The position numbers and the translations under genes are program-made. Below, one piece after another: positions 1-63,491 of a stretch of 63,491 bases of DNA. The notes under the pieces were generated by a model that saw only the letters and a program-made list of their open reading frames with translations, had not been told where the DNA came from and searched no databases. The first letter of the stretch is position 1; each line of letters starts with the position of its first letter. This DNA is from Ferrovibrio sp. (GTDB lineage Bacteria; Pseudomonadota; Alphaproteobacteria; Ferrovibrionales; Ferrovibrionaceae), in the NCBI RefSeq assembly GCF_002796975.1, contig NZ_PEKV01000009.1, forward strand, positions 65,098 to 128,588, in the 5' to 3' direction.

Positions 1-618
1 GCAATACAGGCGATAGAGATGCGGACCCTTGCCCTCGGCGAAACCGGACTCGCTCTCGGGCGTCTTGCCCGGCTTCAGGCCGCGATCCTTCCAGCGGTCG
101 AACTGACCTTTCAGCAGGCGCGGCGGCAGCTGCTTCTCGTCCAGGCCCTCGGCTTCGATCAGCTGCTTGATCAGGCGCAACTGGTCGTCGTCGTCCAGGA
201 TGGTGAAATTGGGTTTCAGACCGACCAGTTCGGCATGGCGGCGCAGGATGCGGTTGCAGATACCGTGGAAGGTGCCGAGCCACAGCCCCTCGACCGCATT
301 GCCGACCAGCTTCTCGACGCGCTCGCGCATTTCGCGGGCCGCCTTGTTGGTGAAGGTGACGGCCAGGATCTGGCTCGGCCAGGCGAGGCGCCGGTACAGG
401 ATATGCGCCAACCGCGAGACCAGCACACGGGTCTTGCCGGTGCCGGCGCCGGCCAGCACCAGAAGCGGGCCTTCCAGATGGTTGACGGCCTCGCCCTGCG
501 CCTCGTTCAGCCGGACAAGCCAGTCGGGCGCCGGCAGCGCGGCCGCGGCGGCAGGATCGTTCAGAGCAGGCAGGTTTTCCGGCTCGAATCCAGACAGGTC
601 GAAGGGGTCGGCAGACAT
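1..618 (-). CDS. uvrD: UvrD/PcrA-type superfamily 1 DNA helicase, N-terminal 206 residues (partial)
   Basis: ATP-driven 3'-5' helicase of nucleotide excision and mismatch repair. The gene runs off the left edge, so only the N-terminal part of helicase domain 1A is visible. Seen: Walker A AGAGTGKT at about residues 56-63, motif Ia TFTNKAAREM at about 88-97, then the GLWLGTFHGICNRIL segment (motif Ib region). A roughly 30-residue Ala/Pro-rich leader precedes the Q-motif region RLNEAQGEAV. The start is the ATG at 618; a perfect 7-bp stem abuts it in the leader. Family assignment is firm from the motifs. UvrD versus PcrA/Rep cannot be settled without the missing C-terminus. Confidence 0.93.
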   Translation of the reverse strand, partial: MSADPFDLSGFEPENLPALNDPAAAAALPAPDWLVRLNEAQGEAVNHLEGPLLVLAGAGTGKTRVLVSRLAHILYRRLAWPSQILAVTFTNKAAREMRERVEKLVGNAVEGLWLGTFHGICNRILRRHAELVGLKPNFTILDDDDQLRLIKQLIEAEGLDEKQLPPRLLKGQFDRWKDRGLKPGKTPESESGFAEGKGPHLYRLYC

Positions 619-642
619 GCCCGCTACATAGCGTAAGCGGGC
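619..642 (-). other. Perfect hairpin abutting the uvrD start codon
   Basis: GCCCGCT (619-625) and AGCGGGC (636-642) form a perfect 7-bp stem with a 10-nt loop. In the minus-strand mRNA it ends directly at the ATG of uvrD, where a Shine-Dalgarno sequence would be expected and none is seen. It could modulate initiation or be an operator. Function is inferred from position only. Confidence 0.4.
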
Positions 643-778
643 AGGGCAGGCCACCCCTGCGGGCCCTGCAATGCAGCATGCCGCTGCCACTATTGGGGTG
701 TGTTTTACCAAGTTTACCTGCATTGCCTGGGCTGCGCCAAAGCGTTACCTCTAGGGGTATCTTCAGGAGAGAAACGCC

Positions 779-2188
779 ATGGCCCCCGTCGCTGCCGCCC
801 AGCCCCGCTTGACCCCCGCCGCCACCCAGGCTGCGCTCGATGCCCTCAAGCAGCTGCTGGGCGACCGGTTCAGCGCCGCCCAGGCGGTGCGCGACCAACA
901 TGGCCGCGATGAAAGCTGGGCCATGCCGTCGCCGCCCGATGCGGTGGTCTTCCCGCACAGCACCGAGGAAGTGGCCGAGGTCGTGAAGATCTGCGCCGCC
1001 CACGGCCTGCCGATCATCCCTTATGGTGCCGGCACCTCGCTGGAAGGGCATGTCACCGCCGTGCAGGGCGGCGTCAGCATCGACCTGATGCAGATGAACC
1101 GCGTCCTGCAGGTGAATGCCGAAGACCTTGATGTCGTCGTGCAGCCGGGCGTGCGCCGCAAGCAGCTGAACGAATACCTGCGCGACACCGGGCTGTTCTT
1201 CCCGATCGACCCGGGCGCCGATGCCTCGATTGGCGGCATGGTCTCGACCCGCGCCAGCGGCACCAACGCCGTGCGCTACGGCACCATGCGCGAAAACGTG
1301 CTGGCGCTGACGGTGGTGACAGCCGATGGCCGCGTGATCCGCACCTCCAAGCGCGCCAAGAAGTCGGCGGCAGGCTACGACCTGACGCGGCTTTACATCG
1401 GCTCCGAAGGCACGCTCGGCATCATCACCGAGATCACCGTGAAGCTCTACGGCATTCCCGAAGCCATGGCGGCGGCCACCTGTTCCTTCGCCACGCTGGA
1501 AGGCGCGGTGAATTGCGTGATCCAGACGATCCAGGCCGGCATCCCGGTGGCACGTATCGAACTGCTCGATGAAGTGCAGGCCGATGCGATCAACAAATAT
1601 TCCAAGCTGGATCTGCCGGTGCAGAATATGCTGATGCTGGAATTCCACGGCTCGGAAGCCGGCGTCGCCGAACAGGCCGAGATGGTGCAGACCATTGCCA
1701 GCGAGCATGGCGGCAATGGCTTCAAATGGGCGACCAAGGCGGAAGACCGCGCCAAGATGTGGGAAGCGCGCCACGCCGCCGCCTATGCCTGCAAGGCTTT
1801 GCGCAAGGGCTGCGAAATCATGGCCACCGACGTCTGCGTGCCGATCTCGCGTCTGACCGAATGCATCCTGGAGACCAAGGATGACGTGGTGAAGACCGGG
1901 CTGACCGCGCCGCTCGTGGGCCATGTCGGCGATGGCAACTTCCATCTGTCGGTGGTGGTCGACCGCAGCAACCCGCAGGAAGTCGAGATCGTGGAAGCTT
2001 TCAGCGAACGCCTGGTGCATCGGGCGCTGCGCATGGAGGGCACCTGCACCGGCGAGCACGGCATCGGCCGCGGCAAGATGAAATACCTGACCGCCGAGCA
2101 TGGCGAGGCGGTCGCGGTGATGCGGGCTATCAAGAAGGCGCTCGATCCGGACAACCTGATGAATCCGGGCAAGATCTTTAGTATCTGA
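779..2188 (+). CDS. FAD-linked oxidase, D-lactate dehydrogenase (cytochrome)/GlcD type
   Basis: Flavoprotein of the VAO/PCMH fold that oxidises an alpha-hydroxy acid (D-lactate, glycolate or 2-hydroxyglutarate class) and passes electrons to the respiratory chain. Seen: FAD-binding motif PYGAGTSLEGH at residues 81-91, the GGMVSTRASGTNAVRYG segment, GSEGTLGIITE, and the C-terminal cap with GHVGDGNFH and TGEHGIGRGK (from residue 424), ending in LMNPGKIF. 469 residues is normal for the family. The ATG at 779 follows a CAGGAGAG ribosome site. There is no adjacent glcE/glcF, which favours a single-subunit D-lactate dehydrogenase over three-subunit glycolate oxidase. The exact substrate is not readable from sequence. 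Confidence 0.9.
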   Translation: MAPVAAAQPRLTPAATQAALDALKQLLGDRFSAAQAVRDQHGRDESWAMPSPPDAVVFPHSTEEVAEVVKICAAHGLPIIPYGAGTSLEGHVTAVQGGVSIDLMQMNRVLQVNAEDLDVVVQPGVRRKQLNEYLRDTGLFFPIDPGADASIGGMVSTRASGTNAVRYGTMRENVLALTVVTADGRVIRTSKRAKKSAAGYDLTRLYIGSEGTLGIITEITVKLYGIPEAMAAATCSFATLEGAVNCVIQTIQAGIPVARIELLDEVQADAINKYSKLDLPVQNMLMLEFHGSEAGVAEQAEMVQTIASEHGGNGFKWATKAEDRAKMWEARHAAAYACKALRKGCEIMATDVCVPISRLTECILETKDDVVKTGLTAPLVGHVGDGNFHLSVVVDRSNPQEVEIVEAFSERLVHRALRMEGTCTGEHGIGRGKMKYLTAEHGEAVAVMRAIKKALDPDNLMNPGKIFSI

Positions 2189-2209
2189 AGAAAATCTGGC
2201 CAAAATACG

Positions 2210-2252
2210 GGCCGGATTGGGCTTTTCGGGATGGCCGGCGGGCAATCCGGCC
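2210..2252 (+). other. Long-loop hairpin in the leader before DAHP synthase
   Basis: GGCCGGATTG (2210-2219) and CAATCCGGCC (2243-2252) are perfect 10-bp complementary arms with a 23-nt loop. They lie 22 bp after the dehydrogenase stop and about 95 bp before the DAHP synthase start. No U-tract follows, so a simple terminator is unlikely. It may be a leader structure or operator of the aromatic-pathway gene. Confidence 0.4.
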
Positions 2253-2346
2253 TCTCCTGGAGTCGCGGCTGGAAATGCTGCGGCGCACGACCTATTATCT
2301 GGAAATCCTTAAAACCTGTAAGTCTACAAGCAGTTAGGACAAGACG

Positions 2347-3735
2347 ATGAGTGCGCGCAAATGGTCGCCCGATAGCTGGCGCAGCAAGCCGGTCAAGCAG
2401 GTTCCGGAATATCCGGACGCTGCCGTGCTGGCTGCCACCGAAGAGAAGCTGTCGAACTACCCGCCGCTGGTCTTCGCCGGCGAGGCGCGCAACCTCACTG
2501 CGTCGCTGGCCAAGGTGGCCGAGGGCCGCGCCTTCCTGCTGCAGGGCGGCGACTGCGCCGAGAGCTTTGCCGAATTCAGCGCCAACAATATCCGCGACAC
2601 TTTCCGCGTGCTGCTGCAGATGGCCGTCGTGCTTACCTTCGGTGCCTCGCTGCCGGTGGTGAAAGTCGGGCGCCTCGCAGGCCAGTTCGCCAAGCCGCGC
2701 TCGTCGGATATCGAGAAGCGCGGCGACATCGAGCTGCCGAGCTATCGCGGCGACATCATCAACGGCATGGATTTCGATGCGGCCAACCGTATCCCCGATC
2801 CGGCGCGCCAGTTGCAGGCCTACAGCCAGGCCGCCGCGACGCTGAACCTGCTGCGCGCCTTCGCAAGCGGCGGTTATGCCGATCTGCATCGCGTGCACGG
2901 CTGGAATCTCGGCTTCGTCGCCAAGAGCCCGGAAGCCGAACGCTGGCAGGATGTGGCGGCGCGCATCACCGAAACGCTCGATTTCATGGAAGCCTGCGGC
3001 ATCACGCCGGAGCGCACGCCGGAAATGCGCACCGTTGATTTCTACACCAGCCACGAGGCTTTGCTGCTCGGTTACGAGCAGGCGATGACCCGCGTGGATT
3101 CCACCTCGGGCGAGTGGGTCGATACCTCGGCGCATATGCTGTGGATCGGCGACCGCACCCGCCAGCTCGATGGCGCGCATGTCGAATTCCTGCGCGGCGT
3201 GCTGAATCCCATCGGCCTGAAATGCGGCCCGACTTCGGATCCGGATGAGCTGATCAAGCTGATCGACATCCTCAATCCGCAGAACAGGCCCGGCCGTCTC
3301 ACCCTGATTGCCCGCATGGGGCATGAGAAGGTGCAGAAGCATCTGCCGGCGCTGGTGCGTAAAGTCGCGCAGGAAGGCCGCAGCGTGATCTGGTCCTGCG
3401 ACCCGATGCATGGCAACACGCTGACCTCGACCTCCGGCTTCAAGACCCGTCCGTTCGACCGGATTCTTTCGGAAGTGCGGCAGTTCTTTGAAGTGCATCT
3501 GGCGGAAGGCACACATGCCGGCGGCATCCACCTGGAACTGACCGGCCAGGATGTCACCGAATGCATGGGCGGCGCGCAGGCCATCGGCGACGACGACCTG
3601 TCCAGCCGCTACCACACCCATTGCGATCCGCGTCTCAATGCCTCGCAGGCGCTGGAGCTGTCGTTCCTGATTGCCGAGATGCTCAAGCTCGAACGCATGA
3701 ACCGCGGAACGCAGCGCCATGCAGCGCAAGCCTGA
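2347..3735 (+). CDS. Class II 3-deoxy-7-phosphoheptulonate (DAHP) synthase
   Basis: First enzyme of the shikimate pathway: condenses phosphoenolpyruvate and erythrose 4-phosphate in the cytoplasm. The class II (plant/AroA-II) type is recognised from GGDCAESF (metal-binding Cys at residue 70), [33 protein letters not shown] and [15 protein letters not shown]. 462 residues is the usual class II length. The start ATG at 2347 follows TTAGGACAAG. The 3' end overlaps the next gene, nicotinate phosphoribosyltransferase, by 17 nt, so the two are very probably cotranscribed and translationally coupled, although the pathways are not obviously related. Feedback regulation cannot be judged from sequence. 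Confidence 0.95.
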
Positions 3736-4903
3736 CAGCAAGCCGGCCGGACCGGCTGTGACCAAGCTCGTGCCGCCTGCCCAGGCGGCCGAGCTGGAAC
3801 GCCAGATCGCGGCGCATACCGACGCCTATTTCAAGAAGACCAAGGAAATCGTTGCCCGCACCGGCGACAAGACGGTGACTTATGCCGTCTTCATGCGCCG
3901 CCCGGTGATCTTCTGCCCGCAGCTGATGGTCGAGTGGCTTGAGAAAGTCGGTGCCGTGCGCGGCGTGAAGTTCAGTATCGAACTCCTGCATGAAGAGGGT
4001 ACCTGGGTCGGCGCCGGCGAGCCGCTGCTGTATCTGACCGGCCCGATGTCGCAGATCGTCGATCTCGAAACCCTGTATCTGCAGAAGCTGGGCGCGGCCT
4101 GCGTCGCCGCCTACAACGCCTATTCGATGTGCTGCGATCTGCCCAATGTGCGCTTCCTTGCCATGGATGCGCGCCATTGCGCCGGCGCCGAGATGGCCGA
4201 GCTGATGGCCTACGCGGCCTCGGTCGGCGGCAAGGCGGCGCGACGCGATGTCGGCGCCGCCGGCTTCATCGGCAATGCCACGGATGCCACCGCGCATTAC
4301 TTCGGCAATGAGAAGGGCTTCGGTACCATGCCGCATGCCCTGATCGGCTACGCCGGGTCGACCTTGCGTGCCGCTGAACTCTATGACGAGACCTTCCCCG
4401 GCGAGCAGATGACCGTGCTGGTCGACTATTACGGCCAGGAAGTCACTGATGCGCTGGCGGTCTGCAACCGCTTCCCCGAGGCTGCCAATGAAGGCCGTCT
4501 CGCGGTACGGCTGGATACGCATGGCGGTCGCTATATCGAGGGCCTCGATCCGCAGGCGTCGTATGCCGTGCTGGAACGCCATGTGCCGAATGCGATCCGT
4601 CAGTATCGGACCGAGCATGAGCTGCGCTGGCTGGTCGGCACCGGCGTGTCTGCCGCCGCCATCTACCACATGCGGTCGACGCTGGACCGCGCCGGCTTCT
4701 TCAACGTGAAAATCGTCGCCTCCTCGGGCTTCAATGCCGCCAAGTGCAAGGTGATGGCCAGCGTCTCGGCACCGATCGATATTGTCGGCACCGGTTCGTA
4801 TCTGCCCGATAGCTGGGTGGAAACCTATGCCACCGCCGATATCGTCGCCTATGACGGTACGCCGAGCGTGAAGGTCGGCCGCGAATTCCTGCTGCGCAGG
4901 TAA
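3719..4903 (+). CDS. pncB: Nicotinate phosphoribosyltransferase
   Basis: NAD salvage enzyme that makes nicotinate mononucleotide from nicotinate and PRPP with ATP hydrolysis. Seen: an N-terminal YFKKTKEIV segment after a short polar leader; the [18 protein letters not shown] strand region; [45 protein letters not shown]; and the phosphate-binding region [10 protein letters not shown] with [11 protein letters not shown]-like [11 protein letters not shown] near the C-terminus. 394 residues fits the short bacterial type. The ATG overlaps the DAHP synthase end by 17 nt. NAD synthetase (nadE) lies 3.5 kb downstream on the same strand, so two NAD salvage steps are near each other, though the intervening genes point the other way. 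Confidence 0.92.
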
Positions 4904-4914
4904 GTTCTACACTT

Positions 4915-4979
4915 CGTCATCCCCGCGAAGGCGGGGATCCATTGGAAAGACTGGGTTCCCGCCTTCGCGGGAACGACGA
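4915..4979. repeat. Intergenic double-palindrome repeat, family A copy 1
   Basis: Two facing palindromes, CATCCCCGCGAAGGCGGGGATCC and the reverse-type arm TTCCCGCCTTCGCGGGAACG, separated by about 12 bp. The same unit recurs at 6193, 14358 and 15918 in gene-end positions. It lies between convergent pncB and the nitronate monooxygenase, so it could end transcription from both sides. This type of short palindrome is widespread in alphaproteobacterial genomes. Confidence 0.85.
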
Positions 4980-5000
4980 GTAAGGGGTTTACAGCACCCA

Positions 5001-6077
5001 TCACCCACGCTTCAGTTTCGCCAGCGCCTCATCGGCCAGCTTCCGCGTCAGTTCGCCGGCCGGCATTTCCTGCGCCAGCCGCACCGCCTGGCCTGACCAC
5101 ATATTGCTGAAATCGCTGTTGCCCGTACCTTCCGTCTTGGCTCTGAGCGGCGCGAGAGTCGCGCCGGCGGTGGGGAAGGGCGGCGCGTCGGGTGAGAGCG
5201 GACCCTGTTCGCGCATCAGGCGGTTCATGATACCGCGCGCCGGCCGACCCGTGAAAAGGTTGGTCAGGGCGGTGGCATCGCTCGGTGAATTCTTCAGCGC
5301 CGCGCGATGCCAGGGCGTGATGGTGGCTTCCGGGCTGAGCAGATAGGCCGTGCCGATCTGTACCGCCGAAGCACCCAGCGCCATGGCGGCGACAATGCCG
5401 CGCGCATCGCTGATGCCGCCGGCCGCGATCACCGGCACTTTCACGGCATCCACCACCTGCGGCAGCAGCGCAAACAGTCCGACCTGCTGCGACATGTCCA
5501 TCGACAGGAAATTGCCGCGATGGCCACCGGCCTCCAGCCCCATGGCGATGATGGCGTCGCAACCGCGCTGTTCGAGCCAGACGGCTTCCTCCACCGTGGT
5601 GGCGGAGGCGATCACCTTGGCGCCGAAGGCTTTCACCCGGTCCAGCAGCGTCTGCTCGGGCATTCCGAAATGGAAGCTGACCACTTCCGGCCGGTATTCT
5701 TCCATCAGCTGGCAGAAAGTCTCGTCGAACGGTGCACGGCCGGCGACCGGCGGCGGCACCTCGGTCGTCAGGCCCCATTCGGCGTAATAGGGCGCCAGCC
5801 GGTCGCGCCAGACTCGTCCTTCGGTGGCATCGGCCGGGGGGGTCTGATGCACAAAGAAATTGACGTTGAGCGGTTTCGACGTGGCCTGCCGGATCAGATC
5901 GAGCGCCGCACGTGTCTGCTCGAGGTTCAGCATCGCGCAGGGCTGCGATCCGAGGCCGCCGGCCTCGCTGACGGCAATCGCCATCTGTGGCGTGCTGGCG
6001 CCGGCCATCGGCGCCTGCAGGATGGGCAGTTCGATATTGAAGAGATCGAGGATGCGACGGTCTGGCCAGGCGGTCAT
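5001..6077 (-). CDS. Nitronate monooxygenase family FMN protein
   Basis: FMN-dependent TIM-barrel enzyme of the 2-nitropropane dioxygenase/nitronate monooxygenase family, which oxidises toxic alkyl nitronates. Seen: the N-terminal barrel strand PILQAPMAGASTPQMA, the glycine-rich AGGLGSQ segment, GLEAGGHRGNF (FMN phosphate/active-site His region) and AAGGISDARGIVAAMALGASAVQIGTAYL, the classic phosphate-binding end of the barrel. 358 residues is normal. The ATG at 6077 was chosen because it is the first start and matches family N-termini. It is a monocistron between two intergenic repeats. Some family members are enoyl-ACP reductases (FabK), which are less likely here. Confidence 0.88.
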   Translation of the reverse strand: MTAWPDRRILDLFNIELPILQAPMAGASTPQMAIAVSEAGGLGSQPCAMLNLEQTRAALDLIRQATSKPLNVNFFVHQTPPADATEGRVWRDRLAPYYAEWGLTTEVPPPVAGRAPFDETFCQLMEEYRPEVVSFHFGMPEQTLLDRVKAFGAKVIASATTVEEAVWLEQRGCDAIIAMGLEAGGHRGNFLSMDMSQQVGLFALLPQVVDAVKVPVIAAGGISDARGIVAAMALGASAVQIGTAYLLSPEATITPWHRAALKNSPSDATALTNLFTGRPARGIMNRLMREQGPLSPDAPPFPTAGATLAPLRAKTEGTGNSDFSNMWSGQAVRLAQEMPAGELTRKLADEALAKLKRG

Positions 6078-6144
6078 GCGATTCTCCAGGACGTTTTCTT
6101 CATCCTAGGCGCGGCCCGGCTGACGCGCAGCCCCTGGCCGCATG

Positions 6145-6177
6145 AAAAACGCCGCCGAATTTCTCCCGGCGGCGTTT
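6145..6177 (-). terminator. Rho-independent terminator of the upstream TctC gene
   Basis: Perfect 10-bp arms AAACGCCGCC (6147-6156) and GGCGGCGTTT (6168-6177) with an 11-nt loop. Read on the minus strand the stem is followed by TTTTT, giving a canonical intrinsic terminator between the TctC gene and the nitronate monooxygenase gene. Confidence 0.82.
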
Positions 6178-6192
6178 ATTACTTGTTCTATT

Positions 6193-6256
6193 CGTCGTTC
6201 CCGCGAAAGCGGGAACCCAGTCTTTCCACTGGATCCCCGCTTTCGCGGGGATGACG
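6193..6256. repeat. Intergenic double-palindrome repeat, family A copy 2
   Basis: GTTCCCGCGAAAGCGGGAAC and GGATCCCCGCTTTCGCGGGG arms, same design as the copy at 4915 but inverted relative to it. It sits immediately after the stop of the minus-strand TctC gene, upstream of its intrinsic terminator. Confidence 0.85.
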
Positions 6257-6266
6257 AGAACTGGTC

Positions 6267-7253
6267 TTACTCTGCCTTCACGTTGGCGGTCTTGATCACC
6301 TCGGCCCAGCGCTTGATGTCCTGCGCCAGGAAGGCGGCGAATTCCTTGTCGTTCTTCACATTCGGCACCATGCCCTGCTTGAAGAAGGTTTCGCGCACGC
6401 TCTCTTTCTTCATCACGTCGAGCACAAGTGCGCGATAGCGCGCCAGCGCCGCCGCCGGCACGGCGGCGGGTGCGAACATGCCGAGCCAGGCATCGGCTTC
6501 CACGCCCTTCACGCCTGCTTCTGCAATCGTGGGCAATTCAGGGAGATGCGGCGAACGCTTGGGCGAGGCAACCGCAATCGCACGCAGCTTGCCGGCCTGG
6601 ACCTGGCCCAGCACCGTCGGCGTGGTCGCGAAGCTGCAATCGACATGGCCGCCGAGCAGATCCTGCAGCAGCGGTGCCGAGCCCTTGTAGGCGACATGCG
6701 TCATGTTCACGCCGGCCTTCGACTTGAACAGTTCCAGCGTCAGATGCGAGGCCGAGCCCTGGCCGGTCGAACCGCAGTTGATCTTGCCGGGATCTTTCTT
6801 GGCCAGCGCGATCAGTTCGGCGAGGTTTTTCACCGGCAGATCGTTCTTCACCACCAGGACATGCTGCAGGTCGGCCAGCAGTGCGATCGGGGCGAAATCC
6901 TTCACCGGGTGATAGCCGCCGCCATCGGGCAGCAGCGAGATATTGGTGGCGTGGGTCTGGTTGGTGGTGGCGATCAGCACCGTGCCATCCGCCGGGCCCT
7001 GCGCCACGCGGCGCGAACCGATGGCGCCGGCACCGCCCGGCACATTCTCGACGATCACGGTGTGGCCGAGCGGGCCGGCGATTTCCTGGCTGACCAGACG
7101 GGCCAGGCTGTCGGTCGGGCCACCGGCCGGATAGGGCACCACGACGGTGACGCCCTTTGGCGGCGTCCAGGTTTGCGCGAAGGCAAACTCCGGCAGCAAC
7201 GCAGCAGCGGCGGTGCCGCCCGTGAGGGCGGCAAACTGGCGACGATTCAACAT
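6267..7253 (-). CDS. TctC/Bug-type periplasmic solute-binding protein (orphan)
   Basis: Extracytoplasmic receptor of the tripartite tricarboxylate transporter (TTT) family, binding carboxylates. Seen: a twin-arginine-like signal NRRQFAALTGG followed by a hydrophobic stretch ending in AFAQ; VVVPYPAGGPTDSLAR; VENVPGGAGAIGS; the VAYKGSAPLLQDLLGGHVD segment; and AWLGMFAPA. 328 residues is the usual size. No tctA/tctB gene is adjacent, so it must use permeases elsewhere, such as the complete set at 60-63 kb, or act as a sensor component. The upstream neighbour on the same strand, 45 bp away, is an NADP-dependent reductase. Substrate unknown. Confidence 0.92.
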   Translation of the reverse strand: MLNRRQFAALTGGTAAAALLPEFAFAQTWTPPKGVTVVVPYPAGGPTDSLARLVSQEIAGPLGHTVIVENVPGGAGAIGSRRVAQGPADGTVLIATTNQTHATNISLLPDGGGYHPVKDFAPIALLADLQHVLVVKNDLPVKNLAELIALAKKDPGKINCGSTGQGSASHLTLELFKSKAGVNMTHVAYKGSAPLLQDLLGGHVDCSFATTPTVLGQVQAGKLRAIAVASPKRSPHLPELPTIAEAGVKGVEADAWLGMFAPAAVPAAALARYRALVLDVMKKESVRETFFKQGMVPNVKNDKEFAAFLAQDIKRWAEVIKTANVKAE

Positions 7254-7298
7254 ACTGATCCCCTCCCAAGGGCTTTTTGGAAACTCTTGGGACGGAGG

Positions 7299-8309
7299 TT
7301 ACAGCGTTTCCGGGCTCACGCGCACCAGTTGCTTGCCGAAATTTTTGCCGGTCAGCAGGCCAAGGAAGGCCTTGGGCGCGTTGGTCAGGCCCTCGGCGAT
7401 ATCTTCCTTGTATTTCAGCTTACCGGCCTTGATCCAGCCGGCCATCTCGCCGATGGCGCCGGGCCAGTAGCCCATATGCTCGGAGATGATGAAACCCTGC
7501 ACCTTTGCACGGTTGACGAGAATATGGCGCATGCCGGTGAAGGCATGCGGCTTGCCGTCATAGCCCGAGATCAGCCCGCAGACGGCCACGCGCGAGAAGG
7601 CGTTCAGCCGGCCGAACACCATTTCCATGATGTCGCCACCGACATTCTCGAAATAGACATCCACGCGATCCGGCGTCGCAGCCTTGAAGGCAGCGTGCAT
7701 GTCGCCACCCTTGTAATCGATGCAGGCATCGAAGCCGAGTTCGTTGACCACGTAGTCGCACTTGTCCTTGCCGCCGGCGATGCCGACCACGCGGCAGCCC
7801 TTGATCTTGGCGATCTGGCCGACCACGGCACCGACAGCGCCCGAGGCCGCCGAGACGACGACGGTTTCGCCGGCTTTCGGCTCGCCGATGCTCATCAGGC
7901 CGTAGTGCGCGGTGCAGCCCGGCATGCCCAGCACGCCCAGCGCGGTCGAGATCGGCGCCACTTTCGGATCGAGCACGCGCAGTTCGTTGGCCTTGGCGAC
8001 GGCATATTCCTGCCAGCCCAGCATGCCGTTCACGTAAGTGCCGACCGGCAGCTTCTCGACATTGCTTTCGATCACCTGGCCGACCGTGCCGCCGCCCATC
8101 ATGTCGCCGGGATTGAGATGCGCGGCGTAAGAGCGCACGGCGTCCATACGGCCGCGCATATAGGGGTCGAGCGACAGGTAGACATTGCGCACCAGCACCT
8201 GGTCGGGGCCGGGCTTCGGCATGTCGCGCTGGACGATCTCGAAATCCTGCTCGGTCACCGCCCCCTTAGGGTGCTGTTTCATCAGAACTTGAGTATTTTT
8301 CCCGGCCAT
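7299..8309 (-). CDS. Zinc-independent NADP-dependent reductase, MDR/CurA type
   Basis: Medium-chain reductase of the leukotriene B4 12-hydroxydehydrogenase/prostaglandin reductase/curcumin reductase group, reducing activated C=C bonds with NADPH. Seen: LSLDPYMRGRM near residues 45-55, GGGTVGQVIES, the nucleotide-binding motif VVSAASGAVGAVVGQIAKIKG, the IDYK strand, and FENVGGDIMEMVF. The zinc ligands of alcohol dehydrogenases are absent, as usual for this group. 336 residues is typical. The ATG at 8309 follows GGGAGG. It precedes the TctC orphan by 45 bp and may share its transcript. Confidence 0.9.
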   Translation of the reverse strand: MAGKNTQVLMKQHPKGAVTEQDFEIVQRDMPKPGPDQVLVRNVYLSLDPYMRGRMDAVRSYAAHLNPGDMMGGGTVGQVIESNVEKLPVGTYVNGMLGWQEYAVAKANELRVLDPKVAPISTALGVLGMPGCTAHYGLMSIGEPKAGETVVVSAASGAVGAVVGQIAKIKGCRVVGIAGGKDKCDYVVNELGFDACIDYKGGDMHAAFKAATPDRVDVYFENVGGDIMEMVFGRLNAFSRVAVCGLISGYDGKPHAFTGMRHILVNRAKVQGFIISEHMGYWPGAIGEMAGWIKAGKLKYKEDIAEGLTNAPKAFLGLLTGKNFGKQLVRVSPETL

Positions 8310-8451
8310 CTGAGCCTCCCTATGTCCCGTCTGGACTATCTAAATCCTTGGTGGTCACTGTAGACTGGCGGCTCGCTTGAGATAAGCCTGCCGTAAGGGT
8401 AAGTATCGAACCCTAAAGCAACTTACCGGCCAATAACCTGTTCTAACTCCG

Positions 8452-10131
8452 ATGTCAGCCGCCCCTCCCGCAGATCGCCTCCGCATCGCCATGGCCCAGG
8501 TCAATCCGGCCGTGGGCGACATTGCCGGCAATCGCCGGCTGGTCGAGGAGTCTCGCGCCAAAGCCGTGGCCGAGGGCGCCGACCTGGTGGTCTATCCCGA
8601 ACTGATGATGATCGGCTATCCGCCGGAAGACCTGGTGCTGCGCCCTTCGGTGCAGGAGGCCTGCGAGGCCGCCGTGCGGGACCTGGCGGCGCAGACGGCC
8701 GATGGCGGTCCTGCCCTGCTGGTCACCTCGCCCTGGCGCGAGAAGGGGCTGCTTTATAATTCCGTGCTGCTGCTGGATGGCGGCGAGGTCGTCGCCGTGC
8801 GCCACAAGCACGAACTGCCGAACTACGGCGTGTTCGACGAGAAGCGGCATTTCGCCGTGGGCCCGCTGCCCGGCCCGATGGTGTTTCGCGGCGTGCGCCT
8901 TGGCGTGATGATCTGCGAAGACATGTGGCAGGCCGATGTGGCCGAATGCCTGGCCGAGACCGGCGCCGAAATCCTGATCGTGCCGAATGGCTCGCCGTAT
9001 GAGGCGAACAAGTGGGACCAGCGCCTGCCGCTCGGCATCACCCGCGTGGTCGAAACCGGCCTGCCGTTGCTCTATGTCAACCGCACCGGCGGTCAGGACG
9101 AACTGGTCTTCGATGGCGGCGGCTTCGTGCTGAACGCCGATCACAGCCTGCCGGTGCGCCAGCCCGATTTCCTCGACGACCTCACCATCACCGAATGGCA
9201 GCGCGAGGGCGACGGCTGGGTCTGCGCCAAGGGCAAGATCGAACAGCCGCTCGATAATCTGTCCAGTATTTACCAGGCCATGGTGGTCGGCCTGCGCGAC
9301 TATGTGAACCGCAACAAATTCCCCGGCGTGGTGCTCGGCCTGTCGGGCGGTATCGACTCTGCGCTCTCGGCCGCTGTCGCCGTCGATGCGCTGGGGCCGA
9401 ATCGCGTGCGCTGCGTGATGCTGCCGTCGAAATACACCTCGCAGCGCAGCCTGGACGACGCCGCCGACTGCGCCAGAGCGCTGGGCGTGCCCTACGAGAC
9501 CATTCCGATCGAGCCGGCTTACGAGGCGTTTGAAGCTATGCTCGCGCCGGCGTTCAAGGACAAGAAGCCCGATATCACCGAAGAGAACCTGCAGTCGCGT
9601 ATCCGTGGCGTCACGCTGATGGCGCTCAGCAACAAGTTCGGCCATATGGTGTTGACCACCGGCAACAAGTCGGAAATGTCGGTCGGTTATGCCACGCTCT
9701 ATGGCGATATGTGCGGCGGCTACAGTGTGCTGAAAGACGTCTACAAGATGACGGTCTATGCGCTGTCGCACTGGCGCAACGAGAATCGCCCGCTGGAAAG
9801 TCTCGGCCCCGAAGGCGTGGTGATTCCGCCTGCGATCATCGAACGTGCGCCGACCGCCGAGCTGCGCGACAACCAAACCGACCAGGACAGCCTGCCGCCC
9901 TACGAGCAGCTCGACGCCATCCTGGAAATGCTGGTGGAAAAGGAAATGCCGGTGCGCGAGATCGTGGCGGCCGGCCAGCCCGAGGATGTCGTGCGCCGCA
10001 TCCAGCATCTGCTCTACATCGCCGAATACAAGCGCCGCCAGGCGCCGCCGGGCGTGAAGCTGACGCCGCGCAATTTCGGCCGCGACCGTCGCTATCCCAT
10101 TACCAACGCCTTTCGGGATCAGTCGAAATGA
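8452..10131 (+). CDS. nadE: Glutamine-dependent NAD+ synthetase
   Basis: Amidates deamido-NAD to NAD using ammonia channelled from glutamine. Two domains are visible: an N-terminal nitrilase-fold glutaminase (residues about 8-270) with the Glu in [13 protein letters not shown], the Lys in [15 protein letters not shown] and the nucleophile Cys in MICEDMW; then a C-terminal PP-loop synthetase with [10 protein letters not shown] and [23 protein letters not shown]. 559 residues is the normal fused length. The stop overlaps the gltX start (ATGA), making it the first gene of a four-gene operon. Confidence 0.96.
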
Positions 10132-11453
10132 CTGACATCTCGGTAAGGTTCGCGCCGAGCCCGACGGGCCGGCTGCATGTCGGCAATGCGCGCGGCGCGC
10201 TGCTGAACTGGCTGTTCGCGCGCAAGAATGGCGGCAGCTTCCTGCTGCGGCTGGATGACACCGACACTGCGCGTTCCAACGAGGAATTCGCCAGGGGCAT
10301 CGAGGCCGATCTGCGCTGGCTCGGGCTCGACTGGGACCGGTTTGCCAGACAGTCGGATCGCTTTCCGCTCTACGCCGAGGCGACGGAGAAGCTGAAAGCA
10401 TCCGGCCGCCTCTATCCCTGCTACGAAACCTCGGAAGAACTGCAGCTGCGCCGCAAGATCCAGCTCAGCCAGAAAAAGCCGCCGGTCTATGACCGCGCCG
10501 CGCTGAAGCTGACAGCGGAAGACCGTGTGAAGCTGGAAGGTGAGGGCCGCCAGCCGCACTGGCGTTTCCGGCTCAATCACGGCACCACCGCCTGGGACGA
10601 TATCATCCATGGCCACGTCGAGATCGACATGGCCTCGCTCAGCGATCCGGTGCTGGTGCGGTCGGACGGTTATCCGCTCTATACGCTGTCCTCCGTGGTC
10701 GATGATGGCGACCTCAAGATCAGCCATGTGATCCGCGGCGAGGATCACCTCACCAACACGGCGGCACAAATCCAGCTCTTCGAGGCGCTCGGCTACGCTG
10801 TTCCGACCTTCGGACATTTCTCGCTGCTGCTGGATGCCGACGGCGGCGGGCTGTCGAAGCGGCTGGGTTCGCTATCGTTGTCTGACCTGCGCGAGCAGGG
10901 CGTCGAGCCGATGGCGCTGAACTCGCTGCTGGCGCGTCTGGGCTCGGCCGATCCGGTCGAGGCGCTGACAGAGTTGCAGACATTGATCGCCGGCTTCGAT
11001 CTCGCGCGCTTCAGTCGCGCCGCCGCCCGGCTCGATCCGCATGATCTCGATCTGCTGAATGCCAAACTGCTGCATGCCACCGATTTCGCCGCCGTGCGCG
11101 AGCGCCTGCCGCATGGTGCCACCGAAGCTTTCTGGCTCGCCATCCGTGGCAATATCGGGCGCCTGTCCGAAGCGGCCGACTGGTGGGCTGTCGTGTCCAC
11201 CGATCTCGCCCCGGTGATCGAAGACCCCGCCGTGCTGGCTGCCGCCGTCGAGGCTTTGCCGCCCGAGCCCTGGGATGCCACGACCTGGAAGGCTGTCACC
11301 CAGGCGGTGACCGCGAAAACCGGCGCAAAAGGCAAGGCGCTGTTCCATCCGCTGCGGCTGGCCTTGACCGGGCGCGACAAGGGGCCTGAAATGGCGGCGC
11401 TGCTGCCGCTGATCGGCCGCGACCGTGCCGTGAAGCGTTTGACTGGAAAATAG
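10128..11453 (+). CDS. gltX: Glutamyl-tRNA synthetase (class I)
   Basis: Charges tRNA-Glu (and in many alphaproteobacteria tRNA-Gln for later amidation). Seen: [18 protein letters not shown] (HIGH motif as HVGN) and [10 protein letters not shown] (KMSKS variant), plus the [14 protein letters not shown] segment. At 441 residues it is a compact GluRS. The ATG start overlaps the nadE stop by 4 nt, arguing for coupling and against the much longer in-frame upstream extension. Alphaproteobacteria often carry two GluRS paralogues; which one this is cannot be told here. Confidence 0.94.
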
Positions 11454-11457
11454 GACG

Positions 11458-13065
11458 ATGGCCAAGGATCGCGTTTATCTCTTCGACACGACACTGCGGG
11501 ACGGCGCCCAGACCCAGGGTGTCGATTTCTCGGTCGAGGACAAGCGCGTCATTGCCAGGGCGCTGGATAAACTTGGCGTCGCCTATATCGAGGGCGGCTG
11601 GCCCGGCGCCAATCCGACTGACTCTGAATTCTTCTCGACCAAGCCGGCGCTGAAGCGCGCCAAATTCGTCGCCTTCGGCATGACCAAACGGCCGGGCCGC
11701 TCGGCGGAAAACGATCCGGGCCTCGCCCAGATTCTGAATGCCAGCGCCGACGCCGCCTGCCTGGTCGGCAAAAGTTCGGCCTATCAGGTCGATGTCGCGC
11801 TCGGCATTTCGCTCAACGAGAATATCGAACTGATCGCCGACAGCATCGCCGCCGCGCACAAGAAATTCGGCGAGGCGATGTATGACGCCGAGCATTTCTT
11901 CGACGGCTACAAGGAAAATCCCCAGTTTGCCTTCGACTGCCTGAAGGCCGCGCTGGATGCCGGCGCGCGCTGGGCCGTGCTCTGCGACACCAACGGCGGC
12001 ACCATGCCCTGGGAAGTCGAGCGCATCGTCGGCGAAGTGGTGCAGAAACTCGGCGACGGCGCGCGGCTCGGCGTGCATACCCATAACGACACGGAAAATG
12101 CCGTGGCCAATACGCTGGCCGCCGTGAAGGCCGGCGTGCGCCAGGTACAGGGCACGCTGAACGGGTTGGGCGAGCGCTGCGGCAATGCCAATCTCATCGC
12201 GCTGATCCCCTCGCTGATGCTCAAGCCCTGGTTCGCCGAGAATGTCGACGTGGGCCTGAGCGAACAGGATCTGACGCATCTCACTGCGGCCTCGCGCACG
12301 CTGGACGAACTGCTCAACCGGGCGCCGAACCGGCATGCCGCTTATGTTGGCGCGGCAGCCTTTGCGCATAAGGGCGGGCTGCATGTCTCTGCGGTGATGA
12401 AAGACCCGCGCACCTACGAGCATGTGCCGCCGGAAAGCGTCGGCAACAAGCGCCATATCCTGATGTCGGACCAGGCCGGGCGCTCGAATCTTCTCGTGCG
12501 CCTGAACGAAGCCGGCATCCAATACGATGCCAGTGACAGCCGGCTGAATGCGCTGCTCGACGACGTGAAGCAGCGCGAGGCGGAAGGCTATTCCTACGAT
12601 GGCGCCGAGGCGAGTTTCGAGGTGCTGGCGCGCCGCGCACTGGGCCAGATGCCGGAGTTTTTCAGGATCCGCAGCTTCCGCGTCCAGGTCGAGCGCCGCT
12701 TCAACGCGCGCGCTGAACTGGTGACGATCTCGGAAGCCACGGTCAAACTCGATGTCGACGGCCAGACGCTATTCTCGGTCGCCGAGGGCAACGGCCCGGT
12801 CAACGCGCTGGATCACGCGATCCGCAAGGATCTCGGCCGCTACCAGAGCTATATCGACGACCTGCGCCTGGTCGACTTCAAGGTCCGTATCCTGAATGGC
12901 GGCACCGAAGCCACCACGCGCGTGATGATCGAGTCTGCCGATGGGGAGGGGAACCGCTGGTTCACCGTCGGCGTCTCGCCCAACATCATCGACGCCGCCT
13001 TCATGGCACTGATGGATTCGATCCAGTGGAAGCTGCTGCGCGACGGGGCGCAGCCCTCGAAATAA
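11458..13065 (+). CDS. cimA: (R)-citramalate synthase
   Basis: Condenses pyruvate and acetyl-CoA to citramalate, the threonine-independent route to 2-oxobutyrate for isoleucine. Seen: HMGL-like catalytic barrel with DTTLRDGAQTQG at residues 10-21, the EGGWPGANPTD segment that separates this clade from LeuA, CDTNGGTMPWE, HTHNDTENAVANTLAAV metal ligands, and AFAHKGGLHVSAV. A C-terminal LeuA-type allosteric domain covers about residues 400-530. 535 residues matches the family. A 4-nt gap follows gltX and another precedes trmJ. Confidence 0.94.
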   Translation: MAKDRVYLFDTTLRDGAQTQGVDFSVEDKRVIARALDKLGVAYIEGGWPGANPTDSEFFSTKPALKRAKFVAFGMTKRPGRSAENDPGLAQILNASADAACLVGKSSAYQVDVALGISLNENIELIADSIAAAHKKFGEAMYDAEHFFDGYKENPQFAFDCLKAALDAGARWAVLCDTNGGTMPWEVERIVGEVVQKLGDGARLGVHTHNDTENAVANTLAAVKAGVRQVQGTLNGLGERCGNANLIALIPSLMLKPWFAENVDVGLSEQDLTHLTAASRTLDELLNRAPNRHAAYVGAAAFAHKGGLHVSAVMKDPRTYEHVPPESVGNKRHILMSDQAGRSNLLVRLNEAGIQYDASDSRLNALLDDVKQREAEGYSYDGAEASFEVLARRALGQMPEFFRIRSFRVQVERRFNARAELVTISEATVKLDVDGQTLFSVAEGNGPVNALDHAIRKDLGRYQSYIDDLRLVDFKVRILNGGTEATTRVMIESADGEGNRWFTVGVSPNIIDAAFMALMDSIQWKLLRDGAQPSK

Positions 13066-13069
13066 CAGC

Positions 13070-13885
13070 ATGACCGGAACCAACCGTCCGAAGCTGGGCA
13101 AATACGCGCCGCCGGGCCCGCTGCGGCGCGGGCCGGTGATCGTGCTGGTGCAGCCGCAGCTCGGCGAGAATATCGGCGCCGCGGCGCGCGCCATGCTGAA
13201 TTGCGGCATCACCGAGCTGCGCCTGGTCAATCCGCGCGACGGCTGGCCCAATCCGGCCGCCTATGTGCTGGCGAGCAAGGCCGATCCGGTGCTGGATGCG
13301 GTCAGCGTGTTCAGTTCCACGGCCGAGGCCGTCGCCGATCTGCATCGCGTCTATGCCACCACGGCGCGGCTGCGCGATATGATGAAGGAAGTCGTCACGC
13401 CGCGCGAAGCCGCCGCCCGCATGCGCGCCGAAGCTGCCGATGGTCATCGCGTCGGGATTCTGTTTGGGCCGGAACGTACCGGGCTCGACAACGAGGATGT
13501 CGCGCTGGCGCATGTGGGCATCACTGTGCCGCTCAATCCGGGCTTCTCCTCGCTCAATCTGGCGCAGGCCGTGCTGCTGCTCGGCTATGAATGGTTCACG
13601 GCGACGGACGACACTGCGCCGAGCCGGCTCGACACGGTGCGCGGTGGTTTCGCCAGCCAGGAGGAACTGCAGGGGCTGTTTGAGCATCTGGTGGAGGAAC
13701 TCAACCAGTCGGCCTTCTTCCACAATGTCGAACCCAAGCGCGGCGCGATTTTGCGCAACCTGCGCTCGGCCCTGCAGCGTGTGCCGCTGGCGAGCCAGGA
13801 AGTGCACACCTTCCGCGGCATGCTCAAGGCGATCGCGCAGGGCCGGCCGCTGCGAGCCAGTCTGCGCAAGAAGAAGCAGGACTGA
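13070..13885 (+). CDS. trmJ: tRNA/rRNA 2'-O-methyltransferase, TrmJ (SpoU/SPOUT) family
   Basis: SAM-dependent ribose methylation at position 32 of tRNAs is the known role of TrmJ. SPOUT motifs are visible: ENIGAAARAMLNCG at about residues 26-39 (motif 1), ILFGPERTGLDNED (motif 2), and VPLNPGFSSLNLAQAVLLLGYE (motif 3, knotted SAM site). A C-terminal extension with VEPKRGAILRNLRSAL is also typical. 271 residues is normal. It is the last gene of the nadE-gltX-cimA-trmJ operon and is followed by an intergenic palindrome that may terminate it. Confidence 0.9.
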   Translation: MTGTNRPKLGKYAPPGPLRRGPVIVLVQPQLGENIGAAARAMLNCGITELRLVNPRDGWPNPAAYVLASKADPVLDAVSVFSSTAEAVADLHRVYATTARLRDMMKEVVTPREAAARMRAEAADGHRVGILFGPERTGLDNEDVALAHVGITVPLNPGFSSLNLAQAVLLLGYEWFTATDDTAPSRLDTVRGGFASQEELQGLFEHLVEELNQSAFFHNVEPKRGAILRNLRSALQRVPLASQEVHTFRGMLKAIAQGRPLRASLRKKKQD

Positions 13886-13893
13886 CTCTCACT

Positions 13894-13961
13894 TGTCATG
13901 CCCGGACTTGATCCGGGCATCCCATTAAATGGGACCCGCGGGTCAAGCCCGCGGGTGACAA
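13894..13961. repeat. Intergenic double-palindrome repeat, family B copy 1
   Basis: Facing arms TGTCATGCCCGGACTTGATC and GGGTCAAGCCCGCGGGTGAC, each itself an imperfect palindrome. Different core (cccgg-cttgaTCCGGG) from family A. Recurs at 15817 and 22616. It lies directly after trmJ. Confidence 0.85.
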
Positions 13962-14045
13962 AGGGGTCAGAGATTGCGCCCCGACAATTCAGCGCTTGTC
14001 CGTCGCCGCTGCGCCGCTAGGATCGCGGGAGCAGGGAGAGACATC

Positions 14046-14348
14046 ATGTGCCAGGCCACGGACTCCGCCGTTCCCACCACCCAGGTTGATGACGAGCGCG
14101 TGCGCGTCACGCGCTGGGATTTTTCACCGGGCGCCGCCACCGGCTTCCACGTGCATGAATATCCGTATGTGGTGACCTATCTCACCGATGCCAAGCTGAA
14201 GATCGTCGATCCGCAGGGCGCGGAGAGCTTCGTCGAGATGCCGGCCGGCGGCAGCTATTCGCGGCCCAAGGGCGTGGCGCATGACGTGATCAACGCCGGC
14301 AAAGCGCCGATGGCGTTTGTCGAGGTCGAGATCAAGATCGGGACGTAG
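14046..14348 (+). CDS. Small cupin-domain protein
   Basis: Single-domain beta-barrel cupin of 100 residues. Seen: motif 1 region GAATGFHVHEYPYVVTYLTD with metal-ligand candidates His and Glu, and motif 2 PAGGSYSRPKGVAHDVINAG. I chose the ATG at 14046 over an in-frame start 72 bp upstream because GGGAGAGACATC supplies a ribosome site and the upstream residues look non-conserved. Function is unknown; small cupins of this type are often metal-binding or sensory. A family A repeat with a T-rich tail follows and probably terminates it. Confidence 0.8.
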   Translation: MCQATDSAVPTTQVDDERVRVTRWDFSPGAATGFHVHEYPYVVTYLTDAKLKIVDPQGAESFVEMPAGGSYSRPKGVAHDVINAGKAPMAFVEVEIKIGT

Positions 14349-14357
14349 CAGAAAATT

Positions 14358-14426
14358 CGTCGTTCCCGCGAAAGCGGGAACCCAGTCGTTCCGCTGCCTG
14401 GATCCCCGCCTTCGCGGGGATGACGA
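14358..14426. repeat. Intergenic double-palindrome repeat, family A copy 3
   Basis: GTTCCCGCGAAAGCGGGAAC arm and GGATCCCCGCCTTCGCGGGG arm with a 15-bp spacer. The right arm is followed by GATTTTTTTG, so on the plus strand it can act as an intrinsic terminator for the cupin gene. Confidence 0.85.
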
Positions 14427-14441
14427 TTTTTTTGTTTCTAC

Positions 14442-14963
14442 TTACCCCCGCTTCGCCATCCCGATGCTCTTCCCGGCCTGCGGCGGTCTCGGCAGCTTGC
14501 CATGCCCCGCCAGCATATTCTCGAACAGCCTGCGCTGCGGCTCCGGGAAGGGGCAGGAGCGGCGCGTCGCCAGATCGACATGCACCAGGATCTGTTCGCT
14601 GGTGGCGGCGAGATAGCCCTTTTCGGCGTGATACATATTCATGAAATAATGGATGCGCTTGGCATCCGCGCCGAGCAGCTGGAAGGTGAAGCGCAAGGCA
14701 TCGCCTTCCAGCACCTCCTGCAGATAGCAGACATGCGTCTCCAGCACGAAGGTGCTCAGGTTGGTGCGCTGCACATAATTCCAGTCGAGATCGAAGGGCG
14801 TGAAGAATTTGTCGAGCGCCTGGTCGAAGATCACATTGTAGAAGCCGACATTCATATGGCCGTTGGCATCGATATGTTCCGGCTTCACCACCATGCCGGC
14901 CAGTTCCAGCGGCGCGGCGAAATCCTGTTGAGCGTAATCGAGCAGAACTTGAGAAGAATTCAT
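14442..14963 (-). CDS. Hotdog-fold acyl-CoA thioesterase family protein
   Basis: Protein of 173 residues with a 4-hydroxybenzoyl-CoA thioesterase-like hotdog fold: the HIDANGHMNVGFYNVIFDQAL segment (catalytic-loop N/H and start of the central helix), the THVCYLQEVLEGDALRFTFQLL strands and AATSEQILVHVDL. Carnitine/choline-type long-chain thioesterases share this signature. It hydrolyses some acyl-CoA in the cytoplasm; the substrate is not deducible. ATG at 14963. Divergent from the methyltransferase gene with only 45 bp between starts, so the promoters must overlap. Confidence 0.82.
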   Translation of the reverse strand: MNSSQVLLDYAQQDFAAPLELAGMVVKPEHIDANGHMNVGFYNVIFDQALDKFFTPFDLDWNYVQRTNLSTFVLETHVCYLQEVLEGDALRFTFQLLGADAKRIHYFMNMYHAEKGYLAATSEQILVHVDLATRRSCPFPEPQRRLFENMLAGHGKLPRPPQAGKSIGMAKRG

Positions 14964-15008
14964 AACTTCAGCCTTGCGAGGTGCGTTTCTCCGGATAGGC
15001 TAGTGTCC

Positions 15009-15779
15009 ATGTCCTGGGATCCGACGCAATACCTGAAATTCGCCGGCGAGCGGCTCCGCCCCGCCATCGACCTGCTGGCGCGCGTGCCGCTGGTTGCACC
15101 GACAGCCGTGGTCGATCTTGGCTGCGGCGCCGGCAATCTCACGCCGCTGATGCAGCAGCGCTGGCCGCAGGCGAAACATATCGGCGTCGACTCCTCGGCC
15201 ACCATGCTGGCGAAAGCGCGGCAGGATTATCCCACGGCGGAATTTGTCGAGGGCGATATCGCCACCTGGCTGCCGGCTGAACCCGTCGACCTGATCTACT
15301 CCAACGCGGCAATCCAGTGGCTCGATGGCCATGACACGCTGATCCCCGGCCTGCTGCAGGGGCTGAAGCCCGGCGGCTGGCTGGCGATCCAGATGCCGCG
15401 CAATTACGGCGCGCCCTCGCATACGTCCATCGTCGACACGATTGAGCTTGGCCCGTGGCGTGCGCGGCTGGAGCCGCATCTGCGGCGGCGTCCGGTGGCG
15501 GAGCCGCAGGCCTACTGGCGCATGCTGCATGAGCGCTGTGCCGTGCTGGACATCTGGGAGAGCGAGTATCTGCAGGTGCTGTCGGGCGCCAATCCGGTGG
15601 CGGAGTTCACCAAGGGCACCGCGCTGAAGCCGTTTCTCGACATGCTGGACGAGCCCGAGCGCAGTGCGTTTGAGGCCGACTACCGCAACCGCATCGCCAA
15701 TGCCTATCAGCGCGAAGCCGACGGCCGCACGCTGTTTCCCTTCCGCCGCCTGTTCATCCTGGCGCAGAAGCCGCTGTAG
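15009..15779 (+). CDS. tam: Trans-aconitate 2-methyltransferase-like SAM enzyme
   Basis: Class I SAM methyltransferase of 256 residues. Seen: MSWDPTQYLKFAGERLRPA at the N-terminus (a hallmark of Tam), the SAM motif VVDLGCGAGNLT, GVDSSATMLAKAR, and IYSNAAIQWLDGH. Tam monomethylates trans-aconitate, detoxifying an aconitase inhibitor. Start ATG at 15009 was chosen because it gives the exact family N-terminus; a longer in-frame extension overlaps the divergent thioesterase gene and is rejected. Confidence 0.88.
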   Translation: MSWDPTQYLKFAGERLRPAIDLLARVPLVAPTAVVDLGCGAGNLTPLMQQRWPQAKHIGVDSSATMLAKARQDYPTAEFVEGDIATWLPAEPVDLIYSNAAIQWLDGHDTLIPGLLQGLKPGGWLAIQMPRNYGAPSHTSIVDTIELGPWRARLEPHLRRRPVAEPQAYWRMLHERCAVLDIWESEYLQVLSGANPVAEFTKGTALKPFLDMLDEPERSAFEADYRNRIANAYQREADGRTLFPFRRLFILAQKPL

Positions 15780-15816
15780 AAGCCGCCGTAGGGCGCGCGG
15801 GCGTCACAATCTCCAT

Positions 15817-15892
15817 TGTCATGGCCGGACTTGTTCCGGCCATCCACGTCTAAAAAAAGGCGTGGATCCCCGGGACAAGCCCGGGGATGACG
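15817..15892. repeat. Intergenic double-palindrome repeat, family B copy 2
   Basis: Arms TGTCATGGCCGGACTTGTTC and GGGACAAGCCCGGGGATGAC around a short inner palindrome CCACG..CGTGG. It sits 37 bp after tam, immediately before a family A copy. Confidence 0.85.
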
Positions 15893-15917
15893 GTCTTTGT
15901 TTAGGGCCACTATTTAT

Positions 15918-15986
15918 CGTCGTTCCCGCGAAGGCGGGAACCCAGAACAACGGGACGACTGGGTCCCCGCTTTCGCGGGGACGACG
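15918..15986. repeat. Intergenic double-palindrome repeat, family A copy 4
   Basis: GTTCCCGCGAAGGCGGGAAC and GGTCCCCGCTTTCGCGGGGA arms. Only 25 bp separates it from the family B element, so this 250-bp gap before the dehydratase is almost entirely repeat sequence. Confidence 0.85.
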
Positions 15987-16054
15987 AGTGAGGGGGAGTG
16001 CTGGCAGCGCGGGCGTTGACACGCTAAAACAGACGCCTGTTCCGGAGTGAAGCC

Positions 16055-17803
16055 ATGACCAGCAAGTCCCCCAAAGTCTCAGGCGACAAGCCCGCAGCAA
16101 CCGGCATGAAGCGCAACCTCGCCAATTACGGCGATGCGGGTTTCTCCGTCTTCCTGCGCAAGGCCTTCATCAAGGCGCTGGGCTATACCGACGAGGCACT
16201 GGAACGCCCGATCATCGGCATCGTCGATACTGACTCTGGCTACAATGCCTGCCACCGCAATGTGCCCGACCTGATCGAGGCCGCGTCGCGCGGCGTGATG
16301 CTGGCCGGCGGCATTCCGGTGCCCTTCCCGGTGATCTCGATCCAGGAAAGCTTCGCCAACCCCACCAGCATGTATCTGCGCAACCTGATGGCGATGGATG
16401 CGGAAGAGATGATCCGCGCCCAGCCGATGGATGCGGTGATCCTGCTCGGTGGCTGCGACAAGACCGTGCCGGCGCTGCTGATGGGCGCGGCCAGCGCCAA
16501 TGTGCCGGCCATCATGCTGGTCACCGGCCCGATGCTGGCCGGTTCCTGGCGCGGCGAAAAGCTCGGCGCCTGCACGGATTGTCGCCGCTTCTGGGCGCGC
16601 TATCGCGCCGGCGAAGTGAGCGATGCCGAAATCAACGAGGTCAATTCCGAACTCGCGCCCACCATCGGCACCTGCGGCGTGATGGGCACGGCCAGCACGA
16701 TGGCGCTGGCCGTGGAAGCGCTCGGCATGATGCTGCCGGGCGGCGCGGCCGTGCCGGCCGTCCACGCCGAACGCCGGCGGCTGGCCGAACAGACCGGCAC
16801 GCGCGCGGTGCAGATGGCGGCCGAAGGCCTGACGCCGGATAAAATTCTCTCGCCCGCCGCTTATCGCAACGCCCTGCGCGTGCTGCTCGCGGTCGGCGGC
16901 AGCACCAATGCGCTGATCCACCTGACCGCGATGGCGGGCCGCAGCGGCATTCAGGTCGATCTCGAAGGCTACGACAGGATGGGCCGCGAGACGCCGGTGC
17001 TGGTCGACCTCAAGCCGACCGGCCAGCATTACATGGAAGACCTCTATAAGGCCGGCGGGCTGACGCCGATCCTGCGCGAACTCGGCCCCCTGATCGAGCG
17101 CGACTGCTTCACCGTCACCGGCAGGACGCTGGGCGAGAATATCGACGCCATGCCGGCCAGCTGGAAGCAGGACGTGATCAAAACCATGGCCGCGCCGGTG
17201 TATAAAAACGGCGCGATGGCGGTGCTGCGCGGCAACCTCGCGCCCGATGGCGCCATCATCAAGCAGGCGGCGGCGACTCAGGAATTACTGCAGCATGAAG
17301 CCCGCGCCGTGGTGTTCGACAGTCTGCCGGATATGGCGGCGCGGCTGGACTTGCCCGATCTCGATGTGACGGCCGACGATATTCTGGTGCTGCGCAATGC
17401 TGGCCCGAAGGGCGCGCCGGGCATGCCGGAGGCCGGCTATATCCCGATCCCGAAAAAGCTGGCGCAGCAGGGCGTGAAAGACATGGTGCGCATTTCCGAT
17501 GCGCGCATGAGCGGTACGGCCTATGGCACCATCGTGTTGCATATCGCGCCGGAGTCAGCCGCCGGTGGCCCGCTCGGTCTGGTGAAAACGGGCGACCGCA
17601 TCAGACTGGATACCGCAGGTCGCCGCATCGACCTGCTGGTCGATGAAGCTGAACTGGCGAAGCGCCGTGCCGCATTGCCGCCGCTGCCGAGCGGCGAGGG
17701 CCGGCGCGGCTACGACAAGCTCTATTTCGACACGGTGACGCAGGCCGAACGCGGCTGCGATTTCGATTTCGCGATCCCGGAGATCACAAAGAAGGTGCCG
17801 TGA
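16055..17803 (+). CDS. IlvD/Edd-family dehydratase, probably sugar-acid (arabonate-type) dehydratase
   Basis: Iron-sulfur dehydratase of 582 residues that removes water from a 2,3-dihydroxy carboxylate. Seen: cluster/Mg region VILLGGCDKTVPALLMGA, GACTDCRRFWARY, the third Cys in PTIGTCGVMGTASTMAL, carbamate-Lys region later, AVGGSTNALIHLTAMAGR, and the C-terminal SDARMSGTAYGTIVLHIAPESAAGGPLGLV. The N-terminal IGIVDTDSGYNACHRNVPDLIEA and the length distinguish it from biosynthetic IlvD and resemble L-arabonate/pentonate dehydratases. It stands alone, with no sugar pathway next to it, so its substrate is open. Confidence 0.85.
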   Translation: MTSKSPKVSGDKPAATGMKRNLANYGDAGFSVFLRKAFIKALGYTDEALERPIIGIVDTDSGYNACHRNVPDLIEAASRGVMLAGGIPVPFPVISIQESFANPTSMYLRNLMAMDAEEMIRAQPMDAVILLGGCDKTVPALLMGAASANVPAIMLVTGPMLAGSWRGEKLGACTDCRRFWARYRAGEVSDAEINEVNSELAPTIGTCGVMGTASTMALAVEALGMMLPGGAAVPAVHAERRRLAEQTGTRAVQMAAEGLTPDKILSPAAYRNALRVLLAVGGSTNALIHLTAMAGRSGIQVDLEGYDRMGRETPVLVDLKPTGQHYMEDLYKAGGLTPILRELGPLIERDCFTVTGRTLGENIDAMPASWKQDVIKTMAAPVYKNGAMAVLRGNLAPDGAIIKQAAATQELLQHEARAVVFDSLPDMAARLDLPDLDVTADDILVLRNAGPKGAPGMPEAGYIPIPKKLAQQGVKDMVRISDARMSGTAYGTIVLHIAPESAAGGPLGLVKTGDRIRLDTAGRRIDLLVDEAELAKRRAALPPLPSGEGRRGYDKLYFDTVTQAERGCDFDFAIPEITKKVP

Positions 17804-17846
17804 TTCCGCAAGTATGGTGAAGCGCGATTAACCATGCACCGGGTCA

Positions 17847-17896
17847 TTCCTGCCGCGCGGCAGGAAGCGCCATGCGAATGACGTGAGTATTCACGT
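17847..17896. promoter_or_regulatory. Two palindromes upstream of the unknown two-gene unit
   Basis: TTCCTGCCGCGCGGCAGGAA (17847-17866) is a perfect 20-bp palindrome, and ACGTGA-gtat-TCACGT (17881-17896) is a perfect 6+4+6 inverted repeat. Neither is followed by a T-tract. The first could also form the 3' hairpin of the dehydratase transcript. Position 90-140 bp before the start of the following gene suggests operator sites. Confidence 0.45.
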
Positions 17897-17984
17897 ATGA
17901 AATCGCGGAACCCCGGCATCTTATAACGGCGGCTGCAACTGGCCCGCTGTTTGCTTCCATGGGTGGTGATCCATGGAGGCGGCA

Positions 17985-18857
17985 ATGTCCATCACGTCAG
18001 TTTCACCTGCGGTTTACCAAGTTCCCGCGCAGCGGACGATCCCGCGGGTTGCGCCGAAGAATGTTGCCGATCTGCCGCAGGAAGAGCAGGACGCCATAAG
18101 GGCGCGCCACGCGGAAATGTATGCGCGCATTGCCGAGCATGACCGGAAGATGGCCAACATGAAGAAGCTGATCCAGAATATGCGGACAGGTGGAGAGGTC
18201 CAGAGTCGCCATGCCCCGAATGTGGCAGGCCTTTCACGCGAACAGTCGCTCCGGCAGATCGAATCGATGTCTGAACTGATCCGGAGCGGCGACGCTGAGA
18301 GAGTCCCGTTTTTCAGCGGCAACGGAACGCAGACCACGACGAATGCGCGGCAGTATGTCTCCTGGCTGCAGCAGCATGTGAAGGGACTGGATAGCGCGGG
18401 TGAGGTCACGCCAGAGCCGGTTAGTACGGGCACCGCCGGCGGTCCGTTTCCTGCCGATTACGTCAGCGAGATAAAGAGGCTTCGTACTGATGTACCAGGG
18501 GTGAAATACGAAGACTGGTCCCCTGAATTCAAACAGCGGGTTGCTGAGGGGCGGGAACGTTCCCAAGCGCTGAGCGCATTGGGCAGAGAGCTGGAGGAGC
18601 GCTCCAAGCTTGAGGCGGTGGAGAGCAACAGTTACTGCGCACCGTATGTTAAAGGATTGTCGCGCGAACAGGCGTTGACGCAAATTTATTTTTCCAGCGA
18701 AGTGATCCGGAACGGACAGGAAGAGAAGTACACTCTCTCCACCAGCCTAGACGGCAAACAGACGACCTCGAATTTCCGCCAGTACGTCTACTGGTTGCAG
18801 CAGCATGTGAAAGCGCTGGACGGCGGCGGAACGTCATCCACGCTGGCGCAGGCGTAG
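17985..18857 (+). CDS. Unrecognised protein with two copies of an SREQAL/WLQQHVK module
   Basis: 290 residues, no signal peptide or membrane segment, predicted largely helical and soluble. Two copies of a module of about 70 residues are clear: residues about 72-139 and 213-283. Shared features: a (L)SREQ(A/S)LxQI start, SELIRSG-type helix, a GTQTT(S/T)N turn, RQYVxWLQQHVKxLD and a Gly-rich end; each is preceded by a charged helix rich in Arg/Glu. It ends in STLAQA. I chose ATG 17985 because GGAGG lies 7 nt upstream, inside a rival upstream ATG at 17973. The next gene (2 bp away) is a one-module paralogue with a similar N-terminus (MSITSVS versus MSDISLS). I do not recognise the family and assign no function. 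Confidence 0.85.
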   Translation: MSITSVSPAVYQVPAQRTIPRVAPKNVADLPQEEQDAIRARHAEMYARIAEHDRKMANMKKLIQNMRTGGEVQSRHAPNVAGLSREQSLRQIESMSELIRSGDAERVPFFSGNGTQTTTNARQYVSWLQQHVKGLDSAGEVTPEPVSTGTAGGPFPADYVSEIKRLRTDVPGVKYEDWSPEFKQRVAEGRERSQALSALGRELEERSKLEAVESNSYCAPYVKGLSREQALTQIYFSSEVIRNGQEEKYTLSTSLDGKQTTSNFRQYVYWLQQHVKALDGGGTSSTLAQA

Positions 18858-18859
18858 TC

Positions 18860-19294
18860 ATGTCCGATATCTCGCTTTCGGCATACCGGAACTGGATTCC
18901 GCCTTCCGACCCGAAACAGTCGAAGCCGTTCTCCTATACCAAATGGGAAGACCGTTCGCCCGAGGACCGGGCCGCGTCGATAAAGGCGAGGGCAGATCTG
19001 GCTGCGACCGACAGGCGTTGGGCTGAAGAGGACCGGAAGATTGCTGCTGATTTCAAAGGCCGCGAAGCCCACTCCCGCAGCGTCCCGAATGTGCAGTCGC
19101 TGACGCGTGAACAGGCGCTGTACCAGATCGAATATATGAGTGAGCTGATCCAGAGCGGCGAGGCTGAGAAAACCACGCTGTACGCCGCGAAGGGCACGCA
19201 GACCACCTCGAACTATCGCCAGTATGTTTACTGGCTGCAGCAGCATGTGAAGGAGCTGGAAGGTGCCGGCCAGTCCACGCTGGCGCAGGTGTGA
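18860..19294 (+). CDS. Unrecognised protein with one copy of the same module
   Basis: 144 residues, paralogue of the preceding gene. The module covers residues about 68-137: LTREQALYQIEYMSELIQSG, then GTQTTSNYRQYVYWLQQHV, ending STLAQV, closest to the second module of the neighbour. Residues 30-66 are a charged helix (RSPEDRAASIKARADLAATD...EEDRKIAADF) that matches the pre-module helices of the neighbour in style. Start ATG is 2 bp after the upstream stop, so the two are cotranscribed. An intrinsic terminator follows 95 bp later. Function unknown; gene duplication with module fusion or loss is the evident history. Confidence 0.85.
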   Translation: MSDISLSAYRNWIPPSDPKQSKPFSYTKWEDRSPEDRAASIKARADLAATDRRWAEEDRKIAADFKGREAHSRSVPNVQSLTREQALYQIEYMSELIQSGEAEKTTLYAAKGTQTTSNYRQYVYWLQQHVKELEGAGQSTLAQV

Positions 19295-19388
19295 TGCGAT
19301 CGAAATTTTTCGCTTGCGCTCTTTAAAACGGTCGCGCGTACCCCAGATTATCCTGTGCCGCTCTTGCCCATCGTGAATCCCTCTGTCC

Positions 19389-19413
19389 ACTGCCAGTCTC
19401 TGGCAGTTTTCTT
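19389..19413 (+). terminator. Rho-independent terminator after the two-gene unit
   Basis: ACTGCCAG (19389-19396), loop TCT, CTGGCAGT (19400-19407), then TTTTCTT. Perfect 8-bp stem with U-tract, correctly placed 95 bp after the second unknown gene. Confidence 0.85.
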
Positions 19414-19472
19414 ATGTATGCAGCTTTCCGAATTTTGAACGGCCCTGTTCGGCCGGCAGTGTCCGACGGAAG

Positions 19473-19578
19473 ACCCTCACCCTCCCGCTTCGCGGGCCCC
19501 TCCCTCTCCCACAAGTGGGAGAGGGACGTTCGGCCTTACTCCCTCTCCCGCTTGCGGGAGAGGGTTGGGGTGAGGGTG
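19473..19578. repeat. Intergenic repeat, family C (CCCTCACC / GGTGAGGG type)
   Basis: Outer arms ACCCTCACCCTCCCG and GGTTGGGGTGAGGGT flank two inner palindromes built on CCCTCTCCC-N-GGGAGAGGG and CCCTCTCCCGCTTGCGGGAGAGGG-like sequence. This is a common dispersed repeat type in Gram-negative genomes. It fills part of the 413-bp gene-free gap at 19295-19707, which otherwise holds the terminator and the phased array listed separately. Confidence 0.8.
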
Positions 19579-19587
19579 CTAGACGCT

Positions 19588-19712
19588 GGAATAAGACTCA
19601 GCTAAGCCAAAATAAGAAAATATAAGCACGGAATAAGACTCAAATAAGCACGCTATAAGACGGACTAAACCTGCCCCAAGCGCCGGCTAAACCTTTGATA
19701 AACTGGCTTAAG
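19588..19712. repeat. Helically phased TAAG/TAAA array, 12 units of 10-11 bp
   Basis: TAAG or TAAA begins at 19592, 19603, 19613, 19623, 19634, 19645, 19656, 19666, 19688, 19699 and 19709; the one exception, at 19677, is CAAG. Successive spacings are 11,10,10,11,11,11,10,11,11,11,10, mean 10.6 bp, which is one turn of B-DNA. Sequence between the tetramers varies, although GGAATAAGACTCA occurs twice (19588, 19630). The array ends inside the stop codon of the minus-strand AbrB-type gene. Phasing with variable spacers suggests a protein- or bend-determining DNA array rather than simple slippage. What it does is unknown. Confidence 0.85.
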
Positions 19713-20766
19713 CGCCTGGTTTCCTGAGGCCCAGCAGCCGGAACACCGGCGGCACGGCGATCACCACCACCGCGATGCGGAAAATATGCATGCTGGCGAC
19801 GATGGCGACCTCGACGCCCAGCCCGAGCGCCACCAGGCTCATCTCCGCCATGCCGCCGGGCGACAGCACCAGCATCAGCGCCTCGGTCGGGATGCCGGCC
19901 CAGGCCGCGAAACTCAAGGTCATGCCGAGCGCCACCGCCAGCATGATCAGGGTGCCGATCACGGCGTAAGTGGCGATGCGGCCGACTTCCTTCAGGGGCG
20001 TGCCGACGAAGCGGCAGCCCAGCGCCGCACCCATCACCACCTGCGCGGTGGCGACCAGCTCCGGCGGCGGCGCGGCATGCGACCAGCCGGCCAGATGCAC
20101 CAGCGCCGAGACGACCATCGGGCCGACGAGCTGCGCCGCCGGGATGCGCAGGAAGCGCGCGGCATACCAGCCGGCCGCGCCGCAGGTGACCAGCAGCGCG
20201 CCCTCATGCCATGGCAGTTGCCACATATGCGGCCCCTGCGCCATCGGCGGCACGTTGAGTTTTTCCACGAAGCGGAAATAGACCGGCACCGTCATCACGG
20301 TGATGAAGATGCGCAAGGCATGCGTCAGGATGATGCTGCGGCCGTCGCCGCCGAAAGCCTCGCCCACCAGGGTCATTTCCTGCAACCCGCCGGGCGCGGC
20401 CGAGAAATAGGCGGTCACCGGATCGAGCCGGGCCAGATGGCGGAACATGAGATAGCAGATCGTGGTCACGATCGGGATATAGGCCATCATCAGGACGATC
20501 AGGTTCACCCATTCGCGGGCGCGCTCGATCATCTCGGGCCGGAAGGCGCTGCCCAGCATCACGCCGATGATCACGATCATCACGGTGCGCAGACGGGGCT
20601 CGACGCGCATGGTGAGTTTGCGGTCGATGCCGGCCAGCACGCCGACGCCGGTGAAGAACATCGCCCCCAGCATCCAGGCCAGCGGCATATGCAGCATGAG
20701 AAAGACCGCACCGCCCGCCGCGCCGATCAGCAGGGCTGGCAGGCTGGAGGCGAGGTTGCGCAGCAT
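19708..20766 (-). CDS. AbrB/AmoA-like family multi-pass membrane protein
   Basis: 352-residue inner-membrane protein of the family misleadingly named AbrB or 'ammonia monooxygenase' (PF05145), built from two AbrB duplicated halves with roughly ten hydrophobic segments. Seen: ALLIGAAGGAVFLMLHMPLAWMLGAM at the N-terminus, the signature SAAPGGLQEMTLVGEAFGGD in the first half and LSPGGMAEMSLVALGLG in the second half, the hallmark internal repeat. Function is not established; transport is usually assumed. Start ATG at 20766. It precedes nothing on its strand within the window, and its stop codon lies in the phased TAAG array. Confidence 0.85.
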   Translation of the reverse strand: MLRNLASSLPALLIGAAGGAVFLMLHMPLAWMLGAMFFTGVGVLAGIDRKLTMRVEPRLRTVMIVIIGVMLGSAFRPEMIERAREWVNLIVLMMAYIPIVTTICYLMFRHLARLDPVTAYFSAAPGGLQEMTLVGEAFGGDGRSIILTHALRIFITVMTVPVYFRFVEKLNVPPMAQGPHMWQLPWHEGALLVTCGAAGWYAARFLRIPAAQLVGPMVVSALVHLAGWSHAAPPPELVATAQVVMGAALGCRFVGTPLKEVGRIATYAVIGTLIMLAVALGMTLSFAAWAGIPTEALMLVLSPGGMAEMSLVALGLGVEVAIVASMHIFRIAVVVIAVPPVFRLLGLRKPGA

Positions 20767-20785
20767 GCGTCGCCGGTCTCGCGCG

Positions 20786-21742
20786 TCAGGCCGCGATATA
20801 GCGGCCCAGCCGCACGGCGGTCTGGCCGGGCTTCAGCCGCTTGGTCGGCATGATCAGCACGCAGTTGTCATAGGGCGTGGTGATCGGCGTCGGGCCGTCA
20901 TGCGCGATCACGGTGCCGGCCTGCGGAATCGATTCCAGCCCCATGAAGCTCTGCGCGAAGCTGAAGGTCTCGGTGGCGATGGTGACGGCATCGGTCACCT
21001 CGACGAATTTCTGCTGCGCCGTCGGGCGCGGCGCCAGGCCGTGGCGCGCCAGGTCGGACTCCGTTGCCTGGCCGGCGGCATGCAGGAAGCGGAACATCGT
21101 CTCGATGGCGACATCGCGGCTCGCCTGCTCCCAGTGCTGGCCGCATTCCACCAGCAGCGCGTTCCTGGCGCTGGCCGGATCGCCGAAGCCGCCGTAGTCG
21201 CGCATGCGTAAGCCCGCCTTGTGGCCCTGGTCGGCCACGACCGTGGCCGGCACGCCGACCTTGGCGGCCAGTTCACGGCCCTTCGACAGCGGTCCGGCCA
21301 GCATCAGCGCCGGCGAGGGCTGCTGCATCGAATGCAGGTCGAGCAGCAGGTCGATCTCGGCCAGCAGCGGTTCGATCTCGCGGGCGCGGTCCAGTTCGAT
21401 CGAGCGGCGCTCGCTGCCCAGCGCAGTGTCGCCCCAGACGCGGTTCATATCCTCGTCGACAAAGCGCGAGGCGGTCGGCTCATTGGGGTCGAAGCGGGTA
21501 TAGGCCGCGACGTTGCAGAAGATCAGCGTCAGCCGGCCGATGGCGGGTTTGAACGTCTCGCGCAGCAGCAGGTCGAGCGCATGGGCGCCGCAGACCTCGT
21601 TGCCATGGATCAGCGCGGTGATCGCCACATGCGGACCGGGCTTGCCGGAGTCGAGGCTATGGGCATAGGGGATGCCGGTATTGCCTTCGCGGTACTGGGT
21701 GATCGGGATGGGCAGCAGCGGATTGGCGGGCAGCGCGGACAT
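20786..21742 (-). CDS. Succinylglutamate desuccinylase/aspartoacylase-family zinc amidohydrolase
   Basis: M14-type zinc carboxypeptidase-fold protein of 318 residues. Seen: ITALIHGNEVCGAHALD with the zinc-binding His and Glu, the substrate-site FCNVAAYTRFD with the Arg/Asn pair, DLHSMQQPSPAL with the third zinc His, and the C-terminal beta domain. The ATG at 21742 gives the family N-terminus; the 36-residue in-frame extension is not conserved-looking. 19 bp separate it from the downstream AbrB-type gene, so the two probably share a transcript, suggesting hydrolysis of an amide near a membrane transporter. Substrate unknown. Confidence 0.87.
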   Translation of the reverse strand: MSALPANPLLPIPITQYREGNTGIPYAHSLDSGKPGPHVAITALIHGNEVCGAHALDLLLRETFKPAIGRLTLIFCNVAAYTRFDPNEPTASRFVDEDMNRVWGDTALGSERRSIELDRAREIEPLLAEIDLLLDLHSMQQPSPALMLAGPLSKGRELAAKVGVPATVVADQGHKAGLRMRDYGGFGDPASARNALLVECGQHWEQASRDVAIETMFRFLHAAGQATESDLARHGLAPRPTAQQKFVEVTDAVTIATETFSFAQSFMGLESIPQAGTVIAHDGPTPITTPYDNCVLIMPTKRLKPGQTAVRLGRYIAA

Positions 21743-21869
21743 TACGGCTTTCTGGCTGATTCTGGTTGAGGCACCGCAGTTATAGCGCCTGAACCATGTT
21801 CCGGCCCAGCGACAGCGGCATGACTTTGAAAGGGTTGAGGAAAATTCCACCCACGGCTAAGCTGCCGGC

Positions 21870-22088
21870 ATGACCTCGATCTCCGCGATCTCGTCCTCGC
21901 TCAGCGGCCTGCAGAAGGCCGACCAGATGCTGATGGGCGCCGTGCAGGCGGTGAATGGCGGCGGCCTCGACAGCATGGCCGAGGCAGCCGTGGCGCTGCA
22001 GACTGCGAAAGTGCAGGCCAGCGCCAGCGCCGAGATCCTGCGCACCAGCCTGGAGCTGGAAGGCCAGTTCATCGACCTGTTGGCCTAA
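21870..22088 (+). CDS. 72-residue rod-like small protein
   Basis: Short protein: an N-terminal helix SSSLSGLQKADQMLMGAVQAV, a Gly-rich turn, and a C-terminal helix with AAVALQTAKVQASASAEILRT ending EGQFIDLLA. This reads like the N- and C-terminal helices of flagellar rod/hook proteins (FlgC/FlgG style 'SGLQAA...' and 'KVIRTxDExxGxLLDL') joined without the middle domain. Similar miniature proteins exist in other proteobacteria without assigned function. No flagellar gene is in the window. Its stop overlaps the convergent acetyltransferase stop by 4 nt. Confidence 0.7.
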   Translation: MTSISAISSSLSGLQKADQMLMGAVQAVNGGGLDSMAEAAVALQTAKVQASASAEILRTSLELEGQFIDLLA

Positions 22089-22603
22089 GCCGGCAAGTAT
22101 CTCCGCATCGCCACACGATTGGCTACGTCGAGTCCGGCGGCCTTTTGCCGCGCGATCACCAGCCGCAGGCTCGGCCCGATCTGGTTGTCTGACAACACAT
22201 GGAAACCGAGCCGCTCATAATAAGGTGCATTCCACGGCACGGTGCGGAAGGTGGTGAGGCACAGCGCCGGCAATCCAAGACTGCGCGCGAAGTCTTCGGC
22301 GGCTTTGAGAAGCGGTACGGCGAGGCGATGGCCGGCATGATCGGGATGCACGGCCAGTTCCTGCACATACAGGTCGCCGTCGATCTCGGTGCAGAGCAGG
22401 AAGCCGACGGGGGTGTCGTCTGAGCCGACCGCGACGAACAGCGCGCCGTCGGTGGCGGCATCGCGCAGGTCTGCCGCCGGCGTGGGATCGTGCTGGGCAA
22501 CGTCGGGATAACCAACAGTGGCAAAGCTTTGCCCGGCCGCGCGTTCGATCGCGCGGATCGCGTCGGCTTCGGAAGGACGGGCAGGGCGGATGCGGTAGGT
22601 CAT
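22085..22603 (-). CDS. GNAT-family N-acetyltransferase
   Basis: 172 residues (174 if the ATG at 22609 is used). N-terminal YRIRPARPSEADAIRAIERAAG is the usual GNAT beginning; YVQELAVHPDHAGHRLAVPLLKAAEDFARSLG contains the acetyl-CoA pyrophosphate loop, and APYYERLGFHVL is the typical C-terminal motif. The substrate is unknown. A longer in-frame start lies inside the adjacent intergenic repeat and is rejected. No clear ribosome site precedes either candidate start. Confidence 0.82.
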   Translation of the reverse strand: MTYRIRPARPSEADAIRAIERAAGQSFATVGYPDVAQHDPTPAADLRDAATDGALFVAVGSDDTPVGFLLCTEIDGDLYVQELAVHPDHAGHRLAVPLLKAAEDFARSLGLPALCLTTFRTVPWNAPYYERLGFHVLSDNQIGPSLRLVIARQKAAGLDVANRVAMRRYLPA

Positions 22604-22615
22604 CGACATGCAATA

Positions 22616-22697
22616 TGTCATGCCCGGGCTTGACCCGGGCATCCCATTTCAGGTGTCGATGAAAAATGGGATCCTCGGGTCAAGCCCGAGGATGACG
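22616..22697. repeat. Intergenic double-palindrome repeat, family B copy 3
   Basis: TGTCATGCCCGGGCTTGACC arm and GGGTCAAGCCCGAGGATGAC arm, with an inner inverted CCCATTT / AAATGGG pair. Lies between the nrdB stop and the acetyltransferase start, 10 bp after nrdB, so it may end the nrdB transcript. Confidence 0.85.
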
Positions 22698-22707
22698 ATT
22701 TTGGTTA

Positions 22708-23667
22708 TTACGCGAAAGCGTCTTCCCAGTTGCCCTGGGTCGAGGCCTTGGAATATTCGGTGGCGCGGTTTTCGAAGAAGTTGGTGTGTTCCACGCCGTT
22801 CAGGATCGCATCCAGCCAGGGCAGCGGGTTCTTCTCGATCCGGTACATCGGCTGCAGCTTGAGCTGCAGCAGGCGGCGGTCGGCGGTCCAGCGGATGTAG
22901 TCCTTCACTTCCTGCGCGGTCAGGCCCTGCACGCCCTCGATCTCGAAGGCGAGGTCGATGAAGGCGTCTTCATGCTCCACGATGGTGGAGCAGGCGACGT
23001 ACAGGTCGCGCTGGAACTGCTCGGTCCAGACTTCCGGATTCTCTTCCAGGAATGTGTGGAACAGCTTGATGATTGAATTGGTGTGCAGGCTTTCGTCGCG
23101 CACCGACCAGCTGACGATCTGGCCCATGCCCTTCATCTTGTTCCAGCGCGGGAAGTTCATCAGGATCGCGAAGCTGGCGAACAGCTGCAGGCCTTCGGTG
23201 AAGGCGCCGAACACCGCCAGCGTCTTGGCGATGTCGGTCTTGGTGCTCACGCCGAACTGCTGCATGTAGTCGTACTTGTCCTTCATCTCCTTGTAGCGGA
23301 GGAAGGCCGAGTATTCTTCTTCGGGCATGCCGATGGTGTCGAGCAGGTGGCTGTAGGCGGCGATGTGCACGGTCTCGATATTCGAGAAGGCCGACAGCAT
23401 CATCTGCACTTCGGTAGGCTTGAACACCTGCGCGTAGTGCTTCATGTAGCAGTTGTTCACTTCCACGTCGGCCTGGGTGAAGAAGCGGAAAATCTGCGTC
23501 AGCAGGTTCTTCTCGCCCGGCGTCAGCTTCTTCTGCCAGTCCTTCACGTCATCGGCGAGCGGCACTTCTTCCGGCAGCCAGTGCAGGCGTTGCTGGGTCA
23601 TCCAGGCTTCGTAAGCCCACGGGTACTTGAAGGGCTTGTAGACCGGCTTGGAGTCGAGCAGCGACAT
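22708..23667 (-). CDS. nrdB: Class I ribonucleotide reductase beta (radical) subunit
   Basis: Generates the tyrosyl radical that starts reduction of ribonucleotides by NrdA. 319 residues. Metal-ligand and radical positions are visible: Asp67 in FFTQADVEV, Glu98 and His101 in NIETVHIAAYSHL with radical Tyr105, Glu in AFTEGLQLF, and Glu/His in VRDESLHTN. The C-terminus GNWEDAFA is the tail that docks into NrdA. No ATP cone is present at the N-terminus. Its partner nrdA is 8.3 kb away on the same strand with unrelated genes between, so the two are not an operon here. Confidence 0.95.
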   Translation of the reverse strand: MSLLDSKPVYKPFKYPWAYEAWMTQQRLHWLPEEVPLADDVKDWQKKLTPGEKNLLTQIFRFFTQADVEVNNCYMKHYAQVFKPTEVQMMLSAFSNIETVHIAAYSHLLDTIGMPEEEYSAFLRYKEMKDKYDYMQQFGVSTKTDIAKTLAVFGAFTEGLQLFASFAILMNFPRWNKMKGMGQIVSWSVRDESLHTNSIIKLFHTFLEENPEVWTEQFQRDLYVACSTIVEHEDAFIDLAFEIEGVQGLTAQEVKDYIRWTADRRLLQLKLQPMYRIEKNPLPWLDAILNGVEHTNFFENRATEYSKASTQGNWEDAFA

Positions 23668-23773
23668 GGGATCCTCACTCTGATTCTGAGGGTCGGACTA
23701 TCGCAATATCTGGTGGGGCTCGGCAAGTCCAAACCCCTACATCTGGGGCTCAGGCTGTGGATATTTCGGTCGC

Positions 23774-24241
23774 TCAGCCGGCCTTGGCTGTGGATGACTC
23801 GTCTTTCGCCGCGATCAGCCCGTCGGCCAGGCTGCGGATCTCGACCTGCAGCCGGGCGATGTCGGCGGCCGGCATCGGCAGCAGGCAGCCCAGTTCGGCG
23901 CGCACGCCGCGAACTTCGGCCTTCAGGGCCTGTCCTGCCGGGGTAAGGAAGATGTCGACCTGGCGTTCGTCGGCGCTGCTGCGGCGGCGCTGGATCAGGC
24001 CGGACTGTTCCATACGCTTGAGCATGGGGGTGAGGGTGCCGGAATCGAGATGCAGGCGCTGGCCGATCTCCTTCACGGCAACGCCATCCTGATCCCACAG
24101 CACCAGCAGGACCAGATACTGCGGATAGGTGAGGCCGAGCGGCTCCAGCTTGTCGCGATACAGCCGTGTCATTGCATTCGACGCGGCATAGAGCGCGAAG
24201 CAGAGCTGATTATCGAGCTTGAGGGTCGGATCGGCGGTCAT
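23774..24241 (-). CDS. ohrR: MarR-family organic hydroperoxide sensor OhrR
   Basis: 155-residue winged-helix repressor. Seen: the conserved redox Cys in LDNQLCFALYAASNAMTRLY, YPQYLVLLVLWDQDGVAVKEIGQRLHLDSGTLTPMLKRME as the DNA-binding part, and DERQVDIFLT as the wing. OhrR represses ohr until the Cys is oxidised by organic hydroperoxide. ATG 24241 selected because it gives the family N-terminus; the much longer in-frame extension reads through ohr. It sits 59 bp downstream of ohr on the same strand, so probably cotranscribed and autoregulated. Confidence 0.93.
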   Translation of the reverse strand: MTADPTLKLDNQLCFALYAASNAMTRLYRDKLEPLGLTYPQYLVLLVLWDQDGVAVKEIGQRLHLDSGTLTPMLKRMEQSGLIQRRRSSADERQVDIFLTPAGQALKAEVRGVRAELGCLLPMPAADIARLQVEIRSLADGLIAAKDESSTAKAG

Positions 24242-24300
24242 GGTTTCAACGAGCGTTTTGGCGCCGCCGGAGCCAGTGCCCCGGCGGCGCGAGTCGCAGT

Positions 24301-24723
24301 TTAGACGGTCGTTTCGAGCGTGGCTTCGATATTGCCACGGGTCGCCTTGGAATACGGGCAGACCTGATGTGCGGCGGCGGTGAGCGCCTCGGCCTGGGCC
24401 TTGTCCATGCCCGGCAGGTTGACGGCGATCTTCGCGTTCAGGCCGAAGCTGGTCTCGTCCTTGCCGATACCGATGGTCACCGTGACGGTGTTGCCGGCTG
24501 GCAGCGCGACCTTCTGGTTGCGGGCGACCAGGCCGAGCGCGCCCTGGAAGCAGGCGGCGTACCCCGACGCGAAAAAGGTTTCCGGGTTGGCGGCATTGCC
24601 GGGGCCACCGAGTTCCGTCGGCATCGCCAGCGTCATGTCGATGATGCCGTCGGCGGACTTGACCTGGCCGGAGCGACCGCCGGTGGCGGTGGCGGAGGTG
24701 GTATAGAGTGGGGTGATGGACAT
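24301..24723 (-). CDS. ohr: Organic hydroperoxide resistance protein Ohr
   Basis: Thiol peroxidase (OsmC/Ohr fold) that reduces organic hydroperoxides with lipoyl/dihydrolipoamide electron donors. 140 residues. The peroxidatic Cys is in GYAACFQGAL and the resolving Cys in HQVCPYSKATRGNI; PETFFASGYAA and NPETFF are signature positions. Directly upstream of ohrR and preceded by an OhrR-type palindrome about 70 bp before its start. Confidence 0.96.
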   Translation of the reverse strand: MSITPLYTTSATATGGRSGQVKSADGIIDMTLAMPTELGGPGNAANPETFFASGYAACFQGALGLVARNQKVALPAGNTVTVTIGIGKDETSFGLNAKIAVNLPGMDKAQAEALTAAAHQVCPYSKATRGNIEATLETTV

Positions 24724-24792
24724 GGTTTCTCTCCTTGTGGGGCAGTGTCAGCGGCGGGGATGCGCGTTTGCCGTGAGGAGGAAGGTAGCGGG

Positions 24793-24803
24793 CAATTAAA
24801 TTG
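24793..24803 (-). promoter_or_regulatory. Candidate OhrR operator
   Basis: CAATT-A-AATTG is a perfect 11-bp inverted repeat at 70-80 bp before the ohr ATG, within an AT-rich patch. It matches the core of known OhrR boxes (TACAATT-AATTGTA type). Inference from motif and position. Confidence 0.6.
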
Positions 24804-24878
24804 TGCACAAGCTAAATTAATGTGACGAAGGTCACCGGTGAGCTGCCGGGGCGGACCGAACTTAGCCTGCGACGGAAC

Positions 24879-24904
24879 GGAACCCGGCTGAGGCCACCCC
24901 TGTT
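24879..24904 (+). promoter_or_regulatory. Possible sigma-EcfG promoter, weak
   Basis: GGAAC (24879-24883), 17-bp spacer, TGTT (24901-24904), 30 bp before the FMN reductase ATG. EcfG consensus is GGAAC-N16/17-CGTT; one of four -10 bases differs. A second GGAAC directly precedes it. Confidence 0.35.
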
Positions 24905-24933
24905 TCACCTGAGCGATACGGAGAGAGCGCATC

Positions 24934-25494
24934 ATGGCAAAATTCACCGTCGGTTACGTGATCGGCAGCCTGGCCCGGGAATCGATCAACCGCAAACTGG
25001 CGAAAGCCCTCGTCAAGCTTGCACCGGCGGACTTCGCCATGGTCGAAATCACATGGAAAGACCTGCCGTTCTACAGCTACGACTTTGACAAGAATTATCC
25101 GAAGGTCGCCGTCGACTTCAAAGACGCGATCCATGGCGCCGATGGCATCCTGTTCATCACGCCCGAATACAATCGCTCCATACCCGGCGCCCTGAAGAAC
25201 GCTATCGACTGGGCGAGCCGCCCCTATGGCAAGAATGCCTTCGATAAAAAGCCCGCCGCCGTCATCGGTGCATCGATCGGCGCCATCGGCACCGCGGTAG
25301 CCCAGCAGCATCTCAAAGGCGTTCTGGGATATTGCAACATGCGCCTGATGAACTCGCCCGAAGGCTACATCACGTTCAAGCCCGACCTGATCGCCGATGA
25401 CGGCACGGTCAATGTGGAGTCGACCAGGGAATTCCTGCGGACATACATGCAGGCCTTTGCTGCACATATTCAGCGCTGCGCAGCTGCAGGCTAG
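24934..25494 (+). CDS. NADPH-dependent FMN reductase
   Basis: Flavodoxin-like quinone/FMN reductase of 186 residues (YieF/ChrR/AzoR-like group). Seen: [18 protein letters not shown] (phosphate-binding loop), the ADFAMVEI strand, and the signature [21 protein letters not shown]. Role: cytoplasmic two-electron reduction of quinones or flavins, often protective against oxidants. It is divergent from ohr with 210 bp between starts, consistent with an oxidant-stress neighbourhood. The 3' end overlaps the convergent histidine kinase stop by 4 nt. Confidence 0.9.
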
Positions 25495-27644
25495 CGGGTC
25501 GCCCGACTGTATTGGGCGACGGCGGCGAGCAGGCGCGCAGGATCGACTGGCTTGGCGATATATCCGTCCATGCCCGAACTGGTATAGCGGTCGACTTCCT
25601 CCGGCAGCGCGCTGGCAGTGAGCGCCAGAACCGGAATTCCGGATTTGCCATCGGGCAGGGCCCGGATGCGTGCCGTGGCCTGAAGGCCATCGACCTGGGG
25701 CATATTCACATCCATCAACACGAGATCGTAACTGTTGTCAGTGACGAGATCGATGGCCTCCTGGCCACCTGCGGCGAGGGAGACCTGGTGCCCTGCCGCT
25801 TCCAGAATGGTCTGGACCAGCAGGCGGTTCACCGGATTGTCGTCGACGACAAGGGCATGTGCCGGGCGATGGCTGACCGGTTCGGCGGTCGTCAATTCGG
25901 CGGGCTGCGCAGGCGGGGCCGCTACCGGCACTTCGATCTCGAACCAGAAACAGCTGCCGGTGCCGAGTTCCGACGTCACGCCGATGCGCCCTCCCATCAG
26001 TTCGATCAGCTTTCTCGATATGGCCAGGCCGAGGCCGGTTCCGCCGAAGCGGCGGCCAATTGTGCTGTCGGCCTGCTTGAACTGCTCGAACAGTCCGCCG
26101 ATTGCGTCCGGCGCGATGCCGATGCCGGTATCACGGACTTCGATCTTCACGCTGACCCAGCCGGCCTTGGTCGGTCTGGACTGGCACGCGACCGTCACGC
26201 CGCCCTTCTGCGTGAACTTGACGGCATTGCCTGCCAGATTGGTGATGACCTGATGCAGCCGGTCCGGATCGGCCAGAACGAGGACCGGCAGATCGGGCGA
26301 AAATTCCGTCCGGATCTTAATGCCTTTCTCGCTGGCGGTCGCCTTGAGCACGGCGACTGCATCGTCGATGACGCCGTCGATTTCAACCGGCTCCGGTGAG
26401 ATCGTCACACGGCCGGCTTCCATCTTGGAGAAATCAAGGATGTCGTTGATGATGACCAGAAGCGAGCCTGCGGCATCCCGCACTGTCTGAGCGTAATCGC
26501 GCTGGCGCTCGGTCAGTTCGGTCCGGAGCAGCAGTTCGGTAAATCCGATGACGCCGTTCATCGGCGTGCGGATTTCATGGCTCATCATGGCCAGGAATTC
26601 AGACTTTGCCTGATTGGCCCGGTCTGCCTCTTCACGGGCTGCCTCGGCGGCGCGGTTCGCCTCGAACAATCCCTGTTCCAGCCGGTCACGGTTGCGGAAG
26701 CGGTTCGCAACGACAAGACCGGCGAAGGCAAGCATGCCGAGCAGGAGAACGAAGAGACCGGTTTCCAGATATAACGTCCGGTAGAAGTCGGCAAACAGTG
26801 TCGCCTTGGTACCGGAGACAATGACAGCGAGGCTGTTGCCAAAAACCAGGCCGGCCGCGGCCAAACGCGGTTTCCCGTCGCTGGCGCCGGGCGCATCCAC
26901 AACGGCACTGGGATTGGCGATGAAGGACCGGAAGACCTCAGTGCCAGCCAGAGATTGGCCGAGGATGCGTTCGTTCAGGGGCGAAATGGACATGATGACG
27001 CCGTCGCGCCGCGCCAGCCCGATGATGGAGTCTTCGCCCAGTACGAATGTGCTGAAGAAAGACGAGAAATACTGCGGGTTGGCGACCAGGATTGCGATAC
27101 CCCTGAATTCGCCGCTCGCCCCCTCGATGCGTTTCGCGAACGGGAAGTACCAGAGGCCGCTATTGAGGTCTTTGAATGTCTTCCCGATATAGGGAAGGTC
27201 GGTGTCGTGCGTTTTCAGATACTGGAAGTGTTCGCGTTCGCTGATGTTGATCGGGCGGGCGCCCGCATCGCGGCCATAGACCACGACATTCCCGTCGGCG
27301 TCGGCAATGACAATATTCCGGAAGATCGGCGAGTTGTGCTGAATGCGAATCAGAACGTCCTGCAGGTTCTTCGGGGTGGTGATAGCGGTGGAAAGATACT
27401 CCCGGTAAGCCTCGACCGAGGCATCGAGCGCCAGCACCATCAGTTCAAAGGCGCGGGTACTGTGTTCGGTGGCGACCTTCGACGTGCTGGTGAGGGTGCT
27501 TTTGGCGCGTGCGATCTCCTGGTGATATCGATCGTACTGATAGAAGACAAAGACCAGGCAGAGGCCGCATGCCACCGCGAGGGCAATGGCGGCGGTGCGT
27601 CGGTAGGATCGGGCTTTCCGCTGCTGTATTTCGCGAAACGGCAT
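25491..27644 (-). CDS. Hybrid sensor histidine kinase/response regulator
   Basis: 717-residue inner-membrane sensor. Order: TM1 (about residues 18-38), a periplasmic dCache-like sensor to about 290, TM2 (about 295-317), a coiled linker, HisKA with the His in [12 protein letters not shown], HATPase with NLAGNAVKF (N box), DTGIGI (G1) and FGGTGLGLA (G2), then a receiver with DD in [10 protein letters not shown], phospho-acceptor Asp in [14 protein letters not shown] and the Lys in IAKPV. Start ATG 27644 was chosen over an in-frame TTG 39 nt upstream. No separate output regulator is adjacent, so phosphotransfer partners are elsewhere. Confidence 0.93.
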
Positions 27645-27815
27645 GCCTGAATCCTGCAATACTGCTTCGGGGACGGCAACCAAAACCAGCAGTCACCGGT
27701 CCTGCCGCTTAAAATAGCAGGCTGGGTCGGCCTGCAGGAGTGCAGCCGGTCCGAGTCTGGCATCGGATAGCGTGACCCGCACGTGAAGGTGGTATTCACG
27801 CCGGGAATGCGGAGG

Positions 27816-27833
27816 TTATCAAGTCGTAACTCT
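27816..27833 (+). promoter_or_regulatory. Shared upstream element, copy 1
   Basis: TTATCAAGTCGTAACTCT, identical over 18 bp to 28867-28884. It ends 32 bp before the ATG of the first PAS_5 gene; the other copy ends 33 bp before its paralogue. A common promoter or operator is the simplest reading. Confidence 0.6.
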
Positions 27834-27865
27834 TCTTGTCAGCCACGATCCGCTAGACCGGCGGC

Positions 27866-28405
27866 ATGAATGCCGTTTTCAAGCCCCCGACGCTGCAGCA
27901 GCGGAATATCGCGGCACTGCGCAGTCATCTTGCGCAGGTGCAGTCGGCGCGTCTGGCTGAATTCATCCACTACATGCTGTCGATTCATCCGGCAGACCGG
28001 CTGCCGTCACGAGGTGACTTCGATCCACTGAATATTCCCGGTCTGCTGTCCAGCGTGGTGCTGGTCACGGTGCATCGCGAGGACGCGCGTACGCGATTCA
28101 AGATGAAGGTGGTGGGACAGGATGTGATCGATGCCTCTCCCGTGAAGATCGGCCAGCGCTATCTCGACGAGATCATCGCCGAACTGCCGGGTGCCTCCGT
28201 CATTGTAGACACGCGACAGAAAGTTCTCGACACCGGCGTTGCCTATCTGCGCCAGGGCCCACCCACCATGCCCTTCACCTTCAAAATGACGGTGCTGGAA
28301 TACGTGCATTGCCCGCTGGCCGAGGACGGCGAGACCATCGACCAGATTGTGTCGTTCTTCAGCTATCGCGGCCATCGCGGCGCGCCGACCTCGCCTTCGC
28401 TCTAA
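27866..28405 (+). CDS. PAS_5-type single-domain protein, paralogue 1
   Basis: 179 residues, cytoplasmic, one PAS-like domain of the alphaproteobacterial PAS_5 type (DUF1330-like small sensors with LPSRxxFDPLxIPGLL). Seen: FIHYMLSIHPADRLPSRGDFDPLNIPGLL, FKMKVVGQDVIDASPVKIGQRYLDE, and the C-terminal EYVHCPLAEDGETIDQIVSFFSY strand. No output domain, so it is a stand-alone sensor or heme/ligand pocket of unknown partner. Its paralogue lies 0.5 kb downstream with a VOC gene in opposite orientation between them. Stop overlaps the VOC stop by 4 nt. Confidence 0.82.
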   Translation: MNAVFKPPTLQQRNIAALRSHLAQVQSARLAEFIHYMLSIHPADRLPSRGDFDPLNIPGLLSSVVLVTVHREDARTRFKMKVVGQDVIDASPVKIGQRYLDEIIAELPGASVIVDTRQKVLDTGVAYLRQGPPTMPFTFKMTVLEYVHCPLAEDGETIDQIVSFFSYRGHRGAPTSPSL

Positions 28406-28803
28406 GGGAGGTCAGCGGCGTGCACGAAGCAGAGCTTGTTGCCTTCGGGATCGCGGCAATAGGCTCCGTAATAGTCAGTATTGTAATGCGGCCGCAGGCC
28501 CGGTTTGCCTTCGTCGCTGCCGCCTTGTGCCATCGCTGTCTGCCAGGCCAGTTGCACCGCTTCCTGTGATGGCGCGGCGAAAGAAACCTGCCAGCCGTTG
28601 CCCCAGGTGGCCGGCAGGCCGTTGAATGGCAGTTGAACGACGAATTGTGGCCAACGCTGGCCCGGCCGTTGCCAGATAGCTCCGTCTGGTCCGCCGTCAG
28701 GCTCGAAGGGTTGGCGCTCCAGCCCGAAATGAAGCAGCACCTTGTCATAGAATTCGATCATGCGATTCAGATTCCGCGCGCCGACCTGGATATGGCTGAA
28801 CAT
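28402..28803 (-). CDS. VOC-superfamily (glyoxalase/bleomycin-resistance fold) protein
   Basis: 133 residues with one VOC domain: MFSHIQVGARNLNRMIEFYDKVL at the N-terminus (first metal-ligand His4), and GAYCRDPEGNKLCFVHAADLP at the C-terminus, the usual end of the fold. Members include glyoxalases and ring-cleavage dioxygenases; this small one is more like an uncharacterised lyase or binding protein. It sits between the two PAS_5 genes in opposite orientation. Confidence 0.85.
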   Translation of the reverse strand: MFSHIQVGARNLNRMIEFYDKVLLHFGLERQPFEPDGGPDGAIWQRPGQRWPQFVVQLPFNGLPATWGNGWQVSFAAPSQEAVQLAWQTAMAQGGSDEGKPGLRPHYNTDYYGAYCRDPEGNKLCFVHAADLP

Positions 28804-28866
28804 GAATGCCTCCGTATTCGCTGCCTGTCCGCAGGTTATGCATTCTGCATCTATCTTGGCGTGACC

Positions 28867-28884
28867 TTATCAAGTCGTAACTCT
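28867..28884 (+). promoter_or_regulatory. Shared upstream element, copy 2
   Basis: Same 18-bp TTATCAAGTCGTAACTCT as at 27816, ending 33 bp before the second PAS_5 ATG. Downstream a TATAAG (28905-28910) could be a -10 box. Confidence 0.6.
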
Positions 28885-28917
28885 CCCTCAGCGGGAAGAT
28901 CGGCTATAAGCCTAGCC

Positions 28918-29430
28918 ATGAAAGCCGCTCCCAAATCCCTCGTCCTGTCGCAGCGAAACATCGCGACGCTGCGGAATTTCTTGCCGAAGGTGCAGCAGCC
29001 GGGCGTGGCGCGGTTCATTCACTACATGCTGTCGATCCATCCTGCCGAACGGCTGCCGTCGCGCCGGCTGTTCGACCCGTTGGCCATCCCTGGGCTGCTG
29101 TCCGGCGTGGCGCTGGCGGCGGTGGAGCGCGATGGCCAGCAGGTGCGATTACGCATGAAGGTGGTGGGGCAGGATTTGGTCGATGCGTCGCCGGTGCGAC
29201 TGGCGCAACGGTATGTCGATGAGGTGCTGCTTGATCTGCCCGGCGCCGAGGTGATTCTGAAAAGCCGCTTGCAGGTTGTCGAAACCGGTTGCGCCTATCT
29301 CCGGCGCGGTGCGCCTTCCATGCCCTTCACCTATCGGATGACAGCGCTGGAATATGTGCATTGCCCGCTATCGGAAGACGGTGAAACCGTCGATCAGATC
29401 GTCTCCTATTTCAGTTACAGGAAGACCTGA
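28918..29430 (+). CDS. PAS_5-type single-domain protein, paralogue 2
   Basis: 170 residues, clearly paralogous to the gene at 27866 along its whole length: QRNIATLRNFLPKVQQ, FIHYMLSIHPAERLPSRRLFDPL, MKVVGQDLVDASPVRLAQRY and EYVHCPLSEDGETVDQIVSYFSY. ATG 28918 is preceded by the shared upstream element; a longer in-frame start would overlap the VOC gene and is rejected. A recent local duplication that carried its promoter is the likely origin. Ligand and partner unknown. Confidence 0.82.
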   Translation: MKAAPKSLVLSQRNIATLRNFLPKVQQPGVARFIHYMLSIHPAERLPSRRLFDPLAIPGLLSGVALAAVERDGQQVRLRMKVVGQDLVDASPVRLAQRYVDEVLLDLPGAEVILKSRLQVVETGCAYLRRGAPSMPFTYRMTALEYVHCPLSEDGETVDQIVSYFSYRKT

Positions 29431-29483
29431 TCTTCTGCTGCATTGCGGCAAAATCTGTAACCTCCGTTTTAAAAAATAATCAC

Positions 29484-29509
29484 GGAACGGGCGGACGTCA
29501 TCTTCCGTT
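29484..29509 (+). promoter_or_regulatory. Sigma-EcfG (general stress response) promoter
   Basis: GGAAC (29484-29488), 17-bp spacer, CGTT (29506-29509): an exact fit to the alphaproteobacterial EcfG consensus. It stands 43 bp before the ATG of the small protein at 29553 and downstream of the PAS_5 gene stop. Motif match is seen; use by EcfG is inferred. Confidence 0.65.
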
Positions 29510-29552
29510 AGAGGCCCCGATCAAAGCGGTGTCAGAACGGGGAGGCCGGACC

Positions 29553-29837
29553 ATGGCGACCTATTACTTTGTCGTAGCAGAAGACGATATGTGGTGGGTC
29601 CGTGTGCGTGGCAGGACCTATGGTGGTTTCCTGATGCGCAGTCATGCCGTGAAGCAGGCCGTTCATTCCGCCCGCAAATGCCGTGGCGAGGCGCATGTGG
29701 TGGTGCAGGAGCCGCAGTTCCGCTGGCGCATCGAATGGTCGAGCCTGGGTGAGGCCAGTGAGAGTCAGGCGCTGGATCAGGCGATGCCGCCGATCATGGT
29801 GGAGCCTGCACCGCAGGACGGTCTGGCCGCAGGCTGA
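29553..29837 (+). CDS. Small DUF2188-like protein
   Basis: 94 residues with a beta-beta-alpha-beta-beta pattern: ATYYFVVAEDDMWWVRVRGR, SHAVKQAVHSARKCRGEAHVVVQEP and FRWRIEW. The pattern resembles DUF2188 stress proteins but the match is by eye and loose. The C-terminus (after about 70) is Ala/Pro-rich and likely disordered. ATG 29553 follows GGGGAGG; an upstream in-frame start at 29529 lacks such a site. An EcfG-type promoter 43 bp upstream suggests induction in the general stress response. Confidence 0.7.
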   Translation: MATYYFVVAEDDMWWVRVRGRTYGGFLMRSHAVKQAVHSARKCRGEAHVVVQEPQFRWRIEWSSLGEASESQALDQAMPPIMVEPAPQDGLAAG

Positions 29838-29917
29838 CCGCGAAGCTGCGCTGCCGGTAGGCAGGCCTCCGCTTCCTCGCTAGGCTGTTGCCGTCTTTCA
29901 GATGGCAGACGCGGACC

Positions 29918-30889
29918 ATGACCGATCATCGACTTGAACCGACTCCCGAAAATGTTCACTGGGGCTTTTTCGACGCGACATTGAAGCCGGCGCTGAGCGT
30001 GGCGTCCGGCGCCAGTGTCACCATCCGCACCGTTTCCGGCGGCCCCGATATCCTGCCACCGCAGGGCAGCGGCCTGGCCGTGCTGCCCGAACACCGCCGC
30101 ATCGTCGAGACGTTGAAGCCGGTACTGCCCGGCCATATCCTGACCGGCCCGGTGGCGATCGAAGGCGCTGAGCCCGGCGACGTGCTGGAAGTGCGCATCG
30201 ACGATGTGCGGCTGATCCAGGATTGGGGCTGGAATGCCAACCGCCCGCTGCGCGGGTCGCTGCCGCATCGCTTTCCCGAACAGCGTATTCTGCAGATTCC
30301 GATCAATCGCAATGCCATGACGGCAGCCTGCCCCTGGGGCTCCACGGTGCCGCTGCGGCCGTTCTTCGGCGTGATGGGCGTGGCACCGCCGCCGAATTAC
30401 GGCCGCGTCTCGACCATCGAGCCACGCGAATACGGCGGCAACATCGACAATCGCGAACTGATTCCCGGCACAGTGTTGTATCTGCCAGTCTTCGTCCCTG
30501 GCGCGCTGTTCTCCACCGGCGATGGCCATGCCTGTCAGGGCGACGGCGAGGTGAATCTGACGGCACTGGAAACCGCGCTGGAAGGCGACTTCACCTTCGT
30601 GCTGCACAAGGAGCGCAGGCTGCCGCGTCCGCGCGCCGTGACACCAACCCATCTGATCACCATGGCCTTCGATCCCGATCTGGACGATGCCGCCACGCGG
30701 GCACTGGAAGACATGATCGATGCTTTGGTCAGTATCGCTGGTCTGGCCGCCAACGATGCTTATGCGCTCTGCAGCCTCGGCTGCGACCTACGCATCACCC
30801 AGCTGGTCGATGGCAACAAGGGGGTGCATGCGATGCTGCCCTTTGAGCTGCTGCCGCGGGTGAAGGCCGAGGCGATTCCCGGATTCTGA
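29918..30889 (+). CDS. Acetamidase/formamidase family protein
   Basis: 323-residue amidase of the FmdA/AmdA fold that releases ammonia from short amides. Seen: the VTIRTVSGGPDILPP segment near residue 30-45, LTGPVAIEGAEPGDVLEVRI, the GTVLYLPVFVPGALFSTGDGHACQGDGEVN hallmark (metal and catalytic residues, residues about 188-218) and ALCSLGCDLRITQLVDGNKGVHAMLP. ATG 29918 gives the family-like MTDHRLEPTPENVHWGFF start. No amide transporter is adjacent. Confidence 0.88.
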   Translation: MTDHRLEPTPENVHWGFFDATLKPALSVASGASVTIRTVSGGPDILPPQGSGLAVLPEHRRIVETLKPVLPGHILTGPVAIEGAEPGDVLEVRIDDVRLIQDWGWNANRPLRGSLPHRFPEQRILQIPINRNAMTAACPWGSTVPLRPFFGVMGVAPPPNYGRVSTIEPREYGGNIDNRELIPGTVLYLPVFVPGALFSTGDGHACQGDGEVNLTALETALEGDFTFVLHKERRLPRPRAVTPTHLITMAFDPDLDDAATRALEDMIDALVSIAGLAANDAYALCSLGCDLRITQLVDGNKGVHAMLPFELLPRVKAEAIPGF

Positions 30890-31057
30890 CCGGGTTTCCG
30901 CGCCTTTCACGGGCGTCGGCACGACCCAAAATTGACACAGTTCCGCGCGACCCTGTCTTCAAAGCTGAGCCGTGCCATGTCGCACATGGAGAGCGCCATC
31001 GCATGTCCTTTCAGCGCGCCGCATCGAAGCGTCGATGCCGCCCGAAGGAGGATCGTT

Positions 31058-31462
31058 ATGGCCCATGTCACGCATCACCATCCGCAGGAAGATCGCCATC
31101 TCGGGCTGGTTGCAGGCCATTGGAAAGGCAGGCGCTGGGAGGACTGGGCCAATATGGCTTTCGGCCTGCTTCTGGCATTGTCGCCCTGGCTGTTGCGATT
31201 CACCGGCCTTGAAGGGGCCACGCTGAATGCCGTGATCATCGGCGGCCTGATCTGCGCGCTCTCGGCGCTTGCGCTCACTTTGCTGGATCGCTGGGAAGCC
31301 TATATCAGCGGCCTGCTTGGCATCTGGGCGATGTTGTCGCCCTGGCTGATCGGTTTCACCGCCTATGACATGGCAATGCTGGCCCATATCGGGCTCGGCG
31401 CATTGGTGGTCGCAGTGGCGGCCATCGAAATCTGGCAGAGCGGCGCGCCCGACGCCGCGTAA
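31058..31462 (+). CDS. SPW-repeat membrane protein 1
   Basis: 134 residues with four hydrophobic segments and two SPW repeats: ALSPWLLRFTG and MLSPWLIGFTA. The N-terminus is His-rich and cytoplasmic-looking (HVTHHHPQEDRH). SPW proteins are small inner-membrane proteins of unknown function. ATG 31058 follows AAGGAGGAT. A TTGACA at 30932-30937 may be part of the promoter. A paralogue follows 72 bp downstream. Confidence 0.87.
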   Translation: MAHVTHHHPQEDRHLGLVAGHWKGRRWEDWANMAFGLLLALSPWLLRFTGLEGATLNAVIIGGLICALSALALTLLDRWEAYISGLLGIWAMLSPWLIGFTAYDMAMLAHIGLGALVVAVAAIEIWQSGAPDAA

Positions 31463-31534
31463 GATTTTCGGGCCTCGAACCGCCGGCACAGGTCGGTATG
31501 GCAAGTCGCTCCTGCTGCCGGCAGGAGGTGTCGC

Positions 31535-31942
31535 ATGCTGAAACCTTATCTGTCCCGCCACTGGCAGGCCAGGAAACACTGGCAGGACTGGGCCGATCTC
31601 CTGCTCGGCCTTGCCGTGCTGGCGTCACCCTGGTTGCTGGATTTCAGCACCAGTGCCGCGCCGACCTGGAATGCGGTGATCGTCGGCAGTGCCGTGATCG
31701 TCCTCTCGGCGGTCGCGATCGCGCATCTGGAGCCGTGGGAAGAGTGGTTGCAGATCGGGCTTGGTCTGTGGCTGATCGTGTCGAGCTGGATGCTGGATTA
31801 TGGTGAGGCGCATAAAGCGCTAGCCTGCCATGTCGGCCTCGGCCTGATAATCACCCTGCTGGCCGCCTCCGAACTCTGGGAAGAGAGCCAGGGCGGGGAA
31901 GCAGGGCAGGGTGATAGTCAGCAGGAGCTGAAGCTGCACTAG
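31535..31942 (+). CDS. SPW-repeat membrane protein 2
   Basis: 135 residues, paralogue of the preceding gene: WADLLLGLAVLASPWLLDFS and LWLIVSSWMLDY carry the two SPW-type repeats (the second degenerate, SSW), with four hydrophobic segments and a polar C-terminal tail ESQGGEAGQGDSQQE. ATG 31535 follows GCAGGAGG. The pair is probably an operon. Function not known; heterodimer formation is a reasonable guess. Confidence 0.86.
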   Translation: MLKPYLSRHWQARKHWQDWADLLLGLAVLASPWLLDFSTSAAPTWNAVIVGSAVIVLSAVAIAHLEPWEEWLQIGLGLWLIVSSWMLDYGEAHKALACHVGLGLIITLLAASELWEESQGGEAGQGDSQQELKLH

Positions 31943-31957
31943 TCCGCAAAGGAAGAA

Positions 31958-31981
31958 CGGCCCGGGATTTCTCCCGGGCCG
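31958..31981. terminator. Bidirectional terminator-like hairpin between SPW2 and nrdA
   Basis: CGGCCCGGGA (31958-31967), loop TTTC, TCCCGGGCCG (31972-31981): a perfect 10-bp GC stem in a convergent gap. Pyrimidine-rich rather than pure U tracts follow on either strand, so strength is uncertain. Confidence 0.65.
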
Positions 31982-32009
31982 CTGATCTTCTCCCCAACTC
32001 GCTGTCAGC

Positions 32010-33935
32010 TTACTGGCAGGAGAGGCATTCGTCGTAATCGACCGCTTCGCGCGGACCACCCGAAGCAGTGGCAGCCGCCATGGCGGCGAGCGGCAGTTCC
32101 ACCTGCGGCGGGACACCCATCGGGCGCTCGCCTTCGTTGACCTTGCCGTTCAGCGGGATCGAAACCACATTCGTCGTGGTCTTTTCCGCCACGCCCTTGC
32201 CGGACACCGTCTCCGCGCGCTGGATCGACAGCGAGCGGCAGTAGTAGAGGCTCTTGACGCCCTTCTTCCAGGCCTGGAAGTGGATCTGGTGCAGGTCGCG
32301 CTTATGCACGTTGGCCGGCAGGAAGATGTTCAGGCTCTGTGCCTGGCAGATATAGGGCGTGCGGTCGGCCGCGAGGTCGATCAGCCAGCGCTGGTCGATC
32401 TCGAAGGCGGTCTTGAACACGGCCTTCTCGTCATCCGACAGGAATTCGAGATGCTGCACCGAGCCACCGTTGGTGGTGATCGACGACCAGGTTTCGTCAT
32501 CGTTCTTCTCGTATTGCGCCAGCGTCTTTTCCAGATAGCTGTTGCGCACCGAGAAGGAGCCCGACAGCGTCTTGTGCGTGAAGGCATTGGCGACGTTCGG
32601 CTCGATGCCGGGCGAAGCGCCGCCGGCGATGATCGAGATCGACGCGGTCGGCGCGATCGCGATCTTGTGCGAGAAGCGCTCCATGATGCCGTATTCGGCG
32701 GCATCCAGGCAGGCGCCGCGCTCTTCGGCAAGCTTGCGCGAAGCTGCGTCGGAATGTTCCTTCACATGCTTGAAGATGGTGCGGTTCCACACCTTGGCCA
32801 TCACGCTTTCCCACGGCACGCCATTGGCCTGCAGGAAGGAGTGGAAGCCCATCACACCGAGACCGACCGAACGCTCGCGTTCGGCGGCGTAGCGCGCCTT
32901 GCTCATGCTGTCCGGCGCATTGGCGATGAAGTCGCTCAGCACGTTGTCGAGGAAACGCAGGCAGTCCTCGATGAACAGCGGATGTTCTTTCCACTCATGG
33001 AAGTATTCCAGGTTCAGCGACGACAGGCAGCACACAGCCGTGCGCTGCACGCCATGGTGGTCGATACCGGTGGGCAGCGTGATCTCGCTGCACAGGTTCG
33101 AGGTCTTGACCCGCAGGCCTGCCAGCTTGTGATGTTCCGGCAGGGCGCGGTTCACATGGTCGATGTTGACGATGTAGGGCTCGCCGGTCTCGATGCGGGC
33201 GGTGAGGATGCGGATCCACAATGCGCGGGCCGAGACGCTGCGCTGCACGGTCTGGTCATGCGGGCTCAGCAGGGCCCACTGCTCGTCGGCCTCCACGGCG
33301 CGCATGAAGGCGTCCGAGATCAGGATGCCGTTATGCAGGTTCAGCGCCTTGCGGTTCGGATCACCGCCAGTGGGGCGGCGGATTTCGATGAATTCCTCGA
33401 TTTCCGGATGGTCGATCGGCAGGTAGCAGGCGGCTGATCCACGGCGCAGCGAGCCCTGGCTGATCGCCAGCGTCAGGCTGTCCATCACGCGGATGAAGGG
33501 GATGATGCCCGAGGTCTTGCCGTTCTGACCGACCTTTTCGCCGATCGAACGCAGGTTGCCCCAGTAGCTGCCGATGCCACCGCCGCGCGCCGCGAGCCAG
33601 ACATTCTCGTTCCACAGACCCAGAATACCATCCAAGCTGTCATTGGCTTCGTTCAGGAAGCAGCTGATCGGCAGGCCGCGATTGGTGCCGCCATTCGACA
33701 GTACCGGCGTCGAAGGCATGAACCAGAGCTTGCTGATATAGCCATACATGCGCTGGGCATGGGCGGTGTCGTCGGCATAGTGACCGGCCACGCGGGCGAA
33801 CAGATCCTGGTAGGACTCGCCGGGCAGCAGGTAACGGTCATCCAGGGTGGCCTTGCCGAAATCGGTGAGGAGGCGGTCGCGGCTGCGGTCGACGTCGATA
33901 CGGATGCCGCGTTCGGTCTGCAGAGTGTTGAGCAC
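32010..33935 (-). CDS. nrdA: Class I ribonucleotide reductase alpha (catalytic) subunit
   Basis: Reduces ribonucleoside diphosphates to deoxy forms. 641 residues from the GTG at 33935, which follows GAGGGGACACAATCC; no ATG start exists nearby. Seen: PSTPVLSNGGTNRGLPISCFLN with the first active-site Cys, NLCSEITLP with the second/third Cys region, IAPTASISIIAGGASPGIEP and the C-terminal swinging pair DECLSCQ. The N-terminus begins directly with the ten-stranded barrel region and has no ATP cone, so allosteric on/off control by dATP in NrdA is absent. Partner NrdB is encoded at 22.7 kb. Confidence 0.95.
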   Translation of the reverse strand: MLNTLQTERGIRIDVDRSRDRLLTDFGKATLDDRYLLPGESYQDLFARVAGHYADDTAHAQRMYGYISKLWFMPSTPVLSNGGTNRGLPISCFLNEANDSLDGILGLWNENVWLAARGGGIGSYWGNLRSIGEKVGQNGKTSGIIPFIRVMDSLTLAISQGSLRRGSAACYLPIDHPEIEEFIEIRRPTGGDPNRKALNLHNGILISDAFMRAVEADEQWALLSPHDQTVQRSVSARALWIRILTARIETGEPYIVNIDHVNRALPEHHKLAGLRVKTSNLCSEITLPTGIDHHGVQRTAVCCLSSLNLEYFHEWKEHPLFIEDCLRFLDNVLSDFIANAPDSMSKARYAAERERSVGLGVMGFHSFLQANGVPWESVMAKVWNRTIFKHVKEHSDAASRKLAEERGACLDAAEYGIMERFSHKIAIAPTASISIIAGGASPGIEPNVANAFTHKTLSGSFSVRNSYLEKTLAQYEKNDDETWSSITTNGGSVQHLEFLSDDEKAVFKTAFEIDQRWLIDLAADRTPYICQAQSLNIFLPANVHKRDLHQIHFQAWKKGVKSLYYCRSLSIQRAETVSGKGVAEKTTTNVVSIPLNGKVNEGERPMGVPPQVELPLAAMAAATASGGPREAVDYDECLSCQ

Positions 33936-33958
33936 GGATTGTGTCCCCTCATTTATCG

Positions 33959-33991
33959 CGGTCGGGGTTTCGCCATTGCGGGGCCCGACCG
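33959..33991 (-). other. Leader hairpin of nrdA
   Basis: Plus-strand arms CGGTCGGG (33959-33966) and CCCGACCG (33984-33991) form an 8-bp stem with a 17-nt loop in the nrdA mRNA leader, ending about 10 nt before its Shine-Dalgarno sequence. Regulatory role inferred only. Confidence 0.4.
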
Positions 33992-34138
33992 GCCGTAAAT
34001 CATGAAATCTCAAGGTTCCGTCCGTTGCTCTGTCCCGGCGGCCGCGCACCCCGCCCTTTCACCTCCGGAATCCCACAAAAAGGCCCCAAATCGGGCTTCC
34101 GGAAGCGGCGCAGCGTCGTTACGAAACAGGTCCAACGA

Positions 34139-34154
34139 ACACTAGATATGGTAC
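34139..34154 (-). promoter_or_regulatory. Possible NrdR box upstream of nrdA
   Basis: ACACTAGATATGGTAC matches the NrdR consensus ACACWATATATWGTGT at 12 of 16 positions, about 205 bp upstream of the nrdA start. A second box at the usual one-turn-multiple distance (near 34172) matches only about 9 of 16. Treat as tentative. Confidence 0.3.
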
Positions 34155-34300
34155 TCATCGTTAAAAGAGGGTCAATACAGTGTATGTGACGGCGCTGTAA
34201 AAAAACCTGTTGACGGACTCCCAGTAGCGTGAACCCCCTGATTTTATGCCGCGTCGCGCACGGTGGGTGTTTTTGGGCCGCCGTGAAAATCTTATCCCCG

Positions 34301-34343
34301 CTATCCACAGGGCCCGATTCATGGCCCGATATGCTGTGGATAT
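34301..34343. promoter_or_regulatory. Inverted pair of DnaA-box-like 9-mers with internal direct repeat
   Basis: CTATCCACA (34301-34309) and TGTGGATAT (34335-34343) face each other; each differs from the DnaA box TTATCCACA by one base. Between them GGCCCGAT occurs twice (34311-34318 and 34323-34330). The pair lies in the 572-bp gene-free region between the nrdA and coiled-coil gene starts (33936-34507). That region otherwise holds the nrdA leader hairpin, the tentative NrdR box and an AT-richer stretch at 34186-34260 in which I see nothing further. Confidence 0.5.
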
Positions 34344-34507
34344 CCGGGCCGCGGGCAAGGCTGCGTTAACCATTGGGCCCCTAAATATTGTGTGCTACTG
34401 GCGCGCGTTTTCCGCCGCGCACCGGTCGTTGTGTGTTTCAATGCGGAAATGACGCGATCCGACCGGGCCTGGATACCGATTCCTGCGCCCCGACGGGGGA
34501 GGTTGCG

Positions 34508-37500
34508 ATGCTGATCAAACATCCGCGTGCCGATATGGCCGCCAATGCCGCGAAGTCGGCGAGCGAACAGGCGATTGGCGAGGCCGATACCCGCGCCGCT
34601 GCCCTGGTCGGCACGCCCATGCTGGAGCGCCGCCGCCTGATGATGGTGGGCATCGGCGCTGGCATCAGCCTGTTGTGGGTGCTGTTCTGCGCCACCTACA
34701 TCAACAATTCGATCGGCTGGACCAATCTGTGGCACGCGCTGCCGCATGAGATCGGTGCCTTCATCGCCGGCGTCGCTGCGCCGCTCGCCTTCCTCTGGCT
34801 GATGCTGCTCAACATGTGGCGCGGCATGGCGATCAAGCGCCAGTCCGCCGCCCTGCACGAACTGCTGCTTGATCTCAGCTACCCCACCCCGGAAGCCGAG
34901 CGCCGGGTTTCGGCCTTGGCAGGTGCGCTGCGCCGTCAGGCGCGTGAAATGGAAGAGGCTGCGCAGTCCGCCACCGCGCAGATCGCCACGCTCGGGGAGA
35001 CCATGGCCGGCCAGCAGCAGGAACTGCTGGCTGCCGCCACCGGCGCCCGTGAACAGGTCGCCCAGCAGGCGCGCCAGATCACCGGCACGTTGCACCAGTC
35101 GTCGCAGTCGCTGCTGTCGGCCGCCGAACAGGTCAACCGCGACCTCGATAATACCGTGAAGGGCCTCGCCGGCCGTTTCGAGGAGCAGAGCCGCGCGCTG
35201 GTCGATGCCGCCGACAAGGTTGGCAGTGAGATGAATTCCAAGGTCACCGGTCTGGGGCAGACTGTTTCGACCCAGGCGCAGGTGTTGCTGCAGGCTGCCG
35301 ATGTGATCGTGCGTGAGGTGGAAACCGCCCGCGGCATCTTCCAGGGCAAGGCCACCGAGATCGCCCGCATCACCTCGGCGATCCAGTTCCAGAATGAGCG
35401 CGTGGATGAGTTGTCGCGCCGCCATGGCGAGTTGATGGATCAGGCGGTCACCCGCGCGGCCGAAGTGGCGCAGCAGATTGCCGAGCAGCTCGAACACAAG
35501 ATCGTCGCACTGGAGCAGGCGGTTACCCGCGCCGGCGGCGAAGCCGGCCGTATCGGGCTCGGTTTTGCCGAAAGCGCACAGATCATCACCACTGCTGCCG
35601 AAGTCACGGTGGCGCGCGCCACCGCCGCCAGCGAGAGCTTCGGCCGCGAGAGCCTGACCTTCAGCAACGCCAGCCAGAAGGTGATCGACAACGCTGAAGC
35701 CGCTGGCACCGTGCTGCGCGAACGCGTGCGCGAGATCGAACATGCCACCGGCACTACGATCAGCCGCATCCGCGACATCGGTGAAACCATTCGCTCTGAG
35801 GTCGGCGCACTCGATGATCAGGGCGCCCGTGTGGCCGAACGCCTGCGTGTCTCCAGCGATGAGATGCGCACCCGCACCAATGCACTGGAACAGGCTGGCG
35901 CCGGCGCGACGCGCCAGGCCGATGCCTTTGCCGAGGCCGCGACACAGGCCGAACAGCGCCTCAAGCTCACCGGCGACCTTGTCCGCCATCAGGCGGATCA
36001 GCTCGGCTCGGCAGCCGAACTGGCCGACCAGCGCCTGGCCCAGGCTGGCGACGCGCTGCGTCGTGAAGGCGCCAGCATGACGCAGACCCTGCAGCAGATC
36101 GCCGACCGCGCCATGCGCGCCGGCGACGAACTGAAGCAGCGCGCCGATGTGCTGGATGAAACCGCCGGCCGTGCGCTCTCCAAGATAGGTGAGGCGGACG
36201 ACAGCATTCGTACCCGCATCGAGACGTTGGCCCAGTCGGGCCGCGACGCCACCGCGATGGCGGCGCAGGTGCAGGACACCATGCAGCAGGCCAATGCGCT
36301 GCTGGCCCAGGCGGCCCAACGCACCGACGACCAGATCGGTGCTGCCGGTGCGTTGCTACGCGGCCATGCCGAGCAGTTCGGCCTCACCATCGACGGCGTT
36401 GCCAAGCGCATCAACGAGACTGGTACGGCCGTACGCGACCAGGTGGATGGCCTGGACCAGGCTGCCGCCCGCACGGCGCAACGCCTGCGTTCGGCCGGCG
36501 AAAGTGCTGGTCAGGATGCCGTACAGTTGCAGGCCGCCGCCGAGCGCGCTTCGCAGCGCCTGCATCAGGTCAGCGAAACCGCGCAGGTTCAGTCTCATGC
36601 ACTCAGCGCCGCCGCCGAACGCGCGGCGATGGAGTCGCAGCTGGCCGGAAGCGCCGCGCAGGCGCGTGCCAAGGATCTGCAGGATCTGGCTGTCAATGTT
36701 GCCGAGGCGATGGCGACCCTGGCCGAACGCGCCACGGCGCAGACTTCGGCACTGCTGACCATGAGCGACAAGGCGCAGATCGAGGCGCAGGCGCTGAATG
36801 CCGCCGCCGAGAAGGCGACTGGCAGCATCAACACCGCAGGCGACACTGCACGCATCCGTTCGATCGAACTGGGCGATGCGGCCCAGAGCGTGGTCGATCG
36901 CACACTGGAACTGCGCAGCACCATCCACGAGCAGGCCGGCGCACTTACGTCGCTGTCGTCGGAGCTTACGCGTCAGGCCGAGAGCATCCGCGAGAATTTC
37001 CGCGGTCGCGTGCAGGAACTGGCCGAAGCCTCGGATGCGGCGATCCTCAAGACCGCCAATATCGGCGACAGCTTCCGCCGTCAGGCGACGGAAGTCGCCC
37101 GTGTGTCGGACGAAGCCGTCACCCGCGTCGAGCAGGTCGGCGCAACCTTCGATGCCCGTGCCCGCGAGATCAACCTCGCCGTGGGCAACGCTTCGGGCCG
37201 CATCGACGATGCCAGCGAAGTGCTGCGTAACCGCACGCGCGAACTGGCGAATATCGTCGAAGACGCGATGAAGCAGACCGATCGGATGAGCGACGGTTTC
37301 CGTCGCCAGGCCGACGAGGTCGATACCCGCGCTGCCCGTCTGTCGGAAAAAGTCACCGAGATCGGCGAACGCATGGCTCGCACCGGCACGGAATTCGGCG
37401 CTGTCACCGATCGCGCCACCGCGCGTGCCGCCGAGACCGCCGAGACGCTCGGCCAGCGCGCGCAGGAACTGGCCTCTGCTGCCGCCCGTGCCGCCAGCGA

Positions 37501-37978
37501 AGCGGCCTCTGCCGAAGCCAGCCTCAAGGCCGATGCCAAGGCACTGGCCGAAGCGGCGCGTACGGCGAGCGTGGAAGCAGAATCGTTGCGCAAGGCCACA
37601 CAGGCGCTACGCGGCGAGCAGTTCCTCAAGACCGCCGCCTTCATCACCGGCCACCTCAATTCGATGGCCATCGACATTTCGCGCTTGCTGAACCGCGACC
37701 TGTCGGAAGAACTGTGGCGCCGCTACTACAAGGGCGAGCGCGGCCTGTTCACCCGCAAGCTGATCGACCAGCGCGATCTCGACAAGATCCGCGGTAAGTA
37801 TCAGGAGAATGGCGAGTTCCGCGACTTCACCGACCGCTACGTGGCCGAATTCGAGCGCGTGCTGGCCGGTGCCAAGGGTGTGGAGCACGAGGAACTTCTG
37901 ACCTCGGCCTTCGTCACCGCCGATATCGGCAAGGTCTATCTGCTACTGCGCGAGGCGGTGGGCAAGTCGCGGCAGTAA
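34508..37978 (+). CDS. Membrane-anchored giant coiled-coil protein with 27 exact 25-residue repeats
   Basis: 1156 residues. Two N-terminal membrane segments (about 42-64 and 82-104) leave the rest in the cytoplasm. Residues 324-1026 parse into 27 units of exactly 25 residues, interrupted only by two 14-residue insertions (after units 6 and 17). Consensus: small/hydrophobic-Gly-acidic-x-hydrophobic-Arg at 1-6, then hydrophobic at about 9, 12, 16, 19 and 23, i.e. a 7+7+11 coiled-coil pattern. The final 130 residues form a different, globular-looking domain (LNRDLSEELWRRYYKGERGLFTRKL, then AFVTADIGKVYLLLREAVG). ATG 34508 follows GGGGGAGG. Architecture recalls polar scaffolds such as TipN (two TM plus coiled coil), but no homology is claimed. 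A 13-codon-spaced hydratase gene follows 15 bp later. Confidence 0.9.
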   Translation: MLIKHPRADMAANAAKSASEQAIGEADTRAAALVGTPMLERRRLMMVGIGAGISLLWVLFCATYINNSIGWTNLWHALPHEIGAFIAGVAAPLAFLWLMLLNMWRGMAIKRQSAALHELLLDLSYPTPEAERRVSALAGALRRQAREMEEAAQSATAQIATLGETMAGQQQELLAAATGAREQVAQQARQITGTLHQSSQSLLSAAEQVNRDLDNTVKGLAGRFEEQSRALVDAADKVGSEMNSKVTGLGQTVSTQAQVLLQAADVIVREVETARGIFQGKATEIARITSAIQFQNERVDELSRRHGELMDQAVTRAAEVAQQIAEQLEHKIVALEQAVTRAGGEAGRIGLGFAESAQIITTAAEVTVARATAASESFGRESLTFSNASQKVIDNAEAAGTVLRERVREIEHATGTTISRIRDIGETIRSEVGALDDQGARVAERLRVSSDEMRTRTNALEQAGAGATRQADAFAEAATQAEQRLKLTGDLVRHQADQLGSAAELADQRLAQAGDALRREGASMTQTLQQIADRAMRAGDELKQRADVLDETAGRALSKIGEADDSIRTRIETLAQSGRDATAMAAQVQDTMQQANALLAQAAQRTDDQIGAAGALLRGHAEQFGLTIDGVAKRINETGTAVRDQVDGLDQAAARTAQRLRSAGESAGQDAVQLQAAAERASQRLHQVSETAQVQSHALSAAAERAAMESQLAGSAAQARAKDLQDLAVNVAEAMATLAERATAQTSALLTMSDKAQIEAQALNAAAEKATGSINTAGDTARIRSIELGDAAQSVVDRTLELRSTIHEQAGALTSLSSELTRQAESIRENFRGRVQELAEASDAAILKTANIGDSFRRQATEVARVSDEAVTRVEQVGATFDARAREINLAVGNASGRIDDASEVLRNRTRELANIVEDAMKQTDRMSDGFRRQADEVDTRAARLSEKVTEIGERMARTGTEFGAVTDRATARAAETAETLGQRAQELASAAARAASEAASAEASLKADAKALAEAARTASVEAESLRKATQALRGEQFLKTAAFITGHLNSMAIDISRLLNRDLSEELWRRYYKGERGLFTRKLIDQRDLDKIRGKYQENGEFRDFTDRYVAEFERVLAGAKGVEHEELLTSAFVTADIGKVYLLLREAVGKSRQ

Positions 37979-37993
37979 CGCTATGCTGTCGGT

Positions 37994-38857
37994 ATGGCCG
38001 ACAAGACATCGCTGAAAGATTGGATCGGCGGCCAGGAAGAGGTCGCCGATCTTTTTTTACCCGAACGCAGCCAGGCTCTGGCCCGCGCGCTCGATCAACC
38101 CGACGAGAGCCTAACCGAAGGCGCGCCGTTGCCGCCGTTGCGCCACTGGCTGCATTTTTGGCAGCTGGCACCGCGCGCAAAACTCGGCCGCGACGGCCAT
38201 CCGGCGCTGGGCAGTTTCCTGCCCGATGTGAGCAAATTCTGGGGCGGCAGCCAGACGCGGCGCATGTGGGCCGGCAGTCGCATCGAATTCCATCGTCCGC
38301 TGCTGCTCGGTATGCCAACGCGCCGACTTTCGACGATTGAGTCGGTGGAAGAGAAAAGTGGTCGCAGTGGTCGGCTGGTGTTTGTTACCGTACGGCACGA
38401 CATCTTCGATGCCGATACCGTCGCAGTGACGGACCGGCATGACATCGTCTATCGCGAAGAAGTTTCCGGCACGGCTATGCCGGAGCCGGATACCGCCTCT
38501 GGCGACTATCAGTGGGTGTCGCGCTTCACGGCCGATCCGGTGTTGCTGTTCCGCTATTCGGCGCTGACCTACAACGGTCACCGCATCCATTACGACCGCG
38601 ACTATGCGCGCGATGTCGAAGGCTATCGCGGCCTGATCGTGCATGGTCCGCTGCTGGCGACTTTACTGGTCGATTTCGCTCTCAGCCTGCGGCCAGGCCA
38701 GGTGCTGCAGAAATTCAAGTTCCGGGGCCGTCGCCCGGTGATCGACGGCCAGCCGTTTCAATTGCGTGCGAGAACTGCTCATGACGGTTCGCTCGCGCTG
38801 TGGATCGCCGATGCTGACGATGCTCTGGCGATGACAGCGGAAGCGGAGTTCGCCTAG
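37994..38857 (+). CDS. MaoC/mesaconyl-C4-CoA hydratase-like double-hotdog protein
   Basis: 287 residues with an N-terminal FAS1-type dehydratase half (LPPLRHWLHFWQLAPRAKLGRDGHPALG, GSRIEFHRPLLLG) and a C-terminal MaoC half with the catalytic Asp/His region LFRYSALTYNGHRIHYDRDYA and HGPLLATLLVDFA. This arrangement is that of mesaconyl-C4-CoA hydratase and related HTD2-type hydratases, which act on acyl-CoA or acyl-ACP thioesters. It starts 15 bp after the coiled-coil gene, so it is probably cotranscribed, though no functional link is apparent. Confidence 0.85.
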   Translation: MADKTSLKDWIGGQEEVADLFLPERSQALARALDQPDESLTEGAPLPPLRHWLHFWQLAPRAKLGRDGHPALGSFLPDVSKFWGGSQTRRMWAGSRIEFHRPLLLGMPTRRLSTIESVEEKSGRSGRLVFVTVRHDIFDADTVAVTDRHDIVYREEVSGTAMPEPDTASGDYQWVSRFTADPVLLFRYSALTYNGHRIHYDRDYARDVEGYRGLIVHGPLLATLLVDFALSLRPGQVLQKFKFRGRRPVIDGQPFQLRARTAHDGSLALWIADADDALAMTAEAEFA

Positions 38858-38994
38858 GTTTGAACACTAACCCTTCCGTCATGGTCGAGGGTGTCCCGGC
38901 CATGGCGCATTTTTTTACTCATCACCTTAAGACATCGAACACTCGCAGTTCGCGGCGCTATTCGCATCACCGCCGCCCGCCACCTTCTTAAGTG

Positions 38995-40431
38995 CTACTG
39001 AGACGGCGCGACAATCTTGCGGCCGCGCCGGCGCGGCGCGGTCAGCTTGGCGACGTCGAGGATGTCGTCGAGCTGGGTTTCGGTGAGCCATTCCTTCTCG
39101 ATGCAGAGTTCGCGTACGGTACGGCCGGTCTTGAGTGCCTCCTTGGCAAGCCATGCGGATTTCTCGTAACCGATATAGGGATTGAGCGCAGTGACGATGC
39201 CAACACTGGCTTCGACATGGCGCTTTGCCTGATCGACGTTGGCCTGGATTCCTGAGACGCATTTCTCAGCCAGTGTGCGTGCGGCCCGCGACAGTAGCTG
39301 CATCGACGACAGCGTGTTGTAGACGATCAGCGGTTCCATCACATTCAGCTGCAATTGCCCTGCCTCGGCAGCCATGGTGATGGCCATATCCTTGCCGATC
39401 ACCTGGAAGCAGACCTGGTTGACCACTTCGGGGATCACCGGGTTGACCTTGCCCGGCATGATCGACGAGCCCGGCTGCATGGGCGGCAGCGAGATTTCGC
39501 CGAAGCCGCCGCGTGGGCCCGACGACAGCAGGCGCAGATCATTGGCGATCTTCGACAGTTTCACGGCGATGCGCTTCAGCATGCCCGAATACAGGACGAA
39601 GGCGCCCATATCCCAGCTTGCCTCAATCAGGTTGGCGGCACGTACCATCTCGATACCGCTGATTCGCCCGAGTTCTTCGATGGCCAGGTTGGAATATTCC
39701 GGTTCCGTGTTGATGCCGGTGCCCACCGCCGTGCCGCCCAGGTTGATCTCGCGGAACAGCTTGACGATCTCGTCGCCGCGAGCGACATCTTCCTTGATAT
39801 TGATGGCAAAGGCCTCGAATTCCTGGCCCAGCGTCATCGGCACCGCATCCTGCAGCTGGGTGCGGCCCAGTTTGATGATGTCGGCGAATTCGACGCCGCG
39901 CTGGCGGAATTCGTAGGCGAGACCGTCCAGTGCCTTCATCAGTTCGGCATGACTGAGGATCACGCCTAGACGCACGGCCGTCGGGTAGACGTCGTTGGTC
40001 GATTGCGACAGGTTGACATCGTCGTTGGGGTGCAGGTGCTGGTATTCGCCTTTATGGAAACCCAGCAGTTCCAGGCCGCGATTGGCCACCACCTCGTTGA
40101 CATTCATGTTGGTCGAGGTTCCCGCGCCACCCTGAAACACGTCGATGGTGAACCATTCGTGCAGCTTCCCCTCGATCAGCTCGTCGCAGGCTTTCGAGAT
40201 GCCCTTGTATTTCTCGGGCTCCAGATAGCCGAGCTTCTTGTTGGCGGCGGCGCAGGCCTTTTTCACCATGCCAAAGGCGCGGATCAGGTTCGGGTAATGA
40301 TTGATGCTGATGCCCGAGATGTGGAAGTTGTCGATCGCGCGCTGCGTCTGGATGCCGAAATAGGCGCCGGCCGGAATAGCCATCTCGCCGAGCGAGTCAT
40401 GCTCGGTGCGGGTTGCCGGTTCGCTGCTCAT
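38995..40431 (-). CDS. aspA: Aspartate ammonia-lyase
   Basis: Homotetrameric fumarase/aspartase superfamily enzyme converting L-aspartate to fumarate and ammonia. 478 residues. Seen: EHDSLGEMAIPAGAYFGIQTQRA at the N-terminus, GGAGTSTNMNVNEVVANR, HPNDDVNLSQSTNDVYPTA, GRTQLQDAVPMTLGQE, and the superfamily signature GSSIMPGKVNPVIPEVVNQV (Ser loop). These side positions favour aspartase over class II fumarase. ATG 40431 was preferred over 40446 because CAGAGG precedes it. Two palindromes lie 90-135 bp upstream. Confidence 0.92.
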   Translation of the reverse strand: MSSEPATRTEHDSLGEMAIPAGAYFGIQTQRAIDNFHISGISINHYPNLIRAFGMVKKACAAANKKLGYLEPEKYKGISKACDELIEGKLHEWFTIDVFQGGAGTSTNMNVNEVVANRGLELLGFHKGEYQHLHPNDDVNLSQSTNDVYPTAVRLGVILSHAELMKALDGLAYEFRQRGVEFADIIKLGRTQLQDAVPMTLGQEFEAFAINIKEDVARGDEIVKLFREINLGGTAVGTGINTEPEYSNLAIEELGRISGIEMVRAANLIEASWDMGAFVLYSGMLKRIAVKLSKIANDLRLLSSGPRGGFGEISLPPMQPGSSIMPGKVNPVIPEVVNQVCFQVIGKDMAITMAAEAGQLQLNVMEPLIVYNTLSSMQLLSRAARTLAEKCVSGIQANVDQAKRHVEASVGIVTALNPYIGYEKSAWLAKEALKTGRTVRELCIEKEWLTETQLDDILDVAKLTAPRRRGRKIVAPSQ

Positions 40432-40520
40432 CTTTTGCCTCTGCATTGCGTGAATGGGCGATTATCGAACGCCGCCATTCTGCCCTGCCGCTACGTCAAT
40501 GCGAAGTCTTCGGCAAAGTA

Positions 40521-40567
40521 TATTTCATTGAAATACTTACAGTTTCCCATGCAACTATTGCATGGGA
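40521..40567 (-). promoter_or_regulatory. Two perfect inverted repeats upstream of aspA
   Basis: TATTTC-att-GAAATA (40521-40535) and TCCCATGCAA-cta-TTGCATGGGA (40545-40567). The second has 10-bp perfect arms. They lie 90-136 bp upstream of the aspA start in an AT-rich stretch unlike its surroundings, and neither is followed by a U-tract on the minus strand, so operators for aspA are more likely than a terminator for the SDR gene. Confidence 0.6.
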
Positions 40568-40613
40568 TCATATCATTTCGGCTTATCGTACACGTTGGTT
40601 CGGATGCAACGGC

Positions 40614-41492
40614 CTACACTGTGCGCTGGGCTTTATCTTTCGCATTGGTCGCTGCGATGTTGGCACGGATTTCCTGCCATTCGGCATCGGACAGGTCGGT
40701 CAAAGCACCAAAGCCACCTGCAGTATTGAGCCACTGCCCGCCGTCGATGGCGATCACTTCACCAGTGACGTAGCCGGCTTCATCAGCCAGCAGGAAAGCG
40801 GCGAGATTGGCCAGTTCCGGCAGATCGCCGACGCGGCGCATCGGGATAGCGCTGATCATACGCTTCTCCAGCGCCTCGGTCGGCGCCAGCCGTTTGGTCA
40901 TGCCTTCGGTCGGGAAGGGGCCGGGGGCGATTGCGTTGAGGCGGATGCCCTTCGGCCCCCATTCCACCGCCAGCGATTGCGTCATCGCCGCAATGCCGGC
41001 TTTCGACATAGCCGACGGCACCACGAAAGCCGAGCCGGTCCAGACCCAGGTGGTGACGATTGACACCACGCTGCCGCCGCGTTTTGCCGCGATCCAGCGT
41101 TTGCCGACCGCCTGCGTCACATAAAAGCTGCCATGCAGCACGATATTGGCGATGGCATCGAAGCCGCGCGGGCTCAAATCCTCGCTACGAGAGATGAAGT
41201 TGCCGGCGGCGTTATTCACCAGGCCATCAAGGGGGCCGTGTGTCCGCCAGATGGTCTCGACCATCTCATCCACCGCCTGCGCCACGCGGATATCGCAGGC
41301 ATGCGCGTGGATCGCACCGCCAGTCCCGGCGGCCAGTTCCCGTGCAGTCTCCTGCAGCACACCTTCGCGCCGGCCGCAGATATGCAGTTCGGCACCCAGT
41401 TCCATCAGGCGGCGGGCCATTGCCTTGCCAAGGCCGGTGCCCCCACCGGTGATCAGGATGCGCTTGTCCTTGAACAGATCATTGCGAAACAT
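40614..41492 (-). CDS. SDR-family oxidoreductase of the 2,4-dienoyl-CoA reductase type
   Basis: 292-residue Rossmann-fold protein. Seen: ILITGGGTGLGKAMARRL, HICGRR (NADPH-type Arg), the VNNAAGNF motif, and the DECR-like segment TTWVWTGSAFVVPSAMSKAG, where the canonical YxxxK is SxxxK: Lys is kept, Tyr is missing. This is normal for peroxisomal/bacterial 2,4-dienoyl-CoA reductases, which reduce unsaturated acyl-CoA intermediates of beta-oxidation. Divergent from the next SDR gene with 67 bp between starts. Confidence 0.85.
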   Translation of the reverse strand: MFRNDLFKDKRILITGGGTGLGKAMARRLMELGAELHICGRREGVLQETARELAAGTGGAIHAHACDIRVAQAVDEMVETIWRTHGPLDGLVNNAAGNFISRSEDLSPRGFDAIANIVLHGSFYVTQAVGKRWIAAKRGGSVVSIVTTWVWTGSAFVVPSAMSKAGIAAMTQSLAVEWGPKGIRLNAIAPGPFPTEGMTKRLAPTEALEKRMISAIPMRRVGDLPELANLAAFLLADEAGYVTGEVIAIDGGQWLNTAGGFGALTDLSDAEWQEIRANIAATNAKDKAQRTV

Positions 41493-41559
41493 GCTGCCTC
41501 CCTTATCCTGTTGCGGGCAAGTTTAGCAGGCGTCAGGCAGGGCGCCATCTGGAGGACAC

Positions 41560-42333
41560 ATGGATTTGCAGCTCAAAGGCAAGGTGGCCGTTGTTACCGG
41601 CGCGAGCAAAGGCATCGGCCGCGCGATTGCCGAGGGACTTGCGGCAGAAGGTATGAAGCTGGTGCTGGTCGCCCGCTCGGCCGATCTGCTGCAGGAACTT
41701 GCCAAATCCCTGCCGACCGAGAGCCTGGCTCAGGCGGTCGATCTGCGCGATGCGGCGGTGCCGGCGCAGGTGGTGGCCGCGGCAGTAAAGACATTCGGTG
41801 GAATCGACCTCGTGGTGAACAATGCCGGCGCCACCAAGCGCGGGGATTTCCTTCAACTCACCGACGACGACTGGGCAGATGGTTATGCGCTGAAGTTCTT
41901 TGGCGCCATGCGGCTGAGCCGCGCGGCCTGGCCGCATCTGATGACGAGGCAGGGCAGCATTATCAGCATCATCGGCATCGGCGGCCGGACCGGCCAGGCG
42001 GAATTCGCCATTGGCGGTTCGGTCAATGCCGCGTCGATGAACCTCACAAAGGTACTGGCTGATCGTGGTGTCACCGACGGCGTACGCGTCAATGCCATCA
42101 ATCCCGGCGCCATCGCCACCGAGCGCCTGCAGGTTCGGATTCGAAACTTTGCCAAGGAGCAGGGGATTTCCGAGGCGGAAGCTGCGGTGAAGCTGCCACG
42201 CAGCATGGGTATCGCCCGATTCGGCGAACCCGCAGAGATTGCCCAGACAGTGGCTTTCCTCGCCTCATCCCAGGCTGCCTATTTGCAGGGTGCTGTGATC
42301 GACGTCGATGGCGGGCAGACCCGCACATTGTAG
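41560..42333 (+). CDS. Degenerate SDR-family protein lacking catalytic Tyr and Lys
   Basis: 257 residues with an intact cofactor end (VAVVTGASKGIGRAIAEGL, VARS, NNAGA) and the C-terminal INPGAIATERL and DVDGGQTRTL. At the active site the usual Y-x3-K is GGSVNAAS: Gly152 and Asn156 replace Tyr and Lys. The surrounding sequence is otherwise well conserved, so this looks like a family trait rather than a damaged gene. It may bind NAD(P) without standard dehydrogenase chemistry. GGAGG lies 4 nt before the ATG. Confidence 0.85.
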   Translation: MDLQLKGKVAVVTGASKGIGRAIAEGLAAEGMKLVLVARSADLLQELAKSLPTESLAQAVDLRDAAVPAQVVAAAVKTFGGIDLVVNNAGATKRGDFLQLTDDDWADGYALKFFGAMRLSRAAWPHLMTRQGSIISIIGIGGRTGQAEFAIGGSVNAASMNLTKVLADRGVTDGVRVNAINPGAIATERLQVRIRNFAKEQGISEAEAAVKLPRSMGIARFGEPAEIAQTVAFLASSQAAYLQGAVIDVDGGQTRTL

Positions 42334-42455
42334 CGGCAACAGCCCGTCGGCTGCTGTCGGGGCGACAGAATGCCCATTGATTTTTGCCAGCGGGAATGCC
42401 ACTCCGGAACGGCGTGATACATGTGTAACCATCGCGCTGTATCGGACGGGGGTGA

Positions 42456-43010
42456 GTGTTGCAGGGTTGGATACAGGCTGAGCGCGCGCAGCTGTGGTTG
42501 GCGCTGCTGGTGGCCGGAATTCTGGCTGTTTCGGCGACGGCTGGCCATGCGGCTGAGCCACTTCCGGTTCCGCGTGGCGAAGTCCTGCTCACCGTGGGTG
42601 GCGCCATCGGTCGTGGCAATGCGCAGGACGCCGCAGGCCGATCGGAAGCACGGTTCGATCGCGCCATGCTGGAACAGATCGGCCTTATCGAAGTGAACAC
42701 CGCGACGCCGTGGCATAGTGGCGTCATGCATTTCGAGGGCGTTCCGCTGCGAGCGGTGCTCGCCACGGTAGAGGCGCGTGGCAGCAACCTGCTTGCTACG
42801 GCGCATAACGAGTATTCCGCCACGCTGCCGGTTTCTGATACAGCCCGCCATGACGTGATCCTCGCCATGAAGCTGAATGGCGAAGCAATGACACTGCGCG
42901 ATAAGGGACCGCTATTCATCGTCTATCCGTTCGACAGTGACAAGGCGCTGCAAACGGACATGACCTATATCCGCTCAGTCTGGCAACTCCGCCGCATAGA
43001 CGTCCACTGA
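42456..43010 (+). CDS. Periplasmic molybdopterin-oxidoreductase-fold protein without cysteines
   Basis: 184 residues starting at GTG 42456 (GGGGGTGAG just upstream). Residues about 10-32 form an export signal ending in GHAAEP. The rest matches the sulfite-oxidase-type fold (Oxidored_molyb): VLLTVGGAIGR, ALMLEQIG-like FDRAMLEQIG, and TPWHSGVMHFEGVPLRAVLA. The Mo-ligating Cys is absent; the protein contains no Cys at all, so it cannot bind molybdenum in the usual way. Its stop overlaps the histidine kinase ATG (TGATG), suggesting it is the periplasmic sensory partner of that kinase. Confidence 0.8.
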   Translation: MLQGWIQAERAQLWLALLVAGILAVSATAGHAAEPLPVPRGEVLLTVGGAIGRGNAQDAAGRSEARFDRAMLEQIGLIEVNTATPWHSGVMHFEGVPLRAVLATVEARGSNLLATAHNEYSATLPVSDTARHDVILAMKLNGEAMTLRDKGPLFIVYPFDSDKALQTDMTYIRSVWQLRRIDVH

Positions 43011-44452
43011 TGCCGCGCCGCTTCAAATCAAGTGAGTTGTCGACGCGGCCGGATGCGCTGGCCGGCGCGGCCCGGCGTTTTGTGCTGGTCCTGGTCGGCA
43101 CGGTGGTGGCGCTGTCCGTGGTGCTGACCAGCTATTTCTATATCCAGCAGCGTGAAAACAGCGGCTTCTCCTTCCAGAATGTAGTCTGGGATGGTGTGCA
43201 GTTCCGCAACGAGCACCAGGTCTTCCGCGTGACCCTGCTCGAGCGGCTGGCCGAAGCACCTGGCATCAGCAGCCATGACGTGCAGCGGCGCTACGACATC
43301 CTGTTCAGCCGCCTCCACCTGATGCGCGATGGCCATACCGCCAGCATCTATCGCAGCGATCCGGGCCTGCAGGAATTGCTGCAGCGCATTGAACCGGTGA
43401 TCCGCGGCTGGGACAAGCTGCTGGCAGCGTTCTTGTCCGGGGATCGCTCTGCCGGTTTCACTATCGTCGAACAGTCGCGTAATCTGGATGCCGATTTCAG
43501 TGCTTTTACTTCCGGTGTCAATGTGGTCGGCATCAAGCGACTGGAACAGTCGCGGGAACGGCTAAGCGGCCTCAATTCCGTGCTGATTGCTGCCGCAATC
43601 GTCACCTGGCTGTTGGTGATCGGCTTCGCTCTGGCGCTGATGCGGCAATTGCGTGCCACTGAACGTGCGCATGCGGAGATGCAGGCCATGACGGCCGACC
43701 TCGAACAGGCGCGGCAGGAAGCAGAAGAGGCCAGCCGGGCAAAGTCCAACTTCCTCGCCTCCATGAGTCATGAGCTGCGCACGCCGCTGAATGCCGTTCT
43801 CGGCTTTGCCGATATCATGCGGCAAGGCTTGTTCGGACCGGTCGGGCATCCACGCTACGCCGACTATGTCGACGGCATCGTCAAGAGCGGCCAGCATCTG
43901 CTGTCGCTGATTAACGACGTGCTGGATATGTCGCGCGTCGAAGCCGGCAAGCTGGAACTGAGCGAAGAAGACCTCGACCTGCGCAAGTCGATCGAGGAAG
44001 CATTCGACCTCGTCACCGTGACCGCCGAAGGGAAAGGCGTCAGCCTGACGCGTGCCCTCCCGGCGATTCTGCCGCGGCTGCAGGCCGATCCGAGGCTGCT
44101 GCGGCAGATGATGCTCAATCTCCTGAGCAACGCCATAAAATTCACCCCCGAAGGCGGTGGCGTCGAGGTAGCGGCGGCGGTGCTGACCGATGGCGGCCTG
44201 GCGATCCGCGTCCGCGATACCGGCGTCGGCATGACCGATCACCAGCTCAAACGCGTTTTTGAACCATTTTCGCAGGGCGATTCTCAGCGTGCCCGTGAGG
44301 CCGGAGGCAGTGGCCTTGGCTTGCCGATCACGCGCCGCCTGATCGAACTGCATGACGGCCAGATACATCTGTCCAGCCGCAAGAGTGCCGGCACAACAGC
44401 AACCCTGATTTTTCCGGCCAGCCGGGTGCAGGTTCCGGCCGGGGTCGTTTAA
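43010..44452 (+). CDS. Membrane sensor histidine kinase
   Basis: 480 residues: TM1 about 22-45, a helical periplasmic domain of about 145 residues, TM2 about 191-212, a coiled linker, HisKA with the His in ASMSHELRTPLNAVLGF, HATPase with NLLSNAIKF, DTGVGM and GGSGLGLPI. No receiver domain and no response regulator is encoded beside it. Translationally coupled to the upstream molybdopterin-fold protein, which probably feeds it a signal; the lipoprotein hydrolase begins 4 bp after its stop. Confidence 0.93.
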   Translation: MPRRFKSSELSTRPDALAGAARRFVLVLVGTVVALSVVLTSYFYIQQRENSGFSFQNVVWDGVQFRNEHQVFRVTLLERLAEAPGISSHDVQRRYDILFSRLHLMRDGHTASIYRSDPGLQELLQRIEPVIRGWDKLLAAFLSGDRSAGFTIVEQSRNLDADFSAFTSGVNVVGIKRLEQSRERLSGLNSVLIAAAIVTWLLVIGFALALMRQLRATERAHAEMQAMTADLEQARQEAEEASRAKSNFLASMSHELRTPLNAVLGFADIMRQGLFGPVGHPRYADYVDGIVKSGQHLLSLINDVLDMSRVEAGKLELSEEDLDLRKSIEEAFDLVTVTAEGKGVSLTRALPAILPRLQADPRLLRQMMLNLLSNAIKFTPEGGGVEVAAAVLTDGGLAIRVRDTGVGMTDHQLKRVFEPFSQGDSQRAREAGGSGLGLPITRRLIELHDGQIHLSSRKSAGTTATLIFPASRVQVPAGVV

Positions 44453-44456
44453 CCAA

Positions 44457-45476
44457 ATGCGTGTCCCGCGGATACTTGTCGTGCTGGCACTGGTTGGTCT
44501 TGCCGCCTGTGCACCGCGCATACAGCCGCAGGGCGAGCAGGCCGTGGCACCAGCCATTGCATCGAACGAAAGCACCTGGCAGGCCGGAGACGGACGCGTC
44601 CTGCCGCTGCGCCGTTGGCTACCGCCGGATCAGACTGGCCGGCCGAAGGCAGTGATCCTGGCGCTGCATGGCTTCAACGACTACAGCAATGCCTTTACCG
44701 AAGCGGCAGAATGGTGGGCGCGACAGGGCATCGCGACCTACGCGCCGGACCAGCGCGGTTTCGGTCGAGCGCCTTTCACCGGCTACTGGCCCGGAGAGGA
44801 TCGCTTGGCCGATGACCTTGCCGAACTGCACAACCTGGTGCAGCGGTATCATCCGAATGTACCGGTATATTGGCTGGGTGAAAGCATGGGTGGTGCCGTG
44901 GTGTTGCACGGCCTGACGCAGCATCCGACCGTACGACCGGCCGGTGCGGTGCTGGTAGCGCCGGCAGTCTGGGGCCGCGCCAGTATGCCGCTGCTCTATC
45001 GAGTGACCTTGTTCGCAGCCAGCTATACCATTCCGTGGAAAACCTTTACCGGCAGCGGGCTGAAGATCCAGGCATCGGACAATATCGAGATGCTGCGCCG
45101 GCTGTCGCGTGATCCGTTGTTCATCAAGGCCACGCGTGTCGACGCCGTCCACGGGCTGGTCAACCTGATGGATGAAGCGGCGCTGGCACGTCCTGTGCGT
45201 ATCCCAATGCTGCTGTTGTATGGCGTAAAAGACGAAGTGATACCCAAAAAGCCAGTCGAGAAGTTCGTCGAAATCCTGAAAGCGACGCCGGGTGTAAATA
45301 TGCGCGTAGCGGTTTATCCGCAGGGATGGCACATGCTGCTGCGCGATCTGCAGGCCGAAGTGGTCTGGCGGGATATCGCTGCATGGATTGCAAACCGTCA
45401 GGCGGCGCTGCCATCCGGCGCAGAACGCGACAGTTTGCTGCTGTTCAGCGAATCCGAGAAGCAGGAAGGCAGATGA
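44457..45476 (+). CDS. Alpha/beta-hydrolase lipoprotein (monoacylglycerol lipase-like)
   Basis: 339 residues. Signal peptide with lipobox LAAC (Cys18) predicts an outer- or inner-membrane lipoprotein. Hydrolase features: ILALHGFNDYSNAF (oxyanion region), YWLGESMGGAVV with nucleophile Ser in GESMG, Asp in LLYGVKDEVIP and His in YPQGWHMLL, the order and spacing of Ser-hydrolase family (monoacylglycerol lipase/lysophospholipase). Role probably in lipid or ester hydrolysis at the envelope. ATG 44457 is 4 bp after the kinase stop; its own stop overlaps the HPP gene start (ATGA). Confidence 0.9.
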   Translation: MRVPRILVVLALVGLAACAPRIQPQGEQAVAPAIASNESTWQAGDGRVLPLRRWLPPDQTGRPKAVILALHGFNDYSNAFTEAAEWWARQGIATYAPDQRGFGRAPFTGYWPGEDRLADDLAELHNLVQRYHPNVPVYWLGESMGGAVVLHGLTQHPTVRPAGAVLVAPAVWGRASMPLLYRVTLFAASYTIPWKTFTGSGLKIQASDNIEMLRRLSRDPLFIKATRVDAVHGLVNLMDEAALARPVRIPMLLLYGVKDEVIPKKPVEKFVEILKATPGVNMRVAVYPQGWHMLLRDLQAEVVWRDIAAWIANRQAALPSGAERDSLLLFSESEKQEGR

Positions 45477-45946
45477 AGAGTTTGACTCGGGCCGCATTGC
45501 TTGAACTGGTTTGGGTCTTCGCCGGAATCGCACCATGCCTTGCGCTGGTGCTGTGGCTGATCGATGCCGAACACGGATTGGCACTGACCTCGCTGGGCAG
45601 CACGGCGATCCTGCTGTTCTGCTTTCCGGCACATGAGGGCTCGCGGCCGGTAGCCGTTCTCGCCTCCCATCTACTTGGCGCCGTGATTGGCATCGTGCTG
45701 CTTAAGCTCCTGGGCAGCAACATGTGGACGATGGGTGCTGGCGTTGCGCTGATTGCCATTGCAATGAAGCTGCTCGGCATCATGCATCCGCCGGCAGGGG
45801 CAAATCCACTGATTGTGCTGAACCTGAAAAGCAGTTGGCTGTTTGTCGCCTATCCACTGCTGCCAGCGCTTTTGATCATGCTGGTAGCTGTATTGATCTG
45901 GAGTAGGCTGCGGCCTGGCCCGCATTGGCCACTCAGGTGGGTATGA
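45473..45946 (+). CDS. HPP-family integral membrane protein
   Basis: 157 residues with about four membrane helices. Signature: LGSTAILLFCFPAHEGSRPVAVLASHLLGAVIG and the HPP motif in LLGIMHPPAGANPLIVL. HPP proteins have been linked to nitrite transport in plastids and cyanobacteria; the bacterial role is mostly unknown. ATG overlaps the lipoprotein stop, so it is the last gene of a four-gene unit (42456-45946). Convergent with the glycosyltransferase gene, with stops adjoining. Confidence 0.87.
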   Translation: MKSLTRAALLELVWVFAGIAPCLALVLWLIDAEHGLALTSLGSTAILLFCFPAHEGSRPVAVLASHLLGAVIGIVLLKLLGSNMWTMGAGVALIAIAMKLLGIMHPPAGANPLIVLNLKSSWLFVAYPLLPALLIMLVAVLIWSRLRPGPHWPLRWV

Positions 45947-46867
45947 TCAGGTCATTTTGATCGCGGGCAGGGCGGCGACTACATCCTCGATGCCGAGATC
46001 CTGCAAGCTCGGTCGCTGCAGCAATCGCACCCAATCGCCGCACGGCGATACTTTGCGCGGATCCGATTCAGCGGAGTAGAGCACCAGCGACGGGCAGCGC
46101 GCTGCGGCGATGACATGCATTGGCCCTGTGTCGTTGCCGACGCATAGCGCGGCAGCACGGCCGAGCGCGGCCAGATCGGCAATGGAGGTTTTGTCGCACA
46201 GGCTGATCGCCTCCGGGCAGACCGCCTGGATTTCGGCGATCTCGGCCTGTTCGGCGGCACGACCGATCAGAACCGGCACAATCCCCTGCTGCAGCAGGTG
46301 GTGCCCCAAAGCAGCAAAGCGGTGGGCCGGCCAGCGTTTCGCCGGCCGGTGCGGGGCGCCGCCCGGCACCAGCAGCGCGAACCGCTCAGGCAGTCCGAAA
46401 CGGGCAATGTCGCTTTGCAGGAAATCGAGATCGGGCAGGCCAGGATCGGGGATACCGACCAGCGCCAGCTGGCGCCGGCGTAATTCCGAGATATGCATTG
46501 GCCCGGTGGGATCTGGAATGTGGTATCGGCAGCCCGATGCATTGCCGACCCAGCTTTCGGCAGGCGCACCGAGCAGCCGATAATAGCCTTTCGTGCGCTG
46601 GCTGCCCTGCAGGTCGTAGATCCGGCTGAAGCTGCCGCCGCGCATGCGGCGCAGCAGGGCAAGCAGCCTGAGCGGTTGCCAGAATTTCGGGCGTGGATCG
46701 GTCCAGATTTCATCAGCAAGGCCGGATCGCTGCAGCAGATCGACGTAAGGCGCGGTGGTCAGCAGCACGATCCGCTCGCCGGCATGATATTGCCGGATGG
46801 CGCGCAGCAGAGGCAGGGCGAGGATCATGTCGCCCAGCGCGGAATGCTTGATGACGAGGATCGCCAT
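45947..46867 (-). CDS. Glycosyltransferase family 9 (heptosyltransferase-like)
   Basis: 306 residues, GT-B fold. Seen: ILVIKHSALGDMILALPLLRAIRQY at the N-terminus (typical GT9), LDLLQRSG-like YVDLLQRSG, LVPGGAPHRPAKRWPAHRFA (donor site, usually PGA..KRWP), and CVGNDTGPMHVIAA with the conserved DTGPMH loop. Role: transfer of heptose or another ADP/UDP-sugar in lipopolysaccharide core assembly at the cytoplasmic face. Third gene of the GT2-ligase-GT9 cluster, 6 bp after the ligase. Confidence 0.9.
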   Translation of the reverse strand: MAILVIKHSALGDMILALPLLRAIRQYHAGERIVLLTTAPYVDLLQRSGLADEIWTDPRPKFWQPLRLLALLRRMRGGSFSRIYDLQGSQRTKGYYRLLGAPAESWVGNASGCRYHIPDPTGPMHISELRRRQLALVGIPDPGLPDLDFLQSDIARFGLPERFALLVPGGAPHRPAKRWPAHRFAALGHHLLQQGIVPVLIGRAAEQAEIAEIQAVCPEAISLCDKTSIADLAALGRAAALCVGNDTGPMHVIAAARCPSLVLYSAESDPRKVSPCGDWVRLLQRPSLQDLGIEDVVAALPAIKMT

Positions 46868-46873
46868 GGCAGC

Positions 46874-48148
46874 TCAGACGCGTTCCTGTTCCTTGAGTGT
46901 CAGCCGCACGATTGCCATGGTCAGGGAGAGGCTGGCCCAGAAAACCAGCGCCGGCCAGTTGCTGAATACGCTCTGGGTGGCGATCAGCGGAAACAACAGC
47001 ACGATGAAGCAGCCGGCGACCAGCAGGCCAGTCAGCCGCGCGACGGCGTCGCCGCGCAACAATGGCCAAGTGGCGAGCAACAGAAGAAGCAGAAATACGA
47101 CATAACCAAGCAATCCGGTAACTCCGGTTTCAGCCAGCCATTCGATATAGGCATTATGCGGATGCGAGGGGCAGCCGTCGGAGACCTTGGGAGCGGCGAT
47201 AGCCCAGCAACTGGCTTCGAAGTTTTTCATACCGGCGCCGAAGATCGGATAGTTGTGCCAGATATCGATGCCAATCCCAAAAAGTTCGGCATAGTGCGAC
47301 TCCGAGAAGTGCTTCAATACGCTGCCCAACTCTCTCATACGCTCCCAAATGCGTTCGCTCGTGGCGGCAACAGTAGCGCCAACACCGCCTGCGAGCAGCA
47401 AGGCAAGCAGACCATGTAGCCGATAGCGAGGAAAAACAAAAATACTGCCAAAGGCTGCAGTGATCAAACCAGCTACAGTCAGCAATGCCGCCGAACGCTC
47501 GCCGGTCAGGAGAATAAAGGTGAGGCCAACAGCCGTCATCGCCGCCGCGACATAAGTACTGCGGGCGCGAACACCTATCAGCAGTGGCATGGCGGCTAGC
47601 AGCGGGAAGCTCAAACGGGCGACGAACATCCCGATATTTGGACGGTCCAGCGGCCCGGTAATGCGCGTCAGGCCGTACATCGGATTGCCGGTCAGGGACG
47701 TGCCACGCAGCAATTGTATCAATCCATCGACGATCGAAAAAGCGACGGTAACGCCCCAGAGGCCGGCAATCAGCTTTAGGTCATTGCGTGACCGGATCAA
47801 CCATGTGACGACAGCCGCAAACAACAGGGCGAAACGCAACCATGCGATACTACGGGAGAACGAAGCAACGGGATCTACTGCCAGCGGCGAAACCAGCAGA
47901 TTGAGCAGTAGCCAAATCCCCAGGAGCACGGCCAGCATGGGATGAGTTGCCAATCCCCAGTGGCGGCGCGCAATCACGATGGCCAGAAAACTGATACCAA
48001 TGATGCTAGCTGCCGCATCCGCACCGCCACGCCAGAACAGCAGCAGCAGCGGCAGAAAGCTGAGCAGCATGAGATTGACCTGTCGCAGTGCCTGGGTCCA
48101 GTCGGAGGCAGCAGGCAGTTCAAGCGATGTAATATCAGTTCGGATCAT
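46874..48148 (-). CDS. O-antigen ligase (WaaL/Wzy-C) family membrane protein
   Basis: 424 residues with roughly eleven hydrophobic segments. The Wzy_C periplasmic loop is visible: GIGIDIWHNYPIFGAGMKNF, the PHNAYIEWLAETGVTGLLGY motif, with the conserved Arg in LTGERSAALL. Joins O-antigen or another polymer to lipid A core, or ligates similar glycans. Stop of GT2 and start of this gene overlap by 4 nt. Confidence 0.89.
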   Translation of the reverse strand: MIRTDITSLELPAASDWTQALRQVNLMLLSFLPLLLLFWRGGADAAASIIGISFLAIVIARRHWGLATHPMLAVLLGIWLLLNLLVSPLAVDPVASFSRSIAWLRFALLFAAVVTWLIRSRNDLKLIAGLWGVTVAFSIVDGLIQLLRGTSLTGNPMYGLTRITGPLDRPNIGMFVARLSFPLLAAMPLLIGVRARSTYVAAAMTAVGLTFILLTGERSAALLTVAGLITAAFGSIFVFPRYRLHGLLALLLAGGVGATVAATSERIWERMRELGSVLKHFSESHYAELFGIGIDIWHNYPIFGAGMKNFEASCWAIAAPKVSDGCPSHPHNAYIEWLAETGVTGLLGYVVFLLLLLLATWPLLRGDAVARLTGLLVAGCFIVLLFPLIATQSVFSNWPALVFWASLSLTMAIVRLTLKEQERV

Positions 48149-49101
48149 GATGCAGCGAAACCAGACGGGGAAACAGGTGCATGGCGTATGCCCGGCAGGC
48201 TGCGAAATGCAGCCGCAGCGCGGTCCAGAAAGTCTGCCGGCACGATAAAACCGGCTTTGCCGCGCAGGTATGCGCCAAGTGCGGCGAGTTGCGCAAGGGG
48301 CAGGCCGCTACGCTGGGCAGCTCTCCAGGTAATCGAAGCGCAGGTGGTTGCAATCCTGCGGCGATCTTCCGGCGGCAGCGTCGGCATGTCGCACAGCAGG
48401 TTGTAATAAGCGAAGAAACGGTCGTGATGCTGCTGGCGCTTGTCGGCGGAGAGATGCGATTCTGTCCGCGGCGCATATGTCACTCCGCCATGGAAATCGA
48501 CCATGCGACGCGCGTTTGCCGCTAGGCGCAGCGGCAGCGACTCATCCTGGATGAACAGCCGCTCATCGCAGCCACCGGCGGTGTGGAACAGCGCGGCGTC
48601 AACCAGCCATGCCATACGGACGAAGCCCCGGCCACGCAAAATCATCTGCAGCGGCCGGTCACTGACGACGCATTCCGGCATCTGATCGAGCGGTGGACAC
48701 GCTAGCTCAGCCGCCGCCAACGGGCTGCGGATCACTTTGCCATGTACCATATCAGCGTCGTGCTGTTGCATTGCATGACGCATCAGAGCGACGGCATCTG
48801 GGACGATCAACTCGTCGGCATCGATCAGGCAGAGCAACTGCCCGCGCGCCAGGGCAGCGCCCTGATTCAGCCGGATGCTCGGTCCGGCATTGGCCGGATT
48901 ACGCAGAATGGTAACGGCAGGCAGGACAGTGGAAGCCAATTCCAGAGCGGCCAAAGACATATCGGAAGAGGCATCGTCCACGAAGATGTATTCGGCATCC
49001 AGGCTCGGAACCTGATCTGCCAGGGCGCGGATCACATGCGGCAGGATGTCGGCCTTGTTGTAGACCGGGATGACGAAGCTGATTTCAGGCAATGCAGGCA
49101 C
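48145..49101 (-). CDS. Glycosyltransferase family 2
   Basis: 318 residues, GT-A fold. FVIPVYNKADILPHVIRAL at the N-terminus, FVDDASSDMSL (nucleotide-binding Asp), LRNPANAGPSIRLNQGAALARG, and LIDADELIVPDAV with the DXD metal motif (DAD). Probably starts with GTG at 49101. First gene of the polysaccharide cluster; the product likely adds a sugar to a lipid-linked intermediate on the cytoplasmic side. Confidence 0.9.
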   Translation of the reverse strand: MPALPEISFVIPVYNKADILPHVIRALADQVPSLDAEYIFVDDASSDMSLAALELASTVLPAVTILRNPANAGPSIRLNQGAALARGQLLCLIDADELIVPDAVALMRHAMQQHDADMVHGKVIRSPLAAAELACPPLDQMPECVVSDRPLQMILRGRGFVRMAWLVDAALFHTAGGCDERLFIQDESLPLRLAANARRMVDFHGGVTYAPRTESHLSADKRQQHHDRFFAYYNLLCDMPTLPPEDRRRIATTCASITWRAAQRSGLPLAQLAALGAYLRGKAGFIVPADFLDRAAAAFRSLPGIRHAPVSPSGFAAS

Positions 49102-49196
49102 CGGTTATGCAGCAGGTTGAGCGGAAGGCAACAAGAAAACCGTCCGCCGAATACCGGCTTTCGTGCAGGGGTACAAGCGTGACCTGCAGCCGAGGT

Positions 49197-49481
49197 TCAG
49201 GCGATGATGTAGACCGACATCGCTGGCGGCGTACGCGCGACGCCGTAGCCGTTGTAGGTCACCGGTGCCCCATGGAATTCACGCACCACTGCTTCCCGCT
49301 CAGCCTTGGCCTTGTCGGGGCCACCGATCTCGGCGCGGATGCGCAATAGCTGCTGCAGCATGACCTCGACTCCGGCCACGCCATTGATCTGGCCGACCAG
49401 CTCAGAGCGCGATTGCGCGCTGAGCGGTTTCAGCTTGATCGCGGCGGCCTGGGCCGACAGCTGGGGAGCAAGACTTTGCAT
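49197..49481 (-). CDS. Small hypothetical protein
   Basis: 94 residues from ATG 49481 (an in-frame GTG lies 30 nt further out). Mostly helical, no Cys, no signal: MQSLAPQLSAQAAAIKLKPL, VGQINGVAGVEVMLQQLLRIRAEIGG, then FHGAPVTYNGYGVARTPPAMS. The helical middle (QINGVAGVEVMLQQLL) is reminiscent of short coiled adaptor proteins. I do not recognise it. It lies between the glycan cluster and the divergent DUF1194 gene. Confidence 0.55.
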   Translation of the reverse strand: MQSLAPQLSAQAAAIKLKPLSAQSRSELVGQINGVAGVEVMLQQLLRIRAEIGGPDKAKAEREAVVREFHGAPVTYNGYGVARTPPAMSVYIIA

Positions 49482-49618
49482 GCCAATAAGGTTACCAAAT
49501 GGTTTATCCACATGAAAGTGGCCGATTTCACCATATGTATCAGTGGGTTATGGGGTGTACTGGAGGCAACCCGGTTCTCCTGCCACCGGGCGAGGAGAAT
49601 CTTTGTTATCGTGGCAGC

Positions 49619-50368
49619 ATGCCGTGGGGCGAAATCACGAGCGCTGCCAACTGCAGACGGAACCGCCGATCCCTGCTGATTGGCGGCGCCTCTCTTATTG
49701 CCTTGCCGTTCCTGTCGCCTGCCTGGGCGCAACGTCGCCCGGTCGATCTGGCGCTGGCACTCGCGGCCGATTGTTCAGGCAGCGTACATGTGCAGCATTA
49801 TATTTTGCAGCAACGCGGTTACGCCGAGGCCTTCCGCAGCAAAGAAGTGAGGCAGGCGATCCGCGCCGGCATTCACGGCGCTATTGCCGTGGCCTATTAC
49901 CAATGGTCCGGCTACAGACTGCAAAACCTGATCCTGCCCTGGACGGTACTGGCCAACGACGACGATATCATGCGTTTCGCCACGCAGATGGAGAATGCCG
50001 AGCGCACGATCTTCGGCGGCGGCACCTCGCCCAGCGGCGCCATCGAATTCGGCCACAAGCTGTTGTCTGATTTGCCGGTGCAGGCATCGCGACGTGTGAT
50101 CGATATCTCAGGCGACGGCCGCAACAATACCGGGCCGCCGCCGGCGGAAGCGCGCAAGGCCGCCCTCGACGCCGGCATCGTGATCAACGGCTTGCCGATC
50201 CTGCATATGGAACAGGATATCGACGGTTACTACGAAAAGTTCATCATCGGCGGGCCGGGTGCCTTCATGGTACCTGCCCGCGATTATGAAAGCTTCGCTG
50301 CCGCCGTGCGGCGCAAGCTGGTACTGGAAATCGCCGACCACAAGGACCCGGCGATCTTCGAGGGCTGA
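49619..50368 (+). CDS. DUF1194/VWA-like exported protein
   Basis: 249 residues. Twin-arginine-like signal NRRSLLIGGASLIALPFLSPAWAQ at residues about 15-38. The mature part is a von Willebrand factor A fold of the DUF1194 type: LALAADCSGSV (MIDAS-like DxSxS), IEFGHKLLSDLP and VIDISGDGRNNTGPPP with the C-terminal MIDAS Asp. Exported metal-binding or protein-protein interaction domain; function unknown. ATG 49619 chosen because it produces the signal peptide; the track-length extension of 40 residues does not. Confidence 0.83.
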   Translation: MPWGEITSAANCRRNRRSLLIGGASLIALPFLSPAWAQRRPVDLALALAADCSGSVHVQHYILQQRGYAEAFRSKEVRQAIRAGIHGAIAVAYYQWSGYRLQNLILPWTVLANDDDIMRFATQMENAERTIFGGGTSPSGAIEFGHKLLSDLPVQASRRVIDISGDGRNNTGPPPAEARKAALDAGIVINGLPILHMEQDIDGYYEKFIIGGPGAFMVPARDYESFAAAVRRKLVLEIADHKDPAIFEG

Positions 50369-51775
50369 TCAAACAACTCGGAAATTCTTGAACTGCCACG
50401 GATCGGCGCGGTCGATATCTTCCGGGAACAGATTTTCGCGATCCTGCAGCGGCGTCCAATCACTGTACTCACCGGCCATCTCGCCCAGATAGGGCAGGCT
50501 GACCTCCATGATACGGGCGTGATCCAGTTCATCGGCCTCGACCAGGCCGCGATTCGGATTCTCCATCGCCCAGACCAGGCCGGCGAGCACGGCGACGGTC
50601 ACCTGCAGCGAGGTGGCGTTGTTATGCGGGCAGAGCTTGCGTGCTTCTTCGATAGTCAGGCGCGAGCCGTACCAAAAGGCGCCTTTCTTGTGGCCCATCA
50701 GCAGCACGCCCAATTCGTCCATGCCGCTCGTGATCTCGTCCATCATCAGGCGCTTGCGCGACTGCATATCCCAGTTCTTACCGGCCACTTCATGCACCGA
50801 CAGCACGGCATCGTCGCTCGGGTGATAGGCGTAATGCACGGTCGGACGGTACACCACTTTGTAGCCCTGCTTGACGCTGTAATAGTCGGCGATCGAGATG
50901 GCTTCGTTATGCGTGATCAGGAAACCGTGGAACGGGCCTTCCAGCGGGGTCCAGGTGCGCACCTTAGTGCTGGCGCCGGGACGCAGCAGGTAGATGGCGG
51001 CGTCGCAGCCGAAATCGTGGCGTCGGCCATCGGCCGGCAGTTGTTTCTCATGGCTGCCCCAGCCCAGTTCAGCGGGCTGGCAGCCTTCGCCGACGAAGCC
51101 ATCGATCGACCAGGTGTTAACGAATTCGTCGCGTGCCTTGGGCGTGTTGGACACCTGGGTGTCGCGCTCGGCGATATGGATCACCTTGACGCCCAGCTGC
51201 TGCGCCAGCGCGCTCCAGCCGGCGCGATCCTTCGGCACGGCGGTGCTGATGCCGGTATCCTTGGCAATCTGCAACATAGCTTCCTTGACGAAATGCGACA
51301 CTAGGCCCGGATTGGCGCCATGGGTCAGCACGGCGGTCGGGCCGCCTTTGTACTTTTCGATCAGCACGCGAGCAGAATCGCGCAATGCATAATTCGAACG
51401 CTGTGACGGCGTCTTGCTCGGATCGGTATAGCCGCCGGCCCAGGGCTCGATGCAGGTGTCGAGATACATGGCGCCCAGCTCCTGCGCCAGTTCGATCAGG
51501 GCGACGGAGGAGACGTCGACCGACAGGTTCAGCAGATAATCGCCCTTCGACAGCATCGGCTGCAGCACTTGGCGATAGTTATCGCGGGTCAGCGCAATCT
51601 TCTCGAACTTGATCTTGTATTCGTCGGCCACGTCATGGCCGCGCTCTTCCGCCGTCACGATGGTGATCTTGTCCGACGGCATGTCGATATGGCGCAGGAT
51701 CAGCGGCAGGACGCCCTGGCCGATGCTGCCGAAACCAACGATCACCAGGCGGCCGGCGAACGAGACATGCTTCAT
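50369..51775 (-). CDS. hss: Homospermidine synthase
   Basis: 468 residues. Makes sym-homospermidine from two putrescines (or putrescine plus spermidine) in an NAD-dependent reaction. Seen: LVIVGFGSIGQGVLPLIL (NAD-binding loop), LNLSVDVSSVALIELA, DTCIEPWAGGYTD, LTHGANPGLVSHFVKEAM, and HNEAISIADYYSV. Length is typical. ATG 51775 follows TGAGGAGAAG. The gene is divergent from the agmatinase-like gene, whose product would yield putrescine; the two share a 246-bp intergenic region in which I see no clear operator. Confidence 0.93.
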   Translation of the reverse strand: MKHVSFAGRLVIVGFGSIGQGVLPLILRHIDMPSDKITIVTAEERGHDVADEYKIKFEKIALTRDNYRQVLQPMLSKGDYLLNLSVDVSSVALIELAQELGAMYLDTCIEPWAGGYTDPSKTPSQRSNYALRDSARVLIEKYKGGPTAVLTHGANPGLVSHFVKEAMLQIAKDTGISTAVPKDRAGWSALAQQLGVKVIHIAERDTQVSNTPKARDEFVNTWSIDGFVGEGCQPAELGWGSHEKQLPADGRRHDFGCDAAIYLLRPGASTKVRTWTPLEGPFHGFLITHNEAISIADYYSVKQGYKVVYRPTVHYAYHPSDDAVLSVHEVAGKNWDMQSRKRLMMDEITSGMDELGVLLMGHKKGAFWYGSRLTIEEARKLCPHNNATSLQVTVAVLAGLVWAMENPNRGLVEADELDHARIMEVSLPYLGEMAGEYSDWTPLQDRENLFPEDIDRADPWQFKNFRVV

Positions 51776-52021
51776 GATTGGACTTCTCCTCAAATCTGGA
51801 AATCGCCTTCTAATGCAGGTTGCCCGGGCTTACCAGACCGGGACGATGGATTCGCGATGGTGGCCCTGTGGAAAAGGCGGGAAAAAGCGGCCTGGCGCCG
51901 TCGCCGCCCAAACGTTAACCCTCCGGCCGATCCGCCATTCCCCGGCCGGCTGAAGGCAGGTAGCCTTGGCGCAGTGGCTGACTCAATTGCCGCACGAGAC
52001 TCAGCAATACGGAGTATCAGC

Positions 52022-53059
52022 ATGGACAAGGCAAAGCTGGACGCGTTGCGGCAGAAATATACGACTGCCAGGGGTGGCGACATTTTCGATCCGCATTTCG
52101 CCAGAGTGGCGGCGCAGGTTCTCGTCGATCCCGAACAGCGCAAATGGCCATTCGCCGATGTGGCTACCTTTGTCGGCGCGCCGTATCGGCAGGTAAAGGA
52201 CGATGCCGATTTCGTCGGGTTGGACTGTGCGCTGGTCGGTGTGCCGATGGATCTCGGTGTCACCAATCGCACCGGTGCACGGCTCGGGCCCCGTGCCGTG
52301 CGCGCTGTCGAACGCATCGGACCATATGAACATGTTCTGAAACGCGCGCCACTGGGCGAGATCAGTGTGGCCGATATCGGCGATGTGCCGATGCGCAGCC
52401 GTTTCGATCTGGCATCCTGCCACGCCGATATCGAGGCTTTCTATAAACGCATCCGAACTGCGGGCGTAATCCCGCTGTCGGTTGGCGGCGACCATTCGAT
52501 CACGCTGCCGATCATGCGTGCACTTGGCGCAGGTCGTCCTCTCGGCATGGTGCATATCGATGCCCATTGCGACACCAGCGGCGAATACGAGGGCACCAAA
52601 TTCCATCATGGCGGTCCGTTCCGCCAGGCGGTGCTGGATGGCGTGCTGGACCCGGAGCGCTGTATCCAGATCGGCATTCGCGGCGCGGCGGAATATCTGT
52701 GGGAATTCTCGGTCGACAGTGGCATGACCGTGATCCATGCCGAGGAAATCGATGGGATGGGCATTCCGGCGGTGATCGAGAAAGCGCAGCAGGTGGTGGG
52801 TGACGGCCCGGTCTATATCACCTTCGATGTCGATGGCCTCGACCCGGCCTTTGCGCCGGGCACCGGCACGCCGGAAGTGGGCGGGCTGACGCCGCGCGAG
52901 GCGCAGGCGATCCTGCGCGGTCTGGTCGGGTTGGATATCGTCGGCGGCGATGTAGTCGAAGTGGCGCCGCAATATGACGCCAGTACGGTGACAGCGCAGG
53001 CGGCGGCGCAGATGCTGTTCACGCTGCTTTGTCTGGTTTCAATCCGTAAGGCTGGTTAG
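52022..53059 (+). CDS. Agmatinase-family ureohydrolase
   Basis: 345 residues, binuclear manganese hydrolase of the arginase/agmatinase/guanidinobutyrase family. Metal ligands visible: His in VGGDHSIT, Asp/His/Asp in HIDAHCDT, and Asp/Asp in FDVDGLDPAFAPGTGTPEVGG. Most likely agmatine to putrescine plus urea, given the divergent homospermidine synthase next door, but guanidinobutyrase or guanidinopropionase activity cannot be excluded. ATG 52022 preferred to a longer in-frame extension that overlaps hss. Stop overlaps the convergent dehydrogenase stop. Confidence 0.9.
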   Translation: MDKAKLDALRQKYTTARGGDIFDPHFARVAAQVLVDPEQRKWPFADVATFVGAPYRQVKDDADFVGLDCALVGVPMDLGVTNRTGARLGPRAVRAVERIGPYEHVLKRAPLGEISVADIGDVPMRSRFDLASCHADIEAFYKRIRTAGVIPLSVGGDHSITLPIMRALGAGRPLGMVHIDAHCDTSGEYEGTKFHHGGPFRQAVLDGVLDPERCIQIGIRGAAEYLWEFSVDSGMTVIHAEEIDGMGIPAVIEKAQQVVGDGPVYITFDVDGLDPAFAPGTGTPEVGGLTPREAQAILRGLVGLDIVGGDVVEVAPQYDASTVTAQAAAQMLFTLLCLVSIRKAG

Positions 53060-54051
53060 ACCTTCACGCCCAGCCGGGCCAGCCGGTTTGCCGCCGCGGC
53101 ATTGACGGCACCTTCGGGGACGCGGCCCGCCCTAAGCGCCTCGACCTGCTTGACCGTATCGAAAGCCTGGTGTGATACGGCCTCCGGGGTCAAACCGCCG
53201 ATATGCGGCGTGGCAATTACATCCTTACGCTTCGCCAGAATGGGTGAGGGCATCTGGTCGGGCGCGCGGCCGACATCCATTGCGGCACCGGCCAGATGAC
53301 CGCTGTCCAACGCTTCAGCGAGGGCGGCTTCGTCGACCAGTTCGCCGCGCGCCAGATTGATGAAATAGCTGCCGGGCTGCATAGCGGCGAAGATGCGCGC
53401 ATCCATCAGCTTTTCGGTCTGCGCATTGGCCGGCGCCAGGCAGACTACAAATTTCGCGTCATGTAGCAAATGGTTCAGTGTCACCTGCTTCACATGCGGA
53501 TCGGTGATCTGCACCAGTGGATCGCTGGCCAACACGCTCATGCCCATTGCATGCGCCAGTTTGGCAACGCGGCGGCCGATGGCGCCGTAGCCAATGATGC
53601 CGATGCTGGACCGAGAAAGCTGGATGCCCATATGGATCGGCGGCGTCTCGCCATTGCGATAGGCGGTAACCGCGGCGCTGACTCCGCGCGCCAGATCGAC
53701 CAGCATGCCGACGGCAAGTTCGGCGACTGAGTCCATGAAGCCGGCAGTGGCGCGGGTGACCAGCACGCCAGCCTGATCGGCGGCCGCGCGGTCGATGTTG
53801 CGGATATCCATGGCGCAGCGCAGGAAGGCAACGAGGTTGGGCAGTTGCTCGAACACTGCGGCATCGCCGGGCGTCTGTCGGTCTGACACGATCATATCAC
53901 AACCACGCGCCTGCGCGATCAGTTCTTCGGTGGTTAATGGCGTGTCGCCCTTATGCAACTTGACATCACCCAACCCACGCAAAGCGGCGAGCGCTTCGTC
54001 GCCGTAATAGTTGCGCAAGGCCTCGGGAGTGTGGGTCAGCAGGATACGCAT
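53056..54051 (-). CDS. D-2-hydroxyacid dehydrogenase (PGDH-like)
   Basis: 331 residues. NAD-binding motif GIIGYGAIGRRVAKLA, catalytic Arg in INLARGELVDE, and His in ATPHIGGLTPEA. The Glu that usually follows in DVFxxEP is not obvious (the segment reads DVGRAPDQMP), so activity may deviate from phosphoglycerate dehydrogenase. Last gene of the TRAP operon, 10 bp after lacI-type regulator; probably oxidises or reduces the substrate imported by the TRAP system. Confidence 0.87.
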   Translation of the reverse strand: MRILLTHTPEALRNYYGDEALAALRGLGDVKLHKGDTPLTTEELIAQARGCDMIVSDRQTPGDAAVFEQLPNLVAFLRCAMDIRNIDRAAADQAGVLVTRATAGFMDSVAELAVGMLVDLARGVSAAVTAYRNGETPPIHMGIQLSRSSIGIIGYGAIGRRVAKLAHAMGMSVLASDPLVQITDPHVKQVTLNHLLHDAKFVVCLAPANAQTEKLMDARIFAAMQPGSYFINLARGELVDEAALAEALDSGHLAGAAMDVGRAPDQMPSPILAKRKDVIATPHIGGLTPEAVSHQAFDTVKQVEALRAGRVPEGAVNAAAANRLARLGVKV

Positions 54052-54061
54052 GTAAACTCGA

Positions 54062-55099
54062 TCAACGTGACTGCGGCGCTGTAACAGACTGTCGCTGTAG
54101 CAGCGTGGATGAAAAGCGGAATTCGTCTGGCTTGGTATTCGGCTGCTTCAGACGCAGCATGATGCGGTCGACCATGGTACGCGCCAGATCGGGCAGCGGC
54201 AGCCGGATGGTGGTGAGCGGTGGCGCCGTGTAAGCCCCGAGCGGAATGCCATCCATGCCGACCACGGACATGTCGTGCGGCAATTCCAGGCCCTGTTCGC
54301 GCAGGCCGGCCATCAGACCGATGGCCATCATGTCGTTGATTGCCACGGCAGCCGTCGGCCGGTCGGCATGCTGCACCAGCGGCGCGGCCAGGCTCTGGCC
54401 CAGTTCGGCCATTTCCTCGTCGGCATAATGCGAGGCCGTGCTGCCGGCGATCACCACACCTCGAATCCCGGCGCGTTCGACGGCATGTATGAAGCCTTCG
54501 CGTTTTTCGGCACGGCTGAAAGTCCAGCCCGAAGGGGTTAGGAAGGCGATGGTGCGGTGGCCCTGCTCGGCCAGATGCTGCACCGCGAGGCTGGCGCCGG
54601 CGACGTTGTCGGCCGAGACGTAATCCAGGATCGGCTGGCGATCACGGCGCGCATGGCTGTCGTAGCTCACCGCCACCAGGCCGCGCGATACCGGATCTTC
54701 GAAATGAGCTTCATCGGCCAGTGAGGAAATCACGATTACGCCGCGCACGCCCTGCGACCACATATCCTCAAGGAAGGCGCGTTCCTGCTGCGGATCGCGG
54801 TAGGTGTTGGCGACGATGACGCGATAGCCATGGCGGGCGCGGGCAACAATCTCGATCTCGCGCGCCAGCAGGCCATAAGACGGGTTGCCCATCGACGGCA
54901 CCAGCAGGCCCAGCATCTCGATCTGGCCGGTCTTGAGCTGGCGCGCCGTGCGATTGGGCTGGAAGCCGAGTTCGGCCACCGCCTGCTGTACGCGGCCAAG
55001 CGTTTCCTTGCTCATCTTGTCGACGCGGCCGTTCAGGACGTTCGACACTGTCGAAGTCGAGACCCTGGCCAGTTTTGCGACGTCGGTGATGGTAGACAT
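54062..55099 (-). CDS. LacI-family transcriptional regulator
   Basis: 345 residues: N-terminal LacI HTH MSTITDVAKLARVSTSTVSNVLNGR, hinge ELGFQPNRTARQLKTG, and a periplasmic-binding-protein-like effector domain (LLVPSMGNPSYGLLAREIE, AINDMMAIGLMAGLREQG, VVGMDGIPLGAYTAPPLTT). Start ATG 55099 is 2 bp from the permease stop, so it belongs to the TRAP operon and probably controls it through the operator at 58135-58156. Ligand unknown. Confidence 0.93.
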   Translation of the reverse strand: MSTITDVAKLARVSTSTVSNVLNGRVDKMSKETLGRVQQAVAELGFQPNRTARQLKTGQIEMLGLLVPSMGNPSYGLLAREIEIVARARHGYRVIVANTYRDPQQERAFLEDMWSQGVRGVIVISSLADEAHFEDPVSRGLVAVSYDSHARRDRQPILDYVSADNVAGASLAVQHLAEQGHRTIAFLTPSGWTFSRAEKREGFIHAVERAGIRGVVIAGSTASHYADEEMAELGQSLAAPLVQHADRPTAAVAINDMMAIGLMAGLREQGLELPHDMSVVGMDGIPLGAYTAPPLTTIRLPLPDLARTMVDRIMLRLKQPNTKPDEFRFSSTLLQRQSVTAPQSR

Positions 55100-55101
55100 G
55101 C

Positions 55102-56985
55102 TCAGTTCATGCCGAATCGGGAAGGCAGCCACAGCGAGAAGCTGGGGAACAGCACGAGTATAACGAGGCCGATTGCCAGAATGGCAAGGTATTTCATCAT
55201 CGGCCGTGCCACATCCTGCACACGGGTGCCCGTCATGGTGCAGGTGGCAAAAAGCCCGAGGCCCACCGGAGGTGCAAAGAGCCCGAAGCCCATCGCGATC
55301 ACCATCACGGTGCCGAAATGCAGTGGATTGACACCGAGCTGCGCGGCGATCGGCGTCAGCAGCGGACCGAAGATGATCAGCGCCGGTGCGCCTTCCAGCA
55401 CGGCACCGAAGAAGATCATCACCACCGTGGCCAACAGCAGGAACATGATGCTGCCGTAGGTATGGCCGAACTCGATCATGGTGCCCGAGATCAGGGCGGG
55501 AATTTGCTCGATGGTCAGCGCATAGGCAAAGCCCGAGGCTGCCGCCACGATGAACAGGATGCTGCCGGCCATGGCGGCCGACTGCACGAACAGCTTCACG
55601 GTCAACCGTACAGTCAGTTCGCGGAAGGCGAGACCGCCGACCACCAGCGCGTAGACAACGGCGAAAGCTGAAATCTCGGTGGAGGTGGCGAGACCGGTCA
55701 TCACGCCGCGGCCGATCATCAGGATCATCAGTAATGCCACCAGCGAACCGACGATCAGTTGGGTCAGCGAGCGGTCGCTGGCCTTGAGATGTTCGGGCGC
55801 AACCTTACCGCCTTTCCAGACCGCGACGACGGCCAGCAGCAGCGCCAGGAAGGCGGCCGGCATCAGCCCGGCGACGAACAGCCCGCCGACCGAGACATTG
55901 GCGACGAAGGCGAAGATGATCATGTTGACGCAGGGTGGGATGGTTTCCGCCATCACGGCCGTACAGGCAAGCAGACCGGCCGTTTCATTGGGATCCTGCC
56001 GGCTGCGGCGTACGGCCGGCATGATGATGCCGCCGACAGCTGCGATATCTGCCAGCTTGGAACCGGAAATGCCGGAGAAGACCGCAGTGGCGACGATGGT
56101 GATCAGATTGATGCCGCCGCGCAGCCGCCCCATCATGCGCAGCAACAGCTCGATCAACCGCGATGACATGCCATTGGCTTCCATGGCGATGCCGGCCAGC
56201 ACGAAGAAGGGGATCGCCAGCAGCACGAAGTGATCGGCGCCGGCGGCCACCTGCTGCGAATAGATTACCATTGGCAGTGACGGATCGGCGAGGAAATAGG
56301 CCAGCGAGGCGAAGGCGAGTGCGAATGCAATCGGTACGCCGATCACGATGCTGCCGAGGAAGCCGACCAGCAGCAGAAGCAGCGGCGACGGTGCCGACTC
56401 CCAAGCATAGGTATGCCAGGCCGCCAGCACGGCAAAGGCGATGATCACACCAGTCAGGGTGCCGAAGGCAAGCGGTCGTGGTGCCTCGAAGGCGTTGGCC
56501 AGCGCGAAGATCGCCATGCACAGGCTGCCGATCACCACCGGCCAGGCATAGATGCCATGTGGCAGGCCGAGTGGCGTGGTCTGGCCGGCGCTTTCCTCCA
56601 GCAGCATGTAGGAGGTGATCAGCAGCGCCAGTGCTACAGCGGCGATGATCCATTGCGCGATCTGCACCAGTACAGTTTGCCAGCGTGTGGGGAAGAGGCC
56701 GCGGAAGACGTCAATCCCGGCATGGTGATTACGGCCAAGTGCGGTAGCGGCGCCGAGAAAGACCAGCATCACCATCAAGGCGCGGGCCACTTCCTCGGCC
56801 CAGTCGACCGGGTCGTGCAGGAAGTAGCGGTAGATCACCGAGGCAAAAACGACGGCGACATCGACGGCAAGGGCGACACCGGCAGCATGTTCGATCAGGC
56901 TCAGGCCGGTGCGCAAGCCGTCGCCCAGGCGACCGAACCGTTCATACAGAACCGGTGCATCTGGTATCGCTGCGCTGCTGTTCAT
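55102..56985 (-). CDS. TRAP transporter fused DctQM permease
   Basis: 627 residues, fused small (DctQ, about 1-190) and large (DctM, from about 200) subunits. DctQ part: VIYRYFLHDPVDWAEEVARALMVMLVFLG and GRNHHAGIDVF. DctM part: FVLLAIPFFVLAGIAMEANG, VATAVFSGISGSKLADIAAVGGI, FFGAVLEGAPALIIFGPLLTPIA, and GLFAPPVGLGLFATCTM. Uses the sodium/proton gradient to import an organic acid. ATG 56985 chosen over 57009 because of the upstream AGGAGTGTCAGG-like site. Confidence 0.93.
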   Translation of the reverse strand: MNSSAAIPDAPVLYERFGRLGDGLRTGLSLIEHAAGVALAVDVAVVFASVIYRYFLHDPVDWAEEVARALMVMLVFLGAATALGRNHHAGIDVFRGLFPTRWQTVLVQIAQWIIAAVALALLITSYMLLEESAGQTTPLGLPHGIYAWPVVIGSLCMAIFALANAFEAPRPLAFGTLTGVIIAFAVLAAWHTYAWESAPSPLLLLLVGFLGSIVIGVPIAFALAFASLAYFLADPSLPMVIYSQQVAAGADHFVLLAIPFFVLAGIAMEANGMSSRLIELLLRMMGRLRGGINLITIVATAVFSGISGSKLADIAAVGGIIMPAVRRSRQDPNETAGLLACTAVMAETIPPCVNMIIFAFVANVSVGGLFVAGLMPAAFLALLLAVVAVWKGGKVAPEHLKASDRSLTQLIVGSLVALLMILMIGRGVMTGLATSTEISAFAVVYALVVGGLAFRELTVRLTVKLFVQSAAMAGSILFIVAAASGFAYALTIEQIPALISGTMIEFGHTYGSIMFLLLATVVMIFFGAVLEGAPALIIFGPLLTPIAAQLGVNPLHFGTVMVIAMGFGLFAPPVGLGLFATCTMTGTRVQDVARPMMKYLAILAIGLVILVLFPSFSLWLPSRFGMN

Positions 56986-57061
56986 CCTGACACTCCCTGC
57001 TGCCTGCATCCTGCCGGGGGGCGCCCGGCAGGATTACTGGCATCCGTTCTTCGATGGTTAC

Positions 57062-58099
57062 TTAGCCACGCGCCTTGGCGATGGCCTCGAAGACCGGCTT
57101 GGTAGCGGGATACTGCGCCATGAACTGCGCATAAAGTGTATCCGATACCGGCTTGGCGATGGCGGCGCGGTCGGCGGCCGGGAAGGGAGTGAAGGTGACG
57201 CCGAGCTTTTCCAGTTCCTTCATCGCACCGGTCGCCTTGGTATCGGCAATCGCGCGTTCGGCTACAGTGGCTTCGCGCGCCGCCGCCAGGAAGGCCTCTT
57301 TCAGGTTGGCCGGTACCTTGGCCAGACCGCGCTTGCCGATCGCGCAGATCATCGGGCTGAACAGGTGATCGGTGCGCATACAGAATTTCGCCACCTCGTA
57401 GAAGCGGCTCGACAGCACCGTCGCCGGGTCATGCTCGAAGCCGTCCACCACGCCGGTCTGCAGTGCGGTGTAGAGTTCATTCACCGGGATCGGTACCGGC
57501 ACGGCCCCCATCAGCTTGAAGGTTTCAATGAAAGCCGGGGCCGGCAGCACGCGCAGCTTCACATTCTTCAACCCGGCCATATTCCCGACCTTGTTGCGGG
57601 TATAGACGCTGCGCGCGCCGAAATGGAAACCCCAGCCCAGCACGTTGACGCCCTTGCGCTCCGCCAGCATCGCCTCGAAGGTCTTGCCGACACCGCCATC
57701 CAGCGCCTTGGCGCCATGGGTATAACTGTCGAACAGGAAGCCGAGATCAAGCGCGCCGAGTTCGGGCACGGCGGTGGCCCAGATCGACGAACCGGTGATC
57801 ATCATGTCGACCGAACCGATGATCACCTGCTGCACAACATCGGCTTCCTTGCCAAGTTGGCTGTTGGGGAAGAAGTCGAGACGGATGCGGTCGCCCGCCT
57901 TCGCCTTCAGATTCTTCTGAAACAATTCGAACCAGACATGGTGCGCGGCATTCGGATCGACCGGCATGCTGGAGGAGACCCGGAAGGTGATCGGTGCGCC
58001 CTGTGCAAGGACGGCAGGCGCGGGGAACAGGCCTGTGGCGGCAATGCCAGCGGCGACAGTGGCGCCCGAGCCGATAAAACGGCGGCGAGTAATCGTCAT
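57062..58099 (-). CDS. TRAP transporter solute-binding protein DctP
   Basis: 345 residues, periplasmic receptor. Tat signal TRRRFIGSGATVAAG, cleavage after VLAQ. Typical DctP features: RVSSSMPVDPNAAHHVWFELFQ, ARSVYTRNK, LRVLPAPAFIETFKLMGAVPVPIPVNELYTALQTGVVDGFEHD (the Arg-containing ligand clamp). First gene of the operon: dctP, dctQM, lacI, dehydrogenase. Ligand not determinable; sugar acids or hydroxy acids are usual. Confidence 0.93.
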   Translation of the reverse strand: MTITRRRFIGSGATVAAGIAATGLFPAPAVLAQGAPITFRVSSSMPVDPNAAHHVWFELFQKNLKAKAGDRIRLDFFPNSQLGKEADVVQQVIIGSVDMMITGSSIWATAVPELGALDLGFLFDSYTHGAKALDGGVGKTFEAMLAERKGVNVLGWGFHFGARSVYTRNKVGNMAGLKNVKLRVLPAPAFIETFKLMGAVPVPIPVNELYTALQTGVVDGFEHDPATVLSSRFYEVAKFCMRTDHLFSPMICAIGKRGLAKVPANLKEAFLAAAREATVAERAIADTKATGAMKELEKLGVTFTPFPAADRAAIAKPVSDTLYAQFMAQYPATKPVFEAIAKARG

Positions 58100-58134
58100 G
58101 CGGTGGTTTCCTTTCCCTGGTTCTTTTTTAGTGT

Positions 58135-58180
58135 ATCGATTTACTAAATCGATTTACTATGGGAAATGAGATTCTGTCAA
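58135..58180 (-). promoter_or_regulatory. Promoter and LacI-type operator of the TRAP operon
   Basis: -35 TTGACA on the minus strand (plus-strand tgtcaa, 58175-58180). Immediately downstream, TAAATCGATTTA (58145-58156) is a perfect 12-bp palindrome with the central CG of LacI-family operators, overlapping the -10 position. ATCGATTTA-c-TAAATCGAT (58135-58153) is a second, overlapping 9-1-9 inverted repeat, so two operator registers or a tandem site exist. Inference from motif; the adjacent LacI gene is the obvious regulator. Confidence 0.75.
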
Positions 58181-58307
58181 TCTTTTTCAGACGGATCGCT
58201 TTCACACGTTCCGTCCTGGGTGCTGGCACATAAGAGAGAGAGGTGATGCCGTCGCCTTCACAGACACGTGTCTCTGTATCGCGCGCCATGGCGATGCGAC
58301 CGGCCGT

Positions 58308-58622
58308 ATGCGCGGTGTTGCCGCCGGCTATCCGGCCTTCGACAAACGCAGCGGCAAGACCATCGACCTGCAGGACCGCAGCAACGCTTGCGGGGTTGAA
58401 CACCAGCAGCCGGTTTTTGCGGCCGAGAGCCGGCTGCTGCTCGGACTGGCAGCGCTAACTGGTGCCGACGAGCTGGTGGCACTGGAGCTGTATCTCAGCG
58501 ACCGCACCGCCGGCATGCCAGCCGAACCCCCGGCTGTAACGACTATCGCCGACCGGGCATTGCGTCACCGCGGACAAAAGCTGATATTCCGCGTGCGGGC
58601 ATCACGCCCATATGCAGGCTGA
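58308..58622 (+). CDS. Hypothetical protein, coupled to the next gene
   Basis: 104 residues from ATG 58308; the frame stays open upstream to 58170 with no alternative standard start. Sequence such as AGYPAFDKRSGKTIDLQDRSNACG and LIFRVRASRPYAG matches no family I know. Its stop TGA is immediately followed by the ATG of the next gene, which suggests a real, translationally coupled gene rather than a chance frame. Start uncertain. Confidence 0.4.
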   Translation: MRGVAAGYPAFDKRSGKTIDLQDRSNACGVEHQQPVFAAESRLLLGLAALTGADELVALELYLSDRTAGMPAEPPAVTTIADRALRHRGQKLIFRVRASRPYAG

Positions 58623-59327
58623 ATGTCCACCCCAATCAGGCCGTTGAAGTCGCCGCTGCAGGCTGGCCTGCCGGATCGCCTGCATAATGCGCTGCTGTGG
58701 CGTGCCGAACAGGCAAAAGTCAGTCTGGACGATGTCGCCAAGTCGGTGGGGATGTCCCCAGAGATTCTGGCTGCGAAATGCAGCGGCGCATCCGACATTC
58801 TGTTCCAGGATGTCGAGGTGCTGGAAGACTATTTCACCGCTATCGGTTTCCCCGGCCTGATCGACGAGGTGCGCCGGCCGCATGGCTGGGCGTCCTATCC
58901 GCTGCCGATCAGTGTTGCGCGTGAAAACCAGATTGCCAGCCGTCTGCTGAATCTGGCGGGCGATATCCGTGGCGCCGGACTCTCATTGCCCGAATTCCTC
59001 GGCGAATGCGGTCTGCTGCCATATGTGCATATCATGGTGAAAACAGATGATGCGATCCGCACCGTGCATTGTGGCGGCTCGGCGGCGGCAAGCGCTGTGA
59101 GCGTCGACCGCAGTATTCTGGGCCGCGATTTGCGCCTGCTGAACGATCGTGCCTATGGCTATTTCCTGCACAACCATATTTCGGAACTGCTGCGGCGTGG
59201 CCAGCCCGATCTCTGCCGCATCACCTCGCCGACGCTGCATTACTCGCGGCTCAGCGTGCCGGCTGGCCTGACCATGGTCAGCTATTCCTTCGACGTCGAA
59301 GCCGCCGCGTCGTTCACGCTGCGCTGA
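58623..59327 (+). CDS. Unrecognised regulator-like protein with N-terminal HTH-like helices
   Basis: 234 residues. Residues about 20-60 (LHNALLWRAEQAKVSLDDVAKSVGMSPEILAAK) resemble a helix-turn-helix start, followed by a mixed alpha/beta region without clear family motifs and a C-terminal LHYSRLSVPAGLTMVSYSFDVE segment reminiscent of a PAS/ligand domain end. No signal or membrane segment. Its role is unknown; it lies 2 bp upstream of, and convergent with, the LysR gene. Confidence 0.65.
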   Translation: MSTPIRPLKSPLQAGLPDRLHNALLWRAEQAKVSLDDVAKSVGMSPEILAAKCSGASDILFQDVEVLEDYFTAIGFPGLIDEVRRPHGWASYPLPISVARENQIASRLLNLAGDIRGAGLSLPEFLGECGLLPYVHIMVKTDDAIRTVHCGGSAAASAVSVDRSILGRDLRLLNDRAYGYFLHNHISELLRRGQPDLCRITSPTLHYSRLSVPAGLTMVSYSFDVEAAASFTLR

Positions 59328-59329
59328 AG

Positions 59330-60211
59330 TCATCCGAGCGCCGGCACTTCCGCCAGCAGTACCGCGAGTGACGGATTGGTATTGCTGCGCCGCCAGGCCA
59401 GATGCAGTTCAGCCACGCGCGAGCCGATATCGATAGGCCGCAGCACCACGCCGCGGAAGCGCAGGTTAATCGCCGCCTGCGGTACCAGCGCCACGCCAAG
59501 CCCAGCCTTGACCAGGCCCAGGATCGAATGAATCTGGCTGATATGCTGCACATACTGCGGCGTGACGCCGGCCTCGGCGAAAATCGCGGCCAGCAGGTCG
59601 TAGAAATACCGCGCCTCATACGGGGAATAGGTCACCAGCGGTTCATGGTCGAGATCGGCCAGCGTCGCCTCGCGCACCTTGGCCAGCCAGTGTCCCGTCG
59701 GCACTGCCAGCACCAGCGGTTCGCGCACGACGCAGCGCGAATGCAGTTCGACGCGGCTGAACGGCTGACGGACCAGGCCAATATCGATGCGTCCGGCGGT
59801 CAGGGCTTCCAGTTGATCGGCCGATACCATCTCGCGCAGGATCAGGTCGATGTCGGGTGCAGCCTTGCGGAAATGGGCAATCAGTCGCGGCAGGTAGTCG
59901 TAGCCCGACACTGCGGTGAATCCGATGCTGACCGAACCGGCGTCGCCCTGCGCGGTACGCTTGGCCGACAGTGCCGCCGCTTCGGCCAGACGCAGCAGCC
60001 GGCGCGCTTCCGGCAGGAAGCCCGCGCCCGAGGGCGTGAGAACGACCGTGCGGCTGGTGCGTTCGAATAACCGGACTTCAAGCGCATGCTCGAGCAGCTG
60101 GATCTGCCGGCTGAGCGGAGGCTGCGTGAGGTTCAGGCGTTTCGCGGCGCGGCCGAAATGAAGCTCCTCGGCAACGGCGACGAAGCAGCGGAGTTGGCTG
60201 AGTTCGAACAT
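59330..60211 (-). CDS. LysR-family transcriptional regulator
   Basis: 293 residues. N-terminal HTH FELSQLRCFVAVAEELHFGRAAKRLNLTQPPLSRQIQLLEHAL is textbook LysR; the C-terminal effector domain contains GSVSIGFTAVSGYDYLP. Divergent from tctCBA with 118 bp between starts, the standard LysR arrangement, so it most likely controls that operon. The effector is probably the transported tricarboxylate or a breakdown product. Confidence 0.94.
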   Translation of the reverse strand: MFELSQLRCFVAVAEELHFGRAAKRLNLTQPPLSRQIQLLEHALEVRLFERTSRTVVLTPSGAGFLPEARRLLRLAEAAALSAKRTAQGDAGSVSIGFTAVSGYDYLPRLIAHFRKAAPDIDLILREMVSADQLEALTAGRIDIGLVRQPFSRVELHSRCVVREPLVLAVPTGHWLAKVREATLADLDHEPLVTYSPYEARYFYDLLAAIFAEAGVTPQYVQHISQIHSILGLVKAGLGVALVPQAAINLRFRGVVLRPIDIGSRVAELHLAWRRSNTNPSLAVLLAEVPALG

Positions 60212-60329
60212 CGATCCAAAAAAGGTATTGATCTATCCCGAAATTAACTCAGTACGGCATCGAATGTCCAATACGATCAAACGCACCAGACGGCCACAGA
60301 CCGTCCAGAACTGCATGGAGGAAAGCAAT

Positions 60330-61316
60330 ATGAAGACCCGCATGATCCGGGCCCTTGCCCTGTCGGCGTTCGCCGCCGCCGCTTTCGTCGCCGTCCCGTT
60401 CAGCGCTGCCAAAGCGCAGGATTTCAAAGGCCCCGTGCGCATCGTAGTGCCGTTTGCGCCGGGCGGCACGTCCGACATCCTGGCCCGCCTGATCGGGCCG
60501 AAGCTGTCGGATGCGATCAAGACCAGCGTGATCGTGGAAAACAAGCCGGGTGCTGCGGGTAATCTTGGTGCCGAAGCGGTGGCCAAGGCCAAGCCCGATG
60601 GCCACACCCTGCTGCTGATGGATGTCGGCAATCTCTCCACGGCGCCGAGCCTGTTCCCCGACCTCAATTTCAACATCCAGAAGGATCTCGCGCCGATCGG
60701 CATGGTGATGTTCGGCCCTTATGTGCTGGCCGTGCATCCTTCCGTCGGCGTGTCGACGCCGAAGGATCTGGTCGCCTATGCCAAGGCCAATCCCGGCAAG
60801 CTGACGGTGGCGAATTCCGGTGTCGGCGCGGTGAATCACATCACCGCCATCACGATTGCCAAGGCACTCGGCATTCAGTGGAAGAACGTGCCCTACAAAG
60901 GCGGTTCGGCCGCGTCGCGCGCGGTGATCAGCGGCGAGAGCAACACCATCATCAACGGCACGACGGCGACACTGCCCTTCGTCGTCAACAAGCAGCTGGT
61001 CGGCATTGCCGTCAGCGGCGACCAGCGCCTGCCGACTGCGAAGGATCTGCCCACCTTCAAGGAAGCTGGCTTCCCGGCCGGTGACGCCGGCACCTGGCAG
61101 GGCCTGCTGACCACCGGCGGCACACCGGCGCCACTCGTCAACAAGCTGAATGCCGAACTGAAGAAGATTCTCGCCATGCCGGATGTGCAGGCCAAGATCG
61201 CCGAGCAGGGTGGCGTAGTGAAGGCCGGCTCGCCGGCTGACTTCGCCAAGTGGCTCGACAACAGCGTAAAGACCTGGGGCGGAGTGATCAAGGAAAACGG
61301 CCTCAAGGCCCAGTAA
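60330..61316 (+). CDS. tctC: TTT-family substrate-binding protein TctC
   Basis: 328 residues, periplasmic. Sec signal MIRALALSAFAAAAFVAVPFSAAKAQ. Bug-family features: VRIVVPFAPGGTSDILAR, VIVENKPGAAGNLGAEAVAKAKPDGHTLL, VPYKGGSAASRAVISGE and the C-terminal FAKWLDNSVKTWGGVIKENGL. ATG 60330 follows GGAGGAAAG; the upstream in-frame extension has no signal. First gene of tctCBA. Confidence 0.94.
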   Translation: MKTRMIRALALSAFAAAAFVAVPFSAAKAQDFKGPVRIVVPFAPGGTSDILARLIGPKLSDAIKTSVIVENKPGAAGNLGAEAVAKAKPDGHTLLLMDVGNLSTAPSLFPDLNFNIQKDLAPIGMVMFGPYVLAVHPSVGVSTPKDLVAYAKANPGKLTVANSGVGAVNHITAITIAKALGIQWKNVPYKGGSAASRAVISGESNTIINGTTATLPFVVNKQLVGIAVSGDQRLPTAKDLPTFKEAGFPAGDAGTWQGLLTTGGTPAPLVNKLNAELKKILAMPDVQAKIAEQGGVVKAGSPADFAKWLDNSVKTWGGVIKENGLKAQ

Positions 61317-61321
61317 GCACG

Positions 61322-61780
61322 GTGTCCAGGCGTATAGACTGGCCGGATCTTCTGCTCGGCCTGTTCCTGCTGCTGGTCGCGACGGGTACGCTCGTCGCGA
61401 CCAGAAAGCTTGGTGTCGGCACGGCCGCCAATATGGGGCCGGGCTACATGCCGCGGGTGATCGCAATCGCCGTGATTCTGTTCGGTCTGTTCTTTACCGG
61501 ACGCGGCCTGCTGCGCAGTCATCTGGGGATCGCGCAGGTTCACTTGCGACCGCTGCTCGCCATTCCGCTGGCCGTGGCACTGTTTTCACTGCTGGTGGAA
61601 GTGGCCGGTCTCGCTGTCGCCTCGCTGATCACCATTCTGGCTGCAGCTTACGCCACCCATGAAGTGCGGGCGCGGGAGGCGGTGATCTTCGGTGTGGTGA
61701 TTGCCGCGGCATCGGTGCTGCTGTTCGTCAAGGTGCTGTCGCTGCCGTTGCCGATCTGGCCGCCGGATCTGTTCGGGTAA
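61322..61780 (+). CDS. tctB: TTT-family small membrane subunit TctB
   Basis: 152 residues with four hydrophobic segments: LLLGLFLLLVATGTLVATR, YMPRVIAIAVILFGLFFTG, LAIPLAVALFSLLVEVAGL and VVIAAASVLLFVKVLSL. Weakly conserved DUF1468 type. Starts with GTG 61322, 5 bp after tctC; the longer ATG-initiated frame overlaps tctC. Non-catalytic partner of TctA. Confidence 0.88.
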   Translation: MSRRIDWPDLLLGLFLLLVATGTLVATRKLGVGTAANMGPGYMPRVIAIAVILFGLFFTGRGLLRSHLGIAQVHLRPLLAIPLAVALFSLLVEVAGLAVASLITILAAAYATHEVRAREAVIFGVVIAAASVLLFVKVLSLPLPIWPPDLFG

Positions 61781-61785
61781 CGCAC

Positions 61786-63288
61786 ATGGAATTGCTCGAC
61801 AACCTGATGCTCGGCCTGTCCACGGCCTTCCAGTTCAAGAACCTGCTGTTCTGCCTGATAGGTGCGCTGATCGGCACCGCCATTGGCGTGCTGCCCGGCA
61901 TTGGCCCGATCCCGACTGTGGCATTGCTGTTGCCCTTCACCTTCGGGCTGGAACCCGCCTCGGCGATGATCATGCTGGCCGGCATTTTCTACGGCGCGCA
62001 GTATGGCGGTTCGACCACGGCGATCCTGGTCAACGTGCCAGGTGAAACATCTTCTGTCGTGACCTGCATTGACGGCCACGAGATGGCCAGGCAGGGGCGG
62101 GCAGGGACTGCATTGGCCATTGCCGCGCTGTCATCCTTCTTCGCTGGCACCGTCGCGACGGTGGTGATCGCGGTGCTGAGCCTGCCGCTGTCTGCTCTTG
62201 CGCTGAAATTCACCGCCGTCGAATATTTCTCGCTGCTGGTGCTGGGCCTGATCGCCGCTGTGGTGATGGCGCATGGTTCGGTGATGAAGTCGCTGGCCAT
62301 GGTGCTGCTCGGCCTGCTGATCGGTCTGATCGGCATCGACGTCAATTCGGGTGTCGCCCGCATGACTTTCGGCATCACCGAATTGTCGGATGGCATCGAT
62401 TTCGTGCCGGTCGCCATGGGGCTTTTCGGGCTGGGCGAGATCATCGCCAACTTGGAGCGCAAGGACGAACGGCGCGTAGTCACCAGCCAACGTTTCCGTG
62501 ATCTGATGCCGAGCTGGGCTGACCTGAAGCAGGCATTTCCCGCCATGCTGCGCGGCACGGCAATTGGTTCGGTGCTGGGCGTGCTGCCTGGCGGTGGCGC
62601 GGCTTTGCCGCCATTCACTGCCTATGCGCTGGAGAAGAAGGTGGCGCGCGACCCTTCGCGTTTCGGAAAGGGTGCCATCGAAGGTGTTGCCGGGCCAGAG
62701 GCCGCCAATAATGCAGGCGCGCAGACCAGCTTCATTCCGCTGCTCACGCTCGGCGTGCCGTCGAATGCGCTGATGGCGCTGATGATCGGCGCGCTGATGA
62801 TGCAGGGCATCCAGCCCGGTCCGCAGGTGATGACCGAACAGCCGGCGCTGGTTTGGGGCCTGATCGCCAGCATGTGGGCTGGGAATCTGATGTTGCTGGT
62901 GATCAACCTGCCGCTGGTCGGCGTCTGGGTCTCGATGCTGAAGATTCCCTATCGCCTGCTGTTCCCGGCGATCGTGCTGTTCTGCTGCATCGGCACTTAC
63001 GGCATTTCCAACAGCCTGTTCAATGTCTGGCTCATGCTGGGCTGCGCGGTGATCGGCTATTTCTTCATCAAGATCGGTGTCGAGCCGGCGCCGCTGCTGC
63101 TTGGCCTCGTGCTCGGGCCGCAGCTGGAGGAGAACTTCCGCCGCGCCCTGCTGCTGTCGGATGGCGATTTTACTGTCTTTATCCGCCATCCGATCAGCGC
63201 CGTTCTGCTCGGCGTGGTGGCAATTCTGCTGCTGGCAATGCTGTCGCCCGCAGTGCTGCGCAAACGTAAGGAAGCGCTTACCGAGTAG
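61786..63288 (+). CDS. tctA: TTT-family large membrane subunit TctA
   Basis: 500 residues, about 10-12 TM helices in two halves. Signatures: GVLPGIGPIPTVALLLPFTFGLEPASAMIMLAGIFYGAQYGGS and VLGVLPGGGAALPPFTAYALEKK, EGVAGPEAANNAGAQTSFIPLLTLGVPSN, EENFRRALLLSDGD. Ion-coupled uptake of citrate or another (tri)carboxylate. 5 bp after tctB. Confidence 0.95.
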   Translation: MELLDNLMLGLSTAFQFKNLLFCLIGALIGTAIGVLPGIGPIPTVALLLPFTFGLEPASAMIMLAGIFYGAQYGGSTTAILVNVPGETSSVVTCIDGHEMARQGRAGTALAIAALSSFFAGTVATVVIAVLSLPLSALALKFTAVEYFSLLVLGLIAAVVMAHGSVMKSLAMVLLGLLIGLIGIDVNSGVARMTFGITELSDGIDFVPVAMGLFGLGEIIANLERKDERRVVTSQRFRDLMPSWADLKQAFPAMLRGTAIGSVLGVLPGGGAALPPFTAYALEKKVARDPSRFGKGAIEGVAGPEAANNAGAQTSFIPLLTLGVPSNALMALMIGALMMQGIQPGPQVMTEQPALVWGLIASMWAGNLMLLVINLPLVGVWVSMLKIPYRLLFPAIVLFCCIGTYGISNSLFNVWLMLGCAVIGYFFIKIGVEPAPLLLGLVLGPQLEENFRRALLLSDGDFTVFIRHPISAVLLGVVAILLLAMLSPAVLRKRKEALTE

Positions 63289-63330
63289 GAGATATAGCGG
63301 GCGCAAAGGCTCCCGCTATATATCTCTTTT
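63289..63330 (+). terminator. Terminator after tctA
   Basis: GAGATATAGCGGG (from 63291) and CCCGCTATATATCTC pair with a two-base bulge, followed by TTTT, directly after the tctA stop. It also lies just past the stop of the opposing DUF3606 gene, so it may serve both. Confidence 0.72.
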
Positions 63331-63491
63331 AGGAGGGGTTTTTGCCGAGTACCTTGGCCACGTCATTGACGCTAGTACCCACGGACTCTACTGCCGCATC
63401 CAGCACTTCCGGACGTACGCGGAATTTCTCCGACCACCAGCGGCGTTCATAATCTTCACCGACATTGACATGCGAACGGTCCGCTGGCCCG
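63329..63491 (-). CDS. DUF3606 domain-containing protein (C-terminal part)
   Basis: The last 53 codons of a minus-strand gene that starts beyond the right edge. Readable sequence ADRSHVNVGEDYERRWWSEKF, then RPEVLDAAVESVGTSVNDV and a C-terminal GKNPS, matches the DUF3606 pattern of small conserved proteins of 60-70 residues (DRxRINVxExYEVRYW...LxxAVxxVGTSxxxV). Function unknown. Confidence 0.8.
   Translation of the reverse strand, partial: GPADRSHVNVGEDYERRWWSEKFRVRPEVLDAAVESVGTSVNDVAKVLGKNPS

Follow-up and report, generated by a model that had tools for sequence, protein, structure and literature searches.

A 12-unit array of TAAG-type words, spaced one helical turn apart, in a 4.23-Mb draft genome of Ferrovibrio (Alphaproteobacteria; G000 below) belongs to a genome-wide family of phased arrays with several core words. 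On a tentative reading, it may form the downstream part of a chromosomal element that is dispersed and for the most part inherited vertically. The parts of this putative element are, in order, a sigma70-type promoter overlapping a LexA-type operator, a leader of about 50–145 bp with short conserved motifs and hairpins, and an array of about 4–14 direct repeats of one core word (TAAG, ACGAA, or AACNGG), one helical turn apart; the promoter, the leader, the array, and their association were established by sequence comparison. The initial annotation of this DNA covered the array only, and it is now extended by the other family members and by the promoter-side module.

The window, that is, the whole stretch of 63,491 nucleotides that was analyzed, carries the TAAG-class array on the plus strand at positions 19592–19712. 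Recomputation returned the same 12 TAAG/TAAA/CAAG units as reported initially, starting at 19592, 19603, 19613, 19623, 19634, 19645, 19656, 19666, 19677 (CAAG), 19688, 19699, and 19709, with seven TAAG words followed by TAAA, CAAG, TAAA, TAAA, and TAAG, and with successive spacings of 11, 10, 10, 11, 11, 11, 10, 11, 11, 11, and 10 bp (mean 10.6). When the longest chain of TAAG/TAAA/CAAG cores at steps of 10 or 11 was counted in 20,000 first-order Markov sequences trained on the array itself, none exceeded five units, and a Markov model derived from the whole 418-bp intergenic region yielded at most four, compared to the observed 12. Chaining of any identical 4-mer gave seven units in the window array against a simulated maximum of five, and 618 kb of block-shuffled sequence contained no same-4-mer chains of five or more. 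The Markov and shuffle controls exclude a chance origin of the arrays, and the helical-turn phasing is non-random as originally proposed. Tandem Repeats Finder detected only a poor 22-bp repeat (3.5 copies, 70% matches), so the array is not an ordinary tandem repeat. A micro- or minisatellite was also considered and rejected given the lack of near-identical whole units, the 70% matches, and the divergent spacers; the original view that the array is neither an iteron nor a simple tandem repeat thus stands.

The flanks of the array likewise agree with the first description, and extend it. The last TAAG (19709–19712) overlaps the TTA at 19708–19710, the complement of the stop codon of a convergent minus-strand gene at 19708–20766, the "AbrB-type" gene in which the array had been said to end. 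This gene belongs to the family PF05145, named AbrB in Pfam, which is a membrane-protein family distinct from the DNA-binding AbrB; its product is therefore no candidate for a protein that reads the array. Among the closest named relatives of this product is that of a Ferrovibrio sp. MAG, G004, which is congeneric with G000 and thus supplies the genus assignment. On the other side, as reported, the array begins about 13 bp past the end of a dispersed repeat, a REP-like double-palindromic sequence at 19474–19577 that lies between the leader and the array. This repeat is missing from the orthologous locus in the congener G001, and in another congener, G004, an AACNGG array occupies its place; similar repeats adjoin other arrays (L255 and L297). 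The leader includes a conserved motif, CTTGCCCATCGTGAATC, at 19363–19379 (plus strand), and a hairpin, ACTGCCAG-TCT-CTGGCAGT, at 19389–19407 (plus strand); motifs similar to the former precede arrays in each of the three classes. The window, G001, and G004 have in common the leader motif CATCGTGAAT and the hairpin; in the stem of the G004 copy, an A-T pair is replaced by G-C, a compensatory change. Across the collection, the leader pattern CATCGT[GCT][GA]A upstream of arrays produced 28 matches on plus strands and none on minus strands. The window copy retains the leader and the array, with a degenerate promoter/operator box. Farther upstream lies a plus-strand gene of unassigned family (18860–19294, 144 aa), which shares with another plus-strand gene, at 17973–18857, a repeated module, LTREQALxQIxxMSELIxSGxAE...TQTTSNxRQYVxWLQQHVK; neither of the two has a Pfam match, and a related protein is encoded upstream of the G001 array L115.

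The initial suggestion that the genome and its relatives would be worth searching for such arrays proved productive: relatives carry them and shuffled controls do not, the reverse of the outcome named at the outset as counting against the claim. The arrays were collected using pattern searches and extracted stretches. A search for TAAG triplets with 6–7-bp gaps produced 87 matches in G000, compared to two for a reversed-pattern control; together with the window array, these matches yield 26 arrays after merging and removal of one chance match overlapping a coding sequence (L056). TAAG arrays were identified also in the congeners G001, G002, G004, G005, and G009 and in G010, which represents a sister genus, and the triplet pattern search detected none in G003, G006, G007, or G008. 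The TAAG arrays of G000 average about eight units. The distance from one core to the next in this genome is 10 bp in 59 cases and 11 bp in 91, with one instance of 9 and two of 12, and the distances between all pairs of cores peak near 21, 32, 42–43, 53, 63–64, 74, and 84–85 bp. Successive units tend to alternate between a 10-mer, TAAG-NNRRAA, and an 11-mer, TAAG-NNYSNNA. The mean spacing is 10.60 in G000, 10.63 in G001, 10.64 in G005, and 10.52 in G004, and exactly 10.0 in G002, G009, and G010; hence a phase of 10.5 is no strict requirement. Across 22 alignments, each of orthologous arrays of the same class, 11 of 628 core positions and 299 of 1145 spacer positions were changed (about 2% versus about 26%), a contrast that is an upper estimate because the alignments favor matching cores. 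Some G002 arrays consist of perfect tandem units.

Two further classes follow GTTC-box promoters that have no TAAG array in G000, namely, phased ACGAA words with 5–6-bp gaps and phased AACNGG words with 4–5-bp gaps. The ACGAA pattern has 61 matches in G000 against one in the control and occurs also in G001, G004, G005, and G008; the AACNGG pattern has 105 against none and occurs also in G004, G005, and G008, with none in G001 and a few in the family members G013 and G016. Given that G008 combines ACGAA and AACNGG without TAAG, and G001 combines TAAG and ACGAA without AACNGG, the classes are gained or lost independently. Viral contigs contain only short ACGAAC runs. The AACNGG leader, examined in G000 and G005, is strongly conserved, with a near-constant distance of about 143 bp from the -10 element to the first unit, and carries a GAACN4GTTC palindrome, a TTGGACATCGTGGAT box, AATCAAYGRCTTGGCA...TGCCAAG, and a TTGGC/GCCAA hairpin. 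A coding reading of this leader (peptide LDIVDREINALAQ) was rejected, as codon positions 1, 2, and 3 vary at 0.14, 0.25, and 0.22, respectively, and the frame is broken in 2 of 12 cases.

Comparison of the sites across species indicates that the array positions are mostly vertically inherited. In 22 of the 26 cases, the flanking sequence of a TAAG array of G000 also adjoins a TAAG array in at least one other species; the window array has orthologs in G001 (L115) and G004 (L141), whereas G005 has lost the array, so that the neighboring gene follows directly. An array of mixed 10/11 spacing in G000 (L049) and one of strict 10 spacing in G002 (L093) occupy the same site, and at one intergenic site the G005 array (L129) is inverted relative to its neighbors compared with L057. 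At shared flanks, the core word itself may be switched: 15 cross-species pairs, representing about eight loci, combine arrays of different classes. Among these, L035/L126 (TAAG) and L298 (AACNGG), as well as L135 (TAAG) and L300 (ACGAA), visibly keep the promoter box and the leader, and L053/L137 (TAAG) are paired with L301 (ACGAA). The window locus represents a partial switch, in that the AACNGG array of G004 is located after the shared leader and before the TAAG array. A few arrays reside inside apparent coding sequences (one set, L059, L112, L140, and L146, in four species; also L288, L311, and L294), with in-frame read-through without stops where checked and no obvious promoter.

Several shorter motifs were observed around the arrays. 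A palindrome resembling parS (TGTTTCACGTGAAACA or a closely similar sequence) is located shortly downstream of L048, L124, and L149, in three species, and two TGTTTCACGG half-sites immediately precede several other arrays. On the array strand, the motif TCAANNNCTT(A/G)G was counted 13 times upstream of arrays, 6 times downstream of them, and never in the farther flanks; it is present also after the TAAG arrays of G010, where the arrays L100–L109 share a conserved TCAACGGCTTGG...AATTTTTTT tail about 60 bp after the array.

Many array loci, the window copy excepted, possess a LexA-type operator overlapping a sigma70 promoter. The exact GTTCN7GTTC box is present upstream, on the array strand, of 13 of the 86 TAAG arrays, with a single instance on the other strand and none downstream, and, with one mismatch or fewer, upstream of 41 of the 86, against a background of 5.9%. 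The exact box precedes 7 of the 16 ACGAA arrays and 4 of the 30 AACNGG arrays collected (array numbers that are "at least" values for both classes), and GAACN4GTTC precedes 11 of these 30 AACNGG arrays; the background frequencies per 250-bp strand are 0.24% for GTTCN7GTTC and 0.12% for GAACN4GTTC. Because some ACGAA and AACNGG loci were first found via the box, the operator rates in these two classes are biased upward, whereas the TAAG rate is unbiased. Alignment on the box places a TATAAT-like -10 element inside it and a TTG-type -35 element about 15–17 bp ahead, and strong promoter-like scores were obtained upstream of about a third of the arrays (27 of 86) versus 5 of 86 downstream. About half of the TAAG arrays, including that of the window, and nearly all G010 arrays lack a recognizable operator. 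In G003 and G007, the operator-like boxes examined mostly seem to precede genes, and no phased arrays were found behind them. Given that GTTCN7GTTC is the alphaproteobacterial LexA consensus (PMC3091678) and that lexA of G000 itself has GTTCTAATGAAGTTC upstream, the array promoters are likely to be under LexA control. The statement in the initial annotation that no partner gene is adjacent is correct, but needs amending in that a LexA-type operator/promoter and a leader precede many of the copies.

We tentatively favor the possibility that they are class-specific DNA docking sites for head-to-tail protein filaments behind SOS-type promoters. Each core word would be recognized by a small DNA-binding protein specific to its class, the predicted reader, which would dock head-to-tail, one monomer per turn, on a single face of the DNA and so build a nucleoprotein filament. 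Located just behind the promoter, such a filament could silence transcription or serve as a roadblock, so that the SOS-type transcript would not enter the neighboring genes. This model fits the observations that array orientation is fixed to the promoter rather than to the neighbors and that no intrinsic terminator is consistently found; replacement of one core class by another also fits because any filament would do the job. No binding protein for the arrays was identified and no array-adjacent gene family recurs among the approximately 50 neighbors scanned, which are mostly housekeeping genes, so the reader gene is probably encoded elsewhere. The model is further weakened by the exact 10.0 spacing in three species, by the arrays that lack an operator, by the restriction of strong promoter-like scores to about a third of the arrays, by the arrays within coding sequences, and by the inverted array of the pair L057/L129.

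As every array is located on the side of its promoter that is transcribed, the main rival is a role at the RNA level, namely, an SOS-controlled small RNA in which the array would be a multivalent tail without structure, recognized by RNA-binding proteins of three specificities. We consider it rather unlikely, even if much agrees with it: the operators lie upstream on the array strand only, the AACNGG leaders are of near-constant length (about 143 nt) with conserved motifs and the TTGGC/GCCAA hairpin, the leader hairpin of the window locus shows the compensatory change, and a spacing of exactly 10.0, as found in some species, does not require a B-DNA phase. The arrays are also very structure-poor, with no RNA structure detected in that of the window (z of 0.14 and -0.83 for the two strands). 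Conversely, the restriction of the spacing to 10 or 11, the mean of which matches the B-DNA repeat in four species, speaks against an RNA tail, and covariation in the AACNGG leaders is weak (term -0.03). No Rfam match was obtained in the window at the gathering score, and the leader loci tested gave, apart from a tRNA, a single match, which was below threshold and lay far away from the element. Intrinsic terminators downstream of the arrays showed no consistent signal, and a Rho rut-like excess of C over G was limited to the ACGAA class.

The other explanations fare worse. Chromosome-organization sites of the Noc/SlmA/MatP kind, bound by a nucleoid protein and only incidentally close to promoters, would account for the dispersal of dozens of sites, whose positions are conserved, whose orientation to the neighbors varies, and which sometimes lie inside genes, but the strand-fixed association with promoter and operator, far above background, and the absence of the TAAG class from G008 and of the AACNGG class from G001 render this role improbable. 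A similarly small chance attaches to a selfish or neutral repeat without cellular function, its units arising by slippage and its arrays by gene conversion: the perfect tandem units in some G002 arrays and the replacement of classes at orthologous sites are compatible with such an origin, yet spacers that diverged by about 26% while the cores changed by 2% and the spacing stayed at 10 or 11 are unlike neutral decay, and the positions are mostly vertically inherited. Intrinsic curvature or flexibility, in which phased TpA/AA steps would bend the DNA with no specific reader, had been raised initially and is in line with the helical phase of the TA/AA steps in the TAAG class. A wedge model gave no support to this idea, with a curvature of 1.07 for the window array versus 1.09 ± 0.04 for shuffles and class means at z of 0.4–1.4; moreover, the cores are near-invariant words, and those of the ACGAA and AACNGG classes contain no TA step, which makes curvature a very improbable explanation. 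The least credible candidate, put forward originally for ParR/TubR, is a plasmid-type centromere (ParR/parC, TubR/tubC, or StbA). ParR-type centromeres are characterized by arrays of 10-bp direct repeats (PMC5016525), and direct-repeat arrays within the 10–12-bp range are indeed what is found here; however, instead of one or two loci beside a par operon, there are at least 26 TAAG arrays distributed over most contigs, with no par operon at those scanned, and the classes are interchangeable. The copy number refutes a single-site centromere.

Among known systems, several resemble the arrays in part. The stbDR repeats of plasmid R388 have a period of about 11 bp, and the ParR/parC and StbA/stbDR centromeres share with our arrays direct repeats of 10–11 bp, but each is a single plasmid locus beside a par operon, in contrast to dozens of chromosomal sites without one. 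Boxes of the OmpR/PhoB family have half-sites about 10–11 bp apart that are bound head-to-tail; these are usually few and located upstream of the promoters of regulated genes, whereas here long arrays lie downstream of the promoter. Alphaproteobacterial LexA/SOS promoters share with the array loci GTTCN7GTTC overlapping sigma70 elements, but the array promoters, unlike the usual ones, often face a phased array rather than a gene. REP/BIME repeats are likewise dispersed, intergenic, and multi-copy, whereas the arrays lack an inverted-repeat consensus and conserve the direct-repeat phase and the core word rather than the full sequence. Direct repeats are bound also by PhoP and PmrA (PMC5859096). 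BldC of Streptomyces binds direct repeats of varying number head-to-tail, as an extended protein-DNA filament; its repeats are 9 bp long (AATTXXXXC), and sites with two to four of these are covered by the structures (PMC5859096). BldC operators and the arrays are thus alike in having direct repeats in varying number, the head-to-tail filament being that of BldC, but the arrays are spaced by one turn, reach about 14 units, fall into three core classes, and come from a different phylum. Operators of the BldC family itself were rejected as an identification, the cores being TAAG, ACGAA, or AACNGG at 10–11 bp rather than the 9-bp AATTXXXXC. None of these near designs unites three interchangeable words and a LexA-type promoter with dozens of copies in the chromosome, and no prior description of such arrays, in this organism or in general, was found in the open-licence literature. 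Thus, it is possible, albeit uncertain, that an undescribed class of elements is at hand, in which an SOS-type promoter, a leader, and a phased array with at least three alternative words, each with its own reader, would occupy fixed sites and switch words.

The strict constraints of this repeat system involve only a short core of 4–6 bases and the one-turn spacing. If the filament model is true, the arrays would constitute a naturally occurring ladder of sites for DNA binding and would fence off transcription in a novel manner; if, instead, the RNA model is true, they would belong to SOS-controlled RNAs of a new family, with tails that are multivalent. The presence or absence of each class across species should allow the predicted reader proteins to be found by comparative genomics.

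What the first reader, a model, noticed from the sequence alone, without database searches (positions are those of the whole stretch)
35477..37585. Coiled-coil protein built from 27 exact 25-residue (75-bp) repeats
Residues 324-1026 divide into 27 consecutive 25-residue units without a single-residue slip, broken only by two 14-residue insertions. Hydrophobic positions follow 7+7+11 spacing, a heptad-heptad-hendecad coil that should be nearly straight. Such strict length with diverged sequence implies selection on register, e.g. a ruler or rod. The protein has two N-terminal TM helices and a distinct 130-residue C-terminal domain: a membrane-tethered rod about 100 nm long if fully helical (1.5 A per residue over 703 residues gives about 105 nm).
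Basis: partly seen in the sequence, partly recalled or inferred. Interest (0 to 1): 0.78.

Follow-up and report, generated by a model that had tools for sequence, protein, structure and literature searches.

The report
Membrane-anchored rod of 25-residue repeats
This gene makes a long, straight protein rod tied to the cell membrane; it belongs to a family of alphaproteobacterial proteins that includes organisers of the growing cell pole, and the rod's length hardly changes within a lineage.

Summary
Residues 324-1026 carry a strict 25-residue coiled-coil repeat (7+7+11; 3.57 residues per turn) with two 14-residue insertions. The repeat also runs further upstream, and the proline-free helical part is about 880 residues long.

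The protein is not an orphan. Its N-terminal two-helix membrane module and a conserved 133-residue C-terminal domain, absent from Pfam and NCBIfam, define a family found in 110 of 289 Alphaproteobacteria with a first profile and in 76 of 299 Pseudomonadota, all 76 in the class, with a broader one. It includes Sinorhizobium RgsE (the GPR homologue, identified by its 2,089-residue length) and a Caulobacteraceae orthologue whose 882-residue form matches TipN in length. Both known proteins organise new poles and contact Tol-Pal.

The 25-residue period is the commonest (top lag in 47 of 65 proteins). RgsE and its relatives switched to 22, which probably explains GPR's 'apolipoprotein' label. Rod length is fixed within genera (10 of 10) and across Caulobacteraceae (377 residues in 55 of 68, down to 29% identity). 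Across the class it ranges from no rod to about 2,400 residues. Best reading: a pole scaffold whose rod spaces a C-terminal hub from the membrane. Localisation is untested.

The parts
34508..37978 (+). coding sequence, 1156 aa; single copy in its genome
34637..34693 (+). transmembrane segment 1 (residues 44-62), preceded by ERRR
   Evidence: hydropathy
34751..34807 (+). transmembrane segment 2 (residues 82-100), followed by RGMAIKR; 19-residue loop between the two
34637..35026 (+). conserved N-terminal module (residues 44-173) with the YP motif; homologous in RgsE and Caulobacteraceae proteins
   Evidence: profile match
34928..35275 (+). first part of rod (residues 141-256), 25-residue repeat with 4-residue slips (29-residue units)
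35276..37534 (+). main rod, 25-residue units in one register from residue 257 to 1009, apart from two 14-residue insertions
35876..35917 (+). 14-residue insertion (residues 457-470)
   Evidence: phase jump near residue 464
36743..36784 (+). 14-residue insertion (about residues 746-759)
   Evidence: phase jump at residue 746
37577..37975 (+). C-terminal domain (residues 1024-1156), all-helical, conserved across Alphaproteobacteria

Best explanation
A membrane-anchored polar (new-pole or septal) scaffold, homologous at both ends to RgsE/GPR and, more weakly, to the Caulobacteraceae protein that is probably TipN. Two N-terminal helices hold it in the inner membrane. A proline-free coiled coil of 25-residue units, with 3.57 residues per turn, runs nearly straight into the cytoplasm, probably as an oligomer. 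The C-terminal helical domain at the far end is a docking hub. The rod sets a fixed distance and register between membrane and hub; within a lineage its length is locked, and in Caulobacteraceae it changes mostly in whole 11-residue steps, because other indels would break the core. Shown: architecture, repeat, homology, length conservation. Inferred: oligomer, extended state, polar localisation, hub role, recruitment through Tol-Pal.
For: N-module profile matches RgsE (E 1.7e-12), Brevundimonas (1.6e-7) and an 882-aa Caulobacteraceae protein (3.4e-5). The window's C-terminal domain matches S. meliloti 'kinesin', 2,089 aa, at 42% over 108 aa, E 8e-23, and the profile matches two 882-aa Caulobacteraceae proteins at E 7e-12 and 3e-13. 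Single copy; PopZ family present in the genome. Length: anchor distance 929 in 10 of 10 same-genus genomes, no gap in the rod at 68-97% identity; 377 residues in 55 of 68 Caulobacteraceae. Literature passages: RgsE/GPR at the growing pole, RgsE interacting with TolQ (PMC7327166, PMC8262873, PMC9938171); TipN at the new pole, in complex with Tol-Pal (PMC7403779, PMC9178275, PMC7391070); loss of GPR's last 10, 221 or 332 residues, which touch or include this domain, impairs function.
Against: No localisation, partner or phenotype data for this organism. The full-length AlphaFold model is useless (pLDDT 48), so extended versus folded-back is open. The rod can be absent (330-377 aa proteins in Rhodobacteraceae-like genomes) or very long, so it is not needed for whatever the two ends do. 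Three genomes of the same family had no match. The Caulobacter TipN sequence itself was not in hand. Neighbouring genes (ribonucleotide reductase, a MaoC/FAS1-dehydratase-like gene) give no hint of pole function.
Confidence: 0.66

Rival explanations
1. A general coiled-coil spacer or tether of the cell envelope, not tied to poles: same family by descent, but in this lineage the protein holds a cytoplasmic partner at a set distance from the inner membrane along the whole cell.
For: Rod length and even the rod's presence vary between lineages. Other Rgs proteins were not found in Rhodospirillales, and the authors allow a different role for distant RgsE homologues (PMC7327166).
Against: Both characterised relatives are new-pole proteins with Tol-Pal contacts; PopZ is present in the genome.
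Confidence: 0.2
2. A lipid-handling, apolipoprotein-like protein, as proposed for GPR: amphipathic helices that sort or sense lipids at the growing pole.
For: RgsE scores far above the Pfam cut-off for PF01442 (257.8 bits, 12 stretches); in 7-8 loci the gene lies next to MlaD/ABC_trans_aux genes, a lipid-transport type operon.
Against: The window protein scores 19.8 bits against a cut-off of 90. The PF01442 signal goes with the 22-residue period of the RgsE clade. The rod is proline-free with a narrow core at 3.57 residues per turn, not Pro-punctuated 22-mers (this property of apolipoproteins is recalled).
Confidence: 0.07
3. A chromosome-segregation hub as for TipN with ParA: the far-end domain captures ParA or another cytoplasmic ATPase at the new pole.
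For: TipN binds ParA in C. crescentus (PMC9178275); PopZ present.
Against: The C-terminal domain of the Caulobacteraceae orthologues is very divergent (E about 5e-6 to 3e-15, and below detection in four of 48 loci), so a TipN-specific partner need not be shared.
Confidence: 0.07

Closest known systems
RgsE of Sinorhizobium meliloti / GPR of Agrobacterium (growth pole ring protein)
   Same: Two N-terminal TM helices in a homologous module, long helical cytoplasmic rod, homologous C-terminal domain
   Different: About 2,100 aa; 22-residue period at 3.65 residues per turn, PF01442 above cut-off, proline-rich linker before the C-terminal domain; here 25-residue period at 3.57, no linker, no PF01442
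TipN of Caulobacter crescentus
   Same: Two TM helices then coiled coil; two Caulobacteraceae orthologues have exactly the published 882 aa; profile matches at both ends
   Different: Rod 377 residues, at 3.59 residues per turn, proline-rich linker, divergent C-terminal domain; the TipN sequence itself was not available, so identity rests on length, taxon and architecture
Apolipoprotein A1/A4/E family (PF01442)
   Same: Repetitive amphipathic helix
   Different: 19.8 bits against a cut-off of 90; different repeat length

Membership tests
class-wide family defined here: N-terminal two-TM module + rod + C-terminal domain | N-terminal module homologous to RgsE and relatives | tested here: met
   module found at E < 1e-3 in 74 of 77 proteins (12 of them seeds); RgsE 1.7e-12
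class-wide family defined here: N-terminal two-TM module + rod + C-terminal domain | C-terminal domain | tested here: met
GPR/RgsE subfamily | PF01442 apolipoprotein domains above cut-off | tested here: not met
   19.8 bits, cut-off 90; RgsE 257.8
GPR/RgsE subfamily | about 2,100 aa with 22-residue periodicity | tested here: not met
   1156 aa, period 25
GPR/RgsE subfamily | ring of foci at the growing pole; needed for rod shape | not testable with these tools
   needs microscopy and a mutant
TipN orthologue | sequence homology to C. crescentus TipN itself | not tested
   TipN sequence not held; Caulobacteraceae orthologues of 882 aa used instead
TipN orthologue | new-pole localisation, Tol-Pal and TipF/ParA contacts | not testable with these tools
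   needs experiment
SMC (TIGR02168) | score above NCBIfam cut-off | tested here: not met
   20.3 bits, cut-off 567

The most novel reading that the evidence does not exclude
Alphaproteobacteria share one ancient pole-organising protein, of which TipN and GPR/RgsE are divergent versions: a conserved membrane module and a conserved, so far unnamed C-terminal hub, joined by a coiled-coil rod whose ancestral 25-residue period makes it almost straight. The rod is a molecular spacer: its length is locked within each lineage, changes by whole helical steps (11 residues in Caulobacteraceae), and sets how far the hub stands from the membrane. GPR's 'apolipoprotein' nature is a by-product of a lineage switch from 25- to 22-residue units.
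Probability: 0.42. Interest if true: 0.77.

Novelty: new variant of a known kind. Interest (0 to 1): 0.62.

Why it matters
TipN and GPR are studied as separate organisers of bacterial polarity, linked in the passages I read only by remarks on similarity or analogy. A shared membrane module and C-terminal domain would make their mechanism comparable across the class and explain why GPR's last residues matter. A rod whose length is locked down to 29% identity, with most changes in steps of 11, makes a spacer or ruler hypothesis directly testable: change the rod by 11 or 22 residues against 3 or 5.

Tried and rejected
Orphan protein: rejected. DNA-level tandem repeat: none. Universal ruler in 25-residue units: anchor distance modulo 25 is not clustered across the class (n = 55, Rayleigh nR2 = 1.65; of 72 proteins with both anchors, 9 same-genus copies and 8 with other periods were dropped). 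Long rods go with periods of 3.6 or more: 8 of 12 rods of 1,400 or more against 2 of 54 shorter, but only 2 to 4 independent pairs on the tree, so no claim. Foldseek of the C-terminal domain against PDB: no match at E below 0.001; VIA-align best Z 7.2, generic helical bundles, so no fold is claimed new or known. Full-length AlphaFold: pLDDT 48, not used. Solved structures by sequence: nothing convincing. First repeat models with free training over-fitted or missed the insertions; the fixed-register model replaced them. Shared gene neighbourhood between the window and RgsE: none seen; Hpt (9 loci) and MlaD-type (7-8 loci) neighbours unite the RgsE branch with other lineages but were not found in 82 Caulobacteraceae loci, whose flanks are short. 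A near-DNA search of the plasmid collection did not name the organism. In one search, L240 (261 residues, extra internal proline) is counted among the 68 but was left out of the multiple-of-11 test.

Full report
OBSERVATION. The frame 34388-37978 (+) encodes the protein; ATG 34508 is supported because the 10 same-genus copies share MLIKHPRADM at that place. Over residues 324-1026 (35477-37585) hydrophobicity correlates at lags 25, 50 and 75 (z 11.2, 11.6, 10.4), identity at lag 25 (z 9.2). The Fourier peak is 3.568 residues per turn, power 87.4, shuffle maximum 10.5. A cyclic model puts two +14 insertions near residues 464 and 746 and no other slip in the stretch; 23 of 26 units prefer their own register when left out of training. 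Unit consensus (from the same call): A-x-E-L-A-x-A-A-E-R-A-x-x-R-(A/I/L)-x-x-A-G-(D/E)-x-(L/F)-R-R-(R/Q); position 3 (counting from 0) is I, L, M, V or F in all 26 units. Core spacing 4-3-4-3-4-4-3. The register extends up to residue 257; residues 141-256 use 29-residue spacing in places. No proline from 141 to 1024. At DNA level there is no tandem repeat.

FAMILY. Pfam and NCBIfam give nothing over cut-off, and the C-terminal domain has no family. Full-length search: 24 of 41 relatives. A profile of the C-terminal domain (15 rows) matches 110 of 289 Alphaproteobacteria; a broader profile (63 rows) matches 76 of 299 Pseudomonadota, and every one of the 76 is marked as own genome or 'same class' (of 20 unmatched genomes listed, 10 are of the class and 10 outside it; 203 unmatched were not listed). 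I fetched 60 further regions and extracted 73 proteins, all with the domain: N-terminal TM segment(s), rod, domain (crude hydropathy found only one TM segment in some and none in one cut protein).

NAMED ANCHORS. A plasmid-collection record of S. meliloti (3.7 Mb, filed as pSymB) holds a 'kinesin' of 2,089 aa whose C-terminal domain matches the window's at 42% over 108 aa, E 8e-23. PMC7327166 (passages read) gives RgsE as 2,089 aa with up to ten apolipoprotein domains, a GPR homologue, with distant homologues in Rhodospirillales; this protein has 12 PF01442 stretches. I therefore call it RgsE, by length and domains, not by locus tag. A contig scan with two divergent ~840-aa proteins returned 32 loci, titled Brevundimonas, Caulobacteraceae or Caulobacterales except for a few unclassified bacteria. 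In that family 55 of 60 genomes have the protein, and 40 of 41 in one unnamed genus of it. Two of that genus's loci give exactly 882 aa from the first ATG, the published length of TipN (PMC13170164, passage); the domain profile hits them at E 7e-12 and 3e-13. The N-module profile hits RgsE at 1.7e-12, Brevundimonas at 1.6e-7, and the two 882-aa proteins at 3.4e-5 and 0.22 for the whole sequence. Rod-less versions (330-377 aa) occur in genomes related to Ruegeria and Tritonibacter.

PERIOD. Among 65 proteins (nine same-genus copies dropped) the strongest hydrophobicity lag between 15 and 60 is 25 in 47, 50 in 3, 18 in 4, 22 in 4, 36 in 3, 29 in 2, 44 and 47 in 1 each. Among 66 rods (eight near-duplicates dropped) 44 peak at 3.560-3.582 residues per turn (25/7 = 3.571), 5 at 3.53-3.56, 7 at 3.582-3.60 and 10 at 3.60 or more; none lies at 3.52 or below. 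RgsE and its three nearest relatives form one clade (support 99) at 3.654-3.662, i.e. 22- or 11-residue units. PF01442 scores follow that clade: no match in the window's genome or in a genome whose rod has period 3.62. So GPR's apolipoprotein label most likely reflects its repeat length (inference). The fewest changes of period class on the tree is 4; the tree has many weak forks.

LENGTH. The distance between a motif in the N-module and one in the C-domain is 929 in 10 of 10 genomes of the window's genus; it is 875 in 2 of 2 and 831 in 2 of 2 of two other genera of the family (genera, distances). The 10-way alignment at 68-97% identity has no gap in the rod. In 68 Caulobacteraceae proteins, the longest proline-free stretch is 377 residues in 55; others are 388 (3), 399 (1), 421 (5), 641 (2), 348 (1) and 261 (1, extra proline). 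The 377-residue rods align without offset in 84 of 84 pairs tried, at 48% mean and 29% minimum identity, while the part behind the rod has 38 different lengths in the same 55 proteins, some of them cut at contig ends. Four of five other lengths differ from 377 by multiples of 11 (p = 0.0003 if each were random; the hypothesis was formed on seeing them). These 68 are the best-scoring 48 loci of two searches plus 20 lower-scoring ones, not all matches. Against a class-wide ruler: distances from 354 to 2,426 and no clustering modulo 25.

C-TERMINAL DOMAIN. AlphaFold gives a confident all-helical model (157 aa, pLDDT 91.8, pTM 0.78) in which the rod helix runs on to residue 1061. No PDB match below E 0.001. 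In GPR, deletion of 10 C-terminal residues gives misshapen cells when it is the only copy, and deletions of 221 or 332 residues block complementation, while rings still form without the last 332 (PMC8262873, passages). By homology with RgsE those last 10 residues lie in this domain's final helix (inference), a domain the passages I read do not mention.

MECHANISM. Two TM segments separated by 19 residues, with ERRR before and RGMAIKR after, put both ends in the cytoplasm by the positive-inside rule (established knowledge). Both characterised relatives sit at the new pole, cause ectopic poles or branches when overproduced, and contact Tol-Pal (PMC7327166, PMC5347347, PMC7391070, PMC7403779; passages). 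The window's genome carries a PopZ family gene. I infer a polar or septal scaffold whose rod spaces the C-terminal hub from the membrane. A fully helical rod from residue 141 to 1061 would be about 135 nm; oligomer state and whether it folds back are unknown (one search was uninformative).

LITERATURE LIMITS. Seven searches of the open-licence library listed no paper that I recognised as describing a 25-residue repeat or this C-terminal domain in TipN, GPR or RgsE; I read passages of ten papers and no whole text. GPR's similarity to TipN is already in print (PMC8546619), and so are RgsE homologues in Rhodospirillales (PMC7327166). Subscription papers, including the original TipN and GPR reports, were not read.

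Noticed in passing
L131:2078-2446 (-); also L064, L066, L088, L094-L096, L114, L116: A small Hpt-domain gene lies near the rod-protein gene on the opposite strand in 9 loci, including S. meliloti rgsE; a possible phosphorelay link.
   Followed up: partly
L094:7594-10000 (-) and similar in L064, L066, L081, L088, L103, L114; L116: ABC_trans_aux lipoprotein and MlaD-type genes sit downstream of the gene, on the opposite strand, in 7-8 loci.
   Followed up: partly
L134:3642-4631 and L135:3134-4231: Proteins of 330-377 aa with the TM module and the C-terminal domain but no rod, in genomes related to Ruegeria and Tritonibacter.
   Followed up: partly
L103: One lineage has a 29-residue period (lag 29 and 58; 3.622 residues per turn) instead of 25.
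   Followed up: no
L117: A 1,977-aa relative keeps the 25-residue register for 1,210 residues without a break.
   Followed up: no
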